Shown here: piece by piece, positions 1 through 64,000 of the stretch
Layout: the number at the start of each line of letters is the position of its first letter
How positions within the stretch are numbered: the first letter of the stretch is position 1
Assembly: GCA_016744475.1 (NCBI GenBank)
Contig: JADGEH010000012.1
Span: 1-64,000 of the forward strand
Direction: 5' to 3'
From: Thiotrichales bacterium
GTDB lineage: Bacteria; Pseudomonadota; Gammaproteobacteria; Beggiatoales; Beggiatoaceae
Length of the DNA stretch: 64,000 nt
Made by a program: the position numbers and the translations under genes
Notes under the pieces: generated by a model
The model's database searches: none
What the model saw: only the letters and a program-made list of their open reading frames with translations
What the model was told of the DNA's origin: nothing

Positions 1-500
1 CTCAGTGTGTCATCATCGCTGCTGTCACCTAAATCTAAAGATTCTTCTTCAGAATCTAAATCTAGGTTCATGTCATCGTCATCTAAGTTTAGGTCAAATC
101 CATCATCATCATCACTGCCATCACCTAAATCTAAAGATTCTTCTTCAGAACCCAAATCTAAGCTCATGTCGTCATCTAAACTCAGTGTGTCATCATCGCT
201 GCTGTCACCTAAATCTAAAGATTCTTCTTCAGAATCTAAATCTAGGTTCATGTCATCGTCATCTAAGTTTAGGTCAAATTCATCCTCATCACTGCCATCG
301 CCTAAATCTAAAGATTCTTCTTCAGAACCTAAATCTAAGTTCATGTCATCATCATCTAAATTTAGGTCAAATTCATCATCATCACTGCCATCGCCTAAAT
401 CTAAAGATTCTTCCTCAGTGCCTAAATCTAGACTCATATCATCATCTAAATTCATGTCTAAATCGTCACTATCACTGCCCAAATCATCTAAACTATCATC
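1..500 (-). repeat. Acidic tandem repeats in the fimV 3' region
   Basis: A unit of 84-96 bp recurs at least five times. The shared string aaatctaaagattcttc starts at 31, 127, 211, 304 and 397. A higher-order period of 180 bp is also visible: bases 1-100 and 181-280 are almost identical. Read on the minus strand, each unit encodes about 28-32 residues rich in Asp, Glu, Leu and Ser, of the form EEESLDLGDGSDDD. All length differences are multiples of three, so the frame is kept. The array continues past the left edge. The repeats also create long meaningless open frames on the plus strand. Confidence 0.95.
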
Positions 501-3500
501 GCTGGTTTCATCAAGATTCATATCCAAATCCAGCCCATCAGACATAGACTCTGATTCATCATCCAGAGCATCACCCAAATCCATGTCTAAACCATCATTG
601 GTATCATCTTCTAAACCGAAATCCATATTTAAATCATCGCTGGTGTCACCCGCCAATGCATTTAAATCCATGTCTGTGTCACTATCATCGGAGCTTAAGT
701 CATCCAAGCTCATATCTAGTTCAGCATCGGCTTCAGCACTACCATCCATGTCTAAGTCGCCTAAACCCAAATCTAAAGAAGCATCCTCTCCGGTGTCATC
801 CGTTCCCATATCCAAATCACCGAGGTCTTCCACTTCATTCAGATTGAAGTCTAGGTCGTCTGCTGCCGCAATCGTCGCGGCATCATCATCGCTACCACCG
901 GCTAACGCGGCGGCACCCGCCAAAGCTGCACCGGCTGCAATGGCTACGCCTGCGATTTGTAGGCTACGTCCGGTATTCATGCTGTCCCATAATTGCAGTG
1001 CTTGTTCCCAATGACGGCCTTGTCCATTGGTCTGTTCATGCAAAGGATGAGCATGTGCTTCAAAGGCATCAGCATCGTTTAATGCTTTATCGACTTCTAA
1101 GCGTTTGAGTAAGTATTCAGGATTAGTGGGATCAGCCGCGACGGCTTCTTCAATGCGTTGTTGTGCTTCATCAAAACGATCATAAGCCAGAAGAATTTCT
1201 ACTTCTTCTAAGATTTCATCAGGTTCAGAAGGTGTTTGCAGGTCCAAATCATCTAAATTATCCAATTCATCGGTGTTTAATGATTCAGCATCAGCCATAG
1301 CCGCTTGTTCTGCTTCTTCAGCCGCTTGACGTTCTAATTCAAGTTCAACTTCTTCTTCCATTTTTGCGGCACGGCGACGTTTTGCAAAACCTAATCCGGC
1401 TAGCAATAACACTAATCCGCCTGCTCCACCGCCTATGCTCATCCAGCCACCGGGTACGCTGTCTACAACGCCATTCACCGTATCCATTATGCTGTCTTCT
1501 TGTAGCAAAGGATCACTGCTGGGTGTTCTAGTAGTCGGTGAGGTTTGCGTGGTGTCTGTTGCGTCTGCTGCTGCGGTGTCAATACCCGCACTCGCATCGG
1601 CACTGTCAACGGGTTCGGCTTCAATGGCAGAGTCGCTATCACTCGCAGTCTCTTCATAGTCCGCTTCAGTGCCATCATCCGCTGCATCAGCCTCGTCTGT
1701 TCTGCCTGAAGCTCCTCCTAAAGAATCAATAGAGAATTTGCGTTTAGGCTTCTCGGCAACAGCTTCAGTCACCGTATCAGCGCCTGCACCATCGGTGTTA
1801 TTCAGGGCATTGTCGGCATTGTCGGCATCATCTAATGCGGCGTTTAAGTCATCGCTAGTGGCTGCGGTTTCCGTATTACCCGCATTGTCCGCAGCCGTAG
1901 AACCTGCCGTCGCATCAGTCTCTGTTTCATCAAATAAGCCGGATATGCGCTCATCCATGTTAGACGTATCAGAGCCATCACTAGCCGTTGTTGCATCAGC
2001 GTTAGTGCCATCTGCGGCCGTGTCCTCAGCCGTGTTGTCCATCATGCCTGAAGCGGCTTCAGTGCTTTCAACAGCACCTGCTTCACCGCCTTCATCAGTG
2101 GCTGACGCTGTTTGAAGTTCATTGGCAGCGCTTTCACTGGCATTGCTTGAGGGGCTGCTGCCTGCTTCTGATGTCTCTGTTTCTGTGGAGCTTTCGCTGT
2201 TTGCATCCGCTTCACCAAGAATCTGTTTGGGTTCTTGGCTCGCGCTGCTGGTAGCCATGCTGTTATCTTCAGGCGTGGCGGTGTCAGTGTCCGCCATGGC
2301 GATTTGAGTCGCTGCGGCTGTATCGCTACCTGCTTTAGCGGGTTGGCTGTTATTTGCAGCGCGTTCTTGGCGCATCTGATTTTCTAGTTTGGCTAATAAA
2401 TCATTTTGCACGGTGAGCAATTTATCCAGTTTTTGCTGCATGTCCTCCACCATATTTTGGGTGGTTTGCAACTCTTCTTTTAATTGCTGGTTTTCTTGTT
2501 CAATGCGTTGGTTGTCTTCTTTCAGCGTCGCAATCTGCGCACGCATAGCTGTCCCTTCTTCACTGCCCGCCCCGCCCGTTGCACGGCTATGTTCGCCTGC
2601 ACCGTCGATATGCAAACGTCCAGCTTTAGGGCTCATGGCAGACATGGCTTGACTGATGCTGCCATCAGAAGCGGGGGCAGAAGATTTGCTTTTGGCCGCC
2701 ATACTGGGATTGTTGGAAGCCACTTCGCGGAATTCATTCCATTCTTTCTTATGCGTGCTCAACATTTGTGAGGCTTGTTTTTGACTTACCGTAGCCAATT
2801 CTTCATTGCTAGGCATACGCAAGCTGCGCCCCGTCCGCAGTAAATTCATATTGCCGCGAATAAAAGCGTTGCGATTGGCATTAAATAAAGCCGTCATCAT
2901 TTGACGATGAGATAGCCCCGTGCCTTGACGCATACGTTCTGCAATCACCCACAAGGTATCGCCTTTACGGGTTTTATGACTGCTGGTATTGGCGGGACTG
3001 GCTACGGATAACCGATTTTTGCTGGCAGAAGGGGTGCTCACAGCACTACGACTGAGACCCGCTTCAGGCCGGGTGGTCAAGATGCGACCGCTTTGCCCAG
3101 AGGGTGTAGCCACAGCGGCAGTACTTCTTTGCGTGGGCGCACGCACCATTGAAGGGGTAGCGCTGCCATAAGTCGGGGGATCAAGCAGCACGGTGTATTC
3201 TCGCAACACACGTCCCTGCGACCAATTCACTTCCACTAAGAAGTTAAGAAAAGGTTCTTTAATGGGTTGTGCAGTGAAGATGTGAATCGTGCCACGTTGA
3301 TTTGAGGAAGCCGTAAACGGGCTAAAACGTAACGTCGCCAGCACGGGCGGGCGCTGTAAACCTGCGCGTTGAAACGCAGCAACACTGGCGAGTTTAACCT
3401 TCACATCATTTTGGTCAGCCGGGTCTACATTGAGTAGACGGATGCTGGCATTTAAGGGCTGGTTGAGTTTTGACTTGATGTCGATATTGCCCAGCCCAAG

Positions 3501-3569
3501 CGCTTGTGCGCCTGTTGTGCTAGTCATCGCCAGAATGCTGGCCAGCGCCACAGCAAGTTTACGCTTCAT
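1..3569 (-). CDS. fimV: FimV/HubP-like polar scaffold protein, C-terminus cut by window edge
   Basis: This large inner-membrane protein of the FimV/HubP family is known to organise cell-pole and type IV pilus assembly. The ATG is at 3569 and 1189 codons are visible without a stop. In order: a signal peptide (about 1-24, ending near AQA), the FimV N-terminal domain, a LysM peptidoglycan-binding domain (about 202-255, KGDTLWVIAERMRQG), a coiled coil (about 340-400), a long Ser/Thr/Ala/Asp-rich linker, a membrane segment (about 708-728) followed by KRRRAAK, a TPR-like part (about 775-850), a second Ala/Gly-rich hydrophobic stretch (about 862-890), and an acidic tail of near-identical repeats. 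The second hydrophobic stretch is unusual for the family. Gene order with the usg-like gene and leuB matches Pseudomonas. The family call is firm; the true C-terminus lies outside the window. Confidence 0.93.
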   Translation of the reverse strand, partial: MKRKLAVALASILAMTSTTGAQALGLGNIDIKSKLNQPLNASIRLLNVDPADQNDVKVKLASVAAFQRAGLQRPPVLATLRFSPFTASSNQRGTIHIFTAQPIKEPFLNFLVEVNWSQGRVLREYTVLLDPPTYGSATPSMVRAPTQRSTAAVATPSGQSGRILTTRPEAGLSRSAVSTPSASKNRLSVASPANTSSHKTRKGDTLWVIAERMRQGTGLSHRQMMTALFNANRNAFIRGNMNLLRTGRSLRMPSNEELATVSQKQASQMLSTHKKEWNEFREVASNNPSMAAKSKSSAPASDGSISQAMSAMSPKAGRLHIDGAGEHSRATGGAGSEEGTAMRAQIATLKEDNQRIEQENQQLKEELQTTQNMVEDMQQKLDKLLTVQNDLLAKLENQMRQERAANNSQPAKAGSDTAAATQIAMADTDTATPEDNSMATSSASQEPKQILGEADANSESSTETETSEAGSSPSSNASESAANELQTASATDEGGEAGAVESTEAASGMMDNTAEDTAADGTNADATTASDGSDTSNMDERISGLFDETETDATAGSTAADNAGNTETAATSDDLNAALDDADNADNALNNTDGAGADTVTEAVAEKPKRKFSIDSLGGASGRTDEADAADDGTEADYEETASDSDSAIEAEPVDSADASAGIDTAAADATDTTQTSPTTRTPSSDPLLQEDSIMDTVNGVVDSVPGGWMSIGGGAGGLVLLLAGLGFAKRRRAAKMEEEVELELERQAAEEAEQAAMADAESLNTDELDNLDDLDLQTPSEPDEILEEVEILLAYDRFDEAQQRIEEAVAADPTNPEYLLKRLEVDKALNDADAFEAHAHPLHEQTNGQGRHWEQALQLWDSMNTGRSLQIAGVAIAAGAALAGAAALAGGSDDDAATIAAADDLDFNLNEVEDLGDLDMGTDDTGEDASLDLGLGDLDMDGSAEADAELDMSLDDLSSDDSDTDMDLNALAGDTSDDLNMDFGLEDDTNDGLDMDLGDALDDESESMSDGLDLDMNLDETSDDSLDDLGSDSDDLDMNLDDDMSLDLGTEEESLDLGDGSDDDEFDLNLDDDDMNLDLGSEEESLDLGDGSDEDEFDLNLDDDDMNLDLDSEEESLDLGDSSDDDTLSLDDDMSLDLGSEEESLDLGDGSDDDDGFDLNLDDDDMNLDLDSEEESLDLGDSSDDDTL

Positions 3570-3599
3570 CTCTTATGTCTCCGTTTTTGACCTGGAGTG

Positions 3600-3652
3600 A
3601 GAGCTGACAGGTAAACCTTTTGAGTCCAATGCGAGATTGACCTGTCAGCTCT
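3600..3652. promoter_or_regulatory. 13-bp perfect inverted repeat in the fimV leader
   Basis: Arms AGAGCTGACAGGT (3600-3612) and its exact complement (3640-3652) are separated by 27 bases. They lie about 30 bases upstream of the fimV ATG. No run of T follows the stem in the direction of fimV transcription, so it is not an obvious intrinsic terminator for the usg-like gene. It could be a leader hairpin or a protein-binding site. Confidence 0.6.
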
Positions 3653-3763
3653 AATTAACCACCTGATATTTCAATATCTCTCCTTATTGACCGTCACCTG
3701 CAAGGGCTTTATAGGCACAAGGAAAGTTAAGAAGTTACTTTATAATTTAACACTAACTGTCAA

Positions 3764-4786
3764 TTATATATAGTCTTTTATTAAAATTTCTGCGATCTGA
3801 ATAGTGTTTAAGGCAGCGCCTTTACGGATGTTGTCAGCCACCACCCACAGATTCAATCCGCGTGGATGTGAGAGGTCTTCACGCAAGCGTCCGACATACA
3901 CCGGATCGGTGCCAACGGCATCCGTTACTGCCGTCGGATAGCCGCCCTCTTGGCGTTCATCCATGAGTTCAACGCCGGGTGCTTGGCGCATTAATTCACG
4001 CACCTGTTCAAGGCTAATCTTGTCACGGGTTTCGATATGTAAGGCTTCTGAATGCCCATAAAATATAGGCACACACACCGCCGTAGGATTGATTTGAAGC
4101 GCGTCATCCGCAAAGACTTTGCGGGTGTCCCGCACTATGTTCATTTCTTCTTGGGTGTAGCCGTTATCCGTAAATTCATCAATTTGTGGCAGTGCATTAA
4201 AGGCGATTTGTTGGGAATACAAAGTGGTTTCAACCGGTTTACCATTTAACAAAGCCGCTGTTTGTCCCACCAATGCTTGCATGGCCTTTTTACCCATGCC
4301 TGATACTGATTGATAAGTCGCCACATTGATCCGTTCAATACCCACCGCATCATAAATAGGTTTTAGTGCCACCAACATTTGCACCGCAGCGCTATTCGGG
4401 CTGACAATGATGTTGCGGTTTTTATAGTGCGCAATAGCATCAGGATTGACTTCAGGCACAACCAGAGGAATATCCGCTTCACCGCTAAACTGCGAGCTAT
4501 CATCAATTACCACGCAACCTGCGGCGACGGCTCGCGGTACATGGAGAGCAGAAATCGCTGCACCCGCCGCAAAAAAAGCCAGTTGAACGCGGCTAAAATC
4601 AAAATCCTCCAGGTTTTTCACCACCCACATTTTGCCGTTAAAGTGCATACGTGTGCCCGCAGAGTGTTCGCTGGCTAATGGATATAGCTGCCCCACAGGA
4701 AAATCACGTTCTTCTAAGATCGCCAGAAGGGTTTCCCCAACGGCCTCTATCGCCCCGACAACAGCCACATCAAATGAACGGCTCAT
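3764..4786 (-). CDS. usg: Usg-like aspartate-semialdehyde dehydrogenase paralogue lacking the catalytic Cys
   Basis: At 340 aa this aligns throughout with aspartate-semialdehyde dehydrogenase, the enzyme that makes aspartate semialdehyde for Lys, Thr and Met. The usual catalytic motif PNC is read here as SPNS, with Ser132 encoded by AGC. The N-terminal dinucleotide motif, normally GATG.VG, reads GAIEAVG. The usual Arg before the GHSE motif is also replaced (AVCVPIFYGHSE). The C-terminal ADNIRKGAALN block is kept. P. aeruginosa has a comparable paralogue (PA3116, called Usg-1-like) between fimV and asd, and this gene sits in the same relative place. I infer it is not the pathway enzyme; a true asd is not in the window. 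The function of Usg proteins is unknown. Confidence 0.85.
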   Translation of the reverse strand: MSRSFDVAVVGAIEAVGETLLAILEERDFPVGQLYPLASEHSAGTRMHFNGKMWVVKNLEDFDFSRVQLAFFAAGAAISALHVPRAVAAGCVVIDDSSQFSGEADIPLVVPEVNPDAIAHYKNRNIIVSPNSAAVQMLVALKPIYDAVGIERINVATYQSVSGMGKKAMQALVGQTAALLNGKPVETTLYSQQIAFNALPQIDEFTDNGYTQEEMNIVRDTRKVFADDALQINPTAVCVPIFYGHSEALHIETRDKISLEQVRELMRQAPGVELMDERQEGGYPTAVTDAVGTDPVYVGRLREDLSHPRGLNLWVVADNIRKGAALNTIQIAEILIKDYI

Positions 4787-4818
4787 GCTAATTGACTACT
4801 CCCCAATTTAAAATGATG

Positions 4819-5904
4819 TTACGCAATAGCGTCTAAGGCTTTAACCACCGCATCACCCATGACCACCGTACTCACAGGCGTTTCGCCTTCCGCACAAATA
4901 TCTGCTGTGCGCAGTCCTTGTTGTAAAACCTGCTTCACCGCTGCTTCCACTTTATCAGCCAAAGCCGCTTCGCCCAGAGAATAACGCAATAACATCGCTA
5001 CGGATAAAATAGTTGCCAGCGGATTGGCTTTATTTTGTCCCGCAATATCCGGTGCAGAACCATGAATCGGTTCATACATGCCCTTATTATTCACATCCAA
5101 AGAAGCCGACGGCAACATGCCAATTGAACCACTCAGCATGGAAGCTAAATCCGACAAAATATCACCAAACATATTAGTCGTGACCATCACATCAAATTGT
5201 TTAGGCGCACGGACTAATTGCATCGCCGCATTGTCCACGTACAAATGGGACAACTCGACATCAGGATATTCAGTGCCGACTTGTGTGACGACTTCGCGCC
5301 ACAGCTCCGTGCATTCCAACACATTGGCTTTATCCACAGAACACAAGCGTTTATTGCGTTTTTGCGCAGCTTGGAAAGCCACATGCGCAATACGACGAAT
5401 TTCGCTCTCGCTATACACCAACGTGTTATAGCCTTGGCGTTCATTGTTTTCCAAAGTACGCACACCGCGTGGCTGACCAAAATAAATGCCGCCCGTCAAT
5501 TCACGCACAATCAAAATATCCAGTCCCGCCACCACTTCAGGTTTCAGCGTAGACGCATTCGCCAATTCCTCAAACAACAAAGCTGGGCGCAAATTAGCAA
5601 ATAATCCCAATTCTGCCCGCAAGCCCAACAAACCTTTTTCTGGGCGAATCGCAATATCCAGCGATTCCCATTTATAACCGCCGACTGCCCCCAACAATAT
5701 CGCATCTGCGGCTTTAGCTTGTGCCAGTGTGTCTTCTGGCAATGGACGACCCGTGGCATCAATCGCCGCTCCGCCGACTAAAGCTTCAGACAGTTCTACC
5801 GCTAAACCATGATGTTCGCGCAAATGCTCCAACACTTTCACGGCTTCTTTAACAATCTCAGGGCCAATACCATCGCCCGGTAAAATTAAAATACTCTTGC
5901 TCAT
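4819..5904 (-). CDS. leuB: 3-isopropylmalate dehydrogenase
   Basis: LeuB oxidises and decarboxylates 3-isopropylmalate to 2-oxoisocaproate with NAD+ in leucine synthesis. The protein is about 361 aa, the normal length. It opens with [13 protein letters not shown]. The Arg-rich substrate loop ([17 protein letters not shown]) and the metal-binding stretch [21 protein letters not shown] are present, as is the NAD-binding [16 protein letters not shown] use the ATG at 5904; a TTG six codons upstream (5922) is less likely. It lies 32 bases upstream of the usg-like gene and is probably cotranscribed with it. leuD lies further upstream, separated by 467 bases of repeat-bearing DNA. Confidence 0.97.
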
Positions 5905-5987
5905 AATGTTTTTCTTTTTCAATCAATAAAATGAGTGCCTGGGGCGTTGTCCCAGGCTATATATAGAGAAATGATCTCAGTGATACG

Positions 5988-6203
5988 ACTCAAGCCATCC
6001 GCTCTAAAAGGCAACGCAAACGGCGCAAAAGGCGCTAGAGGCGCAAAGAACGCCAGCGTTTCAAAACGATGTTTCACTCGTTCCCATGCGCCGAGGCTGT
6101 AAAAGAACTCCCGAAACGGGTGATTTTTCACCCGTAAGCTATTGATTTTACGTTGTCGAAAATCCCAAAAATGAGGTTCTTTTACAGCCTCGCCGCATGG
6201 GAA
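5988..6203. repeat. leuD-leuB intergenic repeat region with a nested long inverted repeat
   Basis: The 467-base gap between leuD and leuB has no convincing gene. At 6081-6108 and 6176-6203 two 28-base arms are complementary at 27 positions. Inside them lies a second perfect hairpin (ACGGGTGA 6116-6123, TCACCCGT 6128-6135, loop TTTT). To the left, 6015-6061 resembles 28219-28257, and 5988-6002 (actcaagccatccgc) recurs exactly at 47258-47272. This looks like a mosaic of small repeated elements. A 128-codon minus-strand frame across it (5919-6305) looks accidental. Confidence 0.7.
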
Positions 6204-6371
6204 TGCCGTCTTGACCGCGTTGCGGTCAGTACTGATACAGGGATAATATTTCAGTGGCACTGGAGTATCGTGATTAAGATATGACAGGTTTTTGAAATCC
6301 ATCATATCTATCGTATAACTGATCTATTACCTCTATAGATATCGCCCCTTTTAGGGCTGACTAAATGGCGA

Positions 6372-7016
6372 TTAAGCCTCTTGAAACAACCAAGGTGCAG
6401 TGCGCTGACGTTTGCTTTCATAAGCGCGAATCTCATCGGCATCCTGCAAGGTCAAGCCAATATCATCTAAGCCATTGAGTAAACAATGTTTACGAAAGGC
6501 ATCCACGTCAAAACTCAGGGTCGAACCCGTCGGTAGCGTGATGATTTGTGAGTCCAAATCAATTAATAAGGTATAGCCTTCAACGTCAGCCACGGCTTGA
6601 AACAAAGTGTCCAACACTTCATCAGGCTGAATAATGGGCAAAATCCCATTTTTGAAACAGTTGTTATAAAAAATATCCGCAAAACTAGGCGCGATAACCG
6701 CTCTAAAGCCGTAATCCAGCAAAGCCCAAGGCGCATGTTCGCGGCTGGAACCACAACCAAAATTACTCCGTGCCAATAGGATTTGTGCGCCTTGATAGCG
6801 GGCTTGATTCAGCACAAAATCAGGATTCAGCGGACGGTCAGAGCAATCTTGCCCAGGCTCGCCACGATCCAGATAACGCCACTCATCAAACAAATTAGGC
6901 CCAAAGCCTGTGCGTTTAATGGATTTTAAGAACTGTTTAGGAATAATCGCGTCAGTGTCCACATTGGAACGATCCAAAGGAGCCACCAAGCCACTTAATT
7001 GAGTAAATGCATCCAT
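6372..7016 (-). CDS. leuD: 3-isopropylmalate dehydratase small subunit
   Basis: LeuD is the swivelling small subunit of isopropylmalate isomerase and works with the iron-sulfur subunit LeuC. The protein is 214 aa from the ATG at 7016, the usual length, starting [20 protein letters not shown]. The signature [20 protein letters not shown] is intact. An upstream in-frame extension of 25 codons is hydrophobic and unlike the family, so I reject it. leuC, normally the immediate upstream partner, is absent here; the upstream gene encodes RNase AM. Confidence 0.96.
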
Positions 7017-7138
7017 GAAAGTCAAACCTTCAAACAAGAACCAGAAGAAAAACCCACCATCATATTGGATTGGCAAATCTATTAAAAGCACAATGGCTCA
7101 GCGTCGCTACAGCCATCGCATTATTAGCGTGAAAGAGA

Positions 7139-7168
7139 ATGCGAAGCCGTAGCTTCGCCGCTTTTTTC
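7139..7168. terminator. Hairpin between the RNase AM gene and leuD
   Basis: GCGAAGC and GCTTCGC form a short perfect stem (about 7140-7157). On the plus strand it is followed by CGCTTTTTTC, but no plus-strand gene ends here. On the minus strand, the direction of both neighbouring genes, only a weak T-rich stretch follows. It may end the RNase AM transcript or serve as a processing hairpin. Confidence 0.4.
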
Positions 7169-8041
7169 TTACGTCAACGGCTGCGCAGCCTTTCCCCAAG
7201 TCTCCCAAATTCCTCGGCAGTTTTTTGGCAAGACAGGAAAAGCACCGAGTTCTAACCAAAAATGCGTAGGGCCGTGATAATCCGAACCCATTGAAGACAA
7301 TAAACCAAAGCGTTCAGCCAATTGTGCCATTTGAAAATTATCATCATGGCTATGAGTGCCGGATACCACTTCCAAACCCTGTCCACCCAAATCCTTGAAT
7401 TCACGCAGCAATTTGCGCAATAGTGTGCGGCTCATTTTATAACGCGCCGGATGCGCGATAGCGGCGACACCGCCCGCACCTAAAACCCAACCCAAAGCCG
7501 TGTCTAAATCCGCCCATTGCGTGCTCACATAACCCGGTTTACCGCGCACCAAATAATGTTGAAATATCTTGCTCATTTGGCTGGCTAATCCTTGTTTCAC
7601 CAAATAATGCGCAAAGTGAGTGCGACTGATTAATCCGCCTGTGGCAAACGCCTTAGCCCCTTCATAAGCGCCTGTGATACCGATTTTTTCTAATTCCTCG
7701 CCCATCTTGCGTGCGCGTTGTTCGCGTTCGACTCGAATCTCTAGCAAGCCTTTTTGCAAGGCCGCGTTGTGGATGTCGATATTTAAACCCAACACATGAA
7801 TCACCTGCGTATTCCAGGTGACGGACATTTCCACCCCAGGAATTAAGCGAAAACCCGCGTATTGGGCAGCGGCTTGTTGCGCTTCAACAACGCCTTCAGT
7901 GCTGTCGTGATCAGTGAGCGCCAGAGTCTGCACACCGCGTTCAGCAGCGCGTTGCACTAATTCTGTGGGCGTTAAACCTCCATCAGAGGCGGTGGAATGA
8001 CTGTGTAAATCAATCGGGTTAAGTAGGCTTTTATCTACCAC
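7169..8041 (-). CDS. rnm: RNase AM (YciV/TrpH-type PHP-domain 5'-3' exoribonuclease)
   Basis: This PHP-superfamily phosphoesterase acts, in E. coli, as a 5'-3' exonuclease that trims 5' ends of rRNAs and degrades short oligonucleotides. The metal-site motifs are in order: DLHSHSTASDG, ALTDHDS, GVEMS, AIAHPARY and GSDYHGPTH. I place the start at the GTG at 8041, which overlaps the stop of the upstream gene in the string GTGGTAG and suggests translational coupling. The open frame extends to a TTG at 8092, so the start is not certain. The protein is about 290 aa, normal for the family. Confidence 0.9.
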   Translation of the reverse strand: MVDKSLLNPIDLHSHSTASDGGLTPTELVQRAAERGVQTLALTDHDSTEGVVEAQQAAAQYAGFRLIPGVEMSVTWNTQVIHVLGLNIDIHNAALQKGLLEIRVEREQRARKMGEELEKIGITGAYEGAKAFATGGLISRTHFAHYLVKQGLASQMSKIFQHYLVRGKPGYVSTQWADLDTALGWVLGAGGVAAIAHPARYKMSRTLLRKLLREFKDLGGQGLEVVSGTHSHDDNFQMAQLAERFGLLSSMGSDYHGPTHFWLELGAFPVLPKNCRGIWETWGKAAQPLT

Positions 8042-9141
8042 AAGTTGCGTAAGCTCCAGAACAGTCCCCAAAGAAACAATACCGCACTCCAAAAGAGTGT
8101 TAATTGCTGCTGGTAATACAGATATTCCAACAAAGTGGGGGTGAGATTTTTTTCATAGCCTTGTGGGCCTGCGCGAATCCCATCGCTTTGGCCTTCGGCA
8201 GTAATATGCAGCGTATTGTCTGCATGTGGGGTGATAACAAGGCGCTCGCTTTCAAACGAGTCAAACAAAACAAGATCGCCTTCTAATAATTCAGTTTGAC
8301 GCTCATTGAGCAGCAAGGTCAAATCACCTTGCAAAATAGTCGAAACCCAGCGCACCGAGCTGGGTACATCAGGTCGTAAAAATTGTAATTGCGTGGCTTG
8401 CAAACTGATCGAGCGGCTGGTGTGAACCTGATCGATTTTTAAAACCAGCGGCAATTCGCTTAAAGAGGCAGAGCGAAAAGTTAAAACTTCCCCGGTCATT
8501 TCATCAATACTTTGTTCTTGCTCGTCTTCTTTGCCAGACAACACTAATTCAGCTTTTTTGACGCGCAAAGTACCACTGACCGTACCTTGTTTAAAAGACA
8601 GGCTAAGAATCTCTCGATCCAAGTCCACATCCACCCAAGTCCCTGCGCTGATGTGCAAATCCGACAAATAATAATCAGCCTCATACAAATCCAGCGTGTA
8701 GGGCCCTGCTTGATATTGCTCACCGCTTAATGCTATGGCTTGGACATTTTCCAAACTCAAACCCGTGCCGTTTAAGGATAAATGTTTACCCTGCCAATCC
8801 CCGCTACGCTCACTGATGGCAAAGCTCAGGCTATGAGTATTGACATTCATGCGCAAAGCATTACTGGGGGCATTGATGCCGACAGCCAATCCCGCCAACA
8901 CCATACACAACATCGCAATCCCCGCAGCGAATAATAAGCGACTCGGCGGGCGTTCCGATTGTTGAAGGATTTTGCGGGCTTGAGCTACCCAAGCCAGATT
9001 ATGCGCAGCCTGTTTAATGTCTTCGCGGCGTAACAATTGTTGCGCTGCTTCCAAAGTGCGCCGTTCAGCCTCTTGCTGTAACTGGCGGCGGGTGGTCGGG
9101 GTGAGTCGTTGGAGCGTGGAAGGTTCGTCGTCTACATTCAT
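8035..9141 (-). CDS. Unidentified protein with two membrane segments, coupled to the RNase AM gene
   Basis: I do not recognise this protein of about 368 aa (starting MNVDDEPSTLQR at the ATG at 9141; other starts at 9159 and 9162 are possible). The first 65 residues are charged and helical. A membrane helix follows at about 74-93 (LLFAAGIAMLCMVLAGLAVG). The middle 250 residues look like a beta-rich periplasmic domain with no cysteines. A second membrane helix closes the C-terminus (FWSAVLFLWGLFWSL). The predicted topology has both ends in the cytoplasm. Its last codons overlap the start of the RNase AM gene, so the two are probably expressed together. No enzymatic motif is visible. Confidence 0.75.
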   Translation of the reverse strand: MNVDDEPSTLQRLTPTTRRQLQQEAERRTLEAAQQLLRREDIKQAAHNLAWVAQARKILQQSERPPSRLLFAAGIAMLCMVLAGLAVGINAPSNALRMNVNTHSLSFAISERSGDWQGKHLSLNGTGLSLENVQAIALSGEQYQAGPYTLDLYEADYYLSDLHISAGTWVDVDLDREILSLSFKQGTVSGTLRVKKAELVLSGKEDEQEQSIDEMTGEVLTFRSASLSELPLVLKIDQVHTSRSISLQATQLQFLRPDVPSSVRWVSTILQGDLTLLLNERQTELLEGDLVLFDSFESERLVITPHADNTLHITAEGQSDGIRAGPQGYEKNLTPTLLEYLYYQQQLTLFWSAVLFLWGLFWSLRNLW

Positions 9142-9168
9142 GGTGTTCTCATGTTTCATCACGGCTTA

Positions 9169-9262
9169 AGAGCCTATACGAAGATGGGGAATCGAAGCGA
9201 AAATTCGCCTCAAAACCACACCTTTTCGCTACGATGTCTACCCCTCGTAACAAGTCTATTAA
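9169..9262. repeat. Hybrid repeat: type A left end joined to type B right end
   Basis: The element starts with the type A terminal sequence (AGAGCCTATACGAAGATGGG) and, after a short core, ends with a type B terminus (ctcgtaacaagtctatt). It lies just upstream of the 8035-9141 gene and before the promoter region of the 9441 gene. It is about 94 bp, shorter than complete copies. Confidence 0.75.
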
Positions 9263-9440
9263 ATAAAATCAATCACTTGTACTTAATAAGGTGATTTTGT
9301 ATCTTTCTGATTTTAATGTATATTTCATATTTGTGTACAATAGTATGAATTAAATAGAACAGCCCATAAATCTTAATCCATCATCAGTGGTGAATGGTTC
9401 TATTTACTCACCCAACAATTTTTATGTAGGAGGGAAAATA

Positions 9441-10151
9441 ATGGAAGAAATATCTCAAGACCTTATTGTTCTTGAAGAAAGTAATGCTACAGATATCATT
9501 CCTGTCACGGTGACGGAACAGCCAGAAGAAAGCAACGATATAGCCCTAAAAAAGAAGAAACAAAACAAAAAATCTTCTAAAAAATCAAAAGAGCAAGCTT
9601 GCGCAGAGAAAATCACAGATTCAGCGTCAGGGCGTAGCATTGATTCCATGTACCGTAACGCTTACCGCACACAAGTAGATTTAATCCGAATTGCAGACAA
9701 TAAAGCAAATATTATGATTTCAATTAATGGACTCATTATATCTATCGGTATTGCTGGAGCGGGTATGGCTCATTCTCTATCGTCTTGGCTGCTCTCATTT
9801 TCCATTTGTTTTTTATTGAGTTGTCTATGTTCTTTATATTTTGCTGTTTTGGCCGCACGCCCTAAAGTACGCAAAAACAAAAATACGGTTGAAGACTTTG
9901 CCAATGGTTCAGCCAATGTCTTATTTTTTTACGATCAAGCCAGTGTTTCACAAGATGAATACGTCAAAATTGTAGAGACATTGCAAGAAAAAAATGAGTA
10001 CCTTTATCACCAAATGAGCCGTCATATACATAGCTTAGGGCTGATTATTTTTGATAAATACCATCTTTTGCGTATCTCATATAATTTTTTTATCTATGGA
10101 TTTATTACAAGCCTTGTAGCACTTATCTTTATGCTCTTAGAAGTGGTGTAG
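9441..10151 (+). CDS. DUF5706/Pycsar-effector-type membrane protein
   Basis: The protein is 236 aa from the ATG at 9441, set by a strong ribosome site (AGGAGGG, 9428-9434); an upstream in-frame start at 9387 lacks one. It has an acidic N-terminus, a very basic linker (about 37-51, KKKKQNKKSSKKSK), then the sequence YRTQVDLIRIADNKANIM, which matches the core motif of DUF5706. In that family some members are the membrane effector of Pycsar anti-phage systems. Membrane segments lie at about 91-110, 115-138 and 213-233. No cyclic nucleotide synthase is adjacent, so membership of a defence system is unproven. The 180 bases upstream are AT-rich and probably hold its own promoter. Confidence 0.7.
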   Translation: MEEISQDLIVLEESNATDIIPVTVTEQPEESNDIALKKKKQNKKSSKKSKEQACAEKITDSASGRSIDSMYRNAYRTQVDLIRIADNKANIMISINGLIISIGIAGAGMAHSLSSWLLSFSICFLLSCLCSLYFAVLAARPKVRKNKNTVEDFANGSANVLFFYDQASVSQDEYVKIVETLQEKNEYLYHQMSRHIHSLGLIIFDKYHLLRISYNFFIYGFITSLVALIFMLLEVV

Positions 10152-10245
10152 ACAAATGTAGATACTCCCTTGCTCGTCAAGTCCAAAGCAGCATTTTTTC
10201 ATAAAAAATATTTATAAAGATGTTTCGCAAGCTGTTTGGTGCAAA

Positions 10246-10742
10246 TCAAGCAGTTTGTTCTTTAGGCATGATATAAAATCGTTCACCCTCACAAGGTTTT
10301 CCCGTCTTAAACAGGCCATGAATCGCCTGTAAGCGCCTCCAAAGCGCGTTGTCTGATGCGCTCATACGCTGTTCAAGTCATGAGATAGCCGCTTTGTTGT
10401 CTTCCAGTAGATAATCTGGCGTGAACCCTTGACTTGTCATCGCATAAAGCTGATTTTTCAAGCATCAACATCCGCTATTTGCTGCGAATAGGCTTCTAAA
10501 AAGTCGTCTGGCTTGCCTTCGCGTTGAAAGTTTTTCAAAGCGTCTTCATGCAGCAATTCTAAATATTGGTAGCGGCTATCATCTATAAAAAACACATTTT
10601 CACGACGATTACCTTCTCGTCTCCACGCTGTTTCCAGTGTGGTCGGTGCGATGGGTGTTTCCGAGCAACATGAATGAGTTTTAAGCCGATACCCATCTAC
10701 CTATAATAAATGTACACCACCTTGTGAGACTGTTTTATACTG
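10246..10742 (-). pseudogene. Decayed gene, family not recognised
   Basis: This stretch holds coding-like sequence on the minus strand, interrupted by stops and at least one frameshift. Reading from the right: an in-frame stop near 10702, then a run containing TTLETAWRREGNRRENVFFI and DSRYQYLELLHEDALKNF, a shift near the sequence ADVDA, and a run containing TSQGFTPDYLLEDNKAAIS. A TGA follows, then LEQRMSASDNALWRRLQAIH up to a stop at 10246. Joining the pieces gives about 160 residues of plausible protein. I cannot name the family. It abuts the stop of the radical SAM gene and faces the DUF5706 gene. Confidence 0.6.
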
Positions 10743-10744
10743 CT

Positions 10745-12271
10745 CTAATGTGATGTAGATTGTTTCAAATGCTGGGTTTGTCGCAGTTTAGCGGTTTTGG
10801 TTCTTGTTACAGCTTTTTTCTCTTCAATGCTTTGGCGTAAACACATCGGGCAACGCGGCACTTGATTTAATTCAAAATCTGCTTGCAACACCGCTCGTGC
10901 ATTCTCCTCTTCTTCGTTAAATACCTCCACCAATCCTTTAAACACATAATCAAATAACTTATCGAGTGCTATTTTATGAGTTTGCTGGCTGTGGGCATAC
11001 AACCAATCAGAAAACTGCATGAAGCGTTCAAAGGGTTGTTGATTTAACAATAGTGTTTGAGCATGTCGGAAACGTCCAGAATTAATGAATAAATCCCAAT
11101 AGCGAGCAAACCGAGTAATACGTTGCATATCATTAAAGTGCAGATGTTTATGGCTGAGCAAGTTGTACGGTGCTTGTGGGTTGTAGCGCATGTCCCATGC
11201 TGAGGTGTGACGAATAATGGGTGTACCGCGTAAACGTTTTAAAATACCCAATTGAATTTCATGCGGGTTTAAATGCCATAAACGATTAAAGCTCTGTGCA
11301 AAACTGGATAAATCTTCACCGGGTAAACCCGCGATTAAATCGGTGTGTAAATGAGCTTGAGTGTTCTCACGCAGAAAACGCAGGTTGTTTTCGGTTTTTT
11401 CATTATCTTGTTTGCGGCTAATCAGATTTTGTACACTGGGGTTGAAACTTTGTATGCCAATTTCAAATTGCAAACTACCGGGAGGAAATTTTTGAATTAA
11501 AGCTTTGAGTGTTTCTGGCAAGTGGTCAGGAATTAATTCAAAATGTAAAAAGGTTTTTTCATCTAAGCGTTGTAAAAAGAAGTCTAGAATTTTAAAACTC
11601 TGTTCAGAGTTTAAATTAAAAGTACGATCAACAAATTTGAACCGCCGCACACCACGTTGCCAAAGCACCTCCATCGCCGCTAAAAACTCTTGTAAATGAA
11701 AAGGCTTAGCGGTTTTGTCGAGTGCTGAAAGGCAAAACTCACAACGAAACGGACATCCTCTGGAGGCTTCTACATAAATAATGCGGTGTGCAATATCTTC
11801 ATCGGTATAAGCGGTATAAGGTAGCGTGAGTGTGGTGGGAAGAACAAAACCTGCATGGATGATTTTTTCAATCGGTGTCTGTTGATTGAAAAGGGCTTCA
11901 CAAAGCTGTGCAAAAGCCTGTTCTGCACTGCCTGTAATGACATAATCGGCTAAATCTGTCAGCGCTTGTTGTTCTGTTTCATGGCTGATTTCAGGCCCGC
12001 CTAACACGACCACAATATCCGGTGCGACTTGTTTAAGCACTGCAACAATATCAGTTATTTCTCGAACATTCCAAATATAAACCCCAAAGCCAATAATTTT
12101 AGGTTGTTTTTCTAAGAGTTTTTCAACAATATCGAGTGGACGCTGCTGAAGCGTGAATTCAAGAATCTGTGCCCGTGTTTGCAAACCTCCTAAGTTGGCA
12201 TATAAATAACGTAAACCAAAAGAAGAATGAATATAACGGGCATTGAGTGTAGTGAGTAGAATGTCGTGCAT
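10745..12271 (-). CDS. B12-binding radical SAM protein (DUF4080 type)
   Basis: The 508-aa protein begins MHDILLTTLNARYIHSSFGL, the usual opening of this group, so I use the ATG at 12271. An in-frame extension to 12319 would overlap the upstream gene. An N-terminal cobalamin-binding Rossmann domain (about 1-130) is followed by a radical SAM core whose cluster motif is CPFRCEFC. The C-terminal region matches the DUF4080 type and includes a Cys pair (CPMC). Such enzymes do methylations or rearrangements on substrates that cannot be inferred here. Its start lies 11 bases after the stop of the UbiA-type gene, suggesting cotranscription. Confidence 0.87.
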   Translation of the reverse strand: MHDILLTTLNARYIHSSFGLRYLYANLGGLQTRAQILEFTLQQRPLDIVEKLLEKQPKIIGFGVYIWNVREITDIVAVLKQVAPDIVVVLGGPEISHETEQQALTDLADYVITGSAEQAFAQLCEALFNQQTPIEKIIHAGFVLPTTLTLPYTAYTDEDIAHRIIYVEASRGCPFRCEFCLSALDKTAKPFHLQEFLAAMEVLWQRGVRRFKFVDRTFNLNSEQSFKILDFFLQRLDEKTFLHFELIPDHLPETLKALIQKFPPGSLQFEIGIQSFNPSVQNLISRKQDNEKTENNLRFLRENTQAHLHTDLIAGLPGEDLSSFAQSFNRLWHLNPHEIQLGILKRLRGTPIIRHTSAWDMRYNPQAPYNLLSHKHLHFNDMQRITRFARYWDLFINSGRFRHAQTLLLNQQPFERFMQFSDWLYAHSQQTHKIALDKLFDYVFKGLVEVFNEEEENARAVLQADFELNQVPRCPMCLRQSIEEKKAVTRTKTAKLRQTQHLKQSTSH

Positions 12272-12282
12272 TACATGAATGC

Positions 12283-13158
12283 TCAAGGCCATAATGCCCA
12301 GAGACAAACGCCTCCCCATAAAGCAATAGTTAATAACAGTTGTTTGTCGCCTAACAGTGCATCAGTTGGTGATTCTCCACCTTCTAGGCATTCAACCACA
12401 AACCAGTAGCGAAATAAACCAAAGAGCACGAAAGGAATGGTAAATATCATTTCGGGTCTCACGTTCATCACAAACAAGCTGTAAAACAATAAAGCGCCTG
12501 TTGCAGACATTTCTGCATAACGATCCACCAATTCTACCGTGTAATGCTGTAAAACTTTACGTCCTTCACCGCTGGTTTGAAGAAGTTCTTGGCGGCGTTT
12601 AACAGCGGCTAAATAGAGTGCTAAGCATAAGGTGGTGACAAACATCCAAGAGGATAAGGGCAAGGCCAGCGCCACAGCACCTGCATAAACGCGCAATACA
12701 AAGCCTATTGCAATGGTAAAAATATCTAGCACGGGTTGATGTTTAAGTGCAAAGGTATAGGCCAAATTCAAAGCTAAATAGCCTAAAATCACCAGCACGA
12801 CTTGAGGCAGAATAAAATAACCGATGATTAAAGCAGCATAGAGCACCATCAATAAAACAATGGCTTGTGGTATTTTGACTTGTCCTGAAGCTAGAGGGCG
12901 TTTGAGGGCTTTTTTAGGATGCTTACGATCTGCTTCAATGTCATGCATGTCATTGATAATGTAAGTGGCAGAGGAAGCTAAACTAAATAACAGCACGGCT
13001 AATAAAGCATGAGTAATAGACTGGCTATTTAGAAACTCTCCAGAAAATAGTAGCGGTGCCAACACGAAACCATTTTTAATCCATTGGCGCGGACGCATGA
13101 GGCGAATAAGTCCGAGCATGACTGATTCATTTGCAGTAGAAAGGGTGTTAGACTCCAT
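12283..13158 (-). CDS. UbiA-family polyprenyl-phosphate phosphoribosyltransferase
   Basis: This 291-aa integral membrane protein has about eight hydrophobic helices. Its first aspartate motif, NDMHDIEADRKHPKK, and its second conserved region, KRRQELLQTSGEGRKVLQHY, are those of decaprenyl-phosphate phosphoribosyltransferase (the UbiA/Rv3806c type), not of quinone UbiA. The enzyme joins PRPP to a polyprenyl phosphate, the first step to polyprenyl-phosphate arabinose. The divergent GtrA and DprE1-like genes on its other side fit that pathway. I infer that the cell makes a D-arabinofuranose donor for a glycan or glycoprotein; the lipid length and the acceptor are unknown. Confidence 0.85.
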   Translation of the reverse strand: MESNTLSTANESVMLGLIRLMRPRQWIKNGFVLAPLLFSGEFLNSQSITHALLAVLLFSLASSATYIINDMHDIEADRKHPKKALKRPLASGQVKIPQAIVLLMVLYAALIIGYFILPQVVLVILGYLALNLAYTFALKHQPVLDIFTIAIGFVLRVYAGAVALALPLSSWMFVTTLCLALYLAAVKRRQELLQTSGEGRKVLQHYTVELVDRYAEMSATGALLFYSLFVMNVRPEMIFTIPFVLFGLFRYWFVVECLEGGESPTDALLGDKQLLLTIALWGGVCLWALWP

Positions 13159-13226
13159 TGCTTTTCATTCTCTATATTGTGTGATAAAAACGCGCAAAAG
13201 AAGCTCTTGAGGAACTCCCTTCGTTT

Positions 13227-13616
13227 ATGAAAATCGCTCTAAATTACACGATTTTTGCCATATTAGCCACTATTGCCAATATTGGCAGTCAATATCTTTC
13301 CACTGTTTTATATACAGGTTTATATAGCCTTGTTTTATCTGTTTTTATAGGTACTGGTGTGGGGCTTGTTGTGAAATATATACTGGATAAAAAATACATT
13401 TTTGCTTATCAGACCCGTGATGCGATGCACAATACTAAAACCGCTACGCTGTATACTTTGATGGGCGTGATCACCACGCTGATTTTTTGGGGCTTTGAAT
13501 TTGGTTTTGAGTATTTATTTCAGCATCAAGGGCTGCGTTATATCGGTGCTGTGATCGGATTGGCGATAGGTTATTTTATTAAATATCAACTAGATAAACG
13601 ATTTGTTTTTGTTTGA
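13227..13616 (+). CDS. GtrA-family membrane protein
   Basis: This 129-aa protein has four hydrophobic helices and the GtrA pattern: an early TIANI...Y segment, a basic loop VVKYILDKKYIF, and a final repeat of that motif, IKYQLDKRFVFV. GtrA proteins are thought to help move polyprenyl-linked sugars across the membrane. The gene overlaps the leader of the next gene and ends 10 bases before its ATG, so the two are surely one unit. A flippase or accessory role for the arabinosyl lipid is an inference from context. Confidence 0.85.
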   Translation: MKIALNYTIFAILATIANIGSQYLSTVLYTGLYSLVLSVFIGTGVGLVVKYILDKKYIFAYQTRDAMHNTKTATLYTLMGVITTLIFWGFEFGFEYLFQHQGLRYIGAVIGLAIGYFIKYQLDKRFVFV

Positions 13617-13626
13617 GGAAATACAC

Positions 13627-14931
13627 ATGCAGATGTCTGGCTGGGGTCGTTATCCGGTGGTGGATGCTCATCTTTTGCAACCACGCACCATTGAGCAACT
13701 CACCACGAAATTAGGTGCGCATTCGGGACAAGACTGCATTGCACGCGGACTGGGACGCAGTTATGGCGATAGCAGTTTAGCGGCTGAAATGTTAGGCACG
13801 CATTATTTGCAGCATTTTTTGAATTTTGATGAGAAAACAGGCGATTTAAGCTGTGCCGCAGGTGTGAGTTTGGCTGAGATTTTAGAGGTGTTTGTGCCTC
13901 GCGGCTGGTTTTTATCCGTCACCCCTGGGACTAAATTTGTGACTTTAGGCGGTGCTATTGCCAGTGATGTGCATGGAAAAAATCATCATGTGGATGGCTG
14001 TTTTTCTGAGCATGTGAGTCGTCTTAAACTGCTATTAGCAGATGGTCACACAGTGGATTGTTCGCGCACAGAACATTCAGAACTCTTTCACGCCACTTGT
14101 GGCGGCATGGGATTAACGGGCGTGATTGTCGAAGCCACTTTACGTCTTAAACCCATTGTCAGCAGCTTTATTCAGCAAACTTTAATTAAAGCAGTGAATT
14201 TAAAAGATGCACTAGAACAGTTTGAGAATCATGCTGATTTCACTTATTCCGTGGCTTGGATTGATTGCTTGGCTACCGGAGATCAATTGGGACGTTCTCT
14301 ATTAATGTTGGGAGAACATGCTAAACAAGGTGATTTGCATTCAGGTCACGCAGGAAAGTTAAGTATTCCTATTGAAATGCCTAGTTTTTTACTCAATCGT
14401 TATTCGGTTCAAGCCTTTAATTTCTTATATTATAATAAAGTACGTAAAACCCGCAGCCATCAATACATTCATTATGAACCATTCTTTTACCCCTTGGACG
14501 GGATTCATGATTGGAATCGCTTATACGGTAAACGCGGCTTTACTCAATATCAATGTGTATTGCCAAAATCAGCTGGACTTGAAGGCATGAGCCGTATTTT
14601 AAAACGCATTGCACAATCTAAAAAAGGCTCTTTTCTAGCTGTATTAAAAGCCTTTGGAAAAGGAAATGAAAACTGGCTGTCTTTTCCATTTGAAGGTTAT
14701 ACACTGGCATTAGATTTTAAGTTGGATAACAGCCTATTAAGTTTGCTCAATGAATTAGATCAAATTGTTCTTGATTATGAGGGGCGTTTATATTTAAGCA
14801 AAGATGCTCGAATGAGTGAAGCGCTATTTAAACAAACGTATCCTCATTGGGAGCGTTTTGCGGCATTAAGAGAACAAACCGGGGCTGATAAAGTGTTTAA
14901 TTCCCTCCAATCTCGGCGTTTAGGCTTGTAG
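13627..14931 (+). CDS. DprE1-like FAD-dependent polyprenylphosphoryl-ribose oxidase
   Basis: The 434-aa protein starts at the ATG at 13627, with GAGGA at 13614-13618. It opens with SGWGRYP, has the FAD-binding core GLGRSYGDSSL and VTLGGAIASDVHGKNHH, and a C-terminal half like mycobacterial DprE1. DprE1 oxidises decaprenylphosphoryl-ribose to the 2-keto form, which DprE2 then reduces to the arabinose isomer. The catalytic Lys of the LYxxKDxR motif is present (Lys392). The Cys attacked by benzothiazinone drugs in Mycobacterium (Cys387) aligns with Ala361 here (GYTLALDF against GWNICVDF). No DprE2 gene is visible in the window. Confidence 0.85.
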   Translation: MQMSGWGRYPVVDAHLLQPRTIEQLTTKLGAHSGQDCIARGLGRSYGDSSLAAEMLGTHYLQHFLNFDEKTGDLSCAAGVSLAEILEVFVPRGWFLSVTPGTKFVTLGGAIASDVHGKNHHVDGCFSEHVSRLKLLLADGHTVDCSRTEHSELFHATCGGMGLTGVIVEATLRLKPIVSSFIQQTLIKAVNLKDALEQFENHADFTYSVAWIDCLATGDQLGRSLLMLGEHAKQGDLHSGHAGKLSIPIEMPSFLLNRYSVQAFNFLYYNKVRKTRSHQYIHYEPFFYPLDGIHDWNRLYGKRGFTQYQCVLPKSAGLEGMSRILKRIAQSKKGSFLAVLKAFGKGNENWLSFPFEGYTLALDFKLDNSLLSLLNELDQIVLDYEGRLYLSKDARMSEALFKQTYPHWERFAALREQTGADKVFNSLQSRRLGL

Positions 14932-15041
14932 ATTTTCTTTATATCGAAAAAATAGATTTTTTTCACCGATTATTTAGGCTTTTTTATTCAGAATTTAGCG
15001 CTATTGTGTCATCTTCATGATTCACTATTTTAGGAGCCGTT

Positions 15042-15629
15042 ATGAGTGCATTAGATGTGTCCGCATTAGAACAGTTATTTTCTCAAGCCCGCACACATGT
15101 GGCTTGGCAGGACAAACCCGTTAGTCCTGAGATATTGCGCCAGTTATATGATGAGTTGAAATGGGCACCGACCAGTGCTAATAGCAGTCCGGCTCGCTTT
15201 GTTTTTATTAGCAGTGCAGAGGCTAAAGCGCGTTTAAAACCGACTTTATCTGAAGGCAATGTGGAAAAAACCATGAGCGCTCCGGTGACTGTGATCATCG
15301 CGCAAGATATGGAATTTTATGAGCATTTACCCACTTTGTTTCCACACGCTGATGCGCGGAGTTGGTTTGTTGGTAATACCGCCGCAATTGAAAAAGCAGC
15401 TTTTCGTAACAGCACTTTGCAAGGGGCTTATTTAATAATGGCGGCGCGTGCTTTGGGTTTGGATTGCGGGCCTATGTCGGGGTTTGATGCCGATGCAGTG
15501 AAGGCTGCTTTTTTCCCTGATAGTCCTATTCAAGCTAATTTTCTATGCAATTTAGGTTATGGCGATGCCAGCCAGTTATATCCGCGTGGCCCTCGGCTGG
15601 ATTTCGAGCAGGTTTGCCAAGTGCTTTAG
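15042..15629 (+). CDS. Nitroreductase-family protein, RutE/malonic semialdehyde reductase type
   Basis: This 195-aa FMN-dependent reductase of the RutE/HadB group opens with a typical core ([17 protein letters not shown], then [17 protein letters not shown]) and ends with NLGYGD...[12 protein letters not shown]. In E. coli RutE reduces malonic semialdehyde during uracil breakdown, but no other rut gene is near. The role here may be general detoxification of semialdehydes or quinones. A ribosome site TAGGAGCC precedes the ATG. The 110-base upstream gap is AT-rich and probably carries the promoter. Confidence 0.88.
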
Positions 15630-15728
15630 CAGTATTTCTTGAGTGTCTTTAAGACATCAATGCTTTACCTCCCTTTATCGTGCAGTCTTGAACTGTACGA
15701 TCCTTCACTCACTTGAATCTTAGAGTTT

Positions 15729-17030
15729 ATGGATACTTTCTCGCCTTTGCCTTCAAACCCTGTACTCACTCTTGAACCGAATCAAGTCATGAACCAATAC
15801 CTACAGGTTCGGCAAATGAGTGAGCAATTGTGTGAACCTTTAGAACTTGAAGATTATATGTTGCAAACTAGCGCTGAAGCCAGTCCAACTAAATGGCATT
15901 TAGCGCATGTTTCCTGGTTTTTTGAAACTTTTGTTCTTAATGAGTTTAAGCCGAACTACCGAGTTTTTCATCCGCGTTATCGTTATTTGTTTAATTCTTA
16001 TTATGAGCAAGTGTCAGGCGGCATTTATCCTCGCCCACAACGCGGTTTATTGTCGCGCCCCACGGTGGCTGAGGTGTTTCGTTATCGCGCTTGGGTGGAT
16101 GAACATATGCAGGCGTTGTTCATGCAAGCCCCGCAGGAAAATTGGAATGAAATAGTACGGCGTGTATTGATTGGTTTAAATCATGAGCAACAGCATCAGG
16201 AGTTGTTGCTAACGGACATTAAATACAATCTGGGTTTTAATCCTTTACGCCCCGCTTACCGAGAACAATCCCCTGTCAATGATGAAAGTCCAGGAGTGCC
16301 TTTGCAATGGATATATTTTCCTGGTGGGGTGCAAGATATTGGAGTGGCTCATTCGGATAATTTTGCTTATGACAATGAAAGCCCGCGTCATTCAGTGTTT
16401 TTGCAGCCCTTTCAATTGGCTTCGCGTTTGGTAACAAATGCTGAATATTTAGAGTTTATGCAAGCAGGGGGCTATGAAAATTCTGCATTGTGGTTAGCGG
16501 ATGGTTGGAAAATACGCGGGGAACAACAGTGGCAAGCGCCTTTGTATTGGGAGCGACAAGATGATGAGTGGTGGGTTTATAGCTTAAACGGCTTTCATCG
16601 TTTAAACCTCAGAGAACCTGTGTGTCATATCAGTTATTACGAAGCGGATGCTTTTGCAAGTTGGGCGGGTCAGCGTTTGCCGACGGAAGCGGAGTGGGAA
16701 ATCGCCGCACAAGCTCAGCCTGTTTTGGGTCATTTGCGTGAAACTGGGCTGTTGCATCCGTTGCCTGCCAGCGCAGAACCAGGTTTGCAGCAATTGTTTG
16801 GAGATGTGTGGGAATGGACGCAGAGTGCTTACCAGCCTTATCCCGGCTATCAGGCTGCCAGCGGTGCATTGGGCGAATATAACGGTAAGTTTATGTGCAA
16901 TCAGCAGGTGTTACGTGGAGGTTCTTGCGTAACACCTGTGGATCATTTGCGGGTGACTTACCGTAATTTCTTTTATCCCCACGAACGCTGGCAGTTTAAG
17001 GGTATTCGTTTGGCACAAAATGGCGTGTAA
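15729..17030 (+). CDS. egtB: Ergothioneine biosynthesis sulfoxide synthase EgtB
   Basis: EgtB is an iron enzyme that couples a thiol (gamma-glutamylcysteine or cysteine) to trimethylhistidine with O2. The 433-aa protein has a DinB-like N-terminal half carrying the iron histidines (HLAHVSWFFE near residue 60 and NHEQQHQE near 155) and a C-terminal SUMF1/formylglycine-like half (GGVQDIG...DNESPRH...RLPTEAEWE...GDVWEWT...VLRGGSC). Its length fits EgtB, not the longer OvoA. The methyltransferase EgtD, often next door, is not in this window. The ribosome site is weak (TTAGAG). Confidence 0.92.
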   Translation: MDTFSPLPSNPVLTLEPNQVMNQYLQVRQMSEQLCEPLELEDYMLQTSAEASPTKWHLAHVSWFFETFVLNEFKPNYRVFHPRYRYLFNSYYEQVSGGIYPRPQRGLLSRPTVAEVFRYRAWVDEHMQALFMQAPQENWNEIVRRVLIGLNHEQQHQELLLTDIKYNLGFNPLRPAYREQSPVNDESPGVPLQWIYFPGGVQDIGVAHSDNFAYDNESPRHSVFLQPFQLASRLVTNAEYLEFMQAGGYENSALWLADGWKIRGEQQWQAPLYWERQDDEWWVYSLNGFHRLNLREPVCHISYYEADAFASWAGQRLPTEAEWEIAAQAQPVLGHLRETGLLHPLPASAEPGLQQLFGDVWEWTQSAYQPYPGYQAASGALGEYNGKFMCNQQVLRGGSCVTPVDHLRVTYRNFFYPHERWQFKGIRLAQNGV

Positions 17031-17097
17031 GTCGGTCAAAGGAATGTTGCCTTTAATCCCCCCTCAATCCCCTCCTGCAAGGCGGTGTACTAGGGTC

Positions 17098-18495
17098 TTA
17101 TACTGTTTCTAATTTATCCAGTAAAGGTCGCAGACGTTCTAAAGCACTTAAGTTTAATTGTATGGCTACTAGGCGTTGGGGTTTGTTCTGTTCATCCCAG
17201 ATACAAGTGGCATAGAGTAAAATCCAAAGATAATGTCCTTCTTTGTGCTGGCAGCGAAACAAGGGATGAAAGTTAGCTTCACGTTTTTCTAAAAAGGCTT
17301 TGAGCTTTTCCATAAAAATACGGTAATCATTAGGATGAATGCGTCTGCGCAGTTCATCGGGATGTTGCTTGAGTTCTTCAGGCGCATAACCTAGGGTGAT
17401 TTTCCAGCGCTCTGAGAAATATATTTCATTACTGTTTAAATCCCAATCCCATAAACCATCATTGGCTTTTTGTTCCACCAGGCGTAAGCGTTCTTGATTT
17501 TGTTCTAGTGCGGCTTCAGCTTGGCGGCATTCTGCCATCTGGCTTTTTAATTGGCTTTCATTATCTTGAAGCTGCTGAGATTGTACTGAGAGTTCTTGTT
17601 CTAGGATGTTGCGGTATTCTTGACTAATAGCTTCGAGTTGTTTTTGTGCAGTAATGTCTTTACTGGCTCCTCGATAACCGACCAAATGCTGTTCTTCATC
17701 TAAAATGGGCACGCCGTTACTTTGCAAAAAGACTTGATGACCATCACGATGTTGCAAGGTGCATTCTACATCGACAATGGATTCTTGCATGAGGAGTAAA
17801 TTGCTAAGTTGATTGTTATAGACGTCTGCTTGGGATTTTTCCATAAATTGAAACGGGGTTCTCTCTAGCACTTCTTCTACTTGGTAACCGAGTAATTCAA
17901 TAATGCGTCCTGAACTATAGGTGAAACGAAAGTGTTTATCCATTTCCCACGCCCAGTCGGACAAACTCATCACCATATCTTGAAAGCGGATTTCTGAGCG
18001 ACGCAGTGCTTGATTGCGTGAGGCTAAGGCCGCTTCGGCTTCGCGGCGTTCGTCAATTTCTTTTTGTAACCAGTGGTTTTGTATTTGTAGTTTCTTTTGT
18101 AAGCCACCAATGATGAGATGAGTGTGCAAACGTGCGAGTAGTTCTTCTTCTTGGAAGGGTTTCGTCACATAATCCACCGCCCCCATGTTTAGGCCGTTAA
18201 TTTTATCCACGGTGTCGGCGAGCGAGGTCATGAATATCACGGGGATATGCTGTGTTTTAGGATTGTTTTTCAGGCGATGGCACGTTTCAAAACCGTCAAT
18301 TTCAGGCATGATCACGTCGAGTAAAATAATGTCGGGAGGCTGTTGTTCGACGATGTTCAGCGCTTCAAGGCCGTTGTTAGCCGTGATGATGGTGTATTGT
18401 GGCGCTGTTTCACTCAGGTAATCAGAAAAGGCCATGAGGTTGGTGAGACTGTCATCCACCAGTAGCACCACCGCTTTATCTTCTAAGGTGTTCAT
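17098..18495 (-). CDS. Response regulator receiver protein with two PAS domains and no output domain
   Basis: This 465-aa cytoplasmic signalling protein starts at the ATG at 18495, 11 bases after the stop of the upstream gene. The receiver domain (about 5-125) has the acidic pair (LLVDDS), the phosphoacceptor Asp (IILLDVIMPE), Thr (FMTS) and Lys (TKPF). A short coiled coil follows, then a PAS/PAC region (about 165-290, ending VGYRGASKDITAQ), a longer coiled coil, and a second PAS of the PAS_3 type (WDWDLNSNEIYFSERWK). No kinase, GGDEF, EAL or DNA-binding domain follows. It may pass the signal on by protein contact. Confidence 0.87.
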   Translation of the reverse strand: MNTLEDKAVVLLVDDSLTNLMAFSDYLSETAPQYTIITANNGLEALNIVEQQPPDIILLDVIMPEIDGFETCHRLKNNPKTQHIPVIFMTSLADTVDKINGLNMGAVDYVTKPFQEEELLARLHTHLIIGGLQKKLQIQNHWLQKEIDERREAEAALASRNQALRRSEIRFQDMVMSLSDWAWEMDKHFRFTYSSGRIIELLGYQVEEVLERTPFQFMEKSQADVYNNQLSNLLLMQESIVDVECTLQHRDGHQVFLQSNGVPILDEEQHLVGYRGASKDITAQKQLEAISQEYRNILEQELSVQSQQLQDNESQLKSQMAECRQAEAALEQNQERLRLVEQKANDGLWDWDLNSNEIYFSERWKITLGYAPEELKQHPDELRRRIHPNDYRIFMEKLKAFLEKREANFHPLFRCQHKEGHYLWILLYATCIWDEQNKPQRLVAIQLNLSALERLRPLLDKLETV

Positions 18496-18505
18496 AAGGG
18501 TCTCG

Positions 18506-19315
18506 TCAATCGGTTTTGTTTTGCCAAGGCAGCAATAGTATTTGTCTAAATTGAGTGTAGCGCTGAGGATTGAGTCCTGCGACACCAATGGTCATGTCCT
18601 GATGCCCCTTTGAGGGCTGAGCTTGATAGGTGCCGAATAAGCGATCCCACCAAGGAAGATTAAAGCCAAAATTGCGATTACTTTCTGCCTCATCAGTGGA
18701 GTGGTGTATGCGATGCATGTCGGGGGTAACTAAGCATAAGCGCACCAGGCTATCGACGGACTTGGGCAGGTAAAGATTGGAGTGATTAAACATGGCGGTG
18801 GCGTTGAGTAATATTTCAAATAGGACAAGAGCGATAATCGGCGGCCCTAATAAAACGATCAATGCGCACTTAATCAACATCGACAGTATGATTTCTATAG
18901 GATGAAAGCGTGCGCCTGTTGTCACGTCGTAATCACCGTCAGCATGATGGACACGATGCAGCCGCCATAAGAGCGGCAGGGCATGGAATAATACGTGTTG
19001 AATGTAGATTGCAAAATCCATGAACAGGAGTGCGATGAGCACCTGCACATACAGCGGCCATGCCAACCACGGCAGTAATCCCCAGCCTTGCGCTTGAGCA
19101 AAGCTTGCCACGCCTACGGCTGCCAGCGGAAACACCAGACGCAATATCAGGCTGTTGAATATCACTAGGGATAAATTGCTTCGCCAGCGCTGGAGTTTAG
19201 ACCATTGCAGTGCGCGTCTTGGCCAGCGCCATTCTAATCCTGCTAGTACGATGAGCAGGCCGAAAAAAACGCTCATTCGTAATAGAGGTTCGTGAGTTAA
19301 TATCCAATTTTCCAT
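18506..19315 (-). CDS. Sterol desaturase/fatty acid hydroxylase family membrane protein
   Basis: This 269-aa di-iron membrane enzyme of the fatty acid hydroxylase superfamily has several hydrophobic helices. The histidine clusters are in order: QHVLFH, LHRVHHADG, a later FNHSN, and MHRIHHSTDEAESNRNFG. The end NLPWWDRLFGTY is also typical. Members hydroxylate or desaturate lipids; the substrate cannot be told here. It is followed closely by the receiver-PAS gene and is probably cotranscribed with it. Confidence 0.9.
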   Translation of the reverse strand: MENWILTHEPLLRMSVFFGLLIVLAGLEWRWPRRALQWSKLQRWRSNLSLVIFNSLILRLVFPLAAVGVASFAQAQGWGLLPWLAWPLYVQVLIALLFMDFAIYIQHVLFHALPLLWRLHRVHHADGDYDVTTGARFHPIEIILSMLIKCALIVLLGPPIIALVLFEILLNATAMFNHSNLYLPKSVDSLVRLCLVTPDMHRIHHSTDEAESNRNFGFNLPWWDRLFGTYQAQPSKGHQDMTIGVAGLNPQRYTQFRQILLLPWQNKTD

Positions 19316-19602
19316 AATGCCGCCTATCTTTGTGTCGGTACCTTTTGCGCGGCGTTTTTGCTTCGCGTCCGGTCATACTGGGCTAGTATTTGTTGAATAG
19401 ACTTGTCTCATCGCAACGTGCTGATGTCATTTGGCGCACGGTTTGCGAGATATTTCTTAGGGTTACGCAAAGATTCGATGTCGCCGCGTCAGGTGAGTTC
19501 GATGTATCCATTCTTAGAAGCCGTTGGTCACAGCAGGGTACTGGGCATCATGGCCTTGCCACTGCTTCTTATACTTATAAAGTCTCATAGCGAGTTAGAA
19601 TC
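19316..19602. other. Intergenic region with a doubtful small frame
   Basis: This gap lies between two divergent genes and must hold both promoters. A frame of 60-67 codons (from a TTG at 19403 or ATG at 19424) ends at 19606, in an ATGA overlap with the next gene, and has a hydrophobic patch (ALPLLLILI). No ribosome site supports it and it matches nothing I know, so I do not call it a gene. A short piece at 19393-19403 (aatagacttgt) resembles the end of type B repeats, too little to be sure. Confidence 0.4.
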
Positions 19603-22600
19603 ATGAACACATCTCCACGGGTATTATCCCAGCTTTTTTCCTTGATTTTAGTGTTTTTCAGCAGTTCAAGCTGGGCATTGTCGGGATTGAATACGAATCC
19701 TGCTCCCGGTGCTGAGCTATTTGTCGGTGCGAATTCTGTGGCTCATAGAGTGACAGCGGGCATTAGAATGATGGAAACCGGGGATAGCGTGTTGGACATT
19801 AAAGCCGGAACAACGCTGTTCTCTGGCATTGATGCGGGTGATTTTCAATTGCTCACGGCTTTACCGCTGAGTATTCCTGATAATGCTCCAGCACAAGAAC
19901 TGGTGGTGCAATGTACGCCCCAAAATACGGGGATGAGAACCGCTACGTTAAACTTAAGCACAAATGCTCCCAATCAAGCCAATATCAGTTATGCCCTGAG
20001 TTGCCAGGGTTTACTCGACACTGCACGCTATCAAGCGCTGCCTGAAGAACACCGAGGCATTTTTATCACCACGCCAGCCTTGGGCGAGAGGGGCACCGCA
20101 GGCATCGAATTTATCGAAGTAGGTACTCAAGATTTAATCATTGAAGCCGATGCTATTTTGTTGAATGGCTCTAATGCTAACGATTTCAAACTACAAACCC
20201 CATTGCCCTTAAAGATCGCTAATGGACAAGCGCCTCAAACTTTAGTGATTGAGTGTACGCCTTCAGCGGAAGGCTTACAGCAAGCCATGTTGCATTTACG
20301 CACCAATGTGCCTGATGCTCCTCTGCTCACCTATCCTCTAGCCTGTATAGGCAATGCGGGTTTTGGTGATGCTTTTGATTCTTTTCCAGCGCCCAATGCC
20401 ACCATCAATTTTACCGAAACCGATATTGGTGTGGCTACCCGATCTTGGTTATCGGTATTAAATGCGGGGAGTGCTGATAGCACCACGAGGGGAGTGGCGG
20501 TGACCCAGGTGCAATTAACCGATAACGCGGGTGACTTTTCATTGCAATTACTCGATAGCACAGCCACCTTGGTCACTTTAGATGAAGCTCAATTACGTCC
20601 TGCCAGTGATTTTACGCTGTTGCCCCAAAGCACACCGCGCCAGTTAGCCATCACCTGCACCCCCAAAAGTGCAGGCAACCGCAGAGCAACCTTATCATTC
20701 AACACCAGCGATGCGGATTATCCGCAGCTTCAATATTCGCTACTCTGTCCGGCTCGTGAAGCTAACATTGCCCCCACTGATATTTTGCTCAGCAATACGC
20801 AGTTGGTGGAAGGCGATCCGGCGGGTACCGTGGTCGGTGTGCTCAGTAGCGTGGATGAAAATACCACTGATGTTCACACCTACGCAGTAATGACGGGCAG
20901 TGCCTCGATTTTCAGCGTGATAGGCAACCAATTGATGATTAATGATATGGCGCAGTTTGTTGCCAATCGACCTGAGTATTCGGTGATCTTAAACAGCACC
21001 GACAGCACAGGCTTAAGCATCGAAAAAGCTTTCATCGTGTCAGTATCACCCAATGTGATATTTAATGGCGAAGTGCGTGATGCAGCGGGTTTATTGGTGA
21101 ATACCGTGGACAATTCAGAATCTTTTAGCCTCACCGGGATTATTTTACCCTCGCCTGTGCATGTCGGCTCCAATGCGATCATTGAAGTGATGTATGCCTA
21201 TACCAACCCTGCTGGTACTCGCACGAACTTTGCGCCGATTCAAATGAGTAGCGCCGTATTAAACGCCGAAGTCCGTTTGGATTTATTCCAAGGCCGTTTG
21301 CTATATCTCCCTGGACAATTTGAAGTCACTCTGAGCTATACCCTGGATTCAGGTGAAACGCGCAGCGGCTTGGCACAGGTGCTCAATGTTAATAAAAACA
21401 CCATTCCCCAAGATATTATTTTGAGCGGTCAAGAAGTGGCAGAAAACAGCCCCGTGAATACATTAGTCGGCACTTTGCAAACGGTAGATGGCGATCAAGG
21501 CGATAGCTTCACCTATGCTTTAACCCATAATCCAGGCGTTCCACTGGGCTATTTCCAAATCGTCGGCAATGAATTACGGATGGCTAACAGCTTCCCGCTG
21601 AACTTTGAAAACACCCCTGACATTGGCATTATTATCCGCAGCGTCGATGCCAATGGGGGGTTCATTACCAAAAACTTCACCATTAATGTAGTAGACCAGA
21701 TTGAATCCCGCATGATGGGCGAATTACGTAGCAGCGGTACCTTACTGCCCTATTCCACGGAACAAATGCCCACGGTGCGCGGTGATCGTCAACTCACCTT
21801 AGATGCGCGAATCTTTCCTGAACCTAATTATGTGGGGCTACAGGCCGAGGTTTATTACGAGATAACCTTCACATCCACAGGCAGTGATCCCGTTAGCAAC
21901 CGCATCGTATTAGACAGCGATGTTGTGCTGAGCGAATTAATGGATTATCAAGTCTTTGATCGCTTACAAACCCCATTATCAGGGACTGTCCAGATCACAG
22001 TCGGCTATCGTTTATTAGATGACAGCGGCTTTGATTTTAGTGACACCGTTGCCGCCTTTGTACTGGAAGAAAACACACCGCTGCAAGAAAGCTGGCCAAA
22101 ACTGGCTCAACCACTATGCCAGCCAGAGTATGTATCCCCCGACATTCTCGACTTAAACGCGGCACCAGATAACTCTATTTATAACAATGACTTTTTAAGT
22201 CAAAGTAACGCGCTTATTGTGCTCGCTGATGCAGGACTGGTGTTGCAACAAGATGATTTAAACGCTGTGTTATTTGTGGATTTCAACGATCAACGTCTGG
22301 CTTGGTGGCCTTTATTGATACAAACCACCAGCGATGCGCCTCAAGGCAATGTCGCGCTGGGAACGCGACACACCTTAAAACTATGGTTAGACAACCAGTT
22401 ATTGCTCATCGCGGAACCCGCCGTGCAAGATATTTGTGCCTTGCAAGCCGCTTTGAATGAGGTGATAGCGCTTGACCAACTAATGCTCAGAGATAGCGGT
22501 GATGTGCAGGCTTACACACAAGACAACCGCTTTTTAAGCTTGCGTCCTGATCTTGCCGCCTTTATTGCGGATGCAGCCGATCAAACGCCCGCAGGTTTTT

Positions 22601-22935
22601 ATCGCGTCACACCCAGTCGTGCTCTGTTAGTGTATTTAGAGGCTAATCAGCAACTCATGCAACAAGGCTTTTATGCCACACCAGGATGGCCTGGGCAACT
22701 GGCGAGCCATGTTGACAATCTACAATTTGAATCACCGTCATTAGTGTATTTTCAATTCAACGGCAGCGCCTATCGCGGCGTGCCCGATATGATGGTAGAG
22801 CAAAACCTATCCGGCAGCAGCAGCGTGGCTTTCAATATTGAAGACATCGGCGATATGGATAATGATGGTCTCGATGATTTCAGTGTTGTGTACACCAATG
22901 GGGATCGCCAAGTGTTTTATACGGTGGCACCTTAA
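19603..22935 (+). CDS. Large secreted protein with ASH-like and cadherin-like domains
   Basis: The 1110-aa exported protein has a signal peptide (about 1-26, ending SSWA). Three ASH/choice-of-anchor-D-like repeats follow (about 30-135, 140-250, 260-385), each ending in a stretch with paired Cys such as VVQCTPQNTG...YALSC. Two cadherin-like domains come next (about 392-485 and 600-695, opening PTDILLSNTQLVEGD and PQDIILSGQEVAENS). A C-terminal FG-GAP/EF-hand-like motif lies near residue 1090 (DIGDMDNDGLDDF), probably a calcium site. No sorting signal or membrane anchor is visible at the end. I infer a surface or extracellular structural protein; no enzymatic motif is seen. Confidence 0.83.
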   Translation: MNTSPRVLSQLFSLILVFFSSSSWALSGLNTNPAPGAELFVGANSVAHRVTAGIRMMETGDSVLDIKAGTTLFSGIDAGDFQLLTALPLSIPDNAPAQELVVQCTPQNTGMRTATLNLSTNAPNQANISYALSCQGLLDTARYQALPEEHRGIFITTPALGERGTAGIEFIEVGTQDLIIEADAILLNGSNANDFKLQTPLPLKIANGQAPQTLVIECTPSAEGLQQAMLHLRTNVPDAPLLTYPLACIGNAGFGDAFDSFPAPNATINFTETDIGVATRSWLSVLNAGSADSTTRGVAVTQVQLTDNAGDFSLQLLDSTATLVTLDEAQLRPASDFTLLPQSTPRQLAITCTPKSAGNRRATLSFNTSDADYPQLQYSLLCPAREANIAPTDILLSNTQLVEGDPAGTVVGVLSSVDENTTDVHTYAVMTGSASIFSVIGNQLMINDMAQFVANRPEYSVILNSTDSTGLSIEKAFIVSVSPNVIFNGEVRDAAGLLVNTVDNSESFSLTGIILPSPVHVGSNAIIEVMYAYTNPAGTRTNFAPIQMSSAVLNAEVRLDLFQGRLLYLPGQFEVTLSYTLDSGETRSGLAQVLNVNKNTIPQDIILSGQEVAENSPVNTLVGTLQTVDGDQGDSFTYALTHNPGVPLGYFQIVGNELRMANSFPLNFENTPDIGIIIRSVDANGGFITKNFTINVVDQIESRMMGELRSSGTLLPYSTEQMPTVRGDRQLTLDARIFPEPNYVGLQAEVYYEITFTSTGSDPVSNRIVLDSDVVLSELMDYQVFDRLQTPLSGTVQITVGYRLLDDSGFDFSDTVAAFVLEENTPLQESWPKLAQPLCQPEYVSPDILDLNAAPDNSIYNNDFLSQSNALIVLADAGLVLQQDDLNAVLFVDFNDQRLAWWPLLIQTTSDAPQGNVALGTRHTLKLWLDNQLLLIAEPAVQDICALQAALNEVIALDQLMLRDSGDVQAYTQDNRFLSLRPDLAAFIADAADQTPAGFYRVTPSRALLVYLEANQQLMQQGFYATPGWPGQLASHVDNLQFESPSLVYFQFNGSAYRGVPDMMVEQNLSGSSSVAFNIEDIGDMDNDGLDDFSVVYTNGDRQVFYTVAP

Positions 22936-23013
22936 GAGCCTGCCTGGTCAATATAAATCAACTGCGGTGAAGCTCGCTACGAGCTTCTATTGACCAGATA
23001 ATTTCTAGGCTCT
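22935..23013. terminator. Triple-nested hairpin between convergent genes
   Basis: Three sets of complementary arms nest around one centre: AGAGCCT/AGGCTCT (22935-22941, 23007-23013), CTGGTCAAT/ATTGACCAG (22944-22952, 22989-22997) and GAAGCTC/GAGCTTC (22969-22975, 22981-22987). It separates the end of the secreted-protein gene from the end of mnmA, so it probably ends transcription from both sides. The outer arms resemble the type A repeat termini, but the rest does not. Confidence 0.6.
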
Positions 23014-23021
23014 GTTGTTCT

Positions 23022-24122
23022 TCACACACTGTTTTTTCCCACCCCGCCAGCCCGTTGAATAATCCCGCCGCCTAAACATTGCGCGCCTTGATAAAACACC
23101 ACGGATTGTCCTGGGGTGACGGCGCGTTGGGCTTGTTCAAACTCCACCCAACAACCTTGCTCTGAAGCGGTGATAACACAGGCTTGATCGGCTTGACGAT
23201 AACGGGTTTTGGCCTGACAGCGGTAAGGCATCTGCGGAGCTGTTCCGGCTATCCAATGCAGATCAATCGCTTCTAATTGCGGTGAAAATAACAACGGGTG
23301 ATCATGGCCTTGTGCGACGATGAGACGGTTGTTGTCCAAGTCTTTAGCCACCACGTACCAAGGCTCGCCTGAACTCTGTTGCCGTCCACCAATGTGTAAA
23401 CCTTGGCGTTGTCCTAGGGTGTAATACATCAAGCCCTGGTGCTCGCCGACGCGCTCGCCGTCGGGCGTTTCCATGATGCCGGGATTGGCGGGTAAATATT
23501 GGCTGAGAAAGTCTTTAAAGCGTCGTTCACCAATAAAACAAATACCCGTGCTGTCTTTTTTCTTATGCGTAACTAAACCCGCTTGTTCCGCCATTTTTCG
23601 CACTTTGGGTTTGTCCCATTCACCAATGGGAAACAGACTGGGTGTCAATTGCGCTTGATTGAGCATGTATAAGAAATAGCTTTGGTCTTTGTTGCTATCC
23701 AGCCCGCGTAGCAATTGTTGGTGTCCGTCAATCCAAGCCGAGCGCACATAATGCCCCGTGGCAATATGCTCAGCCCCTAAACGACGCGCATGATCTAAAA
23801 ACACCTTGAATTTGATTTCTCGGTTACATAACACATCGGGGTTGGGCGTGCGCCCCACGCGATATTCTTCAAGAAAATGGGCAAATACATTGTCCCAGTA
23901 TTCCGTCGCAAAATTGACCGTGTGTAGCTCAATGCCGAGTTTGTCGCACACCGCTTGCGCATCGCGCAAATCTTCTGTGGCACTACAATAATCCTGGGTA
24001 TCGTCTTCTTCCCAGTTTTTCATAAATAAGCCGGATACCGTGTGACCTTGTTGCTGTAATAACCACGCAGCCACCGAAGAATCCACGCCGCCCGACATAC
24101 CAACAATAATATTTTTTTGCAT
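23022..24122 (-). CDS. mnmA: tRNA-specific 2-thiouridylase MnmA
   Basis: MnmA makes 2-thiouridine at position 34 of the tRNAs for Lys, Glu and Gln. The protein starts [16 protein letters not shown] at the ATG at 24122, giving 366 aa, the normal length; an upstream extension to 24161 is less likely. The PP-loop SGGVDSS, the first catalytic Cys ([10 protein letters not shown]), the second catalytic Cys ([12 protein letters not shown]) and the C-terminal beta-barrel ([13 protein letters not shown]) are all present. It diverges from rpsT. Confidence 0.97.
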
Positions 24123-24259
24123 AGCCGTTAAGAACCGCTTGACAGTTATCATAGGATTCAAAATAATAGCAGGTTTTTCCGATTATGTGCTCCCTGCCAG
24201 ACAATCGCTCAGGGGCTGATAGATTTTAGACATTAATGAGAAGCAACAGGAGTTAGGTT

Positions 24260-24529
24260 TTGGCTAATACCCCACAAGCAAAAAAACGTGCGCGTCAGGC
24301 AGAAAAACACCGTAAACACAATGCCAGTCAGCGTTCTATGTTACGCACCTATATTAAAAAAATCGTTCTTGCCATTGAAGAAGGCAATAAAGACGATGCA
24401 GAAGTGATCTATAAATCAGCCGTCCCAGTGATTGACCGCATGGCGGATAAAGGTTTAATTCATAAAAATAAAGCGGCACGTCATAAAAGCCGTTTGAATG
24501 CGCACATTAAAGCGATGAGCGCCGCCTAA
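24260..24529 (+). CDS. rpsT: 30S ribosomal protein S20
   Basis: S20 is a primary 16S rRNA-binding protein of the small subunit. The 89-aa sequence [20 protein letters not shown] is diagnostic. The start codon is TTG at 24260, preceded by AGGAG at 24248-24252. A UUG start is also used by E. coli rpsT, where it is part of autoregulation, so the same control is likely. A strong terminator follows, so the gene is a single-gene transcript. Confidence 0.98.
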
Positions 24530-24558
24530 ATAAACGGGCACAGCCGTTATTGAAGCAT

Positions 24559-24597
24559 AAAAAAAGCACGAGTGAATCACTCGTGCTTTTTTTGTTT
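24559..24597 (+). terminator. Intrinsic terminator of rpsT
   Basis: A perfect stem AAAGCACGAGTGA / TCACTCGTGCTTT with flanking A and T runs lies 30 bases after the rpsT stop. The A run upstream and T run downstream make it work in both directions. Confidence 0.93.
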
Positions 24598-24646
24598 TTA
24601 AATCGGCGAAAATCAGGCATCAACCTCGTCATGGGTGTATGCCTTG

Positions 24647-24807
24647 AGAGCCTATACGAAGATGGGGAATCGAAGCGAAAATGCGCCATTTTGAGGCAGG
24701 TTTTTCGGTTTTTTAAGGCGAATAGCCCGCTATTTGTTGATAAAAAGTGGAAAACCTGGCCAAAAGGGCGGGTTTGCAGCCGATTATCCCGTTTTCGTAT
24801 AGGCTCT
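24647..24807 (+). repeat. Type A palindromic repeat, complete copy 1 (161 bp)
   Basis: Both ends read AGAGCCTATACGAA in inverted orientation. The inner halves are imperfectly complementary around a central palindrome near aaggcgaatagcccgctatt. It overlaps the 3' end of the CBS-domain gene: bases 24784-24807 form its last seven codons and stop. No coding capacity is seen, so it would need a transposase supplied elsewhere if mobile. Confidence 0.92.
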
Positions 24808-25296
24808 AAACATATCCAGCATGTGTTGTGACAGCAAATGCATGGTCAAACTGCCCATGTACCGCCCTTCTTTCAGTACAAAAAAATATCCCGTATTGTA
24901 TTTATCCATTAAGGCTAAGGCTTTGTATAAAGGTGTATCGGATGCTGCATAGACAAAATCCGTTAGCACAAAATCTTCTACAGGAGCTTGCATCAAGGGT
25001 GTGAGCTTTTCCAGCGCATTGCCCGTGCTCATAGACACCGCGTTATCACTGATCAAATGCGCATAGTTACTAATATCTTTAGGTACACAAGTGCTGACTA
25101 GCAAATGCTTTAACGAAATTTTGCCCGTCACCTTGCCTTGAGCATCACAAAAGGGAATACCGGGTAAACCTGCATTTAAGCAATGCTGCACGGCTTCAAT
25201 AATAGGCATACCCGCTGTTGCCACTTCACTGTGCACCAGTTGAGTGCAGTGTTTTACCAATGGGCAATGGGAAGTATCCTGTACTGCGCTGTTCAT
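24784..25296 (-). CDS. CBS-domain-pair protein with a repeat-derived C-terminus
   Basis: This 170-aa cytoplasmic protein has two CBS modules (about 20-80 and 105-165), including GMPIIEAVQHCLNAGLPGIP, GKISLKHLL, LYKALALMDKYNTGYFFV and GRYMGSLT. CBS pairs usually bind adenosine nucleotides and sense energy or redox state. The ribosome site AAGGAG precedes the ATG. The last residues RAYTKTG and the TAA stop come from the inverted end of a type A repeat, so the original C-terminus was probably replaced. No partner gene is evident. Confidence 0.85.
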   Translation of the reverse strand: MNSAVQDTSHCPLVKHCTQLVHSEVATAGMPIIEAVQHCLNAGLPGIPFCDAQGKVTGKISLKHLLVSTCVPKDISNYAHLISDNAVSMSTGNALEKLTPLMQAPVEDFVLTDFVYAASDTPLYKALALMDKYNTGYFFVLKEGRYMGSLTMHLLSQHMLDMFRAYTKTG

Positions 25297-25383
25297 GATT
25301 AAGCTCCTTGCTCGCTACGCCCTTGTGTATGGCACCTAAGAAGCTATCGGGCCTATAAATCTGACCAGACAGCTTCTGAATAT

Positions 25384-27138
25384 TTAACGTAATTGTCCTC
25401 GAAAATCAGTGACGGCGTTTAAACCTGAACTGCCGTGACCGATGGCGGGACTCCCACTACGCAGACGAAAATCACCATTATCAGGGTCCATCCAAAGAGG
25501 ATCACCCACGTAATAGTTTTCACCATTGTCTTCGCCATTCCATTTATCTTGTTCACGGGCGAATAAGTTATTTTTAATCGTCAAGTTGGTGATATTAGTC
25601 AATACAGAAATTTGTGACACCGTGCTATCGCAAGCATTATTAAATACCTGGATATTTTTCGCATTGCGGTTTTTCAAAATAATAGAAGCGCCAAAATCAT
25701 TATTCTTGCCATTGTTATAAAAGCTATTGTTATAAATTTTGATGCCATCAGTATCAGGCTGAAAACCCGCTCCTACATGCACACCCGTGATGGTGTTGTT
25801 GTACATCACGTTGTTATACACCTCAATGTTTTTGAGGGTGCCGCCGCGTTCAGCAGTAATCGCCAAGCCGTGCGGATTACAATCATGCAGGCGGTTATGA
25901 TGAATTTTCAAATTCTCAGTGTGCGTATTCCACGCATCCACATACATACACAATGCTGGTTTGATGTCATGTACGTGATTATGATGAATGCGTCCGTTGC
26001 TACTGCCATCTTTCAAGCTTAAACCTTCACCGCCGTTACCTGTGCTCGCACTATGATGGACATGGTTATAACGCACTTCAAAATCATTCGTATCTTCACC
26101 AATGGACAAGTTCTCTTGGCCTTTGCTTTTATTCGCTTTATAAATCTCATTATTGTCCACCAACACCTGAGTGCTTTTCCACACGGCCACCCCCGAACTG
26201 GCTGACTGTGAGACATAATTATCTTGTATCACTATATCTGTACAGTTATAGGCCATAATGCCCATTTCTGCTGCATTTTGTACGGTAAAACCAACAATCC
26301 ACACATGATTAATGCCATTAACATGAATCACGCCACTAAAAGGTGAACCCGGTTCGATATTGCGGGTTAAATTCAAACCCGAACCTTCTAAAATCACCTT
26401 CTCTCCTGGATAAGCCGAAAACACCACGGGACTGCCGGGTGCGCCACTATTCAATGGGACTAATTGCTGCTTATAAGTGCCCCCTCTGACCAACACAATA
26501 TCGCCCGCCCCCGCCATGCTCGCAGCTTTACTCAAAGTTTTCCAAGGCTGAGCTTCATTACCCGGAGCATTATCATCGCCTTGATTCGACACGACATACA
26601 CACGGTGTCCCGTATTCGCCACGCTGATATGCATATGTGAATGACGCACGCTATCCGCATTCAATTGTCTATCGGCTTGGGTATCAATGCCAAAAAATAG
26701 ATCATATTCACCCGGAGGAATACGCGGCAAACTCAAAGACGGCGTGGAAGGCACATCCATGATAGGCAATTGAAACGTCGGTGGTGATCCCGTGCCCTCG
26801 CGCCACTGCGATAAATCTTCTTGCAAATAAAACAAACGTCCACCCGCCAGAGCCACGACCCACCAATCCGCCATTTGTCCAGCGGAGGTGCCCGCCTCAA
26901 GTTCAAATTGAATATTTAAAGGCTGCCAAGGATGCAAATGAAGCGTGCGTGCATCAAGAGGATTATCGTTATGCAGAGCAGAACCTAAGCGCTGATTAAG
27001 GTTTAACACCGGCACCGCTTGAGTGATTTGATGATGAGCACCAATGTCCACCGCACTGACCGACAAAGATACACTGCACAACATCATAAAAAAGCTATAA
27101 ACAAGCCAGATTTTTTTGTAAAAAGAATGAGATAACAT
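25384..27138 (-). CDS. Secreted right-handed parallel beta-helix protein
   Basis: The 584-aa exported protein has a signal peptide (about 1-29, ending SVSA), an N-terminal beta-domain (about 30-180) and a DUF1565-like start of a beta-helix (VYVVSNQGDDNAPGNEAQPW, then GDIVLVRGGTY). About ten turns of the pectate-lyase/periplasmic copper-binding fold follow (NNxIY, HHNHVHD, IYNNSFYNN patterns, about 270-530). The C-terminus ends with a short DFRLRSGSPAIGHG motif common in this fold. The ribosome site is AGGTGG. Such proteins bind or cleave polysaccharides; no catalytic site can be assigned. Confidence 0.87.
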   Translation of the reverse strand: MLSHSFYKKIWLVYSFFMMLCSVSLSVSAVDIGAHHQITQAVPVLNLNQRLGSALHNDNPLDARTLHLHPWQPLNIQFELEAGTSAGQMADWWVVALAGGRLFYLQEDLSQWREGTGSPPTFQLPIMDVPSTPSLSLPRIPPGEYDLFFGIDTQADRQLNADSVRHSHMHISVANTGHRVYVVSNQGDDNAPGNEAQPWKTLSKAASMAGAGDIVLVRGGTYKQQLVPLNSGAPGSPVVFSAYPGEKVILEGSGLNLTRNIEPGSPFSGVIHVNGINHVWIVGFTVQNAAEMGIMAYNCTDIVIQDNYVSQSASSGVAVWKSTQVLVDNNEIYKANKSKGQENLSIGEDTNDFEVRYNHVHHSASTGNGGEGLSLKDGSSNGRIHHNHVHDIKPALCMYVDAWNTHTENLKIHHNRLHDCNPHGLAITAERGGTLKNIEVYNNVMYNNTITGVHVGAGFQPDTDGIKIYNNSFYNNGKNNDFGASIILKNRNAKNIQVFNNACDSTVSQISVLTNITNLTIKNNLFAREQDKWNGEDNGENYYVGDPLWMDPDNGDFRLRSGSPAIGHGSSGLNAVTDFRGQLR

Positions 27139-27276
27139 GAATGATCCACCTAGTTAAGAGACTTAAAAGATAAGCGACAATTATACGTGCAGCTTATTGA
27201 GCCTCTGTGGTCAAACAAGAAAAGGATTGGCGTATTGGTCAGAATGAGAGACTAATGGTAGGCCATTTAAATCAAC

Positions 27277-28086
27277 CTAGAATGATGCACGGTGTAAATC
27301 GAGCGACCCATACTCAGCCCCTTTCTTCTCCATCGCCACTAAAACCCCATCCCAAAACAAGATTCTAGCTTGCAAGGCTTGTTGAGCGGCTAATTCCGCT
27401 TCCGCTATTTTTTGTTCATCGCCTTCACACAATTGCTCTAACAAACGCAATGACAGCGGTGCATGAAAATCTTCATCCAGATGAATATGGCGCTTTAGAT
27501 AATAATGAAAAGTCGGTGCTTCGGCTTCAGTCATTCCCATTTGGGCTAAAAAAGCTCGAAACATCGCAGGAATGATTTTTTCACGTCCCAAAGCCAATGC
27601 CGCTGCCACCGTATGCGCTTGTCCTGAGTCAATAAATGCAAAAGTAGTGCGGCTAAAACGCCGCGCTGCATCAGGGACAAAATCTGCTTGTAACGCCGCT
27701 TGCACGCCTTTGTCCTGCACTAAGCGGATAAAGCGCTGCGGAATACTCACATCTGCTCCCACATCCGCCATAGCCCCACAATACAATTCAAAATGGCTGC
27801 TGAATGCGACCGCACTTCCCGGCACGCCTTGATCAGATTCTTCTTCCAGCACCAATTCATTAATAAAACGCCGCACACTACCCTCCCCTTGCGGTACCCA
27901 AGGATACGTCGCAGGTGCAATATGCTGCTGCAAATATTTAATCAAGGACATGAAATCCCAAACCGAAAACACATGATGTTGCATAAAACAACGTAAATCA
28001 TCCAAGGTATTTAATGCGCGATACACCGGATGTTCATCTAGTGCTTGCTGTAAATCAGCTATCACTGCTACGTTAAAAGTCTTCAT
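27277..28086 (-). CDS. DUF3050 family protein
   Basis: At 269 aa this matches DUF3050, a family with a haem-oxygenase-like all-helical fold. Visible landmarks are MQHHVFSVWDFMSLIKYLQQ near the N-terminus, PTFHYYLKRHIHLDEDFHAP in the last third (His and Asp/Glu that may bind metal) and the final helix ILFWDGVLVAM. Biochemical function is unknown. It stands alone between the beta-helix gene and a repeat-bearing gap. Confidence 0.85.
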   Translation of the reverse strand: MKTFNVAVIADLQQALDEHPVYRALNTLDDLRCFMQHHVFSVWDFMSLIKYLQQHIAPATYPWVPQGEGSVRRFINELVLEEESDQGVPGSAVAFSSHFELYCGAMADVGADVSIPQRFIRLVQDKGVQAALQADFVPDAARRFSRTTFAFIDSGQAHTVAAALALGREKIIPAMFRAFLAQMGMTEAEAPTFHYYLKRHIHLDEDFHAPLSLRLLEQLCEGDEQKIAEAELAAQQALQARILFWDGVLVAMEKKGAEYGSLDLHRASF

Positions 28087-28574
28087 AATGAGGCTTTAAT
28101 TCCAATGGTTGTAAATTGAATTGAACTATAAAGAAACCGTTTAAAGATGGCTCGGTTGTGTCAGTGTTCAATATTTTCTTGCCGATTTTAGTGAACCCTA
28201 GCCAGCGAGAAAAGACAGCGCAAACGGCGCAAGAGACGCAAAAGAACGCAAGCGTTTATAAGGGGGCGACATTCAGCTTTAAATGGTTAAGCCATCGTAT
28301 CTTTGAGGCTGCAAACAGACTTTGCAACTCATGCAAGCGTCCTGTGTCCTTCGGCCTGATGCTCTGCCTGAGATTGGCTTCTGGTCTAGGGATAAGCTTG
28401 CTGAGGGCAGTATTATCCTTCACAAACGACTGAATCCGCCAGCGGAGCAAGGCTTGCGGTGTTTTCAATGACACTGAGGAATGAGACATTTTAGCGGGAA
28501 CTCAGGTACAGTATGGTTTTTTCATCTGCTCATTAGGCTCTATGAAATGAGTCAATCTATAAAGGACTAAGACG
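28087..28574. other. 488-base gap with a repeated GC-rich motif
   Basis: No gene is well supported. Bases 28219-28257 closely resemble 6015-6061 in the leuD-leuB gap. A minus-strand frame of 77 codons (28256-28489) starts with an ATG but matches nothing I know and lacks a clear ribosome site. The right end must contain the promoter of the next gene, whose ribosome site AAAGGA is near 28561. Confidence 0.5.
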
Positions 28575-29129
28575 ATGGCTTTACGCATGAAAACCCGTTG
28601 GCATAAGGATAAATCACGTTCTCAGCAAGAGGTGGCTTCTGCCATTGCTTTTATTATTTGGCGTATTGGTATGGAGGCTTTGCTGGAATTAGAAAACGAG
28701 GGGTTTTTGACTTATAGCAATGATCATCGTTTACAGGTGATGGGGGAGTTTCTGGCTTTTTTGCTGCAAGTCACTGATCGTTTATCGCATGAGGATAAAA
28801 TGGATAATGATGATCGACAGACTTTCATTATTTCAGTGGCTAAAAACTTGGTGCGTACTTTTGCTGAGAATAAAGCTGAATTATCCGGTGCGGGTGATCA
28901 TGCTCAACCTTTAGTCGATTTGTTTAATCAACGGGCGGATGAATATGCTGATTTGAGTTTTGCAGGCGGTGAAGCAAAAGTCGATTTTTTACGCCATTTT
29001 GGTGAATGTTTACAACAAACAATGGATGGTGAAAAAGATAAGTATTGGATTGTTCAACGTGCGATTGAATCGGATGGGCCTGAATCCATTAAGCAGTTGA
29101 AAAAAGCGTTGAATGCTTTAGGTGATTAA
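28575..29129 (+). CDS. Conserved-looking hypothetical helical protein
   Basis: I do not recognise this 184-aa protein. It has no signal peptide or membrane helix and looks all-helical and acidic. Striking parts are a basic start (MKTRWHKDKSRSQQEVASA), a central FLLQVTDRLSHEDKMDNDDR and a C-terminal DFLRHFGECLQQTM. The codon use fits its neighbours and an AAAGGA ribosome site precedes the ATG, so it is probably real. An inner ATG at codon 5 is an alternative start. Confidence 0.7.
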   Translation: MALRMKTRWHKDKSRSQQEVASAIAFIIWRIGMEALLELENEGFLTYSNDHRLQVMGEFLAFLLQVTDRLSHEDKMDNDDRQTFIISVAKNLVRTFAENKAELSGAGDHAQPLVDLFNQRADEYADLSFAGGEAKVDFLRHFGECLQQTMDGEKDKYWIVQRAIESDGPESIKQLKKALNALGD

Positions 29130-29452
29130 AGATTGAATTATTTTGTATCTATTGTATGAATCCATATGGCGCGAGGGATGACTCAGATGTAAAGTATTAT
29201 TTTTTATAAGATTCCACTGGTTTTTAAACAATAGATCATGGCAAACATCGAGCATCGACCTGTGCAGGATAACCGCGCTTAGAACAATGTTATCCTGCAC
29301 ATATTCAAGCGGGACGCTTCGCTTTGAAAATTTTTCAGTGGATAGACTCTATAATAAACGGCTTCTTCAGTTGCTATACCACCTAAAATACTTTAGTATG
29401 GACGGATTAATTGCCTGAGAATGATAAAGCGCTACAGTTTTGAAGGATTAGG
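29130..29452. other. Gap upstream of the rimP operon with a 12-bp perfect inverted repeat
   Basis: No gene or tRNA is seen here, although many gammaproteobacteria carry an initiator tRNA before rimP. The clearest feature is GTGCAGGATAAC (29262-29273) and its exact complement (29289-29300), separated by 15 bases. No T run follows, so it could be an operator or a decayed element rather than a terminator. Confidence 0.5.
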
Positions 29453-29481
29453 TAAAAAAACCCCGCTATCGGGGTTTTTTT
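29453..29481. terminator. Intrinsic terminator upstream of rimP
   Basis: A stem CCCCG/CGGGG with loop CTAT is flanked by seven A on the left and seven T on the right, so it works in both directions. It isolates the rimP-nusA-infB operon from the gene at 28575. Confidence 0.9.
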
Positions 29482-29570
29482 ATTCCAGCTTGTCACTGAC
29501 ATAAGGCCAGCGTCTTGAGGATAAAGACCTTGCATAATCATCAGTTTAATGAGTTTGGGTGGGGTTAAAT

Positions 29571-29598
29571 GAAGTGGGCCTTGTGCCCATTTTTTTGT
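29571..29598 (+). terminator. Leader terminator or attenuator of the rimP operon
   Basis: TGGGC, loop CTTGT, GCCCA is followed by TTTTTTTTG. It lies directly upstream of the probable rimP start. Leader attenuation of this operon is known in other bacteria, so this may control read-through into rimP-nusA-infB. Confidence 0.55.
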
Positions 29599-29616
29599 TT
29601 ATGGGGAACGCTGACA

Positions 29617-30084
29617 TTGCTGCATAAACAGTTACAAGCATTGCTAGAACCCGTTGTGAGTGGCTTAGGCTATGAACTGCTGGGGGTAGAAAGTATTAAT
29701 CATGGGCGGCATGAAACATTGTTGCGACTGTATATCGACCATTCTGAAGGCATTCGCGTTGAAGATTGTCAAAAAGTGTCGTACCAAGTGAGTGGCGTGT
29801 TGGATGTCGAAGAACCGATTCGCGGACAATATACGTTGGAAGTGTCTTCGCCTGGTTTGGATCGCCCGCTATTTGCGTTAGAACACTTCACTCGTTTTAT
29901 TGGACATCAGGCGAAAATCCGTTTACAGCGCCCTTTGTTATTGGACACGGGGCTTACACGCAGAAATTTTAATGGTCTTTTAATCGATGTTAAAAACAAT
30001 GAAATCATGATTGAAATTGACCAGATGATTTATTGCTTACCCTATGATCAGATTGATAAAGCGCATTTGGTGCCAACCCTGTAG
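29617..30084 (+). CDS. rimP: Ribosome maturation factor RimP
   Basis: RimP assists 30S subunit maturation. From the TTG at 29617 the protein is 155 aa, the normal length, beginning LHKQLQALLEPVVSGLGYEL. Typical motifs follow: LRLYIDHSEGIRVEDCQKVS, YTLEVSSPGLDRPLF and the C-terminal SH3-like domain. An upstream in-frame ATG at 29569 would place the terminator hairpin inside the coding region and add a Cys/Trp-rich tail foreign to the family. It is the first gene of the rimP-nusA-infB operon, 54 bases before nusA. Confidence 0.93.
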   Translation: MLHKQLQALLEPVVSGLGYELLGVESINHGRHETLLRLYIDHSEGIRVEDCQKVSYQVSGVLDVEEPIRGQYTLEVSSPGLDRPLFALEHFTRFIGHQAKIRLQRPLLLDTGLTRRNFNGLLIDVKNNEIMIEIDQMIYCLPYDQIDKAHLVPTL

Positions 30085-30138
30085 ACCTGATCGTTCAGGT
30101 GTTACAGCAATGAGAAACCGGGGTAAAAGGGAACGGCT

Positions 30139-31635
30139 ATGAGCAAAGAAATTTTAGTGGTCGTAGACATGGTGTCTAATGAAAAGGGCGTGGATAAAGA
30201 TATTATCTTTGAAGCGCTTGAATGCGCATTAGTGAACGCGACTAAAAAGCGTTACGGCCCAGAATGGGATGTCGAAGTTAAAATTGATCGCCGCACGGGT
30301 GAATATTTGACTTCCAGACGTTGGGAAGTAATGACAGATGAAGAAATAGAATGGCCTGAGCGTCAATTGACTTTAGTGCAAGCGCAAGAGCAACAAGCTG
30401 ATATTCAACTCAATGAGTTCATTGTTGAAGAAATGACTTCAGTAGCTTTTGGGCGCATTGCTGCACAAACTGCACGACAAGTGATCACGCAGAAAGTGCG
30501 CGAAGCAGAACGTGCGCAAGTGGTAGCAGCTTTCCACGAGCGAGTCGGCGAATTACTCAGCGGTGTGGTAAAACGCGCTGATAAAGGCAATATTATTTTG
30601 GACTTGGGTAATAACGTTGAAGCGGTGATTCCTAGAGATGAAACCATTCAACGCGAATCCATGCGAACAGGGGATCGTGTACGGGCTTATTTGAAAGCCG
30701 TCAGACCTGAAAATCGTGGCCCACAATTAGTCATGAGCCGCATGGCTCCTGAGTTATTGATTGAATTGTTCAAGTTGGAAGTGCCTGAAATCAATGAGGG
30801 TTTGATTGATATATTGGGGGCTGCTCGTGACCCCGGTTCGCGTGCCAAGATAGCCGTACACACTGAAGACCAGCGTATTGATCCTGTGGGTGCTTGTGTG
30901 GGTATGCGCGGCTCACGGGTGCAGGCGGTGTCTAATGAATTAAGCGGTGAACGGGTTGATATTATTTTGTGGGATGAAAATCCTGCCAAATTTGTGATTA
31001 ATGCGATGTCTCCGGCGGAAGTCGTCTCCATTATTATTGATGAAGATGCGCATAGTATGGATGTCGCTGTAGCCGAAGATCAGTTGTCTCAAGCCATTGG
31101 TCGCGGTGGGCAAAATGTGAAGCTCGCAGCGCAACTGACAGGCTGGACATTAAATGTGATGACCGCCACTGAAGCTGTGCAAAAACAAGAAGTAGAAGTA
31201 CAGACTTTAGTGCATTTGTTTATGGAAAAATTGGACATAGATGAGGATGTGGCTAGTGTCTTAGTGGAAGAAGGCTTTTCTACGATTGAAGAAGTGGCTT
31301 ATGTGCCCATCCATGAAATGTTAGATATTGAAGGTTTTGATGAAGAGATTGTAGAGGAACTACGCAATCGTGCGAAAGATGCACTAGTGACTCAAGAAAT
31401 TGCTAACGAAGAATTGTTAGAGGAAAAAGCTCCATCACCAGAACTATTGGAAATGGAAGGTATGGATGAAGCGCTGGCTTATCAATTAGCAAGTCAGGGC
31501 ATTGTCACTTTGGATGATTTAGCAGAACAGGCTGTTGATGATTTGCTGGACCTGGAAAATATGGACGAAGCGCGTGCGGCGAGTTTAATTATGACGGCGC
31601 GTGCGCCCTGGTTTGCAGATGAAAATCAGGACTAG
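30139..31635 (+). CDS. nusA: Transcription termination/antitermination factor NusA
   Basis: NusA binds RNA polymerase and affects pausing, termination and antitermination. The 498-aa protein has the N-terminal polymerase-binding domain (1-130), the S1 domain (about 135-200, [19 protein letters not shown]), two KH domains (about 230-345, with [14 protein letters not shown] and [12 protein letters not shown]), and two acidic C-terminal repeats (about 360-490), as in E. coli-type NusA. It is cotranscribed with rimP and infB. Confidence 0.98.
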
Positions 31636-31655
31636 GTAGAAGGAGGTAAGCTACG

Positions 31656-34499
31656 ATGGCTGAAGTAACGATACGACAATTTGCAAATGATGTGGGGATT
31701 CCTATTGATCGTTTGTTGACGCAATTAGGTGAGGCCGGGTTAGCAGCCAAAAATGCCGATGACCGTATTGACGAGAAAGAAAAGTTGCAACTCTTAACTC
31801 ATTTGCGTCATGCACATGGTAAAGATGACGACTTGCCCAGTAAAAAGAAAATCACCTTGAAGCGTAAAACCACCAGTGAATTAAAATTATCGGGTGCTCA
31901 GGGTAAAAAGACAGTGAGTATCGAAGTGCGCAAAAAACGCACTTATATTAAGCGTAATGTTGAAGAATCTTCAGCTGCTATGATTGATCATTCTTCACAT
32001 ATGGAGAAAACTCAACGTAGTATTGAAGAGGAAATCAAACGTAAGGCTGAAGAAAAAGCCCGCCAGGAACGTGAAGCTAAAGAATTAGAAATTAGTAAAC
32101 AGCGTGAAGAAATAAAAGCTGCACATAGAATCACTGACGCAGAAGAAATGGTGCGTCGTAAAATTGAAATTGAAGAAAAAATTCGTAAAGAGGCAGAGCA
32201 AAAAGCGCGTAAAGAAGTTGAAGTGGCTGAAGCTAAAGCCCGTAAAGCAGCCGCTCTTGAAGCACGCAAGAATGAAATGGCGGCTCAAGCGGCTTTGGCG
32301 GCTCTAGCCGCTAAAAAAGCGGCTGAAGCCTTGTCTGAGCCTCCTCCACCACAAGTTCAGAATAAAGCCTCTGAACCTGCGCGTACTGAAAGACCGGCAC
32401 CTCGTGCAGATAAACCTCGTTCATCAGCAGCTCCTGCTTCTCGTAATGAGAAAAGACCTGTGCGTTCTTCTGCGCCATCATCGCCTAGCACGGTTAAAGA
32501 TAAACCGCGCAAACCTTCAGTGGGTGGTTCTCCAGCCTCAACCGCTTCTCCTGCCAATAGTAATAAGAAAAAAACTGGCAAAGAACGTACTGTTTCCCGC
32601 GATGGACGTGATAGTCGTGGTGTACGTAAACAAGGGTCTCCTGGGCAAGATGAAAAACAGCGGCGGCATCGTAAGAAAAACAAATCGAATACGCAGCAAC
32701 CTAGGCAATCTGAAAACAAACACGGTTTTACTAAACCAACTACGCCCATTATTCATGAAGTAGGTATTCCAGAAACCATTACAGTGGGTGAACTGGCGCA
32801 GAAAATGTCCATTAAAGCGGCTGAAGTCATTAAAGCCATGATGAAAATGGGCAGTATGGTGACGATTAACCAAGTTATTGACCAAGAAACGGCAACGATT
32901 GTTGTAGAAGAAATGGGGCATACGCCTAAACATCTGCAAGAAAATGATTTAGAAGCCGAATTGGCAGAAATGACGAGTGAAGGTGAAGAACTGCCACGGG
33001 CTCCTGTTGTGACCATCATGGGGCATGTCGATCATGGTAAAACGTCATTGCTGGATTACATTCGACGCACTCGTGTTGCTGCGGGTGAAGCCGGGGGTAT
33101 TACCCAGCATATCGGGGCTTATCATGTAGAAACAGATCGCGGCATGATTACCTTCCTTGATACACCGGGACATGAAGCTTTTACAGCTATGCGGGCACGC
33201 GGTGCGAAACTGACTGACATCGTGATTCTAGTCGTGGCGGCTGATGATGGCGTGATGCCACGTACCGTTGAAGCGGTGCAACATGCTAAAGCAGGCGGCG
33301 TGCCTTTGATTGTTGCGGTCAATAAAGTGGATAAGCCTGAAGCTGATCCTGAGCGTGTTAAGCAAGAATTAGTGGCTCAAGAAGTGGTGCCTGAAGATTG
33401 GGGCGGCGATACGATGTTTATCAATGTATCTGCCAAGCAAGGCACTGGCATTGATGCGTTGTTAGAAGCTATTTTGCTGCAAGCGGAACTGCTGGAACTC
33501 AACACGGTGGCTGATGGTTCGGCGCACGGTGTGGTGATTGAATCACGCCTAGATCGTGGTCGCGGTGCCGTAGCCTCTATTTTGGTACAGCGTGGCACGT
33601 TGCGCAAAGGCGATATGGTGCTGGCAGGGCAAGAGTTTGGACGTGTTCGCGCCATGCTAGATGAAAATGGACATCCCATTAAAGAAGCAGGGCCGTCTAT
33701 TCCGATAGAAATCTTAGGTTTATCCGGCACACCTATGGCAGGTGATGAAGTCACCATGGTGGCTGATGAGCGCAAAGCACGAGAAATTGCGCTCTTCCGT
33801 CAAGGCAAATTCCGTGATGTGAAGCTGGCTAAACAACAAGCGGCTAAATTGGAAAACGTCTTTTCACAAATGGAAGACGGCAAAACCCATTCGCTCAATG
33901 TGGTACTTAAAGCTGATGTACAAGGTTCTGTGGAAGCACTCAGCGAATCACTGGTGAAATTGTCCAATAAAGAAGTGAAAGTGGCGATTGTGGCACGCGG
34001 TGTGGGTGGTATCACTGAATCTGATGTCAATCTGGCTGTGGCTTCAGGCGCTATTATTATCGGCTTTAATGTGCGTGCCGATAGTTCAGCCCGCCGTCGA
34101 GTGCAGGAAGAAGAAGTTGATCTGCATTATTACAGCATCATTTATGAAGCCATTGAAGAAGTGAAGCAAGCGATTACGGGGATGTTATCACCGGAAATCA
34201 GAGAAAACATCATGGGCTTAGCCGAAGTACGCGATGTTTTCCGCGTAGCGAAAATCGGTGCTGTGGCAGGTTGTATGGTGTTGGAAGGTACCCTCAAGCG
34301 CAATAATCCTATCCGCGTATTGCGTGATAATGTGGTGATTTATGAAGGTGCATTAGAATCTTTACGTCGATTTAAAGAAGATGTTCCTGAAGTGAAAGCC
34401 GGCATGGAATGTGGTATCGGTGTGAAAGATTACAATGATATTAAAGAAGGTGATCAGATTGAGGTCTATGAACGTGTTCAAGTAGCACGGACTTTGTAA
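31656..34499 (+). CDS. infB: Translation initiation factor IF-2
   Basis: IF-2 is the GTPase that recruits initiator tRNA to the 30S subunit. The 947-aa protein has an N-terminal IF2_N motif ([18 protein letters not shown]), a long charged coiled coil rich in Lys, Glu and Ala (about 115-235), a Pro/Ser-rich basic linker, and a second IF2_N region (about 370-420). The GTPase domain follows (GHVDHGKTS near 455, [12 protein letters not shown]), then domains II-IV. AAGGAGG precedes the ATG, 20 bases after nusA. Internal starts that make shorter IF-2 forms are possible but not clear. Confidence 0.98.
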
Positions 34500-34523
34500 A
34501 CCTTTAAATACCTTCCCATGCAG

Positions 34524-34560
34524 CATAAAGAAACCATCCTTTAAGGGTGGTTTTTTTATG
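34524..34560. terminator. Terminator between infB and the TatD gene
   Basis: CATAAAGAAACCATCC and GGGTGGTTTTTTTATG pair across a TTTAA loop. A-rich and T-rich flanks make it suitable for ending both convergent transcripts. Confidence 0.9.
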
Positions 34561-34571
34561 CTCTAAATTCT

Positions 34572-35342
34572 TTAGGATAAGCCAAACAACGCTTGTGCAT
34601 TTTTAGTGGTTTGTTGTTCAAGCACTGGTTGTGATTCATTGCGTAATTGCGCCAATGCTATTAAAACATCAAGCAAAAAAGCGGGTTCATTACGTGTGCC
34701 TTGATGATGAACTAAAGGTTGATCAGGCGCATCTGTTTCTAATAACAAAGCGTGTGCAGGCAGTGCTTTGACCAAGCGATGCAGACGCTGCGCTCGTGGG
34801 TAAGTAATAGGCCCGCCAAAGCCTAAATAAAATCCCATATCAATCAACTGCTGTGCTTGTTGCAGGCTCCCTGAAAAGCTATGCACCACACCCGATAACT
34901 GATGTCCGCGTCGCGTAAAGCGGCGCAAGGCTTGTAATACGTCATCCACTGCACGTCGTGCGTGCAAAATCAGCGGTAAATGAAAATCGACAGCCAATTG
35001 AATATGTGCTTGAAAATAATGCTGTTGTTCGGTGCGGGATAATGTCTTAATAAAATAATCCAAGCCGCTCTCACCCACTGCTACAGCAGGTTCCGTGTCT
35101 AAGCAATGTGCCAACCTATCCAAATGCGCGTGATAATGTTCAGCCAAATACATAGGATGCAAACCATAGGCGGGATATAAACCCGGATGTATTGTGCATA
35201 GGCGACGGATATTGTCCCAAGCGGCTGCCGTCACGCCAGGAATAATTAAGCCTGTCAGACCGACAGCTTGTGCGCGTGCCCATACAGCAGAAATATCTTG
35301 GGCAAAACACGCATGGTCAAGATGGCAATGGGTATCAATCAT
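34572..35342 (-). CDS. TatD-family metal-dependent hydrolase
   Basis: This 256-aa TIM-barrel hydrolase of the TatD family (DNA or D-amino-acyl hydrolases) starts at the ATG at 35342, with GGAG upstream. The metal ligands are visible in order: MIDTHCHLD, the Glu of VGESGLDY, LILHARRA, VVHSFSG and LETDAPDQP. The longer open frame to 35459 would overlap the divergent NHL gene and adds a non-homologous 39 residues, so I reject it. Which TatD subgroup it belongs to (TatD, YcfH, YjjV) cannot be settled by eye. Confidence 0.92.
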   Translation of the reverse strand: MIDTHCHLDHACFAQDISAVWARAQAVGLTGLIIPGVTAAAWDNIRRLCTIHPGLYPAYGLHPMYLAEHYHAHLDRLAHCLDTEPAVAVGESGLDYFIKTLSRTEQQHYFQAHIQLAVDFHLPLILHARRAVDDVLQALRRFTRRGHQLSGVVHSFSGSLQQAQQLIDMGFYLGFGGPITYPRAQRLHRLVKALPAHALLLETDAPDQPLVHHQGTRNEPAFLLDVLIALAQLRNESQPVLEQQTTKNAQALFGLS

Positions 35343-35474
35343 ACTTGTCCAGCTCCCGTTTCGCCGTTCATCAGTCTTTTGTTGATATGCCCCATGTGCT
35401 GACTTGCAAAAAAGCAATGTCTGCGTAATATCAGAAGAATCATGTTTTATGTGTTCCACAATGAGGTGATTAAT

Positions 35475-37223
35475 ATGAAAAGAATCTTAAGTTTATGTGC
35501 GTTGATGCTGGCCTTTGCAAACCTGTCGGCACACATGCATCAAGATGAATGGGTGGTGCTGACAGTGGCAGGCAATGGCATGGTCGGTTCAGCACTGAAT
35601 GATGGTGATTTAGCCACTGAAGCAGCGTTGAATTCGCCTAATGATGTGGCGGTTGATGCACAGGGGAATCTTTATATTGCTGACACGCTTCATCACCGCG
35701 TGCGTAAAGTCACCACCGATGGAGTGATTAGCACCGTCGCCGGTACGGGTGTCGCAGGCTTTAGTGGCGATGGCGGACAAGCTCAAGCGGCACAATTAAA
35801 TGCGCCAGAAGCGGTGGCGGTCGATCAACACGGTCAGTTGTATATCGCAGATTTACGCAATTATCGTGTGCGCAAAGTCGATACACAAGGCGTTATCAGC
35901 ACGTTCAGCGGCACTGGAGACAGAGCCTACAGCGGTGATGGCGGTCTCGCTATTGATGCACAACATGAATCCCCCGTTGATTTAGCCGTTGATCAACAAG
36001 GCCATGTCTATGTGCTAGAAAAAATTGTCGGTGCTGTGCGTAAAATTGATTCACAGGGCTTCATTCATAGCCTCATCGGTTATGCGCCTTTCAGTGAATA
36101 CAGCATCGGTGATGGCTTGCCTTCGATTCAGGCGCAATTGTGGGAGCCGCAAGGCTTAGCGGTCGATGCGTATGGGCGCGTGTTTATTGCAGATACCAAC
36201 AATAATCGCATTCGCATGATTGACACGGATTCCACCATTTACACCGTGGCAGGCAATAGTTATCGCGGGGTTTTTGCTGCGCAGTATTTACAAGAAGATC
36301 GCTTGGCGATCAACAGTGAAATCAGTATGCCTAAAGCGGTAGTAGTAGATACGCAGGGACGCTTGTATATCAATGATTGGGCACGGGATTTAGTGCGCGA
36401 AATCAATCTGGATAGCCGCTTAAATAGCATCGCTGGACGTGCCAATAAACCCGGTTTTTCAGGTGATCATGGGCTGGCTTTGCAAGCGCAATTTAGTCAA
36501 ATAGCGGGGTTAGCGGTCAATGCGCAAGGGCATATTTATGTAGCTGACCGAGGCAATCATCGCATTCGTAAACTGATGCGCAACCAGCCTCCTGTCGCTG
36601 AAGCCCACTTAACACAAAACACCACACAAGCGCCCTGGCAGATCAGCTTAGACGGTTCAAAGTCATACGATCCCAAAGGCTTGCCGTTACAATTTGAGTG
36701 GTTTGATGCTTACGGTCATCGTTTAACCACCGCAGAGCAATGGCAGGCAGAAGTGCCTGACAAGGGTGAACACAGTTTTACTTTAAGTGTTTTAGATGCT
36801 TTTGGCTCACGCGATACCGTGACACACACCATTGTATTGGATGAGAGGCCCAGTAAACCCACGTCAGCCTGTGCTGAACATGCTGTTTTTGATGGATATA
36901 CGGGTATTTTTCATGTGCCGGCTGTAGATATTGTGACACCGTTCTTATCTGAGTTTTCGTCCACAGTGTTGAGTGTGGATTTGTTCTGGCATCCTCGTGG
37001 TTTTTTCAAAGTGATGGATGTGAACTTTAAAGAACATTCAGCTAAGAGCACTTGTCACGCTCAATTTGAACTCAACAGCGGTCAATTATTTGTACCTTAT
37101 GCCGATATTCAGCAACCACAACTTAATGGTGGAGTCGATACTCAAGTGTATGAATTGACGCTACAACAGCAGCTTTTAGGTATGCGTTTTCATGTATTAG
37201 AAGCCACTGTGTTGTCTCCTTGA
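35475..37223 (+). CDS. Secreted NHL-repeat protein with a PKD-like domain
   Basis: The ATG at 35475 is preceded by GAGGTG. The 582-aa protein has a signal peptide (about 1-20, ending LSA), six or more NHL repeats forming a beta-propeller (about 35-375; units such as NSPNDVAVDAQGNLYIADTL and GLAVDAYGRVFIADTNNNRI), and a PKD-like domain (about 380-465, PPVAEAH...SLDGSKSYDPKGLPLQFEW). A C-terminal domain of unknown type carries two Cys. NHL propellers bind proteins or sugars. It diverges from the TatD gene; the adjacent CHAD gene is convergent. Confidence 0.87.
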   Translation: MKRILSLCALMLAFANLSAHMHQDEWVVLTVAGNGMVGSALNDGDLATEAALNSPNDVAVDAQGNLYIADTLHHRVRKVTTDGVISTVAGTGVAGFSGDGGQAQAAQLNAPEAVAVDQHGQLYIADLRNYRVRKVDTQGVISTFSGTGDRAYSGDGGLAIDAQHESPVDLAVDQQGHVYVLEKIVGAVRKIDSQGFIHSLIGYAPFSEYSIGDGLPSIQAQLWEPQGLAVDAYGRVFIADTNNNRIRMIDTDSTIYTVAGNSYRGVFAAQYLQEDRLAINSEISMPKAVVVDTQGRLYINDWARDLVREINLDSRLNSIAGRANKPGFSGDHGLALQAQFSQIAGLAVNAQGHIYVADRGNHRIRKLMRNQPPVAEAHLTQNTTQAPWQISLDGSKSYDPKGLPLQFEWFDAYGHRLTTAEQWQAEVPDKGEHSFTLSVLDAFGSRDTVTHTIVLDERPSKPTSACAEHAVFDGYTGIFHVPAVDIVTPFLSEFSSTVLSVDLFWHPRGFFKVMDVNFKEHSAKSTCHAQFELNSGQLFVPYADIQQPQLNGGVDTQVYELTLQQQLLGMRFHVLEATVLSP

Positions 37224-37247
37224 TCAGCCTTTAAAGACAACGCAAAC

Positions 37248-37288
37248 GTTTACGGGACACACCGCTTAAAGCGGTGTGCCCCGTAAAC
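37248..37288. terminator. Long hairpin between convergent genes
   Basis: GTTTACGGG-ACACACCGCTT and AAGCGGTGTG-CCCCGTAAAC form a near-perfect stem of about 19 pairs. It has no T run but sits exactly between two convergent genes and is probably a bidirectional transcription stop. Confidence 0.75.
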
Positions 37289-37291
37289 ATT

Positions 37292-38935
37292 TTATTCCTT
37301 ACGCAATTTCTTTAAGCCTCTGAGACTGTGTGCTTCTGAAGGTGTTTCAAATGGAATCGGTTCTGGCTGAGAAGACGGGACAGGTTTGAAAAATTTGGCG
37401 AATAACTGCTGATGAGACTTTTGTGCAAAAGTCTTGAAACGTATGGCAAACTCTTCTCGCGCTTGTTGTTGCAATTGTTCTAATTGCCCCACCAACATCC
37501 CCATCGCTAATAAAGTAGCCGTGCCTACAGAAGTTTGTTGACCTAATTCATCAGCAATGCCGCGCAGATAATAGGCTTGAACTTCATAGTCTTGTAAATC
37601 CCCCAGGTTTTCTTGAAGATTTTTTAAAATCTTGATGAGTTTATTCATCTCTTTGGGGGGATACAAACTTTGAAAGAATTCCAATAAATAGCGCAGTTTT
37701 TTACCTTGTTTACGTAAATCATGCAGTTCTTCAACGGGCGTGTCCAGTTGAATCACTGAGCCACGCTTCATGATTTTACGATAGGCTTTCCAAATTCTTT
37801 CATCAGCCAAGGCTTTAATCGGACGCGCTGAATTAATCAATTGATGATGTGGGCGTGCAGGTGCATTAAGAAACACCTGCCAGTCACGAATGAATTTCTT
37901 GTAGGTCGCGGTTTGTAAATAGCGTTGCAAGCGCCCTAGTTCTAATGCCCGGTGCTGTTGTAAGTATTCATGCAAAGGTGTGAGATCAGCTTGCATGTGT
38001 TCGGGCAACATGGCGCGATAATCATCAAATTTCAGCAAATACACATCGAGATCACGAGTGGGTCCAGTGATGTCTCCAAGTTGTGCAAAGCGTGCTCGCA
38101 TACGTTCGATCATGCTTTTGGGTAGCACAAAAGGAATTTGCGTCAAAGCCGTGCGGGTGCGGCGTACAGCCACACGATAATCATGCAAAAACTCAGAATC
38201 CAAATCTTCTTGCACACCCGCTTCATTGTCTCGCAACGTGGCTAATAAGGTTTTCATCACGAATTTAGCCGCTTGATTGGCTCGCATATCCGGTGACAAT
38301 TGTAAATTTAGTTTGCTGCTATAACTGCCGGGTTCTTTATCGCTATGTTGAAGAATGCGCACGGGCAAGGGCGTATCGTCTATCTGTAAACTCAGGTCTT
38401 GGCGTAAATAATCGCTGATTTTTCGAGCGATTTTACCTTTGCCTTTGATCGGGTTTAAGTGGATAGAAGTCGGTAAGGTCTTGGCTGGACGGCCTGCGGG
38501 ATGTAATTTTGGGGTTTCTAAACGCAAGCTCAGCAAGGGATTTTGAGCCACATCCATGAGCCACCATTGTTGAATGTGTACGCTGATTTTTAATTGCGCT
38601 AATAAGGCTCGCATCTCTAACAAACCATCTAAATGATGGCGCAAAGCACTTTCAGGTAAATCCCAAGCAAAGCGCGGAATATCGCTGACGCTTAACATTT
38701 CGCTGCGTTTACCCGACAGCAGATTTTGCGTGTATAGCAGTGAACCTTCATCACTGGGTTCTGCCACCAATAAGGTGTGTTTTTTATACAATCGCCAGTC
38801 AAAACTGTCGTAATAAATACTGTGTTGGATTTGTACGTCGCTTTGATGTAAGGGCATCAATGTGCTGAGTTGTTGCTGGAGGATGTTGAGTTGTTCAATG
38901 TTGTCCAAACGAAATTGTCGGGGGTATTTTTTCAT
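37292..38935 (-). CDS. CHAD-domain protein with an N-terminal CYTH-like region
   Basis: In the 547-aa protein the C-terminal CHAD domain (about 225-515) has the conserved histidine motifs EFLHDYRVAVRRTRTAL and ELHDLRKQGKKLRYLLEFF, plus the long basic helices that bind polyphosphate. The N-terminal 200 residues resemble a divergent CYTH (triphosphate tunnel) domain, with fewer of the usual Glu/Lys/Arg pairs, so activity there is doubtful. CHAD proteins are linked to polyphosphate granules. The ribosome site is GGGAGCC. Confidence 0.85.
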   Translation of the reverse strand: MKKYPRQFRLDNIEQLNILQQQLSTLMPLHQSDVQIQHSIYYDSFDWRLYKKHTLLVAEPSDEGSLLYTQNLLSGKRSEMLSVSDIPRFAWDLPESALRHHLDGLLEMRALLAQLKISVHIQQWWLMDVAQNPLLSLRLETPKLHPAGRPAKTLPTSIHLNPIKGKGKIARKISDYLRQDLSLQIDDTPLPVRILQHSDKEPGSYSSKLNLQLSPDMRANQAAKFVMKTLLATLRDNEAGVQEDLDSEFLHDYRVAVRRTRTALTQIPFVLPKSMIERMRARFAQLGDITGPTRDLDVYLLKFDDYRAMLPEHMQADLTPLHEYLQQHRALELGRLQRYLQTATYKKFIRDWQVFLNAPARPHHQLINSARPIKALADERIWKAYRKIMKRGSVIQLDTPVEELHDLRKQGKKLRYLLEFFQSLYPPKEMNKLIKILKNLQENLGDLQDYEVQAYYLRGIADELGQQTSVGTATLLAMGMLVGQLEQLQQQAREEFAIRFKTFAQKSHQQLFAKFFKPVPSSQPEPIPFETPSEAHSLRGLKKLRKE

Positions 38936-38966
38936 TATGTTATGGCTCCCTTAGTCGATTAGGGCT

Positions 38967-39656
38967 TCAGTTTGGGGCGGAATGCGGAGTTTCACGCCCC
39001 GTATCATCGAGCAAACGCCCGTCTTGTAAAATCAATGCACGACATCCCGTAGAACGAATCAAACCTAAAGCATGTGAGGCAATGAGTACCGTCACGCCCA
39101 CTTGATTGAATTCCATAAATAATTGGATGATTTCTCGTGATAATTCTGGATCCAAATTGCCCGTGGGTTCATCCGCCAATAATAACGGCGGTTTATTAAC
39201 CACCGCACGGGCAATGCCGACACGTTGTTGTTGTCCGCCGGATAAAGTGATCGGATAACTGCGTTCTTTATCCAACAAACCCACTTTATCGAGTGCTGCA
39301 CGCACGCGACGACGAATATCTTGATGTCGAAAACCAGCAATAACCAGTGGCAAGGCCACGTTATCAAATACGGTACGATCAAATAATAGGCGATGGCTTT
39401 GAAACACTATACCCATACTACGCCGCAAATACGGCACTCGGCTTGAAGATAAGCGATTTAACTGCTGACCATTGATAATGATCTGACCGCTGCTGGCCTT
39501 CTCAATAAAAGCAATCAGGCGCAGTAAAGTGCTTTTGCCTGCACCCGAATGCCCCGTGAGAAAAGCCATTTCTCCGCGCCCAATATGAAAGTTCACCCGT
39601 TTTAGGGCTTCAAATCCACCAGGATAGCGTTTATTCACCGCGTCAAAACGAATCAT
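38967..39656 (-). CDS. ftsE: Cell division ATP-binding protein FtsE
   Basis: FtsE is the ATPase of the FtsEX complex, which drives peptidoglycan hydrolases at the septum. The ~229-aa sequence starts [14 protein letters not shown] at the ATG at 39656 (another ATG three codons upstream). Walker [10 protein letters not shown], the FtsE-type stretch [20 protein letters not shown], signature [14 protein letters not shown], Walker [13 protein letters not shown] and the His switch ASHALG are all present. The membrane partner FtsX, normally directly downstream, is missing: the next gene is the CHAD protein and the upstream gene is glyQ. Confidence 0.92.
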
Positions 39657-39710
39657 GTCAATCATTTACTCACCGCTGTGTACACTCAAGAGTAGAGCCA
39701 TGGCGGTCAT

Positions 39711-40616
39711 TTATTTTGCACACATCGGAAAACCGAGCGCTTCACGCTTCGCATAATAGGCTTCCGCCACCGCACGCGCCAAAGTGCGCACGCGCAAAAT
39801 AAAACGTTGACGTTCGGTGACAGAAATAGCCTGACGGGCATCTAATAAATTAAACGTATGCGAGGCTTTTAGCGTCATTTCATAAGCGGGCAATGGCAAG
39901 CCTGCTTCGATGAGCTTTTTACTCTCGCTTTCATAAGTGTCAAATTGCTGAAACAAGGCATTAGTATCCGCGTGTTCAAAATTATAAGTAGACATTTCCA
40001 CTTCATTTTGATGAAACACATCGCCATAAGTGATTTTGCCTAAAGGCCCATCCGTCCAGACCAGATCGAACACGCTTTCTACGCCTTGTACATACATGGC
40101 AATGCGTTCCAAGCCGTAGGTGATTTCGCCCGTTACGGGCTTGCATTCAAGTCCACCCACTTGCTGAAAATAGGTGAATTGTGTGACTTCCATGCCATTT
40201 AACCAGACTTCCCAGCCCAAGCCCCAAGCGCCTAATGTGGGGGATTCCCAATTATCTTCCACAAAACGAATGTCATGTTCTAACGGGTCAAAACCCAAGA
40301 CTTTTAACGAATCCAAATACAGCGCTTGAATCTCTTTAGGCGAAGGTTTGATCACCACTTGGAATTGATAATAATGCTGTAAACGATTGGGGTTTTCGCC
40401 ATAACGACCGTCCGTAGGGCGGCGTGAAGGCTGCACATAAGCGGCACTCCAAGGCTCAGGCCCTATGGAACGTAAAAAAGTTGCGGGATGAAAAGTCCCA
40501 GCCCCCACTTCCATATCATAGGGTTGAACGATCACGCAGCCCTGCTGTGCCCAGTAGTTTTGCAGGGCTAAAATGAGTCCTTGGAATGTTTGAATACTGT
40601 TGGAATCTTGAGTCAA
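39711..40616 (-). CDS. glyQ: Glycine--tRNA ligase alpha subunit
   Basis: GlyQ is the catalytic alpha chain of the alpha2-beta2 glycyl-tRNA synthetase. From the TTG at 40616 the protein is 301 aa, the family length, and reads [59 protein letters not shown] and [20 protein letters not shown]. The open frame extends to 40754 but that part runs into a decayed repeat and is not family-like. The beta subunit gene glyS usually follows; here ftsE follows, so glyS lies elsewhere. Confidence 0.96.
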
Positions 40617-40635
40617 GGTGAATATCCGCCTGAGT

Positions 40636-40704
40636 GAATAGACTGGTCCAAGCTTAAAACAGCGCTGCTTTTCGCTACGGCGTTTAAACCCAGACAAGTC
40701 TAAT
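40636..40704. repeat. Decayed type B repeat remnant upstream of glyQ
   Basis: cttttcgctacggcgtttaa followed by cagacaagtctaa (about 40668-40704) resembles the type B terminus cttttcgctacgatgtctac...caagtctatt seen at 9225-9262. The left flank aatagact (near 40637) may be the opposite end. The match is imperfect and the call is tentative. Confidence 0.4.
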
Positions 40705-40961
40705 GATGAATGTAAATACTGGGAATTATAGAAACTCAATGATAAAACTGCCAAACAAAAACGCAGAGGATGGGTTTATAGGCTTAAAATGCGCTTTTTT
40801 GAGGGGTTTTTCCAGCGTCAGATAAGGCGCTGAAATTGCGCAAAATACAGACGCGATCTGCTATGCTTTTCTCATCCAGCTAAACCTTTTTACTTTTCTT
40901 CCTAAGTCGTCTTGCAAAAGCCCCTTATCAAAGGCTCATTCTATAACAATGGAGACCCATC

Positions 40962-42274
<1,313 letters not shown>

Positions 42275-42299
42275 CTCGCAGTGTTGATAGAAGAGAATG

Positions 42300-42364
42300 A
42301 GAGCCTATACGAAGATGGGGAATCGAAGTGAAAATTCGCTTTATCCCGTTTTCGTATAGGCTCT
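42300..42364. repeat. Minimal type A repeat (65 bp, ends only)
   Basis: It keeps both AGAGCCTATACGAA ends and short flanking parts (gatggggaatcgaagtg and tttatcccgtt) but lacks the whole central core present in the 161-bp copies. It lies 25 bases after wrbA and could act as a transcription-ending hairpin. Confidence 0.88.
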
Positions 42365-42545
42365 GAGTATTTGAGGGTTTGACAATGGACGAGTAGAGGG
42401 AGAATCCTCGTCGCAAAAGCAGGGGGGGGTAAGAGAGTTTTTTTATTCGTTATGAATGAAAAAGCCGATTTATATCCACTGTTTTGTTGTTGAGGCATAC
42501 CCCGCCACTTGTCTAATGGTGTTCATTTCACCGTCCAGGAAAAAC

Positions 42546-45050
42546 ATGGAAACATTAGATCAAAGTCTACAAGCCTTGCGCACCAAATACGCAGAAAAAC
42601 TACCCCGTGTTTTAAGTCAGATAGATGATTTATGGGCGGCTTTAAATCTTCAGTGGCAAGTGGAACGTTTAGATGAACTCCATGCCAGAATACATAAGGT
42701 AGCAGGTTCTGCGGGTAGTTTTGGTTTCAATGAACTTAGTCGTGTTGCGCGTGAACTAGAAATTTTCTTACAAGACTTGCAACGCCGCACCACCCCCGCC
42801 AATGAGGTTGAACGAAAACATATTTCAACTCATCTCAGCGCCTTTCATCAAGCCGCTCAACAAAACCCGCCTACCACCCCTTCTCATCATCCTGAAGTGA
42901 TAAGCGCAGCTTCTGCTTTTGCTTCTACACCTATTTCTGGGAAACTCATCTATTTAGTCGATGATGATACTGAACTGAGTGATTATTTGGCGTTACAAAT
43001 TCGTCAATCAGGATTTGAAGTGAAGGTTTTTAATCAAGTGGATTATTTGCCGGATGCTGTACGCCAGAGAGTACCGGATGTATTGTTAATGGATATTATG
43101 TTGGCTGAAGATGATTTAGCAGGGCCTCGCATTATTTTTAATCTACAAAAACATCGTCAACATCCCCCGCCCGTTGTCTTTATGTCAGCTCGAGTGGATA
43201 TGAAAGCTCGCCTTGCTTCAGTCCGTGCGGGCGGTCATGCCTATTTTACGAAACCCATCAATATCAACGCTTTGATTCATAAGTTGATGGAACTGGCTCA
43301 TCCTTTAGAAAATGATACCTTGCGGGTATTGATTGTTGATGATAGCGGTGATTACGCAGAAGACTTCACGGCGACTTTGCATGATGAAGGTATTCAGGTC
43401 AAAACGTTATTAAAGCCCCTGCAAATGACACAAGCGATGGATAAGTTTGCGCCTCAATTGGTATTGATTAATCAGCATTTACCAGGATTAAATGGGGTTG
43501 AATTAGCACAAATTATTTTGCAGCAAGAAGCCTATCAACAATTACCCGTGATCTTATTTAGTGAAGAATTTAATCCCGATTTACAACGGGCTTGTCGTCA
43601 GGGGATTGCTCAAGATTATATTACAACACAAATTGAACCTGCCTATTTAGCCGCATTAGTACAGCACCGTATTCTTCAAGCACAACGCTTGCAGGTGCAT
43701 CAGCATCAAGAAGATAAGCATCAGTTAAATACGGGCGAGACCAATCATTTGAATAAAGATCGCCTCACTGGTTTATATAAGCGCAAATATTTATTAGATA
43801 AAATTGAAATTGTGGCTAAGCAACAAGAAGAGGATGAGCATTCTTCTTGTTTGTTATATATTAAATTAGATAATTATCGTGATCTTGATCGGGCGATGGG
43901 TTTAACCGCGACTGAAGCATTAGTCGTAGAAACTGCACGGTTTTTACAAACTCAAATTCAAACTGAAGAAGTATTATCGCGTTTAAGTGATGATACTTTT
44001 ATGATTCTGACACGCCACCGTTCTTTGAACAATGTGCGAGCTTTGGCTGAATTGATTCGCACCACGTTAGAAAATCATGTCACGGAAGCCGATGATGGTG
44101 AACACATTCTGAGCACTTGTACGGTAGGTCTGAGTTTGTGCCATCAATCGCATATCAAAAACCCCGAACAAGCATTGTTAGAGGCTGAAAATGCCTGCGT
44201 CTTAGGGCAAAGCAAAGCTGGAGGTAATCGAGTCAGCTTGCATCAGTCGGCTATGGCTGAAAAACGTGAGCAACAACATCATGAGCATTGGCGGCAAACC
44301 ATTGAATTAGCTTTAGAATACAATACATTTTTCTTGGTATTTCAGCCCATTACTCACTTACATGGGGACACCAAAACGCTCTATGATGTGTTACTACGTC
44401 TGCAAAATCCTGATAAAAATGCAGATGATATTTTGCCCACTTGTTTTTTACCGATAGCAGAAGATACTGGGCAGCTTAAAGCCATTGATCGTTGGGTGAT
44501 AAAAACGGCCATAGTCACACTCATGCGTGAATACAAAAAAAACTATCCTGTGACCTTTATTGTGCGTTTATCTGAAATATCGGTGCTGGATGATAGTTTA
44601 TTGGGTTGGTTAAATGACAGCCTGCGTTTAGTGTCTTTTCCTCATGAACATTTGTTATTTGATATACCTAAGATGCTGGCTCACAAGCACTTAAAGCGAG
44701 TACAAGATTTTATCAAAGAGATTAAAGCATTAGGTTGTGGTTTGGTGTTAAGCCATATTGATGAGCAAAGCCATTCTCAGCAATTGTTACATGTATTACA
44801 GCCTGATTTTATAAAATTAGACAATGATCTCATTCATGCCTTGGCTAATAGTGAAAATACCATACAAGACAGTCTTTTAAGCTTGGTTCAAGAGGTACAT
44901 GAGCAGCATAAATTAGTCATCGCACCTTTTGTTGAAAATATGCAATGCTTAAATAAACTCTGGCAATGTGAAATTGATTATATTGAGGGACATTTTGTTG
45001 AAGCACCAGAAAAGCATTTAAATTATGACTTTAACGCTAAAGAGGGGTAA
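42546..45050 (+). CDS. Hpt - receiver - receiver - degenerate GGDEF - degenerate EAL signalling protein
   Basis: The 834-aa cytoplasmic protein starts at the ATG at 42546, with CAGGAAAAA upstream. Hpt domain: phospho-acceptor His50 in ARIHKVAGSAGSFGF. Receiver 1 keeps its Asp (VLLMDIMLAEDD, near 183). Receiver 2 has Asn in that place (LVLINQHLPG, near 306). The GGDEF motif reads RLSDDTF, so it should not make c-di-GMP. The EAL motif reads YDVLLRL, and the usual NLS and DDFG motifs read RLS and SHID, so it should not cleave it. Degenerate EAL domains can still bind c-di-GMP, as in FimX. I infer a phosphorelay-linked scaffold or c-di-GMP receptor. Confidence 0.85.
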   Translation: METLDQSLQALRTKYAEKLPRVLSQIDDLWAALNLQWQVERLDELHARIHKVAGSAGSFGFNELSRVARELEIFLQDLQRRTTPANEVERKHISTHLSAFHQAAQQNPPTTPSHHPEVISAASAFASTPISGKLIYLVDDDTELSDYLALQIRQSGFEVKVFNQVDYLPDAVRQRVPDVLLMDIMLAEDDLAGPRIIFNLQKHRQHPPPVVFMSARVDMKARLASVRAGGHAYFTKPININALIHKLMELAHPLENDTLRVLIVDDSGDYAEDFTATLHDEGIQVKTLLKPLQMTQAMDKFAPQLVLINQHLPGLNGVELAQIILQQEAYQQLPVILFSEEFNPDLQRACRQGIAQDYITTQIEPAYLAALVQHRILQAQRLQVHQHQEDKHQLNTGETNHLNKDRLTGLYKRKYLLDKIEIVAKQQEEDEHSSCLLYIKLDNYRDLDRAMGLTATEALVVETARFLQTQIQTEEVLSRLSDDTFMILTRHRSLNNVRALAELIRTTLENHVTEADDGEHILSTCTVGLSLCHQSHIKNPEQALLEAENACVLGQSKAGGNRVSLHQSAMAEKREQQHHEHWRQTIELALEYNTFFLVFQPITHLHGDTKTLYDVLLRLQNPDKNADDILPTCFLPIAEDTGQLKAIDRWVIKTAIVTLMREYKKNYPVTFIVRLSEISVLDDSLLGWLNDSLRLVSFPHEHLLFDIPKMLAHKHLKRVQDFIKEIKALGCGLVLSHIDEQSHSQQLLHVLQPDFIKLDNDLIHALANSENTIQDSLLSLVQEVHEQHKLVIAPFVENMQCLNKLWQCEIDYIEGHFVEAPEKHLNYDFNAKEG

Positions 45051-45169
45051 TTATCCTAATAGCCTCCTTCATTTAAGATACTTTTTGAACTATTCCATCA
45101 TTGTCACCTTATGTCATGATAGCGTTTTTACCACCTCTTAGTATCATGTTTTATAGAAGGAGAACTCAC

Positions 45170-46783
45170 TTGAAACGCAGTTTTTATTGGCCTCTTGCCA
45201 TAGCAGGCTTGATCACTCTAAGCGCTTGTTCTTATGATGATAATCAAGCATACACTGTGCAAAACTTTATACAAGGTGCCGCGTTCAACGGCACTGTCTC
45301 AGTTAATTTTAGCCCTGATAATGAACTGTTCATTATTGATGCTTTTTCTAAAAGAATTGTAAAAATAGATCAACAATCAGGTGAGGTTCTAGAATCCCTA
45401 ACCGAAAAAGTAGATGGCCCAGCAGATTTGGATTTTGCACCTGATGGAACTTTATATTGGGTAAATATATTTTCAGGCGAAGTGTATAAAAGAACCACGG
45501 AGGGTGTCGTGAGTTTAGTGGCTGAATTAAATACAGTGGTAGATGGTATTACGGTGAATGCTGAAGGCCGAATTTTCACGGCAAGCTTTGTGCCGGGTGA
45601 AGATGCTTTATGGGAACTCGATCCTTTAGGGGTACAGCCGCCGCGTGTGGTGGTGGAATTAGGGGGGTTTGATGCCTTTGATTTCGGCCCTGATGGCTAT
45701 TTATACGCACCTGATTATCTCAATGGCACAGGGCAGGTTTACCGTATTGATGTCGATACCGGAGAGGTTAAAGTTATTGCTGATGGTTTTTGCCAGCCGA
45801 TTTCCACTAAATTTAGCCAGGCGGGCGAATTATATGTGCTAGACCATTTATGCCCACAGGTGGTCAAAGTGGATGTAACAACAGGTGCCAAAACGCTCAT
45901 CGCTGAGGTTGATGCGGGTGCCGATAATTTTGCTTTTAATCAACAAGATGAGTTGTTTATTGCTTTTAATGCCGATTCTTATATTGGTAAAGTGAATAAT
46001 GATGGCTCAGTCGATAAAATCACTCGAGGAGGCGTATCTGCACCCGGCGGCATTGCGATTCGCCCTGATGGCTCACTATTTGTGTCTGATGTGTTTGGCT
46101 TACGCCGTTTTGATGCAGCCAGTGGTGAGCTGCAACAATCGTTTTATACCGATGATGGCATCATTCCGGCTCTGAGTCTTTACGACGATGGTCAATATTT
46201 AATCACCACCTCCCATCTTTTTGGCGGTTTTGTGCAAGTGTGGAACCCCAGCACGGGAACCGCCGTTGAAACACACGTTGATTTCCAACAACCCATAAAC
46301 GCTATCCGTTTTCGTGATGAGGTGATTGTCGCAGACATGGGGATTGGCAGTGTGGTGACACTGAATGGGCGCACGCCATTGATTGAAGGACTGAAAGTAC
46401 CCGCAGGTTTAGCTGCTAATGGCGATGATTTATATGTGGGCGATTGGGAAACAGGTACGATTTGGAAAGCGGTAGAAGCGGGCGTGTCACTCAATCCACC
46501 GCAAGCTGTAGTCGAAAATTTGTCCAAACCTGAAGGCATCGCGTTTGACAATGAAGGCCGCTTATTGGTGGTTGAGGTGGGTAATAAGCGTTTAATCCGC
46601 ATTGATTTTACAGACAACAGCACCTTTGTCATAGCGGAAGATTTAGCTTTAGGATTAGAACCGCCTAAAGGTGCAGCGCCTACTTGGGTCGCCTTAAGCA
46701 GCGTGGCAGTGTCTTCATCCGGCGCATTGTATGTGACCAGTGACGTGGATAATCTCATTTATAAAATCGAGGAAAATAAATAG
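45170..46783 (+). CDS. NHL/beta-propeller lipoprotein
   Basis: I start at the TTG at 45170, preceded by AGAAGGAGA at 45156-45164. This gives a clean lipoprotein signal: KRSFYWPLAIAGLITLSAC, with the lipobox LSAC. The mature part is 500-odd residues of NHL/SMP-30-like beta-propeller blades (FAPDGTLYWVNIFSGEVYK, IRPDGSLFVSDVFGL, FDNEGRLLVVEVGNKRLIRI and others). Upstream ATGs would put a foreign sequence ahead of the signal. It is probably anchored in the outer membrane or inner-membrane periplasmic face; ligand unknown. Confidence 0.85.
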   Translation: MKRSFYWPLAIAGLITLSACSYDDNQAYTVQNFIQGAAFNGTVSVNFSPDNELFIIDAFSKRIVKIDQQSGEVLESLTEKVDGPADLDFAPDGTLYWVNIFSGEVYKRTTEGVVSLVAELNTVVDGITVNAEGRIFTASFVPGEDALWELDPLGVQPPRVVVELGGFDAFDFGPDGYLYAPDYLNGTGQVYRIDVDTGEVKVIADGFCQPISTKFSQAGELYVLDHLCPQVVKVDVTTGAKTLIAEVDAGADNFAFNQQDELFIAFNADSYIGKVNNDGSVDKITRGGVSAPGGIAIRPDGSLFVSDVFGLRRFDAASGELQQSFYTDDGIIPALSLYDDGQYLITTSHLFGGFVQVWNPSTGTAVETHVDFQQPINAIRFRDEVIVADMGIGSVVTLNGRTPLIEGLKVPAGLAANGDDLYVGDWETGTIWKAVEAGVSLNPPQAVVENLSKPEGIAFDNEGRLLVVEVGNKRLIRIDFTDNSTFVIAEDLALGLEPPKGAAPTWVALSSVAVSSSGALYVTSDVDNLIYKIEENK

Positions 46784-46904
46784 ATTTATCCAGGCTTAAG
46801 CGCCGTAGCGATTTGCCGCCCTCCTAGCTGGGGGCGGTATACGTTTCCCCTCTCTTTCCCCTCTGCATCACTCGCATAAAACCGCATACAAACACAGCAT
46901 CATT

Positions 46905-47037
46905 AAGGGATATTCATCGACTGCAAAGGCGTGAATTTTGGCCTCTCTTTCCGCTTTTTCTCGTTCAATAGCTCGCTATTCGTCTCAAAACCACACCTTT
47001 TCGCTACGATGCCTACCCCTCCGCAACAAGTTTATTA
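46905..47037 (-). repeat. Type B repeat, partial copy
   Basis: Read on the minus strand it runs from aataaacttgttgcggaggg through the shared core (cgtagcgaaaaggtgtggtt, tagcgagcta) to a decayed end near aagggatattcatcg. It is about 133 bp. Confidence 0.8.
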
Positions 47038-47056
47038 GCCACAAAACCGCCCTTTT

Positions 47057-47217
47057 AGAGCCTATACGAAAACGGGATAATCGGCTGCAAATCCGCCCTT
47101 TTGGTCAGGTTTTCCGCTTTTTTTCGTTAAATAGCCCGCTATTCGCCTTCAAAAACCGAAAAACCTGCCTCAAAATAGCGCATTTTCGCTTCGATTCCCC
47201 ATCTTCGTATAGGCTCT
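47057..47217 (-). repeat. Type A repeat, complete copy 2 (161 bp)
   Basis: The same ends as copy 1 (AGAGCCTATACGAA in inverted orientation), but the element lies in the opposite direction. The central palindrome is aatagcccgctatt. It is 20 bases from the partial type B copy. Confidence 0.93.
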
Positions 47218-47532
47218 TAAATGTGCTTTAAGGAAGCGAAATGAGAGCAGTTATACTACTCAAGCCATCCGCAGATGAGCAGGTGGTAGTGATTGTTGCT
47301 ATTTGAGGATAAGATGAACTATTGATACTCTGCACATCAAATAAAGGCAAAAAACTTGCAGTTACTGGTGGCTGTTTTAAGCGTCATCATGCGGCTGTTG
47401 CTCTTGTGCTCATAGATATGTGTTAAAAGGCCAGTCAAGAAAAAAGTGGTGTCAGCATCACTGGTTGACGTTTGCTAAACTTTTTGAAAATGAACATAAG
47501 CACGCTTTATTTTATGTCTTGACCCTTTAACA

Positions 47533-47703
47533 TTAGACTTGTTGCGAGGGGTAGGCATCGTAGCGAAAAGATGTGGTTTTGAGGCGGTTTTTTCGGTTTT
47601 TTGGGGCAAATAACGGGTTATTTGTCGAGAAAAAGCGGAAAAATAGGCCAAAATCTACGACTTTTGCAGTCGATGCATGTCCCTTGCAACAAGTTTATTT
47701 AAC
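47533..47703 (+). repeat. Type B repeat, complete copy
   Basis: The ends are acttgttgcgaggg and, inverted, acttgttgcaaggg. The core (gtggttttgaggcggttttt, then tttttggggcaaataacggg) is clearly related to the type A core, but the termini are different. It lies about 50 bases upstream of the DsbC-like gene. Confidence 0.88.
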
Positions 47704-47754
47704 CAACGTCATCACTTTGCCAAACTTTAAGTGAATGACGATTGGGAGACGCTC

Positions 47755-49377
47755 ATGCCAAATATTGTTTCATCTTATGATTCTCATCTGATGCTGAGTG
47801 TCATTCGTGCATACCGCAGCAAAATCTTCGCATCATTATTCATAGGTGTGCTCTTAAGTCTTAATAGTCATGCTGCCAGCCCTTCTGCTTCAGCTCTCCC
47901 ATTACCACCACTGGTGCAGAGCAAGCTCCAACAAGCTCTGTACGCCTCTGGGTTTCGTCATCAATTGCCCAAACACACTAAAATTTATTTACCACAAGAA
48001 CAGCAAGAGCTTTATAGCTTCCAGGTGGGGGTCTATTTATTTGATATTAGTGCTGATGCCCGTTTTAGTATGCAAGGCAACGTGCTAGAACAAGCGGCTG
48101 AAATGCAAGATTTTGCAGAAGATATTGATGCGCCGACCCAACAACATGCCGATATTATCCGCGACACCCTGGAAGCTTTGGACGAAAGTCGGATGATTGT
48201 GTTTGCCCCTGAAGATGGTGAAGTGTTACACACTATTACGGTATTTACAGATACCAGTTGCCCTTATTCAGTGGAATTTCATCGTGAAATTGACTTGCTC
48301 ACAGATGCAGGTGTCAAGGTGCGTTATCTGGGGTATCCGCGCATGGGACAAGATTCTTTAGGGTATTTGCAAATGCGTCCCGTGTGGTGCAGTGATCAGC
48401 CCCAACAAGCTTTTAATCGCGCCATCAATCGCCAGCGCGTGCGCTTAAAACAATGTGATTCTGCACTCGATAGCCATATCCAATTGGGTAATAGCTTAGG
48501 ATTAATGGGAACACCTACTTTGTTATTTGAAGATGGACAAGTATCTACAGGCTATAGCAGTGCGATTGATATTCTTAGTTTTTTAGACAATGAAACAGAA
48601 CTGCCGCCCGCTTCATTTTCTTGGGTAGCTGATTTTGCCATACCTGATGAAGTGGCTCAGTCAGAAGAAGAAACATCAGTGAAAGCGCCAGTGGTCAGCG
48701 CCGATCAAGTCAGTCTTGCGGCGAAAAAGGCATTACGTGAACAGTTAGAAGAATTGTGGTTGAAGCCTTTGCCTTGGCAGCAGATGGAATTTACTGCTGA
48801 AGCTGATTTTTTCTCGACGACCTTGGGGGTTTATCGTTTTGATGTCAGCACAGATGGTAGTTTTGTGATGAAAATGAATTTGTTAGACAATCACCCTCAA
48901 TTCACTGAAGCACAACGCGCTGATATTCGCCAACAAGCCTTGCATCTGTTAGACGAACGTGGCGCGATTATTTTTGCACCAGAACAGGCGGCACAACATA
49001 CGGTGACCATTTTTACCGATGCGAATTGCCGTTTTTGTTTATCACAGTATCGAGAAACCGCTTATTTGAATCAGGCGGGTGTAAAAGTGCGTTATGTCGC
49101 GTATCCCAGTGCGGGCTTGGATTCTGAGGAATACCATTTATTAAAAGCGACTTGGTGTGCGCCTGATCGACAAAAGGCGTTATTGAGCATGAAGTTAAAA
49201 GGCCAGCGTTTAGCCAGTGAACAAGATTGTCACGATCCTATTGCTGCACATTACGAATTCGGGCTGAGTTTAGGCGTTCAAGGAACACCGAGTATCGCCT
49301 TAGACAATGGTCATTTATTGCCCGGTTATATGGGTAGCGATGAACTTTTAGGGCATTTACAAGCCGAGAGACCCTGA
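47755..49377 (+). CDS. Tandem DsbC-like thiol:disulfide interchange protein
   Basis: The ATG at 47755 follows GGGAG. The 541-aa exported protein has a hydrophobic export signal (about 22-41, ending NSHAA) and two successive DsbC/G-like units. Unit 1 (about 50-275): N-terminal dimerisation-like part, then FTDTSCPYSVEFHRE (CPYS at 169-172) and cis-Pro loop MGTPTLLF. Unit 2 (about 315-540): the same order, with FTDANCRFCLSQYRE (CRFC at 425-428) and QGTPSIAL. DsbC normally works as a homodimer of such units; here two are fused. The second Cys of unit 1 is Ser, so only unit 2 has a full CXXC. No Dsb partner gene is nearby. Confidence 0.87.
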   Translation: MPNIVSSYDSHLMLSVIRAYRSKIFASLFIGVLLSLNSHAASPSASALPLPPLVQSKLQQALYASGFRHQLPKHTKIYLPQEQQELYSFQVGVYLFDISADARFSMQGNVLEQAAEMQDFAEDIDAPTQQHADIIRDTLEALDESRMIVFAPEDGEVLHTITVFTDTSCPYSVEFHREIDLLTDAGVKVRYLGYPRMGQDSLGYLQMRPVWCSDQPQQAFNRAINRQRVRLKQCDSALDSHIQLGNSLGLMGTPTLLFEDGQVSTGYSSAIDILSFLDNETELPPASFSWVADFAIPDEVAQSEEETSVKAPVVSADQVSLAAKKALREQLEELWLKPLPWQQMEFTAEADFFSTTLGVYRFDVSTDGSFVMKMNLLDNHPQFTEAQRADIRQQALHLLDERGAIIFAPEQAAQHTVTIFTDANCRFCLSQYRETAYLNQAGVKVRYVAYPSAGLDSEEYHLLKATWCAPDRQKALLSMKLKGQRLASEQDCHDPIAAHYEFGLSLGVQGTPSIALDNGHLLPGYMGSDELLGHLQAERP

Positions 49378-49390
49378 GACATTCTTGGTT

Positions 49391-49423
49391 AGGGCAACAC
49401 CGCGCAAAGTGGTGTTGTCCTTT
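49391..49423. terminator. Hairpin between convergent genes
   Basis: AGGGCAACACC and GGTGTTGTCCTT pair across a short loop (gcgcaaag), followed by TTTAAAACTTT. It separates the DsbC-like gene from arsC and is likely a shared terminator. Confidence 0.7.
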
Positions 49424-49429
49424 AAAACT

Positions 49430-49945
49430 TTACTCCTCTACTTTAGGCTGTGCCCGTCCAATTTCATCCATTTTTTCTTTTAATTTGAGTTTTTCCAGCC
49501 CGTGAATAGACAGGCTGGTAAAGATTTTGACGCGGTTTTCTAAAATACGGAACACTTCACGAAAAGCCTGCATTTTCTCGATACGCTCACCTTCAACGGC
49601 GGCAGGATCAGGCGCACCCCAATGTGCCGTTATTGGATGCCCAGGCCATATCGGACAAGTTTCGTTAGCCGCGTTGTCACAGACCGTCATAATAAAATCC
49701 ATCTGCGGTGCGTCCTCAGCACCAAATTCATCCCAACTCTTACTGCGCAAACCGTCTGTTGGCATTTTCAGGCGTTCTAATAATTCCAAGGCCAACGGGT
49801 TGACTTGTCCTGAAGGACAACTGCCTGCGCTGTAAGCATTGAAACGGCCTTGCCCCCAGTGTTTGACCAAGGATTCTGCCATAATGCTGCGTGCTGAGTT
49901 GCCAGTACATAAAAATAGGATGTTGTATGTTGGGGTGTTGCTCAT
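49430..49945 (-). CDS. arsC: Arsenate reductase, low-molecular-weight phosphatase (thioredoxin) type
   Basis: The 171-aa protein reduces arsenate to arsenite. The phosphate loop with nucleophilic Cys is LFLCTGNSARS, and the two redox Cys are in TVCDNAANETCPIWPG; the DP of the general acid is in WGAPDPAAV. These define the thioredoxin-coupled ArsC class. AAGGAG precedes the ATG. No ArsB, ArsR or Acr3 gene is adjacent. Confidence 0.92.
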   Translation of the reverse strand: MSNTPTYNILFLCTGNSARSIMAESLVKHWGQGRFNAYSAGSCPSGQVNPLALELLERLKMPTDGLRSKSWDEFGAEDAPQMDFIMTVCDNAANETCPIWPGHPITAHWGAPDPAAVEGERIEKMQAFREVFRILENRVKIFTSLSIHGLEKLKLKEKMDEIGRAQPKVEE

Positions 49946-50029
49946 GAAGGTCTCCTTGTCAAACGATGTATGGTGAGGAAAAGTTCTATTAGAGGGACGT
50001 ATAAGAGTGTAATGACTTATCCGTAGTTT

Positions 50030-50190
50030 AGAGCCTATACGAAGATGGGGAATCGAAGCGAAAATGCGCTATTTTGAGGCAGGTTTTTCGGTTTTTTAAG
50101 GCGAATAGCGGGCTATTGAACGAAAAAAAGCGGACAACCTGACCAAAAGGGCGGATTTGCAGCCGATGATCCCGTTTTCGTATAGGCTCT
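50030..50190 (+). repeat. Type A repeat, complete copy 3 (161 bp)
   Basis: Same orientation as copy 1 and nearly identical in the ends and in tttttcggttttttaaggcg. It has the central palindrome aatagcgggctatt. It lies between the divergent arsC and rsmE genes, 85 bases upstream of the arsC start, and so may have displaced or joined promoter sequence. Confidence 0.93.
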
Positions 50191-50361
50191 TATTATCCTA
50201 AGAATATGACAATCGCACGACAACATTGTGACAACCTGAGCCACCTTGATCCGTGAACCCAAACCTCGCATTTTTCCACGCTATGTCACCCTCAGTCTTT
50301 TTCAAATACCCAAAAGACACCTTTGCCTAACATCAAACTATAAATACCAGGATGAAACATC

Positions 50362-51090
50362 ATGCGAATGTCCAGAGTCTTTATTGATACGCCTTTACAC
50401 GCTGAACAAACCCTGCCTTTGGCAATGGATGCGAGCCATTATCTCAGCCGCGTATTGCGCCTGCGCGTAGGAGATGAGATTACGGTGTTTAATGGACAAG
50501 GCGGGGAATTTCGCGCACGCATCGCGGATATGGGCAAAAAACAAGTGATTTTGGAAATAGGCGCTTTCATTCAACGTGAATGTGAATCGCCTTTGTCTTT
50601 GACCTTGGTACAAGGTTTATCGCGCAATGAGCACATGGATTGGGTGATGCAAAAAGCGGTGGAATTAGGCGTGCAACGCATTCTTCCCGTGTCTACCGAA
50701 CGCACTCAAGGGTTTCAAGCGCAGCGCTTAGATAAGCGTTTGTTGCATTGGGAAAAAATCATGCAACATGCGTGTGAGCAATGTGGGCGTAATCGTTTGC
50801 CTGAGCTATTAACCCCGCAATCCTTGACGGCACATTTAACCGATGTTAAGGGCGTGGGTTTTGTGCTTGATCCACTGGCAGAACAGGATTTAGGACAAGC
50901 ACTGCCCAGTGATTTTAATGGTCATATTCTGGTTGGGCCCGAAGGTGGATTAAGCAGCGAAGAAATCACCAGCGCACAACAAGCGGGTTATCAAGGGATT
51001 CGTTTAGGGCAGCGCATCTTGCGCACGGAAACGGCAGCGCTGACGATGGTCGCAGTGTGTCAGGCGCGTTGGGGAGATTTGCTAGGATAA
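50362..51090 (+). CDS. rsmE: 16S rRNA (uracil1498-N3)-methyltransferase RsmE
   Basis: RsmE is a SPOUT (knotted) methyltransferase that modifies U1498 of 16S rRNA. The 242-aa protein starts MRMSRVFI, with CAGGATG upstream. It has a PUA-like N-terminus (HYLSRVLRLRVGDEITVFNG), then LVQGLSRNEHMDWVMQKAVE, and the knot motifs ILVGPEGGLSSEEI and RLGQRILRTETAAL, all typical. Confidence 0.97.
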   Translation: MRMSRVFIDTPLHAEQTLPLAMDASHYLSRVLRLRVGDEITVFNGQGGEFRARIADMGKKQVILEIGAFIQRECESPLSLTLVQGLSRNEHMDWVMQKAVELGVQRILPVSTERTQGFQAQRLDKRLLHWEKIMQHACEQCGRNRLPELLTPQSLTAHLTDVKGVGFVLDPLAEQDLGQALPSDFNGHILVGPEGGLSSEEITSAQQAGYQGIRLGQRILRTETAALTMVAVCQARWGDLLG

Positions 51091-51098
51091 ATAGCGGC

Positions 51099-53054
51099 TT
51101 ATGCGTCTGTCGTCAAGACATAAGCTTCTTGCGGGTTTTCACGGATATAACGTGCATTGTCTTGTGCGTAACGACGGCTGCGATTGAGCAATAAGCGCGT
51201 GGGTTTGTCTTCAGGCCAGTCTTCATGCAGGCTTTGAAAATGTTGCAGGGCTTGGCGGAAATCATGCTCATGCAAAAGGCGGCGAGCTTGTTGAAAGCGT
51301 TCTAAGAAATCCGTGTTTTGCAATTGTTCATATTGATGATGAGACAGCACCTGGTAAATCTTCATGCGTTCGGCATGTTTTTCTAATTGAACCACATCTA
51401 ATTCTCGACACAAAGCTTGTAATTCATGGCTATCCGCTTCTTGTTGTAAGGATTCATAGGTTTTCTGACTAATGAGCACGGATGTACCATATTGTTTGCA
51501 GAGTTTTTCCAGACGAGCCGCGATTCGAATCGGGTTGCCAATCACTGAATAATGCCGTCGATCTTCTGCCCCGACATTGCCTGCCACTAAGCGTCCTGTG
51601 TTAATGCCGATGCCAATTTTCCAGGTGTGTTTGAGTTCATCCATTTCCAAATTAAACAGCAATAAGGCTTCTTCCATGTCCAATGCGGCACGAATGGCGG
51701 CACTTGCACGACTTTCGTTTTCGTTATTTAAGCCAAACAACGCGAGTAAGTGATCACCAAAATATTTATCAATAAAGCCCGCTTCTGCATTGACACAAAA
51801 ATCCATGCGCGTGAAATAGTTGTTTAAAAAAGCCAGCAGTTGAGAGCCTGCCGTGGTGGACACAAAATGGCTAAAATCACGAATCCCTGAAAACAATACG
51901 GTTGCTGTACGTTCCTCCCCGGTTGAATGCAGATTTTGTTTGAGCATTTCTTCCGCTAGTTCTTTGGATACTAGCGTTTCCATAGCCGCGTGTAATTGTT
52001 CACGTTCTTCCAAGGTACGCATCACACGATTAAAGGCTTTTCCTAATTTTTCAAATTCATCGGCTGAATGAATGTCACTGCGATATTGATAATTTTCTTT
52101 TTCAATATTCTCGGCAGCCTGATAGAGCTTTTGCGCCGCACGGGTGATTTGCCGAAATAAAGGCCAAGCAATGGCAAGTCCTAGTAATAACATGACTAGA
52201 CTCATGGACAAAAGCTTGACACCTAAATGCGTGACAATGCTTAAATGTTTATCAATAGAACGCACGAAAATATAAGTGGGTGCATCATCTGTTGTTTGTG
52301 TGGTGCTGTACCACCAGGTGCGATCCTGTAGACTGAAAGATTGTACACGCAGAGTATTTGAAGCTTGTACTTCTTCTAATGTCTGAGCCAGATGTTGTTG
52401 CCATTCTAGCTGCCAGTCTGCTTTATCTTGATTTAACGTATGGCTGTGTAATTTAATCTGTCCTTGATGAAACAAAAAAACATCAAAACGTGTGCGTTCA
52501 TATAAGTTTTTTAGGCTTTGTTGTTCTATATTAAAACTCAGCAACAACTGACCCACATAGGTTTTATCAAGATATAAAGGATAATTCAACACATAGAGAC
52601 TGTATTCAGGAATGGCTAACCAATGTTCAATGGCTTGTTCTGAGCGTTGAGCCAGTGTAGCCAGTCGTTGTGGTGAGAGTTTTTCTTGTGAAAATTGTGC
52701 GTTATGGCTGCGGCTGATGAGTTGTCCGTTGCGATCATATAACCATGCAGTATCTACTGCGGGATAAGAAGTCATCAAGGTATTGAGAATAGGTGATGGT
52801 GATGTGTGGGTGGGCTGTTGTAATACTCGTTGCAGACTGCGACTGTCTGCCAATGCTTGCGCGGCTTGATGCAGATGAGCCATGTGTTGGCGTTGTTGTT
52901 TTGTTTGAAGCTGAGCACTGCGGATGAGGTTTTTTTCTAAATCGCTGAGTAATTCATCTTTCAAATAATACCGCAATAACAGGAACGTGCCGCCGAGGGT
53001 TAAGCCCAATAGAAGCAGAATGACTAAGCTGATTTTATAACGTAATGAAAACAC
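51099..53054 (-). CDS. Membrane-bound class III cyclase-like protein with altered active site
   Basis: The GTG at 53054 follows CAGGAA. The 651-aa protein has a membrane helix (about 8-28), a periplasmic sensor domain (about 30-275), a second helix (about 278-300), a HAMP domain (about 300-352), and a class III adenylate/guanylate cyclase domain (about 375-550). In that domain FSGIRDF replaces the usual FxDIRGF, losing the first metal Asp; the second (KYFGDHLLALFG) is kept. GNPIRIAARLE replaces the usual GDxVNxAARLE, losing another Asp and the Asn of the transition-state pair. I doubt it makes cAMP by the usual mechanism. A basic C-terminal TPR-like tail follows (about 575-640). Confidence 0.85.
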   Translation of the reverse strand: MFSLRYKISLVILLLLGLTLGGTFLLLRYYLKDELLSDLEKNLIRSAQLQTKQQRQHMAHLHQAAQALADSRSLQRVLQQPTHTSPSPILNTLMTSYPAVDTAWLYDRNGQLISRSHNAQFSQEKLSPQRLATLAQRSEQAIEHWLAIPEYSLYVLNYPLYLDKTYVGQLLLSFNIEQQSLKNLYERTRFDVFLFHQGQIKLHSHTLNQDKADWQLEWQQHLAQTLEEVQASNTLRVQSFSLQDRTWWYSTTQTTDDAPTYIFVRSIDKHLSIVTHLGVKLLSMSLVMLLLGLAIAWPLFRQITRAAQKLYQAAENIEKENYQYRSDIHSADEFEKLGKAFNRVMRTLEEREQLHAAMETLVSKELAEEMLKQNLHSTGEERTATVLFSGIRDFSHFVSTTAGSQLLAFLNNYFTRMDFCVNAEAGFIDKYFGDHLLALFGLNNENESRASAAIRAALDMEEALLLFNLEMDELKHTWKIGIGINTGRLVAGNVGAEDRRHYSVIGNPIRIAARLEKLCKQYGTSVLISQKTYESLQQEADSHELQALCRELDVVQLEKHAERMKIYQVLSHHQYEQLQNTDFLERFQQARRLLHEHDFRQALQHFQSLHEDWPEDKPTRLLLNRSRRYAQDNARYIRENPQEAYVLTTDA

Positions 53055-53098
53055 GCCAGCATTCCTGTTTTAGGATGAGTTCTGAAGACTCTAAAATG

Positions 53099-53120
53099 AA
53101 AAGCGGCAAAAGCCGCTGTG
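53099..53120 (-). terminator. Terminator after pncB
   Basis: The minus strand reads AGCGGC-TTTT-GCCGCT followed by TTTCATTTTAG, giving a short strong hairpin with a T-rich tail 45 bases after the pncB stop. Confidence 0.75.
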
Positions 53121-53160
53121 TATGAAGAGGTTTACTGCAAAATGATGACCATTTTCGCCT

Positions 53161-54630
53161 TTAGGCTCTGTGCTCGGCTATTAATTGTTGTTTCAAATCA
53201 TATAAGCCATGTTCTAAGGCCACGGGGTAATCACTCATGGCTTCCAAGGTTGGATTAAAACGCTGTAATTGCTGCTGTGCATAGTCGCGGATGGCATGTA
53301 CATCGGGTTTGTCATAGGCCACTTCTCCCGCCCAGATCATCGGCTTGAGCATATCTTCAAAGCTCGAATGAGGAGGTAAAGCACACGGGGATGCTCCGGT
53401 TTTTAACAATACTTGTTGCGTCTCGGTGCTGGGTGTGGGGGCTAATTGATTCCATAACATATCGCCCACGGGTTGCTGATGTTGATAAAAGCGCCGTACT
53501 TGCAACAGACCGGGATTAGAGACTTTGATCGCATCATTCGACAGTTTCAAACGGTATTGCCAATGATGGTCATCCCGATCACGAATGGCTCCTAGCTTAT
53601 ATACACCGCCCAAGGCGGGTTGATCGTAGGCGGTGGCTAACCGAGTGCCTACGCCCCAAACACCGATCTGTGCGCCTTGCTTTTTGAGCGCTTGAATGCG
53701 GTATTCGTCTAAATCATTGCTGGCTACAATCGCCGTCTCTGTAAATCCAGCATCATCCAACATTTTGCGAGCCTGCTGACTGAGTGAGGCTAAATCCCCC
53801 GAATCCAATCGAATCCCCACCATTTTTTGCCCTTGTTCTCGCAACCAAAGTCCTGCTTCAATGGCATTTTTAACCCCCATGAGCGTGTCGTAAGTATCAA
53901 CCAAAAAGACGCAATTATTCGGCATGGCTTGGGCGTAAGTGCGGAAGGCTTCGGCTTCGCTATCAAAGCTCATCACCCAACTGTGTGCGTGAGTGCCGCG
54001 CACAGGAATGCCGTAAATACCGCCTGCTAATACATTAGATGTAGCCGCGCAGCCGCCAATGTAAGCGGCGCGACTGGCAGTCACTCCGCCGTCGATGCCT
54101 TGTGCGCGACGCAGACCAAATTCCAATACGGCATCGCCTTGTGCCGCCAAGCACACGCGGGCGGCTTTGGTGGCAATCAGTGTGGGGAAATTCATCAGGG
54201 TGAGCAGAGCGGTTTCTAGCAACTGGCATTGCAGCAAATCACCGGAGACGCGCAACAAGGGTTCGTGCGGATAGACCACGCTGCCTTCAGGCATGGCGGC
54301 GATGTCGCATGTCAGTTTTAAATCTTGCAAATAATTTAGAAAGGCTTTTTCAAACAGAGGTTTGCCATCATTGCCCGTGAGTGTGCCAAGGTAGGCCGCG
54401 TCCTCTGCGCTGAAATGAAAATGCTGCACATAATCAATTACGCTGTCTAAACCGGCACTTAAAGTAAAACCGCTGCGAAACGGCGCTTGACGAAAAAATA
54501 AATGAAACACCGCTTGGCGCTGGTGCAAACCTGCTTGCCAATAGCTATAAGCCATCGTCAGTTGATATAAATCAGTCAGTAACGAAAGCGAATGGCGGTA
54601 AAGCTGTTGTAAATGATTGGGGGAAGGCAT
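53161..54630 (-). CDS. pncB: Nicotinate phosphoribosyltransferase
   Basis: PncB joins nicotinate to PRPP, the salvage entry into NAD synthesis. The 489-aa protein starts LLTDLYQLTMAYSYWQAG and has the phospho-His region IPVRGTHAHSWVMSF, the VDTYDT and GIRLDSGDL motifs, and GVGTRLATAYDQPALGGVYK. It is of the longer PncB type found in many bacteria. GAGGT precedes the ATG. It lies upstream of the cyclase-like gene with a terminator between. Confidence 0.96.
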   Translation of the reverse strand: MPSPNHLQQLYRHSLSLLTDLYQLTMAYSYWQAGLHQRQAVFHLFFRQAPFRSGFTLSAGLDSVIDYVQHFHFSAEDAAYLGTLTGNDGKPLFEKAFLNYLQDLKLTCDIAAMPEGSVVYPHEPLLRVSGDLLQCQLLETALLTLMNFPTLIATKAARVCLAAQGDAVLEFGLRRAQGIDGGVTASRAAYIGGCAATSNVLAGGIYGIPVRGTHAHSWVMSFDSEAEAFRTYAQAMPNNCVFLVDTYDTLMGVKNAIEAGLWLREQGQKMVGIRLDSGDLASLSQQARKMLDDAGFTETAIVASNDLDEYRIQALKKQGAQIGVWGVGTRLATAYDQPALGGVYKLGAIRDRDDHHWQYRLKLSNDAIKVSNPGLLQVRRFYQHQQPVGDMLWNQLAPTPSTETQQVLLKTGASPCALPPHSSFEDMLKPMIWAGEVAYDKPDVHAIRDYAQQQLQRFNPTLEAMSDYPVALEHGLYDLKQQLIAEHRA

Positions 54631-54669
54631 ACGAGTGACCTCAACATCAAACAGTGGATGTTATGAAAA

Positions 54670-54711
54670 GGGCGAATTTTTGCTTCGATTCCCCATCTTC
54701 GTATAGGCTCT
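54670..54711 (-). repeat. Type A repeat fragment (one end)
   Basis: Reading left to right it keeps cttcgattccccatcttcgt followed by the inverted end ataggctct. Only one half-end of about 40 bp is present. The stop codon of the M48 protease gene (54710-54712) overlaps its last bases. Confidence 0.8.
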
Positions 54712-55615
54712 AAGCGACAAAAGAAGCCGTTTGGCGATGCTTTTGATAATACTCAGATTGTGAAAAGCGATGCAAAGCGCTGAGGCGATGAACAATGTAG
54801 GGATGGGTGGACAAGCGCTCACTCAAACGCGACACATCGTCGCTGTCTACCGATTGATTTTGTTGGAAAAAAGCCTCTAAATTCATTTGCTGAAACAAGT
54901 CTTTGCCAATCGCCACTTTGGCTAAGGCGCTCATCGAGGCTTGCAAATGATCGCAGGCTAATAAGCCGCCGCGATCACAGGTGTACTCGGCTTTGCGTGA
55001 CCAAGCCAGCAATACCAAACCGACCAAATCAGACACAATGGGGATGCGTAAAGTTTCGTTGAGTTGCGTGAAAACCAGCCAGTGAGTGTGTTGGCATTTG
55101 ATGTGGGTCATTTCATGTCCGATGATGGAAGCCAGCTCTGCATCGCTCATGGCTTCTACGGTGGCGGAATTGAGCACCACACTTTTACGTCCAAAAAAGC
55201 CGATGGCATAGGCATTAATGACCGGGTTTTGGGTGACAAACACATCAGGCATGGGCATACATAAGCGCTTAGCGGCTTGTACTGCGAGGGCGTGAACCCG
55301 TGGTAGTTGTTCCGCATTAACGTGTACCGATTGTCCCAGCAATTGCCCTTGGCGAATTTTTATCCATATCACGCCAAACGCCAATACGCCGAGAATTAAG
55401 CCCCAAGTTAAACGCAGCAAGACTAAAAAAATCAGCAGCATGGCAACGATGCCCAGCGCTAAATTGAGCTTTTCTCCGGCTACGCGCAAATCGTCGGGAT
55501 GAATAAAGAGCGTAGAGTCTTGCGTCCATGTCGATGGCAAAGTGGGGCGACGCTGCCAGCTTAACCAGATCCCTGTTAATACCAATCCCAGCACTAGATA
55601 AAAGATGAATAGCAT
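54710..55615 (-). CDS. M48-family membrane metalloprotease
   Basis: The 301-aa protein has an N-terminal membrane helix (about 1-18) and a hydrophobic hairpin (about 50-85), then a zinc protease domain with HEMTH (IIGHEMTHIKCQH) and the downstream Glu of KAEYTCDRGGLLAC. It resembles the HtpX/M48 group that degrades misfolded membrane or periplasmic proteins. CAGGAG precedes the ATG. The TAG stop sits exactly at the junction with a type A repeat fragment. It is followed by pncB. Confidence 0.88.
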   Translation of the reverse strand: MLFIFYLVLGLVLTGIWLSWQRRPTLPSTWTQDSTLFIHPDDLRVAGEKLNLALGIVAMLLIFLVLLRLTWGLILGVLAFGVIWIKIRQGQLLGQSVHVNAEQLPRVHALAVQAAKRLCMPMPDVFVTQNPVINAYAIGFFGRKSVVLNSATVEAMSDAELASIIGHEMTHIKCQHTHWLVFTQLNETLRIPIVSDLVGLVLLAWSRKAEYTCDRGGLLACDHLQASMSALAKVAIGKDLFQQMNLEAFFQQNQSVDSDDVSRLSERLSTHPYIVHRLSALHRFSQSEYYQKHRQTASFVA

Positions 55616-55641
55616 GATTAAGCTCCTGAGTAGGCCGACTT

Positions 55642-56799
55642 TTATGAGGTTGTAGGGCGCTCTGTGGTTTGAAACCCTAGTGCTTTAAGCTGTTGGTTTA
55701 AGGCGGTACGTCCCGGCGGCAGATGCACATGCAAAGCTGCAAATTCTCGACGCAAGGGATAATTTTTACGCAAGCTATCAAAGTATTGCGCCCGTATTTT
55801 TCCGACGGGCAAGCACCGCAAGCGAGCATCATCGGTGCGTACATCATAAGCCGCTAATACTGCTTGACGCAGAATATTGACATCATCTGCGGTCTCTGAG
55901 AAGTATAGCGTTTCAATAGGCGATGGCGGCAAATACGCTTGTGCCGACCAGGTAGCCGCGTGCTGAAAATATTCACACACCGCACGATACAACATGTCTG
56001 TGCCGCGTAGTTTGCCGTCAAAACTATAGCCTGCAATATGTGGGGTGCCCAATGTCACATTCGCCAACATGTGCGGATCAATATCGGGTTCGTTTTCCCA
56101 CACATCGAGCACAGCGGTGAAATCCTCATGGGCTTGCAGCTTAGCGTCTAAAGCCGGTTGTTGCATCGCATCGCCGCGAGAGGTGTTAATAAAAATCCCG
56201 TCATTTTTCATCGCCGCAAAAAATGCACTGTCGGCTAATTGTAACGTAGGATGTTTTCCGCCTTTTTCTAAAGGTACATGCAGCGTGATGATGTCAGCTT
56301 GTGCCAACAATTCATCGCGCTCAACAAAACCTTGGCTACCTTCACGTTCAGCCCGTGGTGGGTCATTGACTAAACAACGCACACCCAAAGCTTGCAAACG
56401 CTGCAAAACCCGTGAACCGACATTGCCACAACCGATAATGCCGATAGTTTTAGCTGTCCAATCAAAGCCTTGCTGCTGTGACAAGACCATCAACACGCTC
56501 ACCACGTATTCCGCAGCGGAGATGGCATTACAACCTGGCGCACTGCTGAAACCCACATTGCACTCGCGCAAATAATCACGATCAATATGATCAAAACCAA
56601 TCGTGGCTGAGCCGACAAATTGCACACGACTGCCAGCCAGCAGGGCTTCATTGACTTTAGTCACCGAGCGCACCAGTAACAAATCTGCATCACGCACTTG
56701 TTCAGCTTGCAAGCTGCGCCCTACAAAAGTGTGCACATCACCTAGATGTACAAAGGCTTCACGAGCCAAAGGGATGTTTTCATCGGCTAAAATTTTCAT
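55642..56799 (-). CDS. pdxB: Erythronate-4-phosphate dehydrogenase
   Basis: PdxB catalyses the second step of the DXP-dependent route to pyridoxal phosphate. The 385-aa NAD enzyme has GSATIGFDHID, the Rossmann motif IGIIGCGNVGSRV, and the catalytic Arg (INTSRGDAM), Glu (DVWENEPDID) and His (GTPHIAGYSFDGK), plus the PdxB-specific C-terminal domain. Its ATG overlaps the stop of pcm (TAATG), so the two are translationally coupled. Confidence 0.96.
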   Translation of the reverse strand: MKILADENIPLAREAFVHLGDVHTFVGRSLQAEQVRDADLLLVRSVTKVNEALLAGSRVQFVGSATIGFDHIDRDYLRECNVGFSSAPGCNAISAAEYVVSVLMVLSQQQGFDWTAKTIGIIGCGNVGSRVLQRLQALGVRCLVNDPPRAEREGSQGFVERDELLAQADIITLHVPLEKGGKHPTLQLADSAFFAAMKNDGIFINTSRGDAMQQPALDAKLQAHEDFTAVLDVWENEPDIDPHMLANVTLGTPHIAGYSFDGKLRGTDMLYRAVCEYFQHAATWSAQAYLPPSPIETLYFSETADDVNILRQAVLAAYDVRTDDARLRCLPVGKIRAQYFDSLRKNYPLRREFAALHVHLPPGRTALNQQLKALGFQTTERPTTS

Positions 56800-57479
56800 T
56801 AGGCAAGACCTTCACGTAAGGGTACAAAACTGACGTGTTCAATACATTCAGAATGGTAATCCGTATGGCTATGACGGGTAATGCAACGCAATTGTTGCGT
56901 ACTATGTTGCTGTCCTACAGGAATGAGCATATGCCCGCCGATGCGCAATTGTTGCAGCAATTCAGGTGGCACTTCGCAAGGCGCGGCAGTAACGATAATA
57001 CCTTGATAAGGTGCATGTTCTGCCCAGCCCCAATGTCCATCGCTGAGATGAAAAGCAATGTTTTTCAAACCCAGTTCGCTTAAGGTGCGTTGCGCATTTT
57101 GGCTTAAGCCTGCGATGCGCTCCACCGTATAAACCTGTCCCACCAATTGCGCCAAAATCGCGGTTTGATAACCGCAGCCCGTGCCGATTTCCAATACGGT
57201 ATCAGTGACCCCACGCGCTAATAAGGTTTCAGTCATTAAGGCCACGATGTAAGGCTGAGAAATGGTTTGTCCAAAGCCAATGGGCAAGGCGTTATTGTCA
57301 TATGCGTGAGTGGCTAAGGCTTCGTCAATAAACACATGGCGCGGTGTAAAACGCAGCGTATCCAATACAACGTCTGATTGAATACCCAATGCTTGTAAAT
57401 GTGTCATCAATCGGTCGCGGGCACGCTGGGAAGTCATGCCAGAACCAATGAATCTAGCGAGTTTAGGGGGGAGGGACAT
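56799..57479 (-). CDS. pcm: Protein-L-isoaspartate O-methyltransferase
   Basis: Pcm methylates isoaspartyl residues to start repair of aged proteins. The 226-aa protein has RHVFIDEALATHAYDNNALP, GQTISQPYIVALM, the SAM motif LEIGTGCGYQTAILAQL and IIVTAAPCEVPPEL, all diagnostic. The N-terminus is longer by some 15 residues than short forms. Its usual partner surE is absent; pdxB follows with a one-base overlap. Confidence 0.95.
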   Translation of the reverse strand: MSLPPKLARFIGSGMTSQRARDRLMTHLQALGIQSDVVLDTLRFTPRHVFIDEALATHAYDNNALPIGFGQTISQPYIVALMTETLLARGVTDTVLEIGTGCGYQTAILAQLVGQVYTVERIAGLSQNAQRTLSELGLKNIAFHLSDGHWGWAEHAPYQGIIVTAAPCEVPPELLQQLRIGGHMLIPVGQQHSTQQLRCITRHSHTDYHSECIEHVSFVPLREGLA

Positions 57480-57594
57480 GTCGTATCAGGCCGGTGTTTT
57501 TCAGCAAAGGGTGTTTGTGGGGACAAGAAAGGCAGATTCAACCAAAACGCCCATGATAAACCTCACGGGTTTAGAATGCTCTCAGTATCGATCA

Positions 57595-57632
57595 GCCATA
57601 AAAAAACTGCCCTTGGGCAGTTTTTTTATGGC
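57595..57632. terminator. Intrinsic terminator after the zinc-ribbon gene
   Basis: GCCATAAAAAAACTGCCC and GGGCAGTTTTTTTATGGC pair across TT. Its A and T runs make it bidirectional. It lies 25 bases after the end of the 57658-57873 gene and upstream of the pcm promoter region. Confidence 0.92.
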
Positions 57633-57657
57633 TTTTAGACAGGGGATAGTCCACTAC

Positions 57658-57873
57658 TTATTTTTGCAAATAGCTGACTAAACGTCCGCATTTTAAGCAG
57701 GCATAAGTGACGACGGGCACCGCTTCGCCCATGCCTGAAAACCAACCCAGCACTTCATTTTTAGGCTCGCCCGACAACCAGGCTTCTTGGCTGACGGCGA
57801 AACTATCGCCTTTGTCGCGCCGACGGCCTGCGACCATTTCGCCGCCACAATCAGGGCATTTTTTCTGTTCCAT
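57658..57873 (-). CDS. Small zinc-ribbon protein (DUF6487-like)
   Basis: The 71-aa protein has two CXXC knuckles, KKCPDCGGEM at the start and YACLKCGRLVSYL at the end, expected to bind one zinc. The middle contains a conserved-looking GWF (EVLGWFSG). GAGGA precedes the ATG. It resembles the PF20097-type small proteins of unknown role. It is 11 bases downstream of the receptor gene and probably cotranscribed with it. Confidence 0.82.
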   Translation of the reverse strand: MEQKKCPDCGGEMVAGRRRDKGDSFAVSQEAWLSGEPKNEVLGWFSGMGEAVPVVTYACLKCGRLVSYLQK

Positions 57874-57884
57874 GTGGCTATCCT

Positions 57885-60017
57885 CTAAAAATCAGCACCG
57901 ACACTGAGGAAAATGCTGCGATCTTCGCCAATCGTGCCTTTTGTAGCCCAGTCATTGTTGGTAAAGACCGGATAACGAATCTCTTCATCCAGCAAATTAG
58001 TCACGCGGAAATCAACAAAAGTACCTTGGGCAATGAGATTGTCTATGCGTAAGTTCATGCCTAAGTTGAAATAACCGGGTGAATCATCGCCTATTCTTTT
58101 CTGGGTGTTGGGATCAATCGTGGGTTTCATGGTGCCTGTGTAATAACCATCAAAAGCCAATGTCACATCAGGATTGAGGTTATACGCTAATTTGGCATAA
58201 CCCAGGATGTTGGGGGAATAAGCGGCATCCGCATCATTCATAGCGTCATCCGTGGTTTGATAGCTGGCACTGAGTTCAATATTTAAGCGAGTCGTTGGAC
58301 GAAAGCGCATAGTGGCTTCTAAACCCGTGGTGGATAATTCGCCTGAATTGCTTTGGATTTCGCTAAAGGCATTGGTCACGGGATCAAGTTGTAAGCTGCG
58401 TACAACGAGGTTTTCCATTTGATTGCGAAAAACACTTAAGCCCACGCCCAGTTTTTTGGAATACGCCCAGTCGTAGACTAATTCAAGCGTTTTGACTTTT
58501 TCGAGTTCTAAATTGTCTAGCAGTGGTTGTTGCACTCTAGGTTGGTTTTGATCGAAAGAAGGCCAACTGACAGCTTCTCCATAGAGCAGCTTAAAGCTGT
58601 GTTTTTTCGAGGGTTGATAGATAGCGGCAAAACGTGGGATGAGTTCGACTCCGCCTTTGTCATACTCGCGGCTATTATCAAAGGGCGTCGTGCTGCTCAA
58701 GGAAGCATGGCGGATATTGTAGTTTTCTAGGCGTTCAAAGCGAATCCCGCCCACCAACTTGAGGGTATCGGAGAAGTCATGTGTGACTTGAGCAAACAAG
58801 CCTGTGGTGGTAATGCTGTCGGTGACTTCGTAATAATTTTTGTCCAATCCTACCGCAGGTACGTCTAAGGCTATCGATACTTCAGGAATGATGCGATAGG
58901 ACAAGCCGGTCACAATACGAGTTGAAGTGGTGGGTTTATACGTGGCGTTTAAATCCATTTCATAGGTGCGGCCTTTGCGCACTTCTCCTGCCGCAGGCCA
59001 ACCTGTGTGGAGAAAGGCGGTGGGATAATAATCGTACTCCAATTTATTTTCGCGGTAGCTCACACGCGCTTGTACGGATAATTTATCAGACACTTCGGTG
59101 CTATAACCTAAGCCTAAAGTATTGACAGTATGTACTTGATGATTGCCATCAGCATCGCCAGGGAAAACTAAGAAGGCATCCATGTCGGTTTCAACATGGC
59201 TGAAATGCACAGAAAAATCCTTCATGTAAGCATTGAGACTTAAATAATTTTCAGTGTTATCCAACATGCCTTTGGTGCTACGACTGCTCAAGCCTAAACC
59301 TTCCATATAACCCGGTGCGGTCATATCCTCATAGCTGGCATCAATACCATCGGTGGTGTAATGCGAAGCGATGAGATTAAAGCGCATATCTAAGTCTTTA
59401 TCGCCACCACTGATCTGTCCATACGCTTTGCTGGTATTGCGACTGCCCACCCCGGCTGACACTCTATATTGAGTTTTATCCGGTATTTTTTCGTTATCGG
59501 TGATGATGTTAATCGCCCCAAAGAAGGCTCCATCGCCATAAATCACAGATAAAGGCCCGCGCACCACTTCAATGCGTTCAATGGCTTCTACGGGAACGGC
59601 AATTTGCGGCAGGATATAGTTATTACGATGCGGATTAATTTGTGGAATGCCATCCACCAATATGATGATCTGCTTATTCGTCCAATTACTCCAAAAACCC
59701 CGCACACCTAAAGCAACACCCTCATAATAGTATTGTTCAATACCATATAAACCAGGAATACTGCTTAAAGTTTCACCCAAGGTGCGATAACCATATTGAG
59801 CAATTTCAGCGCGAGTAATCACCACCACACTGGCGGGAATATCACTAATTTTTTCTTCTGTTTTGCCCGCTGTTGATACGGGTAATAACATCAATTCTTC
59901 TAGTGATAGATTTTTTAACACACCCCAATCATCCACCTCATCCGCATGGCTTGGATAAGCGCTTAAAGCCATCATGCTACCCAGCATAATGTGACCAATT
60001 TTTACAAAAATGTTCAT
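57885..60017 (-). CDS. TonB-dependent outer-membrane receptor
   Basis: The 710-aa receptor has a signal peptide (about 1-25, ending SHA), a plug domain (about 50-175; PASVVVITRAEIAQYGYRTL, LVDGIPQINPHRNN, IERIEVVRGPLSVIYGDGAF) and a 22-strand type beta-barrel to an aromatic end (SVGADF). Such receptors import siderophores, vitamins or sugars; the ligand cannot be read off. GGAGGT precedes the ATG. The upstream gap of 282 bases to mutS probably carries its promoter; I saw no clear Fur box or riboswitch. Confidence 0.93.
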   Translation of the reverse strand: MNIFVKIGHIMLGSMMALSAYPSHADEVDDWGVLKNLSLEELMLLPVSTAGKTEEKISDIPASVVVITRAEIAQYGYRTLGETLSSIPGLYGIEQYYYEGVALGVRGFWSNWTNKQIIILVDGIPQINPHRNNYILPQIAVPVEAIERIEVVRGPLSVIYGDGAFFGAINIITDNEKIPDKTQYRVSAGVGSRNTSKAYGQISGGDKDLDMRFNLIASHYTTDGIDASYEDMTAPGYMEGLGLSSRSTKGMLDNTENYLSLNAYMKDFSVHFSHVETDMDAFLVFPGDADGNHQVHTVNTLGLGYSTEVSDKLSVQARVSYRENKLEYDYYPTAFLHTGWPAAGEVRKGRTYEMDLNATYKPTTSTRIVTGLSYRIIPEVSIALDVPAVGLDKNYYEVTDSITTTGLFAQVTHDFSDTLKLVGGIRFERLENYNIRHASLSSTTPFDNSREYDKGGVELIPRFAAIYQPSKKHSFKLLYGEAVSWPSFDQNQPRVQQPLLDNLELEKVKTLELVYDWAYSKKLGVGLSVFRNQMENLVVRSLQLDPVTNAFSEIQSNSGELSTTGLEATMRFRPTTRLNIELSASYQTTDDAMNDADAAYSPNILGYAKLAYNLNPDVTLAFDGYYTGTMKPTIDPNTQKRIGDDSPGYFNLGMNLRIDNLIAQGTFVDFRVTNLLDEEIRYPVFTNNDWATKGTIGEDRSIFLSVGADF

Positions 60018-60299
60018 TTTATTTAATACCTCCGCCCCATAACTTCATTATTTAGGATTTCCCTGCTTAAAAAGCAGTTTAGCATACACATAAAAAAGCA
60101 ATAAGCAGAAAACATGACAATTTAATTCAAAAAATGATGTTTTATTGCACATAGTGCTGATGAGTTTTAGGTGGGGTAAAAAGCATCATGCTTGAAGGCT
60201 GAGAGGCATTGACAAGCTTCATCTAAATATTTTGCTCATTTATGCACAGATGGTGTTGAATAACTTCATGTTAGAAGTGATTATTGCGCCTAAAAAATC

Positions 60300-62903
60300 T
60301 CAACTCATGAGACATTGTAGTTCATAAATAGCCGCTAAAGCTTGTTTAGGAGTCATTTCATCAGGGTTGAGTTGTTTGACCGCAGCCAATAGTGGCGATA
60401 CAGAAGAAGGTTGAGAAGCTGTTGCAACAGGGGCTTGTTGTGCAACAGTTAATGCAACATCTGCTGGAGGCGGTTTAAACATTTCTTCTTGCTGGGGTTT
60501 AACTTGATGTTCCTGCTGCTGTTCTAATTGCTTTAAGCGCTTTCTTGCATTATCCACCACGTTTTTAGGTACGCCCGCTAATAAAGCGACTTGTAGTCCA
60601 TAGCTTTTATTGGCAGGCCCTTCTTTCACTTGATGCAAGAAAATCAACTTGTCTTCTTGTTCTACCGCATCCAGATGCACATTAGCGATGCCAGCACATA
60701 AACTGGGTAATTGCGTTAATTCAAAATAATGTGTAGAAAACAGAGTCAGCGCTTTGATTTTTTTCGCCAAGGCTTCCGCACAAGCCCAGGCTAAGGACAA
60801 GCCATCAAAAGTGCTGGTGCCGCGCCCCACTTCATCCATTAAAACCAGGCTAAAGGGACTGGCATTGTGCAAAATATTTGCGGTTTCAGTCATTTCAACC
60901 ATAAAAGTTGAACGCCCGCCCGCTACATCATCACTGGCTCCAATGCGGGTAAAGATGCGATCTATCGGGCCGATTTTTGCGCTATCAGCAGGGACAAAAC
61001 TGCCGATATGTGCCAGCAACACGATCAGCGCAGTTTGACGCATAAAGACGGATTTTCCTGCCATATTCGCACCCGTAATTAACAACATACATTGATGCGA
61101 ATCGAGTTGTGCATGATTAGCCGTGAACGGCGTATCAATCATGGATTCCACCACCGGATGCCGTCCATTGATGATGTGCACACCGATATTATCTTGAAAT
61201 TCAGGCGGATGCAGACGCAAGCTGTCAGCGCGTTCGGCAAGATTGTTGAGCACATCGAGTTCCGCCAAGCCCAAACTGCTGGCTTGTAATACGCCTAAAT
61301 CGCTCATCAAGCGATCTAATAATTGTTCATACAATTGTTTTTCTCGTGCCAATGCGCGTTCATTGGCGGATAACACTTTTTCTTCAAAACCTTTTAATTC
61401 AGGCGTGATGTAACGCTCGGTATTTTTTAAAGTTTGGCGACGTTGATAGTCTTCTGGGGCTTTTTCAGCTTGCGCACGACTCATTTCAATGTAATAGCCA
61501 TGCACTTTATTAAATCCGACTTTTAAGCTGTTTAATCCCGTGCGTTCGCGTTCGCGGGTTTCTAAGGCCACCAGATATGCGCCCGCATTAGCCGACAGCC
61601 CTCGTAACTCATCTAAATCTTCATCAAAGCCATCCGCTATCACACCGCCATCACGAATTAATTGTGCCGGATTATCTTTTAAGGCCGCTTGCAGTAGCGC
61701 TTGCTGTTCAGGAAATGCCTGAATCTGTGTACTTAAGTGTTGCAAATGTTCCGCAGCCAGCGGAGCCAGTTGCGCTTGCACTTGGGGTAATTGCGCCAAG
61801 GCATGACCGAGTTGCACTAAATCTCTGGGGCGTGCTGAGCGCAAAGCCACTCGCGCCAGAATGCGTTCTACATCACCGATACTACTGAGCACGTCATGCA
61901 GCGCGGTCATGTTGCCAAACGCGGACAACAAGGTGTGTACGCTGTTCAGTCGCGCCTGTAAATGCTGTTGATCCCGCAAGGGACGGTGCAACCAGCGGCG
62001 TAGTAAACGACTGCCCATCGGTGTAGCGCAGTTGTCCATCACGCTGGCGAGCGTGTTTTTCGTATCACCCGCCAAAGTGGTATCAAGTTCCAAATTGCGA
62101 CGACTGGCGGCATCGAGAAAAATGCTGTCCTCAGCCCGTTCTAAGCTCAAGCCCTGAATATGTGGCAAAGCCGCTTTTTGTGTATCTTGGGCATATTGCA
62201 GCAAACATCCCGCAGCACTGATGGCAAGAGGCTTATCTTCACAACCAAAACCACTCAGATCATACACACCGAATTGTTCTGTCAGCAGGCGTTGTGCGCC
62301 GTCTAAAGTGAAATACCAAGGGGGTTGGCGCGTCAAGGTAAAGCCTTGTAAATTCAGATTATTATCTTCGCTAATGAGTAGCTCAGCAGGTTGCAAACGT
62401 GCCAATTCGCTATCCAGTGCTACTCGGTCGTCTAATTCCTGTACCGTAAAACGCCCACTCGCCATTTCTAAAGTGGCTAATCCAAAGCGTTCTTTATCTT
62501 GGTGCAGAGCAGCGAGTAAATTATCGTGACGCTCATCCAGCAAGGCTTCATCGGTTAAAGTGCCGGGCGTGACAATGCGCGTCACCTGCCGCTCAACCGG
62601 GCCTTTGCTATGATTGGGATCGCCGACTTGCTCACAAATCGCTACCGACACGCCTTGCTGCACGAGTTTGACTAAATAGCCTTCTACCGCATGGTAAGGC
62701 ACGCCCGCCATAGGAATCGGATCACCCGCACTGCGCCCGCGTGAAGTCAGCGTAATGCTTAATAATTGCGCGGCACGTTCAGCATCTTCATAAAACAACT
62801 CATAAAAATCGCCCATGCGATATAGCAATAAAATCTCTGGATACTCAGATTTAATTCGCAAATATTGCTGCATCATCGGGGTGTGGCTAGAAAAATCGCT
62901 CAT
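60300..62903 (-). CDS. mutS: DNA mismatch repair protein MutS
   Basis: MutS recognises mismatches and recruits MutL. The 867-aa protein has the Phe-x-Glu mismatch wedge ([13 protein letters not shown]), the connector and lever domains, the ATPase P-loop [14 protein letters not shown], Walker [17 protein letters not shown] and the C-terminal tail ([16 protein letters not shown]) like E. coli MutS. It is followed by the receptor gene and preceded by tadA on the same strand. Confidence 0.98.
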
Positions 62904-62948
62904 AGTGTCAAATGATTCATTAAAAAGTGGGGGAAACCGAATGGGAAG

Positions 62949-63464
<516 letters not shown>

Positions 63465-63517
63465 TTATACTATATGTTTCTCTGCACACTACAGAAAAGG
63501 ACTTGGGAATCAGTTTC

Positions 63518-64000
63518 ATGGTTAAACACAATGTTCGCATGCCTTCACCGCCTGCGCTTGAACCTTACGATCCAAAAAATCGCGTTGTCGGCGGCATCGT
63601 ATTATTTTTGTTGATGTTGTCGTTATACGTCACTTTAAAAGCCTTGCTCGGAGTGTCTTCTACCGGAGCTGATTATGCTTTGCGCGAACCCTTGCCGGAT
63701 GAAATTACCGCAGCTCAGCTTGCCAGCAATGATACAGCAGGTACCACCCAGGCAAAACCTAAGTATCCCATTATCAACAAATTCGTGTTTTTGGATTTGC
63801 AAGGGCAGCCAATGCAAGATGGTTCTGGCACCATTGAATTGGAAGGCATGGCAGAAGGCGAAGATTCATTAGACTTAGAGGCTGATGCGGCGTTTGATGG
63901 TGTTGATGGCAAAGAATGGTATGTGCAAGCCGCCAGCTTTAAAGATAAAAAGCGTGCGCAGACTATGCAGAAAAAGCTCAAAAACAATGGTTATGAATCC
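63518..64000 (+). CDS. Membrane-anchored SPOR-domain protein, cut by window edge
   Basis: The ATG at 63518 opens 161 codons without a stop. The protein has a short cytoplasmic N-terminus, one membrane helix (about 28-46, VVGGIVLFLLMLSLYVTL), an acidic linker, and the start of a SPOR domain at the edge (EWYVQAASFKDKKRAQTMQK). SPOR domains bind denuded peptidoglycan at division sites. DedD or FtsN-like proteins have this architecture; which one cannot be told from the fragment. Confidence 0.85.
   Translation, partial: MVKHNVRMPSPPALEPYDPKNRVVGGIVLFLLMLSLYVTLKALLGVSSTGADYALREPLPDEITAAQLASNDTAGTTQAKPKYPIINKFVFLDLQGQPMQDGSGTIELEGMAEGEDSLDLEADAAFDGVDGKEWYVQAASFKDKKRAQTMQKKLKNNGYES

Follow-up and report, generated by a model that had tools for sequence, protein, structure and literature searches.

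Gene and protein

A gene for a tethered two-unit DsbC-like protein was located on the forward strand of the window, the 64,000-nucleotide stretch of contig JADGEH010000012.1 analyzed here (Table 1). The open reading frame was confirmed to start with an ATG at 47755 and to close with a TGA stop ending at 49377, yielding a product of 540 amino acids. Hydrophobic leaders comparable to the N-terminus of this protein are likewise found in its homologues from four other genomes (G001, G016, G010 and G007, described below), and the protein is probably periplasmic. The two units share 33% sequence identity, and both contain a structural second cysteine pair and a GTP motif with the cis-proline. With respect to the active site they differ: CXXC is absent from unit 1, which carries CPYS, and present in unit 2, which carries CRFC.

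Table 1. Features of the gene and its product, given as positions in the window.
Feature	Position	Strand	Basis
Tethered two-unit DsbC-like protein gene (540 aa)	47755..49377	+	ORF, profile matches, homologues
Possible Shine-Dalgarno sequence GGGAGA, 5 bases 5' of ATG	47744..47749	+	Read from sequence
Probable Sec signal peptide, residues 1-41 (ending ...IFASLFIGVLLSLNSHAA, followed by S)	47755..47877	+	Read by eye
Unit 1 (residues 50-283): DsbC-like N-domain, helical linker, thioredoxin domain	47902..48603	+	AlphaFold2 + VIA-align
CPYS active site, unit 1 (residues 169-172; C169, S172)	48259..48270	+	Sequence; CP[YF]S in 5/5 relatives
Span with structural Cys pair C212/C234, unit 1	48388..48456	+	Invariant, 35 DsbC-type rows aligned to unit 1
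Thr253-cisPro254, unit 1	48511..48516	+	Invariant GTP
Low-confidence inter-unit linker, residues 284-314	48604..48696	+	pLDDT <50 over residues 287-308
Unit 2 (residues 315-540): second DsbC-like unit	48697..49374	+	Structural match 1t3b, 1eej
CRFC active site, unit 2 (residues 425-428; C425, C428)	49027..49038	+	Sequence
Span with structural Cys pair C468/C492, unit 2	49156..49230	+	Sequence

The reading frame, profile matches and AlphaFold2 folds all agree with the original prediction of two DsbC-like units in one chain, one with CPYS and one with CRFC. Thioredoxin_2 matched two stretches of the protein (103.7 bits in sum). The NCBIfam DsbC profile NF008129, which has a cut-off of 215, gave 232.5 bits for the whole protein, again spread over two stretches. 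The cut-off is passed only as the sum of the two units, as these reach only 117 and 120 bits individually; the ordinary DsbC encoded in the same genome itself scores 176 bits. The Pfam profile DsbC_N (PF10411) matches this ordinary DsbC with 53.4 bits and found no match in either fused unit at E-values up to 5.

Unit 1 carries the CPY of the DsbG motif CPYC. E. coli DsbG has a V-shaped DsbC-like layout; it guards single cysteines (PMC4460558). A DsbG-like protective function, in which C169 would take over sulfenylated thiols and DsbD would resolve the resulting bond, nevertheless seems very unlikely to us. DsbG is a dithiol protein and a homodimer, and the DsbG equivalog profile NF008657 remained far below its cut-off of 124, with 35 bits for the whole protein and 20.5 bits for unit 1, DsbC being by far the better match.

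Structural comparison of the AlphaFold2 models using VIA-align aligned unit 1 with E. coli DsbC (1eej, Z 22.6, residues 50-282, 198 aligned, rmsd 6.1) and matched the same residues to the solved DsbC C101S mutant (1g0t, Z 22.4), of which the CPYS site of unit 1 is a natural equivalent. For unit 2, matches to 1t3b (Z 20.4, residues 316-539) and 1eej (Z 20.2, residues 315-540) were obtained. In the models each unit thus shows a predicted DsbC fold that extends from the N-domain through the linker into the catalytic domain. Neither model fixes how the units are placed relative to each other (pTM 0.56 with 35 rows and 0.49 with 4 rows). An intrachain pseudo-dimer is plausible because the N-domain fold is predicted in both units, while the absent DsbC_N match indicates that their pairing surface may have changed, which would fit surfaces altered once both halves shared one chain.

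Conservation and origin of the CPYS unit

A unit 1 with CP[YF]S was found in five genomes from four Beggiatoaceae genera, at identities down to 38%. Four of these genomes encode a two-unit fusion, and three of the four fusions have a dithiol unit 2. In addition to the genome of the window (G000, CPYS/CRFC), fusions are encoded by a Thiomargarita sp. of the same genus (G001, contig DYPD01000017; CPYS/CQFC, 62% overall identity), by Candidatus Venteria ishoeyi (G016, CPFS/CPFC) and by Thiotrichales bacterium BB2 (G010, L035:6601-8064). The latter keeps CPYS while the active site of its unit 2 reads NISS; both active-site cysteines and the cis-proline of that unit are lost and its structural cysteine pair is retained. 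The fifth genome (G007) encodes a standalone CPYS protein of 247 amino acids without unit 2. Its C-terminal end is a trace of the linker, which hints that unit 2 was lost, although no remnant of unit 2 could be found behind the gene and its position in the protein tree is not supported (90/44).

The original prediction had named CXXC in both units of the homologues as the pattern that would make the serine a private mutation. None of the four fusions shows this pattern; CP[YF]S is conserved in unit 1 of all four and in the standalone protein. A private mutation or sequencing error can be ruled out since the same layout and serine recur in independent assemblies of five genomes, and its conservation across four genera marks the serine of unit 1 as a genuine trait of these proteins and not a chance substitution.

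Using a unit 1 profile, the five proteins scored 341-412 bits compared with 209 bits for the next DsbC in the order. CP[YF]S units were not found in the other 37 family genomes. Outside the family, no CPYS unit was recovered by profile in a 369-genome sample of the class, the best score being 187 bits. A scan of named genomes with the whole protein gave no match whereas the unit 1 profile scan recovered the named relatives. At the DNA level, the pattern FTDxxCP[FY]S gave none in this sample either and matched only the genome of the window, though other spellings would escape it. As far as sampled, the tethered CPYS protein thus appears confined to a single family of large sulfur bacteria.

All five copies of unit 1 fall into a single clade (100/99), and those of unit 2 cluster together (93/86). 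The nearest dithiol relative of unit 1 is a CPFC protein of genome G005 (L038:4589-5434; 92/76), which consists of a single unit and has both cysteines. CPYS therefore probably arose from CP[FY]C inside Beggiatoaceae.

Across the four fusions, 59 of 234 residues are invariant in unit 1 and 31 of 223 in unit 2. Pairwise identities follow the same trend, with 64% for unit 1 and 56% for unit 2 between the window protein and its Thiomargarita sp. homologue, and 42% and 35%, respectively, between the window protein and that of Candidatus Venteria ishoeyi. Judging from these comparisons, the monothiol unit 1 is the constant part of the protein. In the earlier description of unit 1 as broken the emphasis was misplaced, as unit 1 is the better conserved of the two. 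One could still argue for decay, with catalysis by unit 1 lost, the serine neutral and the protein at most a chaperone, since one of two cysteines is gone and unit 2 of Thiotrichales bacterium BB2 demonstrates that active-site loss is possible in this family. We consider this highly improbable. The first cysteine, the serine, the structural cysteine pair and the cis-proline of unit 1 are invariant in all five proteins, and the monothiol unit is the one evolving more slowly.

Another explanation, central to the original prediction, is a separation of roles in which the single cysteine of unit 1 would serve for substrate binding, and the CXXC of unit 2 would be indispensable as the redox site resolving the mixed disulfide. 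CXXC and the DsbC fold are kept in unit 2 of three fusions (G000, G001 and G016), and linked DsbC heterodimers with two units per chain and one disabled site, engineered by Arredondo and colleagues in 2009 and cited in PMC4460558, reportedly remain active isomerases. These artificial constructs were reportedly joined by Gly-Ser linkers; the window protein is natural, diverged and conserved over genera. The comparison does not support unit 2 as a necessary partner, however. Because unit 2 of Thiotrichales bacterium BB2 has lost both active-site cysteines together with the cis-proline and the CPYS unit of G007 stands alone, the dithiol of unit 2 is, on the basis of these sequences, an optional helper and not the defining part of the protein. 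We thus regard this separation of roles as unlikely.

Proposed mechanism and relation to known systems

The explanation we favor, and to which we give about an even chance, is a tethered DsbC pseudo-dimer with one permanently monothiol arm, acting as an isomerase or holdase. The two N-domains would pair within the chain and form the DsbC cleft. Cys169 would attack substrate disulfides to give mixed disulfides, while serine at position 172 would leave the arm unable to form an active-site disulfide of its own and therefore without a net role as oxidant or reductant. Substrate would then be released only via its own second thiol, resulting in isomerization, via C425 in those proteins whose other arm has it, or via an n-DsbD domain of DsbD. 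In this way the monothiol arm could isomerize or hold clients without ever being oxidized to an active-site disulfide, alongside the ordinary DsbC (CFYC).

Proteins of the protein disulfide isomerase type with a CXXS site isomerize without oxidation or reduction and hold clients longer (PMC12384036), and dimerization is crucial for DsbC as it forms the substrate-binding site (PMC4460558). Taken together, the protein is therefore best read as a tethered pair with an arm limited to mixed disulfides. The standalone protein of G007 counts against this explanation as it would need another partner or have to homodimerize, as do the unfixed placement of the units in both models (pTM 0.56 and 0.49) and the unmatched DsbC_N profile.

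Compared with E. coli DsbC (1eej), each unit has the same N-domain, linker, thioredoxin domain, structural cysteine pair and Thr-cisPro. E. coli DsbC, however, pairs two identical chains that each carry CGYC, whereas the window protein combines unlike units in one chain, one of them monothiol. A conserved CXXS, as in unit 1, is found in the thioredoxin-fold secretory-pathway proteins ERp44 (CRFS), AGR2/AGR3 and TMX5 (PMC12384036). Conservation of CXXS across homologues, as would be expected for a CXXS holdase, was found here in five of five proteins (CP[YF]S). The CXXS isomerases belong to the eukaryotic ER and have another domain layout, while the CXXS of the window protein sits within a DsbC scaffold. 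The protein is a new form of DsbC and does not amount to a novel class of system; in the literature searched, no mention of Beggiatoa together with DsbC was found.

Whether DsbC requires CXXC in both arms, and whether isomerization depends on a resolving cysteine, are questions that have been debated on the basis of engineered mutants and fusions. Here a construct of this kind, with two tethered units of which one is monothiol, seems to have evolved and been maintained naturally. The natural variants in which the site of the other arm is lost, or the arm is absent, represent ready-made proteins for assigning arm roles. Further, the idea of a CXXS holdase or isomerase, known from the eukaryotic ER, would be extended to a bacterial periplasmic DsbC scaffold.

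Redox surroundings and genomic context

All five CPYS genomes also encode an ordinary DsbC and DsbD, the protein that keeps DsbC reduced. In the genome of the window, the ordinary DsbC (CFYC, L046) is accompanied by a third DsbC-like protein (CEYC, L045). This third paralogue, with CEYC or CEFC, is present in G000, G001 and G016 (L045:7391-8221, L047:4684-5556 and L036:4772-5665) and groups in a clade of its own (100/99). In G000 it shows only a sub-threshold DsbC_N match. DsbB (PF02600) was not found in the five CPYS genomes or in G003, and VKOR (PF07884) was not found in the 11 genomes tested.

The number of n-DsbD copies per DsbD varies from one to three among family members. DsbD of the genome of the window (L208:2386-5130, reverse strand, G000:C12) carries three in tandem, the first of which is diverged (GCLSIENCYP). 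Every one of the five CPYS genomes has a DsbD with three n-DsbD domains; of the 34 other family genomes in which DsbD was read, only G015 does (Fisher p about 1e-5, kinship ignored). In the CPYS genomes the first domain is diverged and keeps both cysteines. These first domains make up a clade (99) whose relatives (98) are the first domains in G006, G015 and G019. These observations bring in the possibility of a dedicated holdase or thiol trap, in which the extra diverged N-terminal n-DsbD domain would reduce the mixed disulfide and free the client. We consider this unlikely given that the related first domains of G006, G015 and G019 occur in genomes without CPYS, and that shared ancestry can explain the co-occurrence. 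In an rpoB tree the five CPYS genomes lie inside a seven-member clade (100) together with G005 and G014, both of which lack CPYS as well as the triple n-DsbD; G014 has one n-DsbD, and in G005, a genome 87% complete, no DsbD_N was found. A clade of the five genomes alone is not rejected (p-AU 0.35). With only one to two independent contrasts on this tree, functional coupling between CPYS and the triple n-DsbD is inseparable from shared ancestry and serves as a lead only. The broader proposal of a bacterial isomerase line built on a monothiol CXXS site, with the diverged duplicate n-DsbD as dedicated release partner and without oxidation to an active-site disulfide, in organisms without detected DsbB or VKOR, would likewise have a low probability.

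In G001 and G016 the fusion gene lies directly behind the ordinary dsbC, which in turn follows rimM-trmD-rplS. A shared operon was considered as a clue to a partner and discarded, as the neighbors differ in G000, G010 and G007 and no constant neighbor was found.

The rpoB reading frames of several family genomes (L306, L305, L302 and other loci) are 1490-2115 amino acids long and carry large in-frame inserts. On visual inspection, the two longest resemble helical Leu-rich repeats and not inteins.
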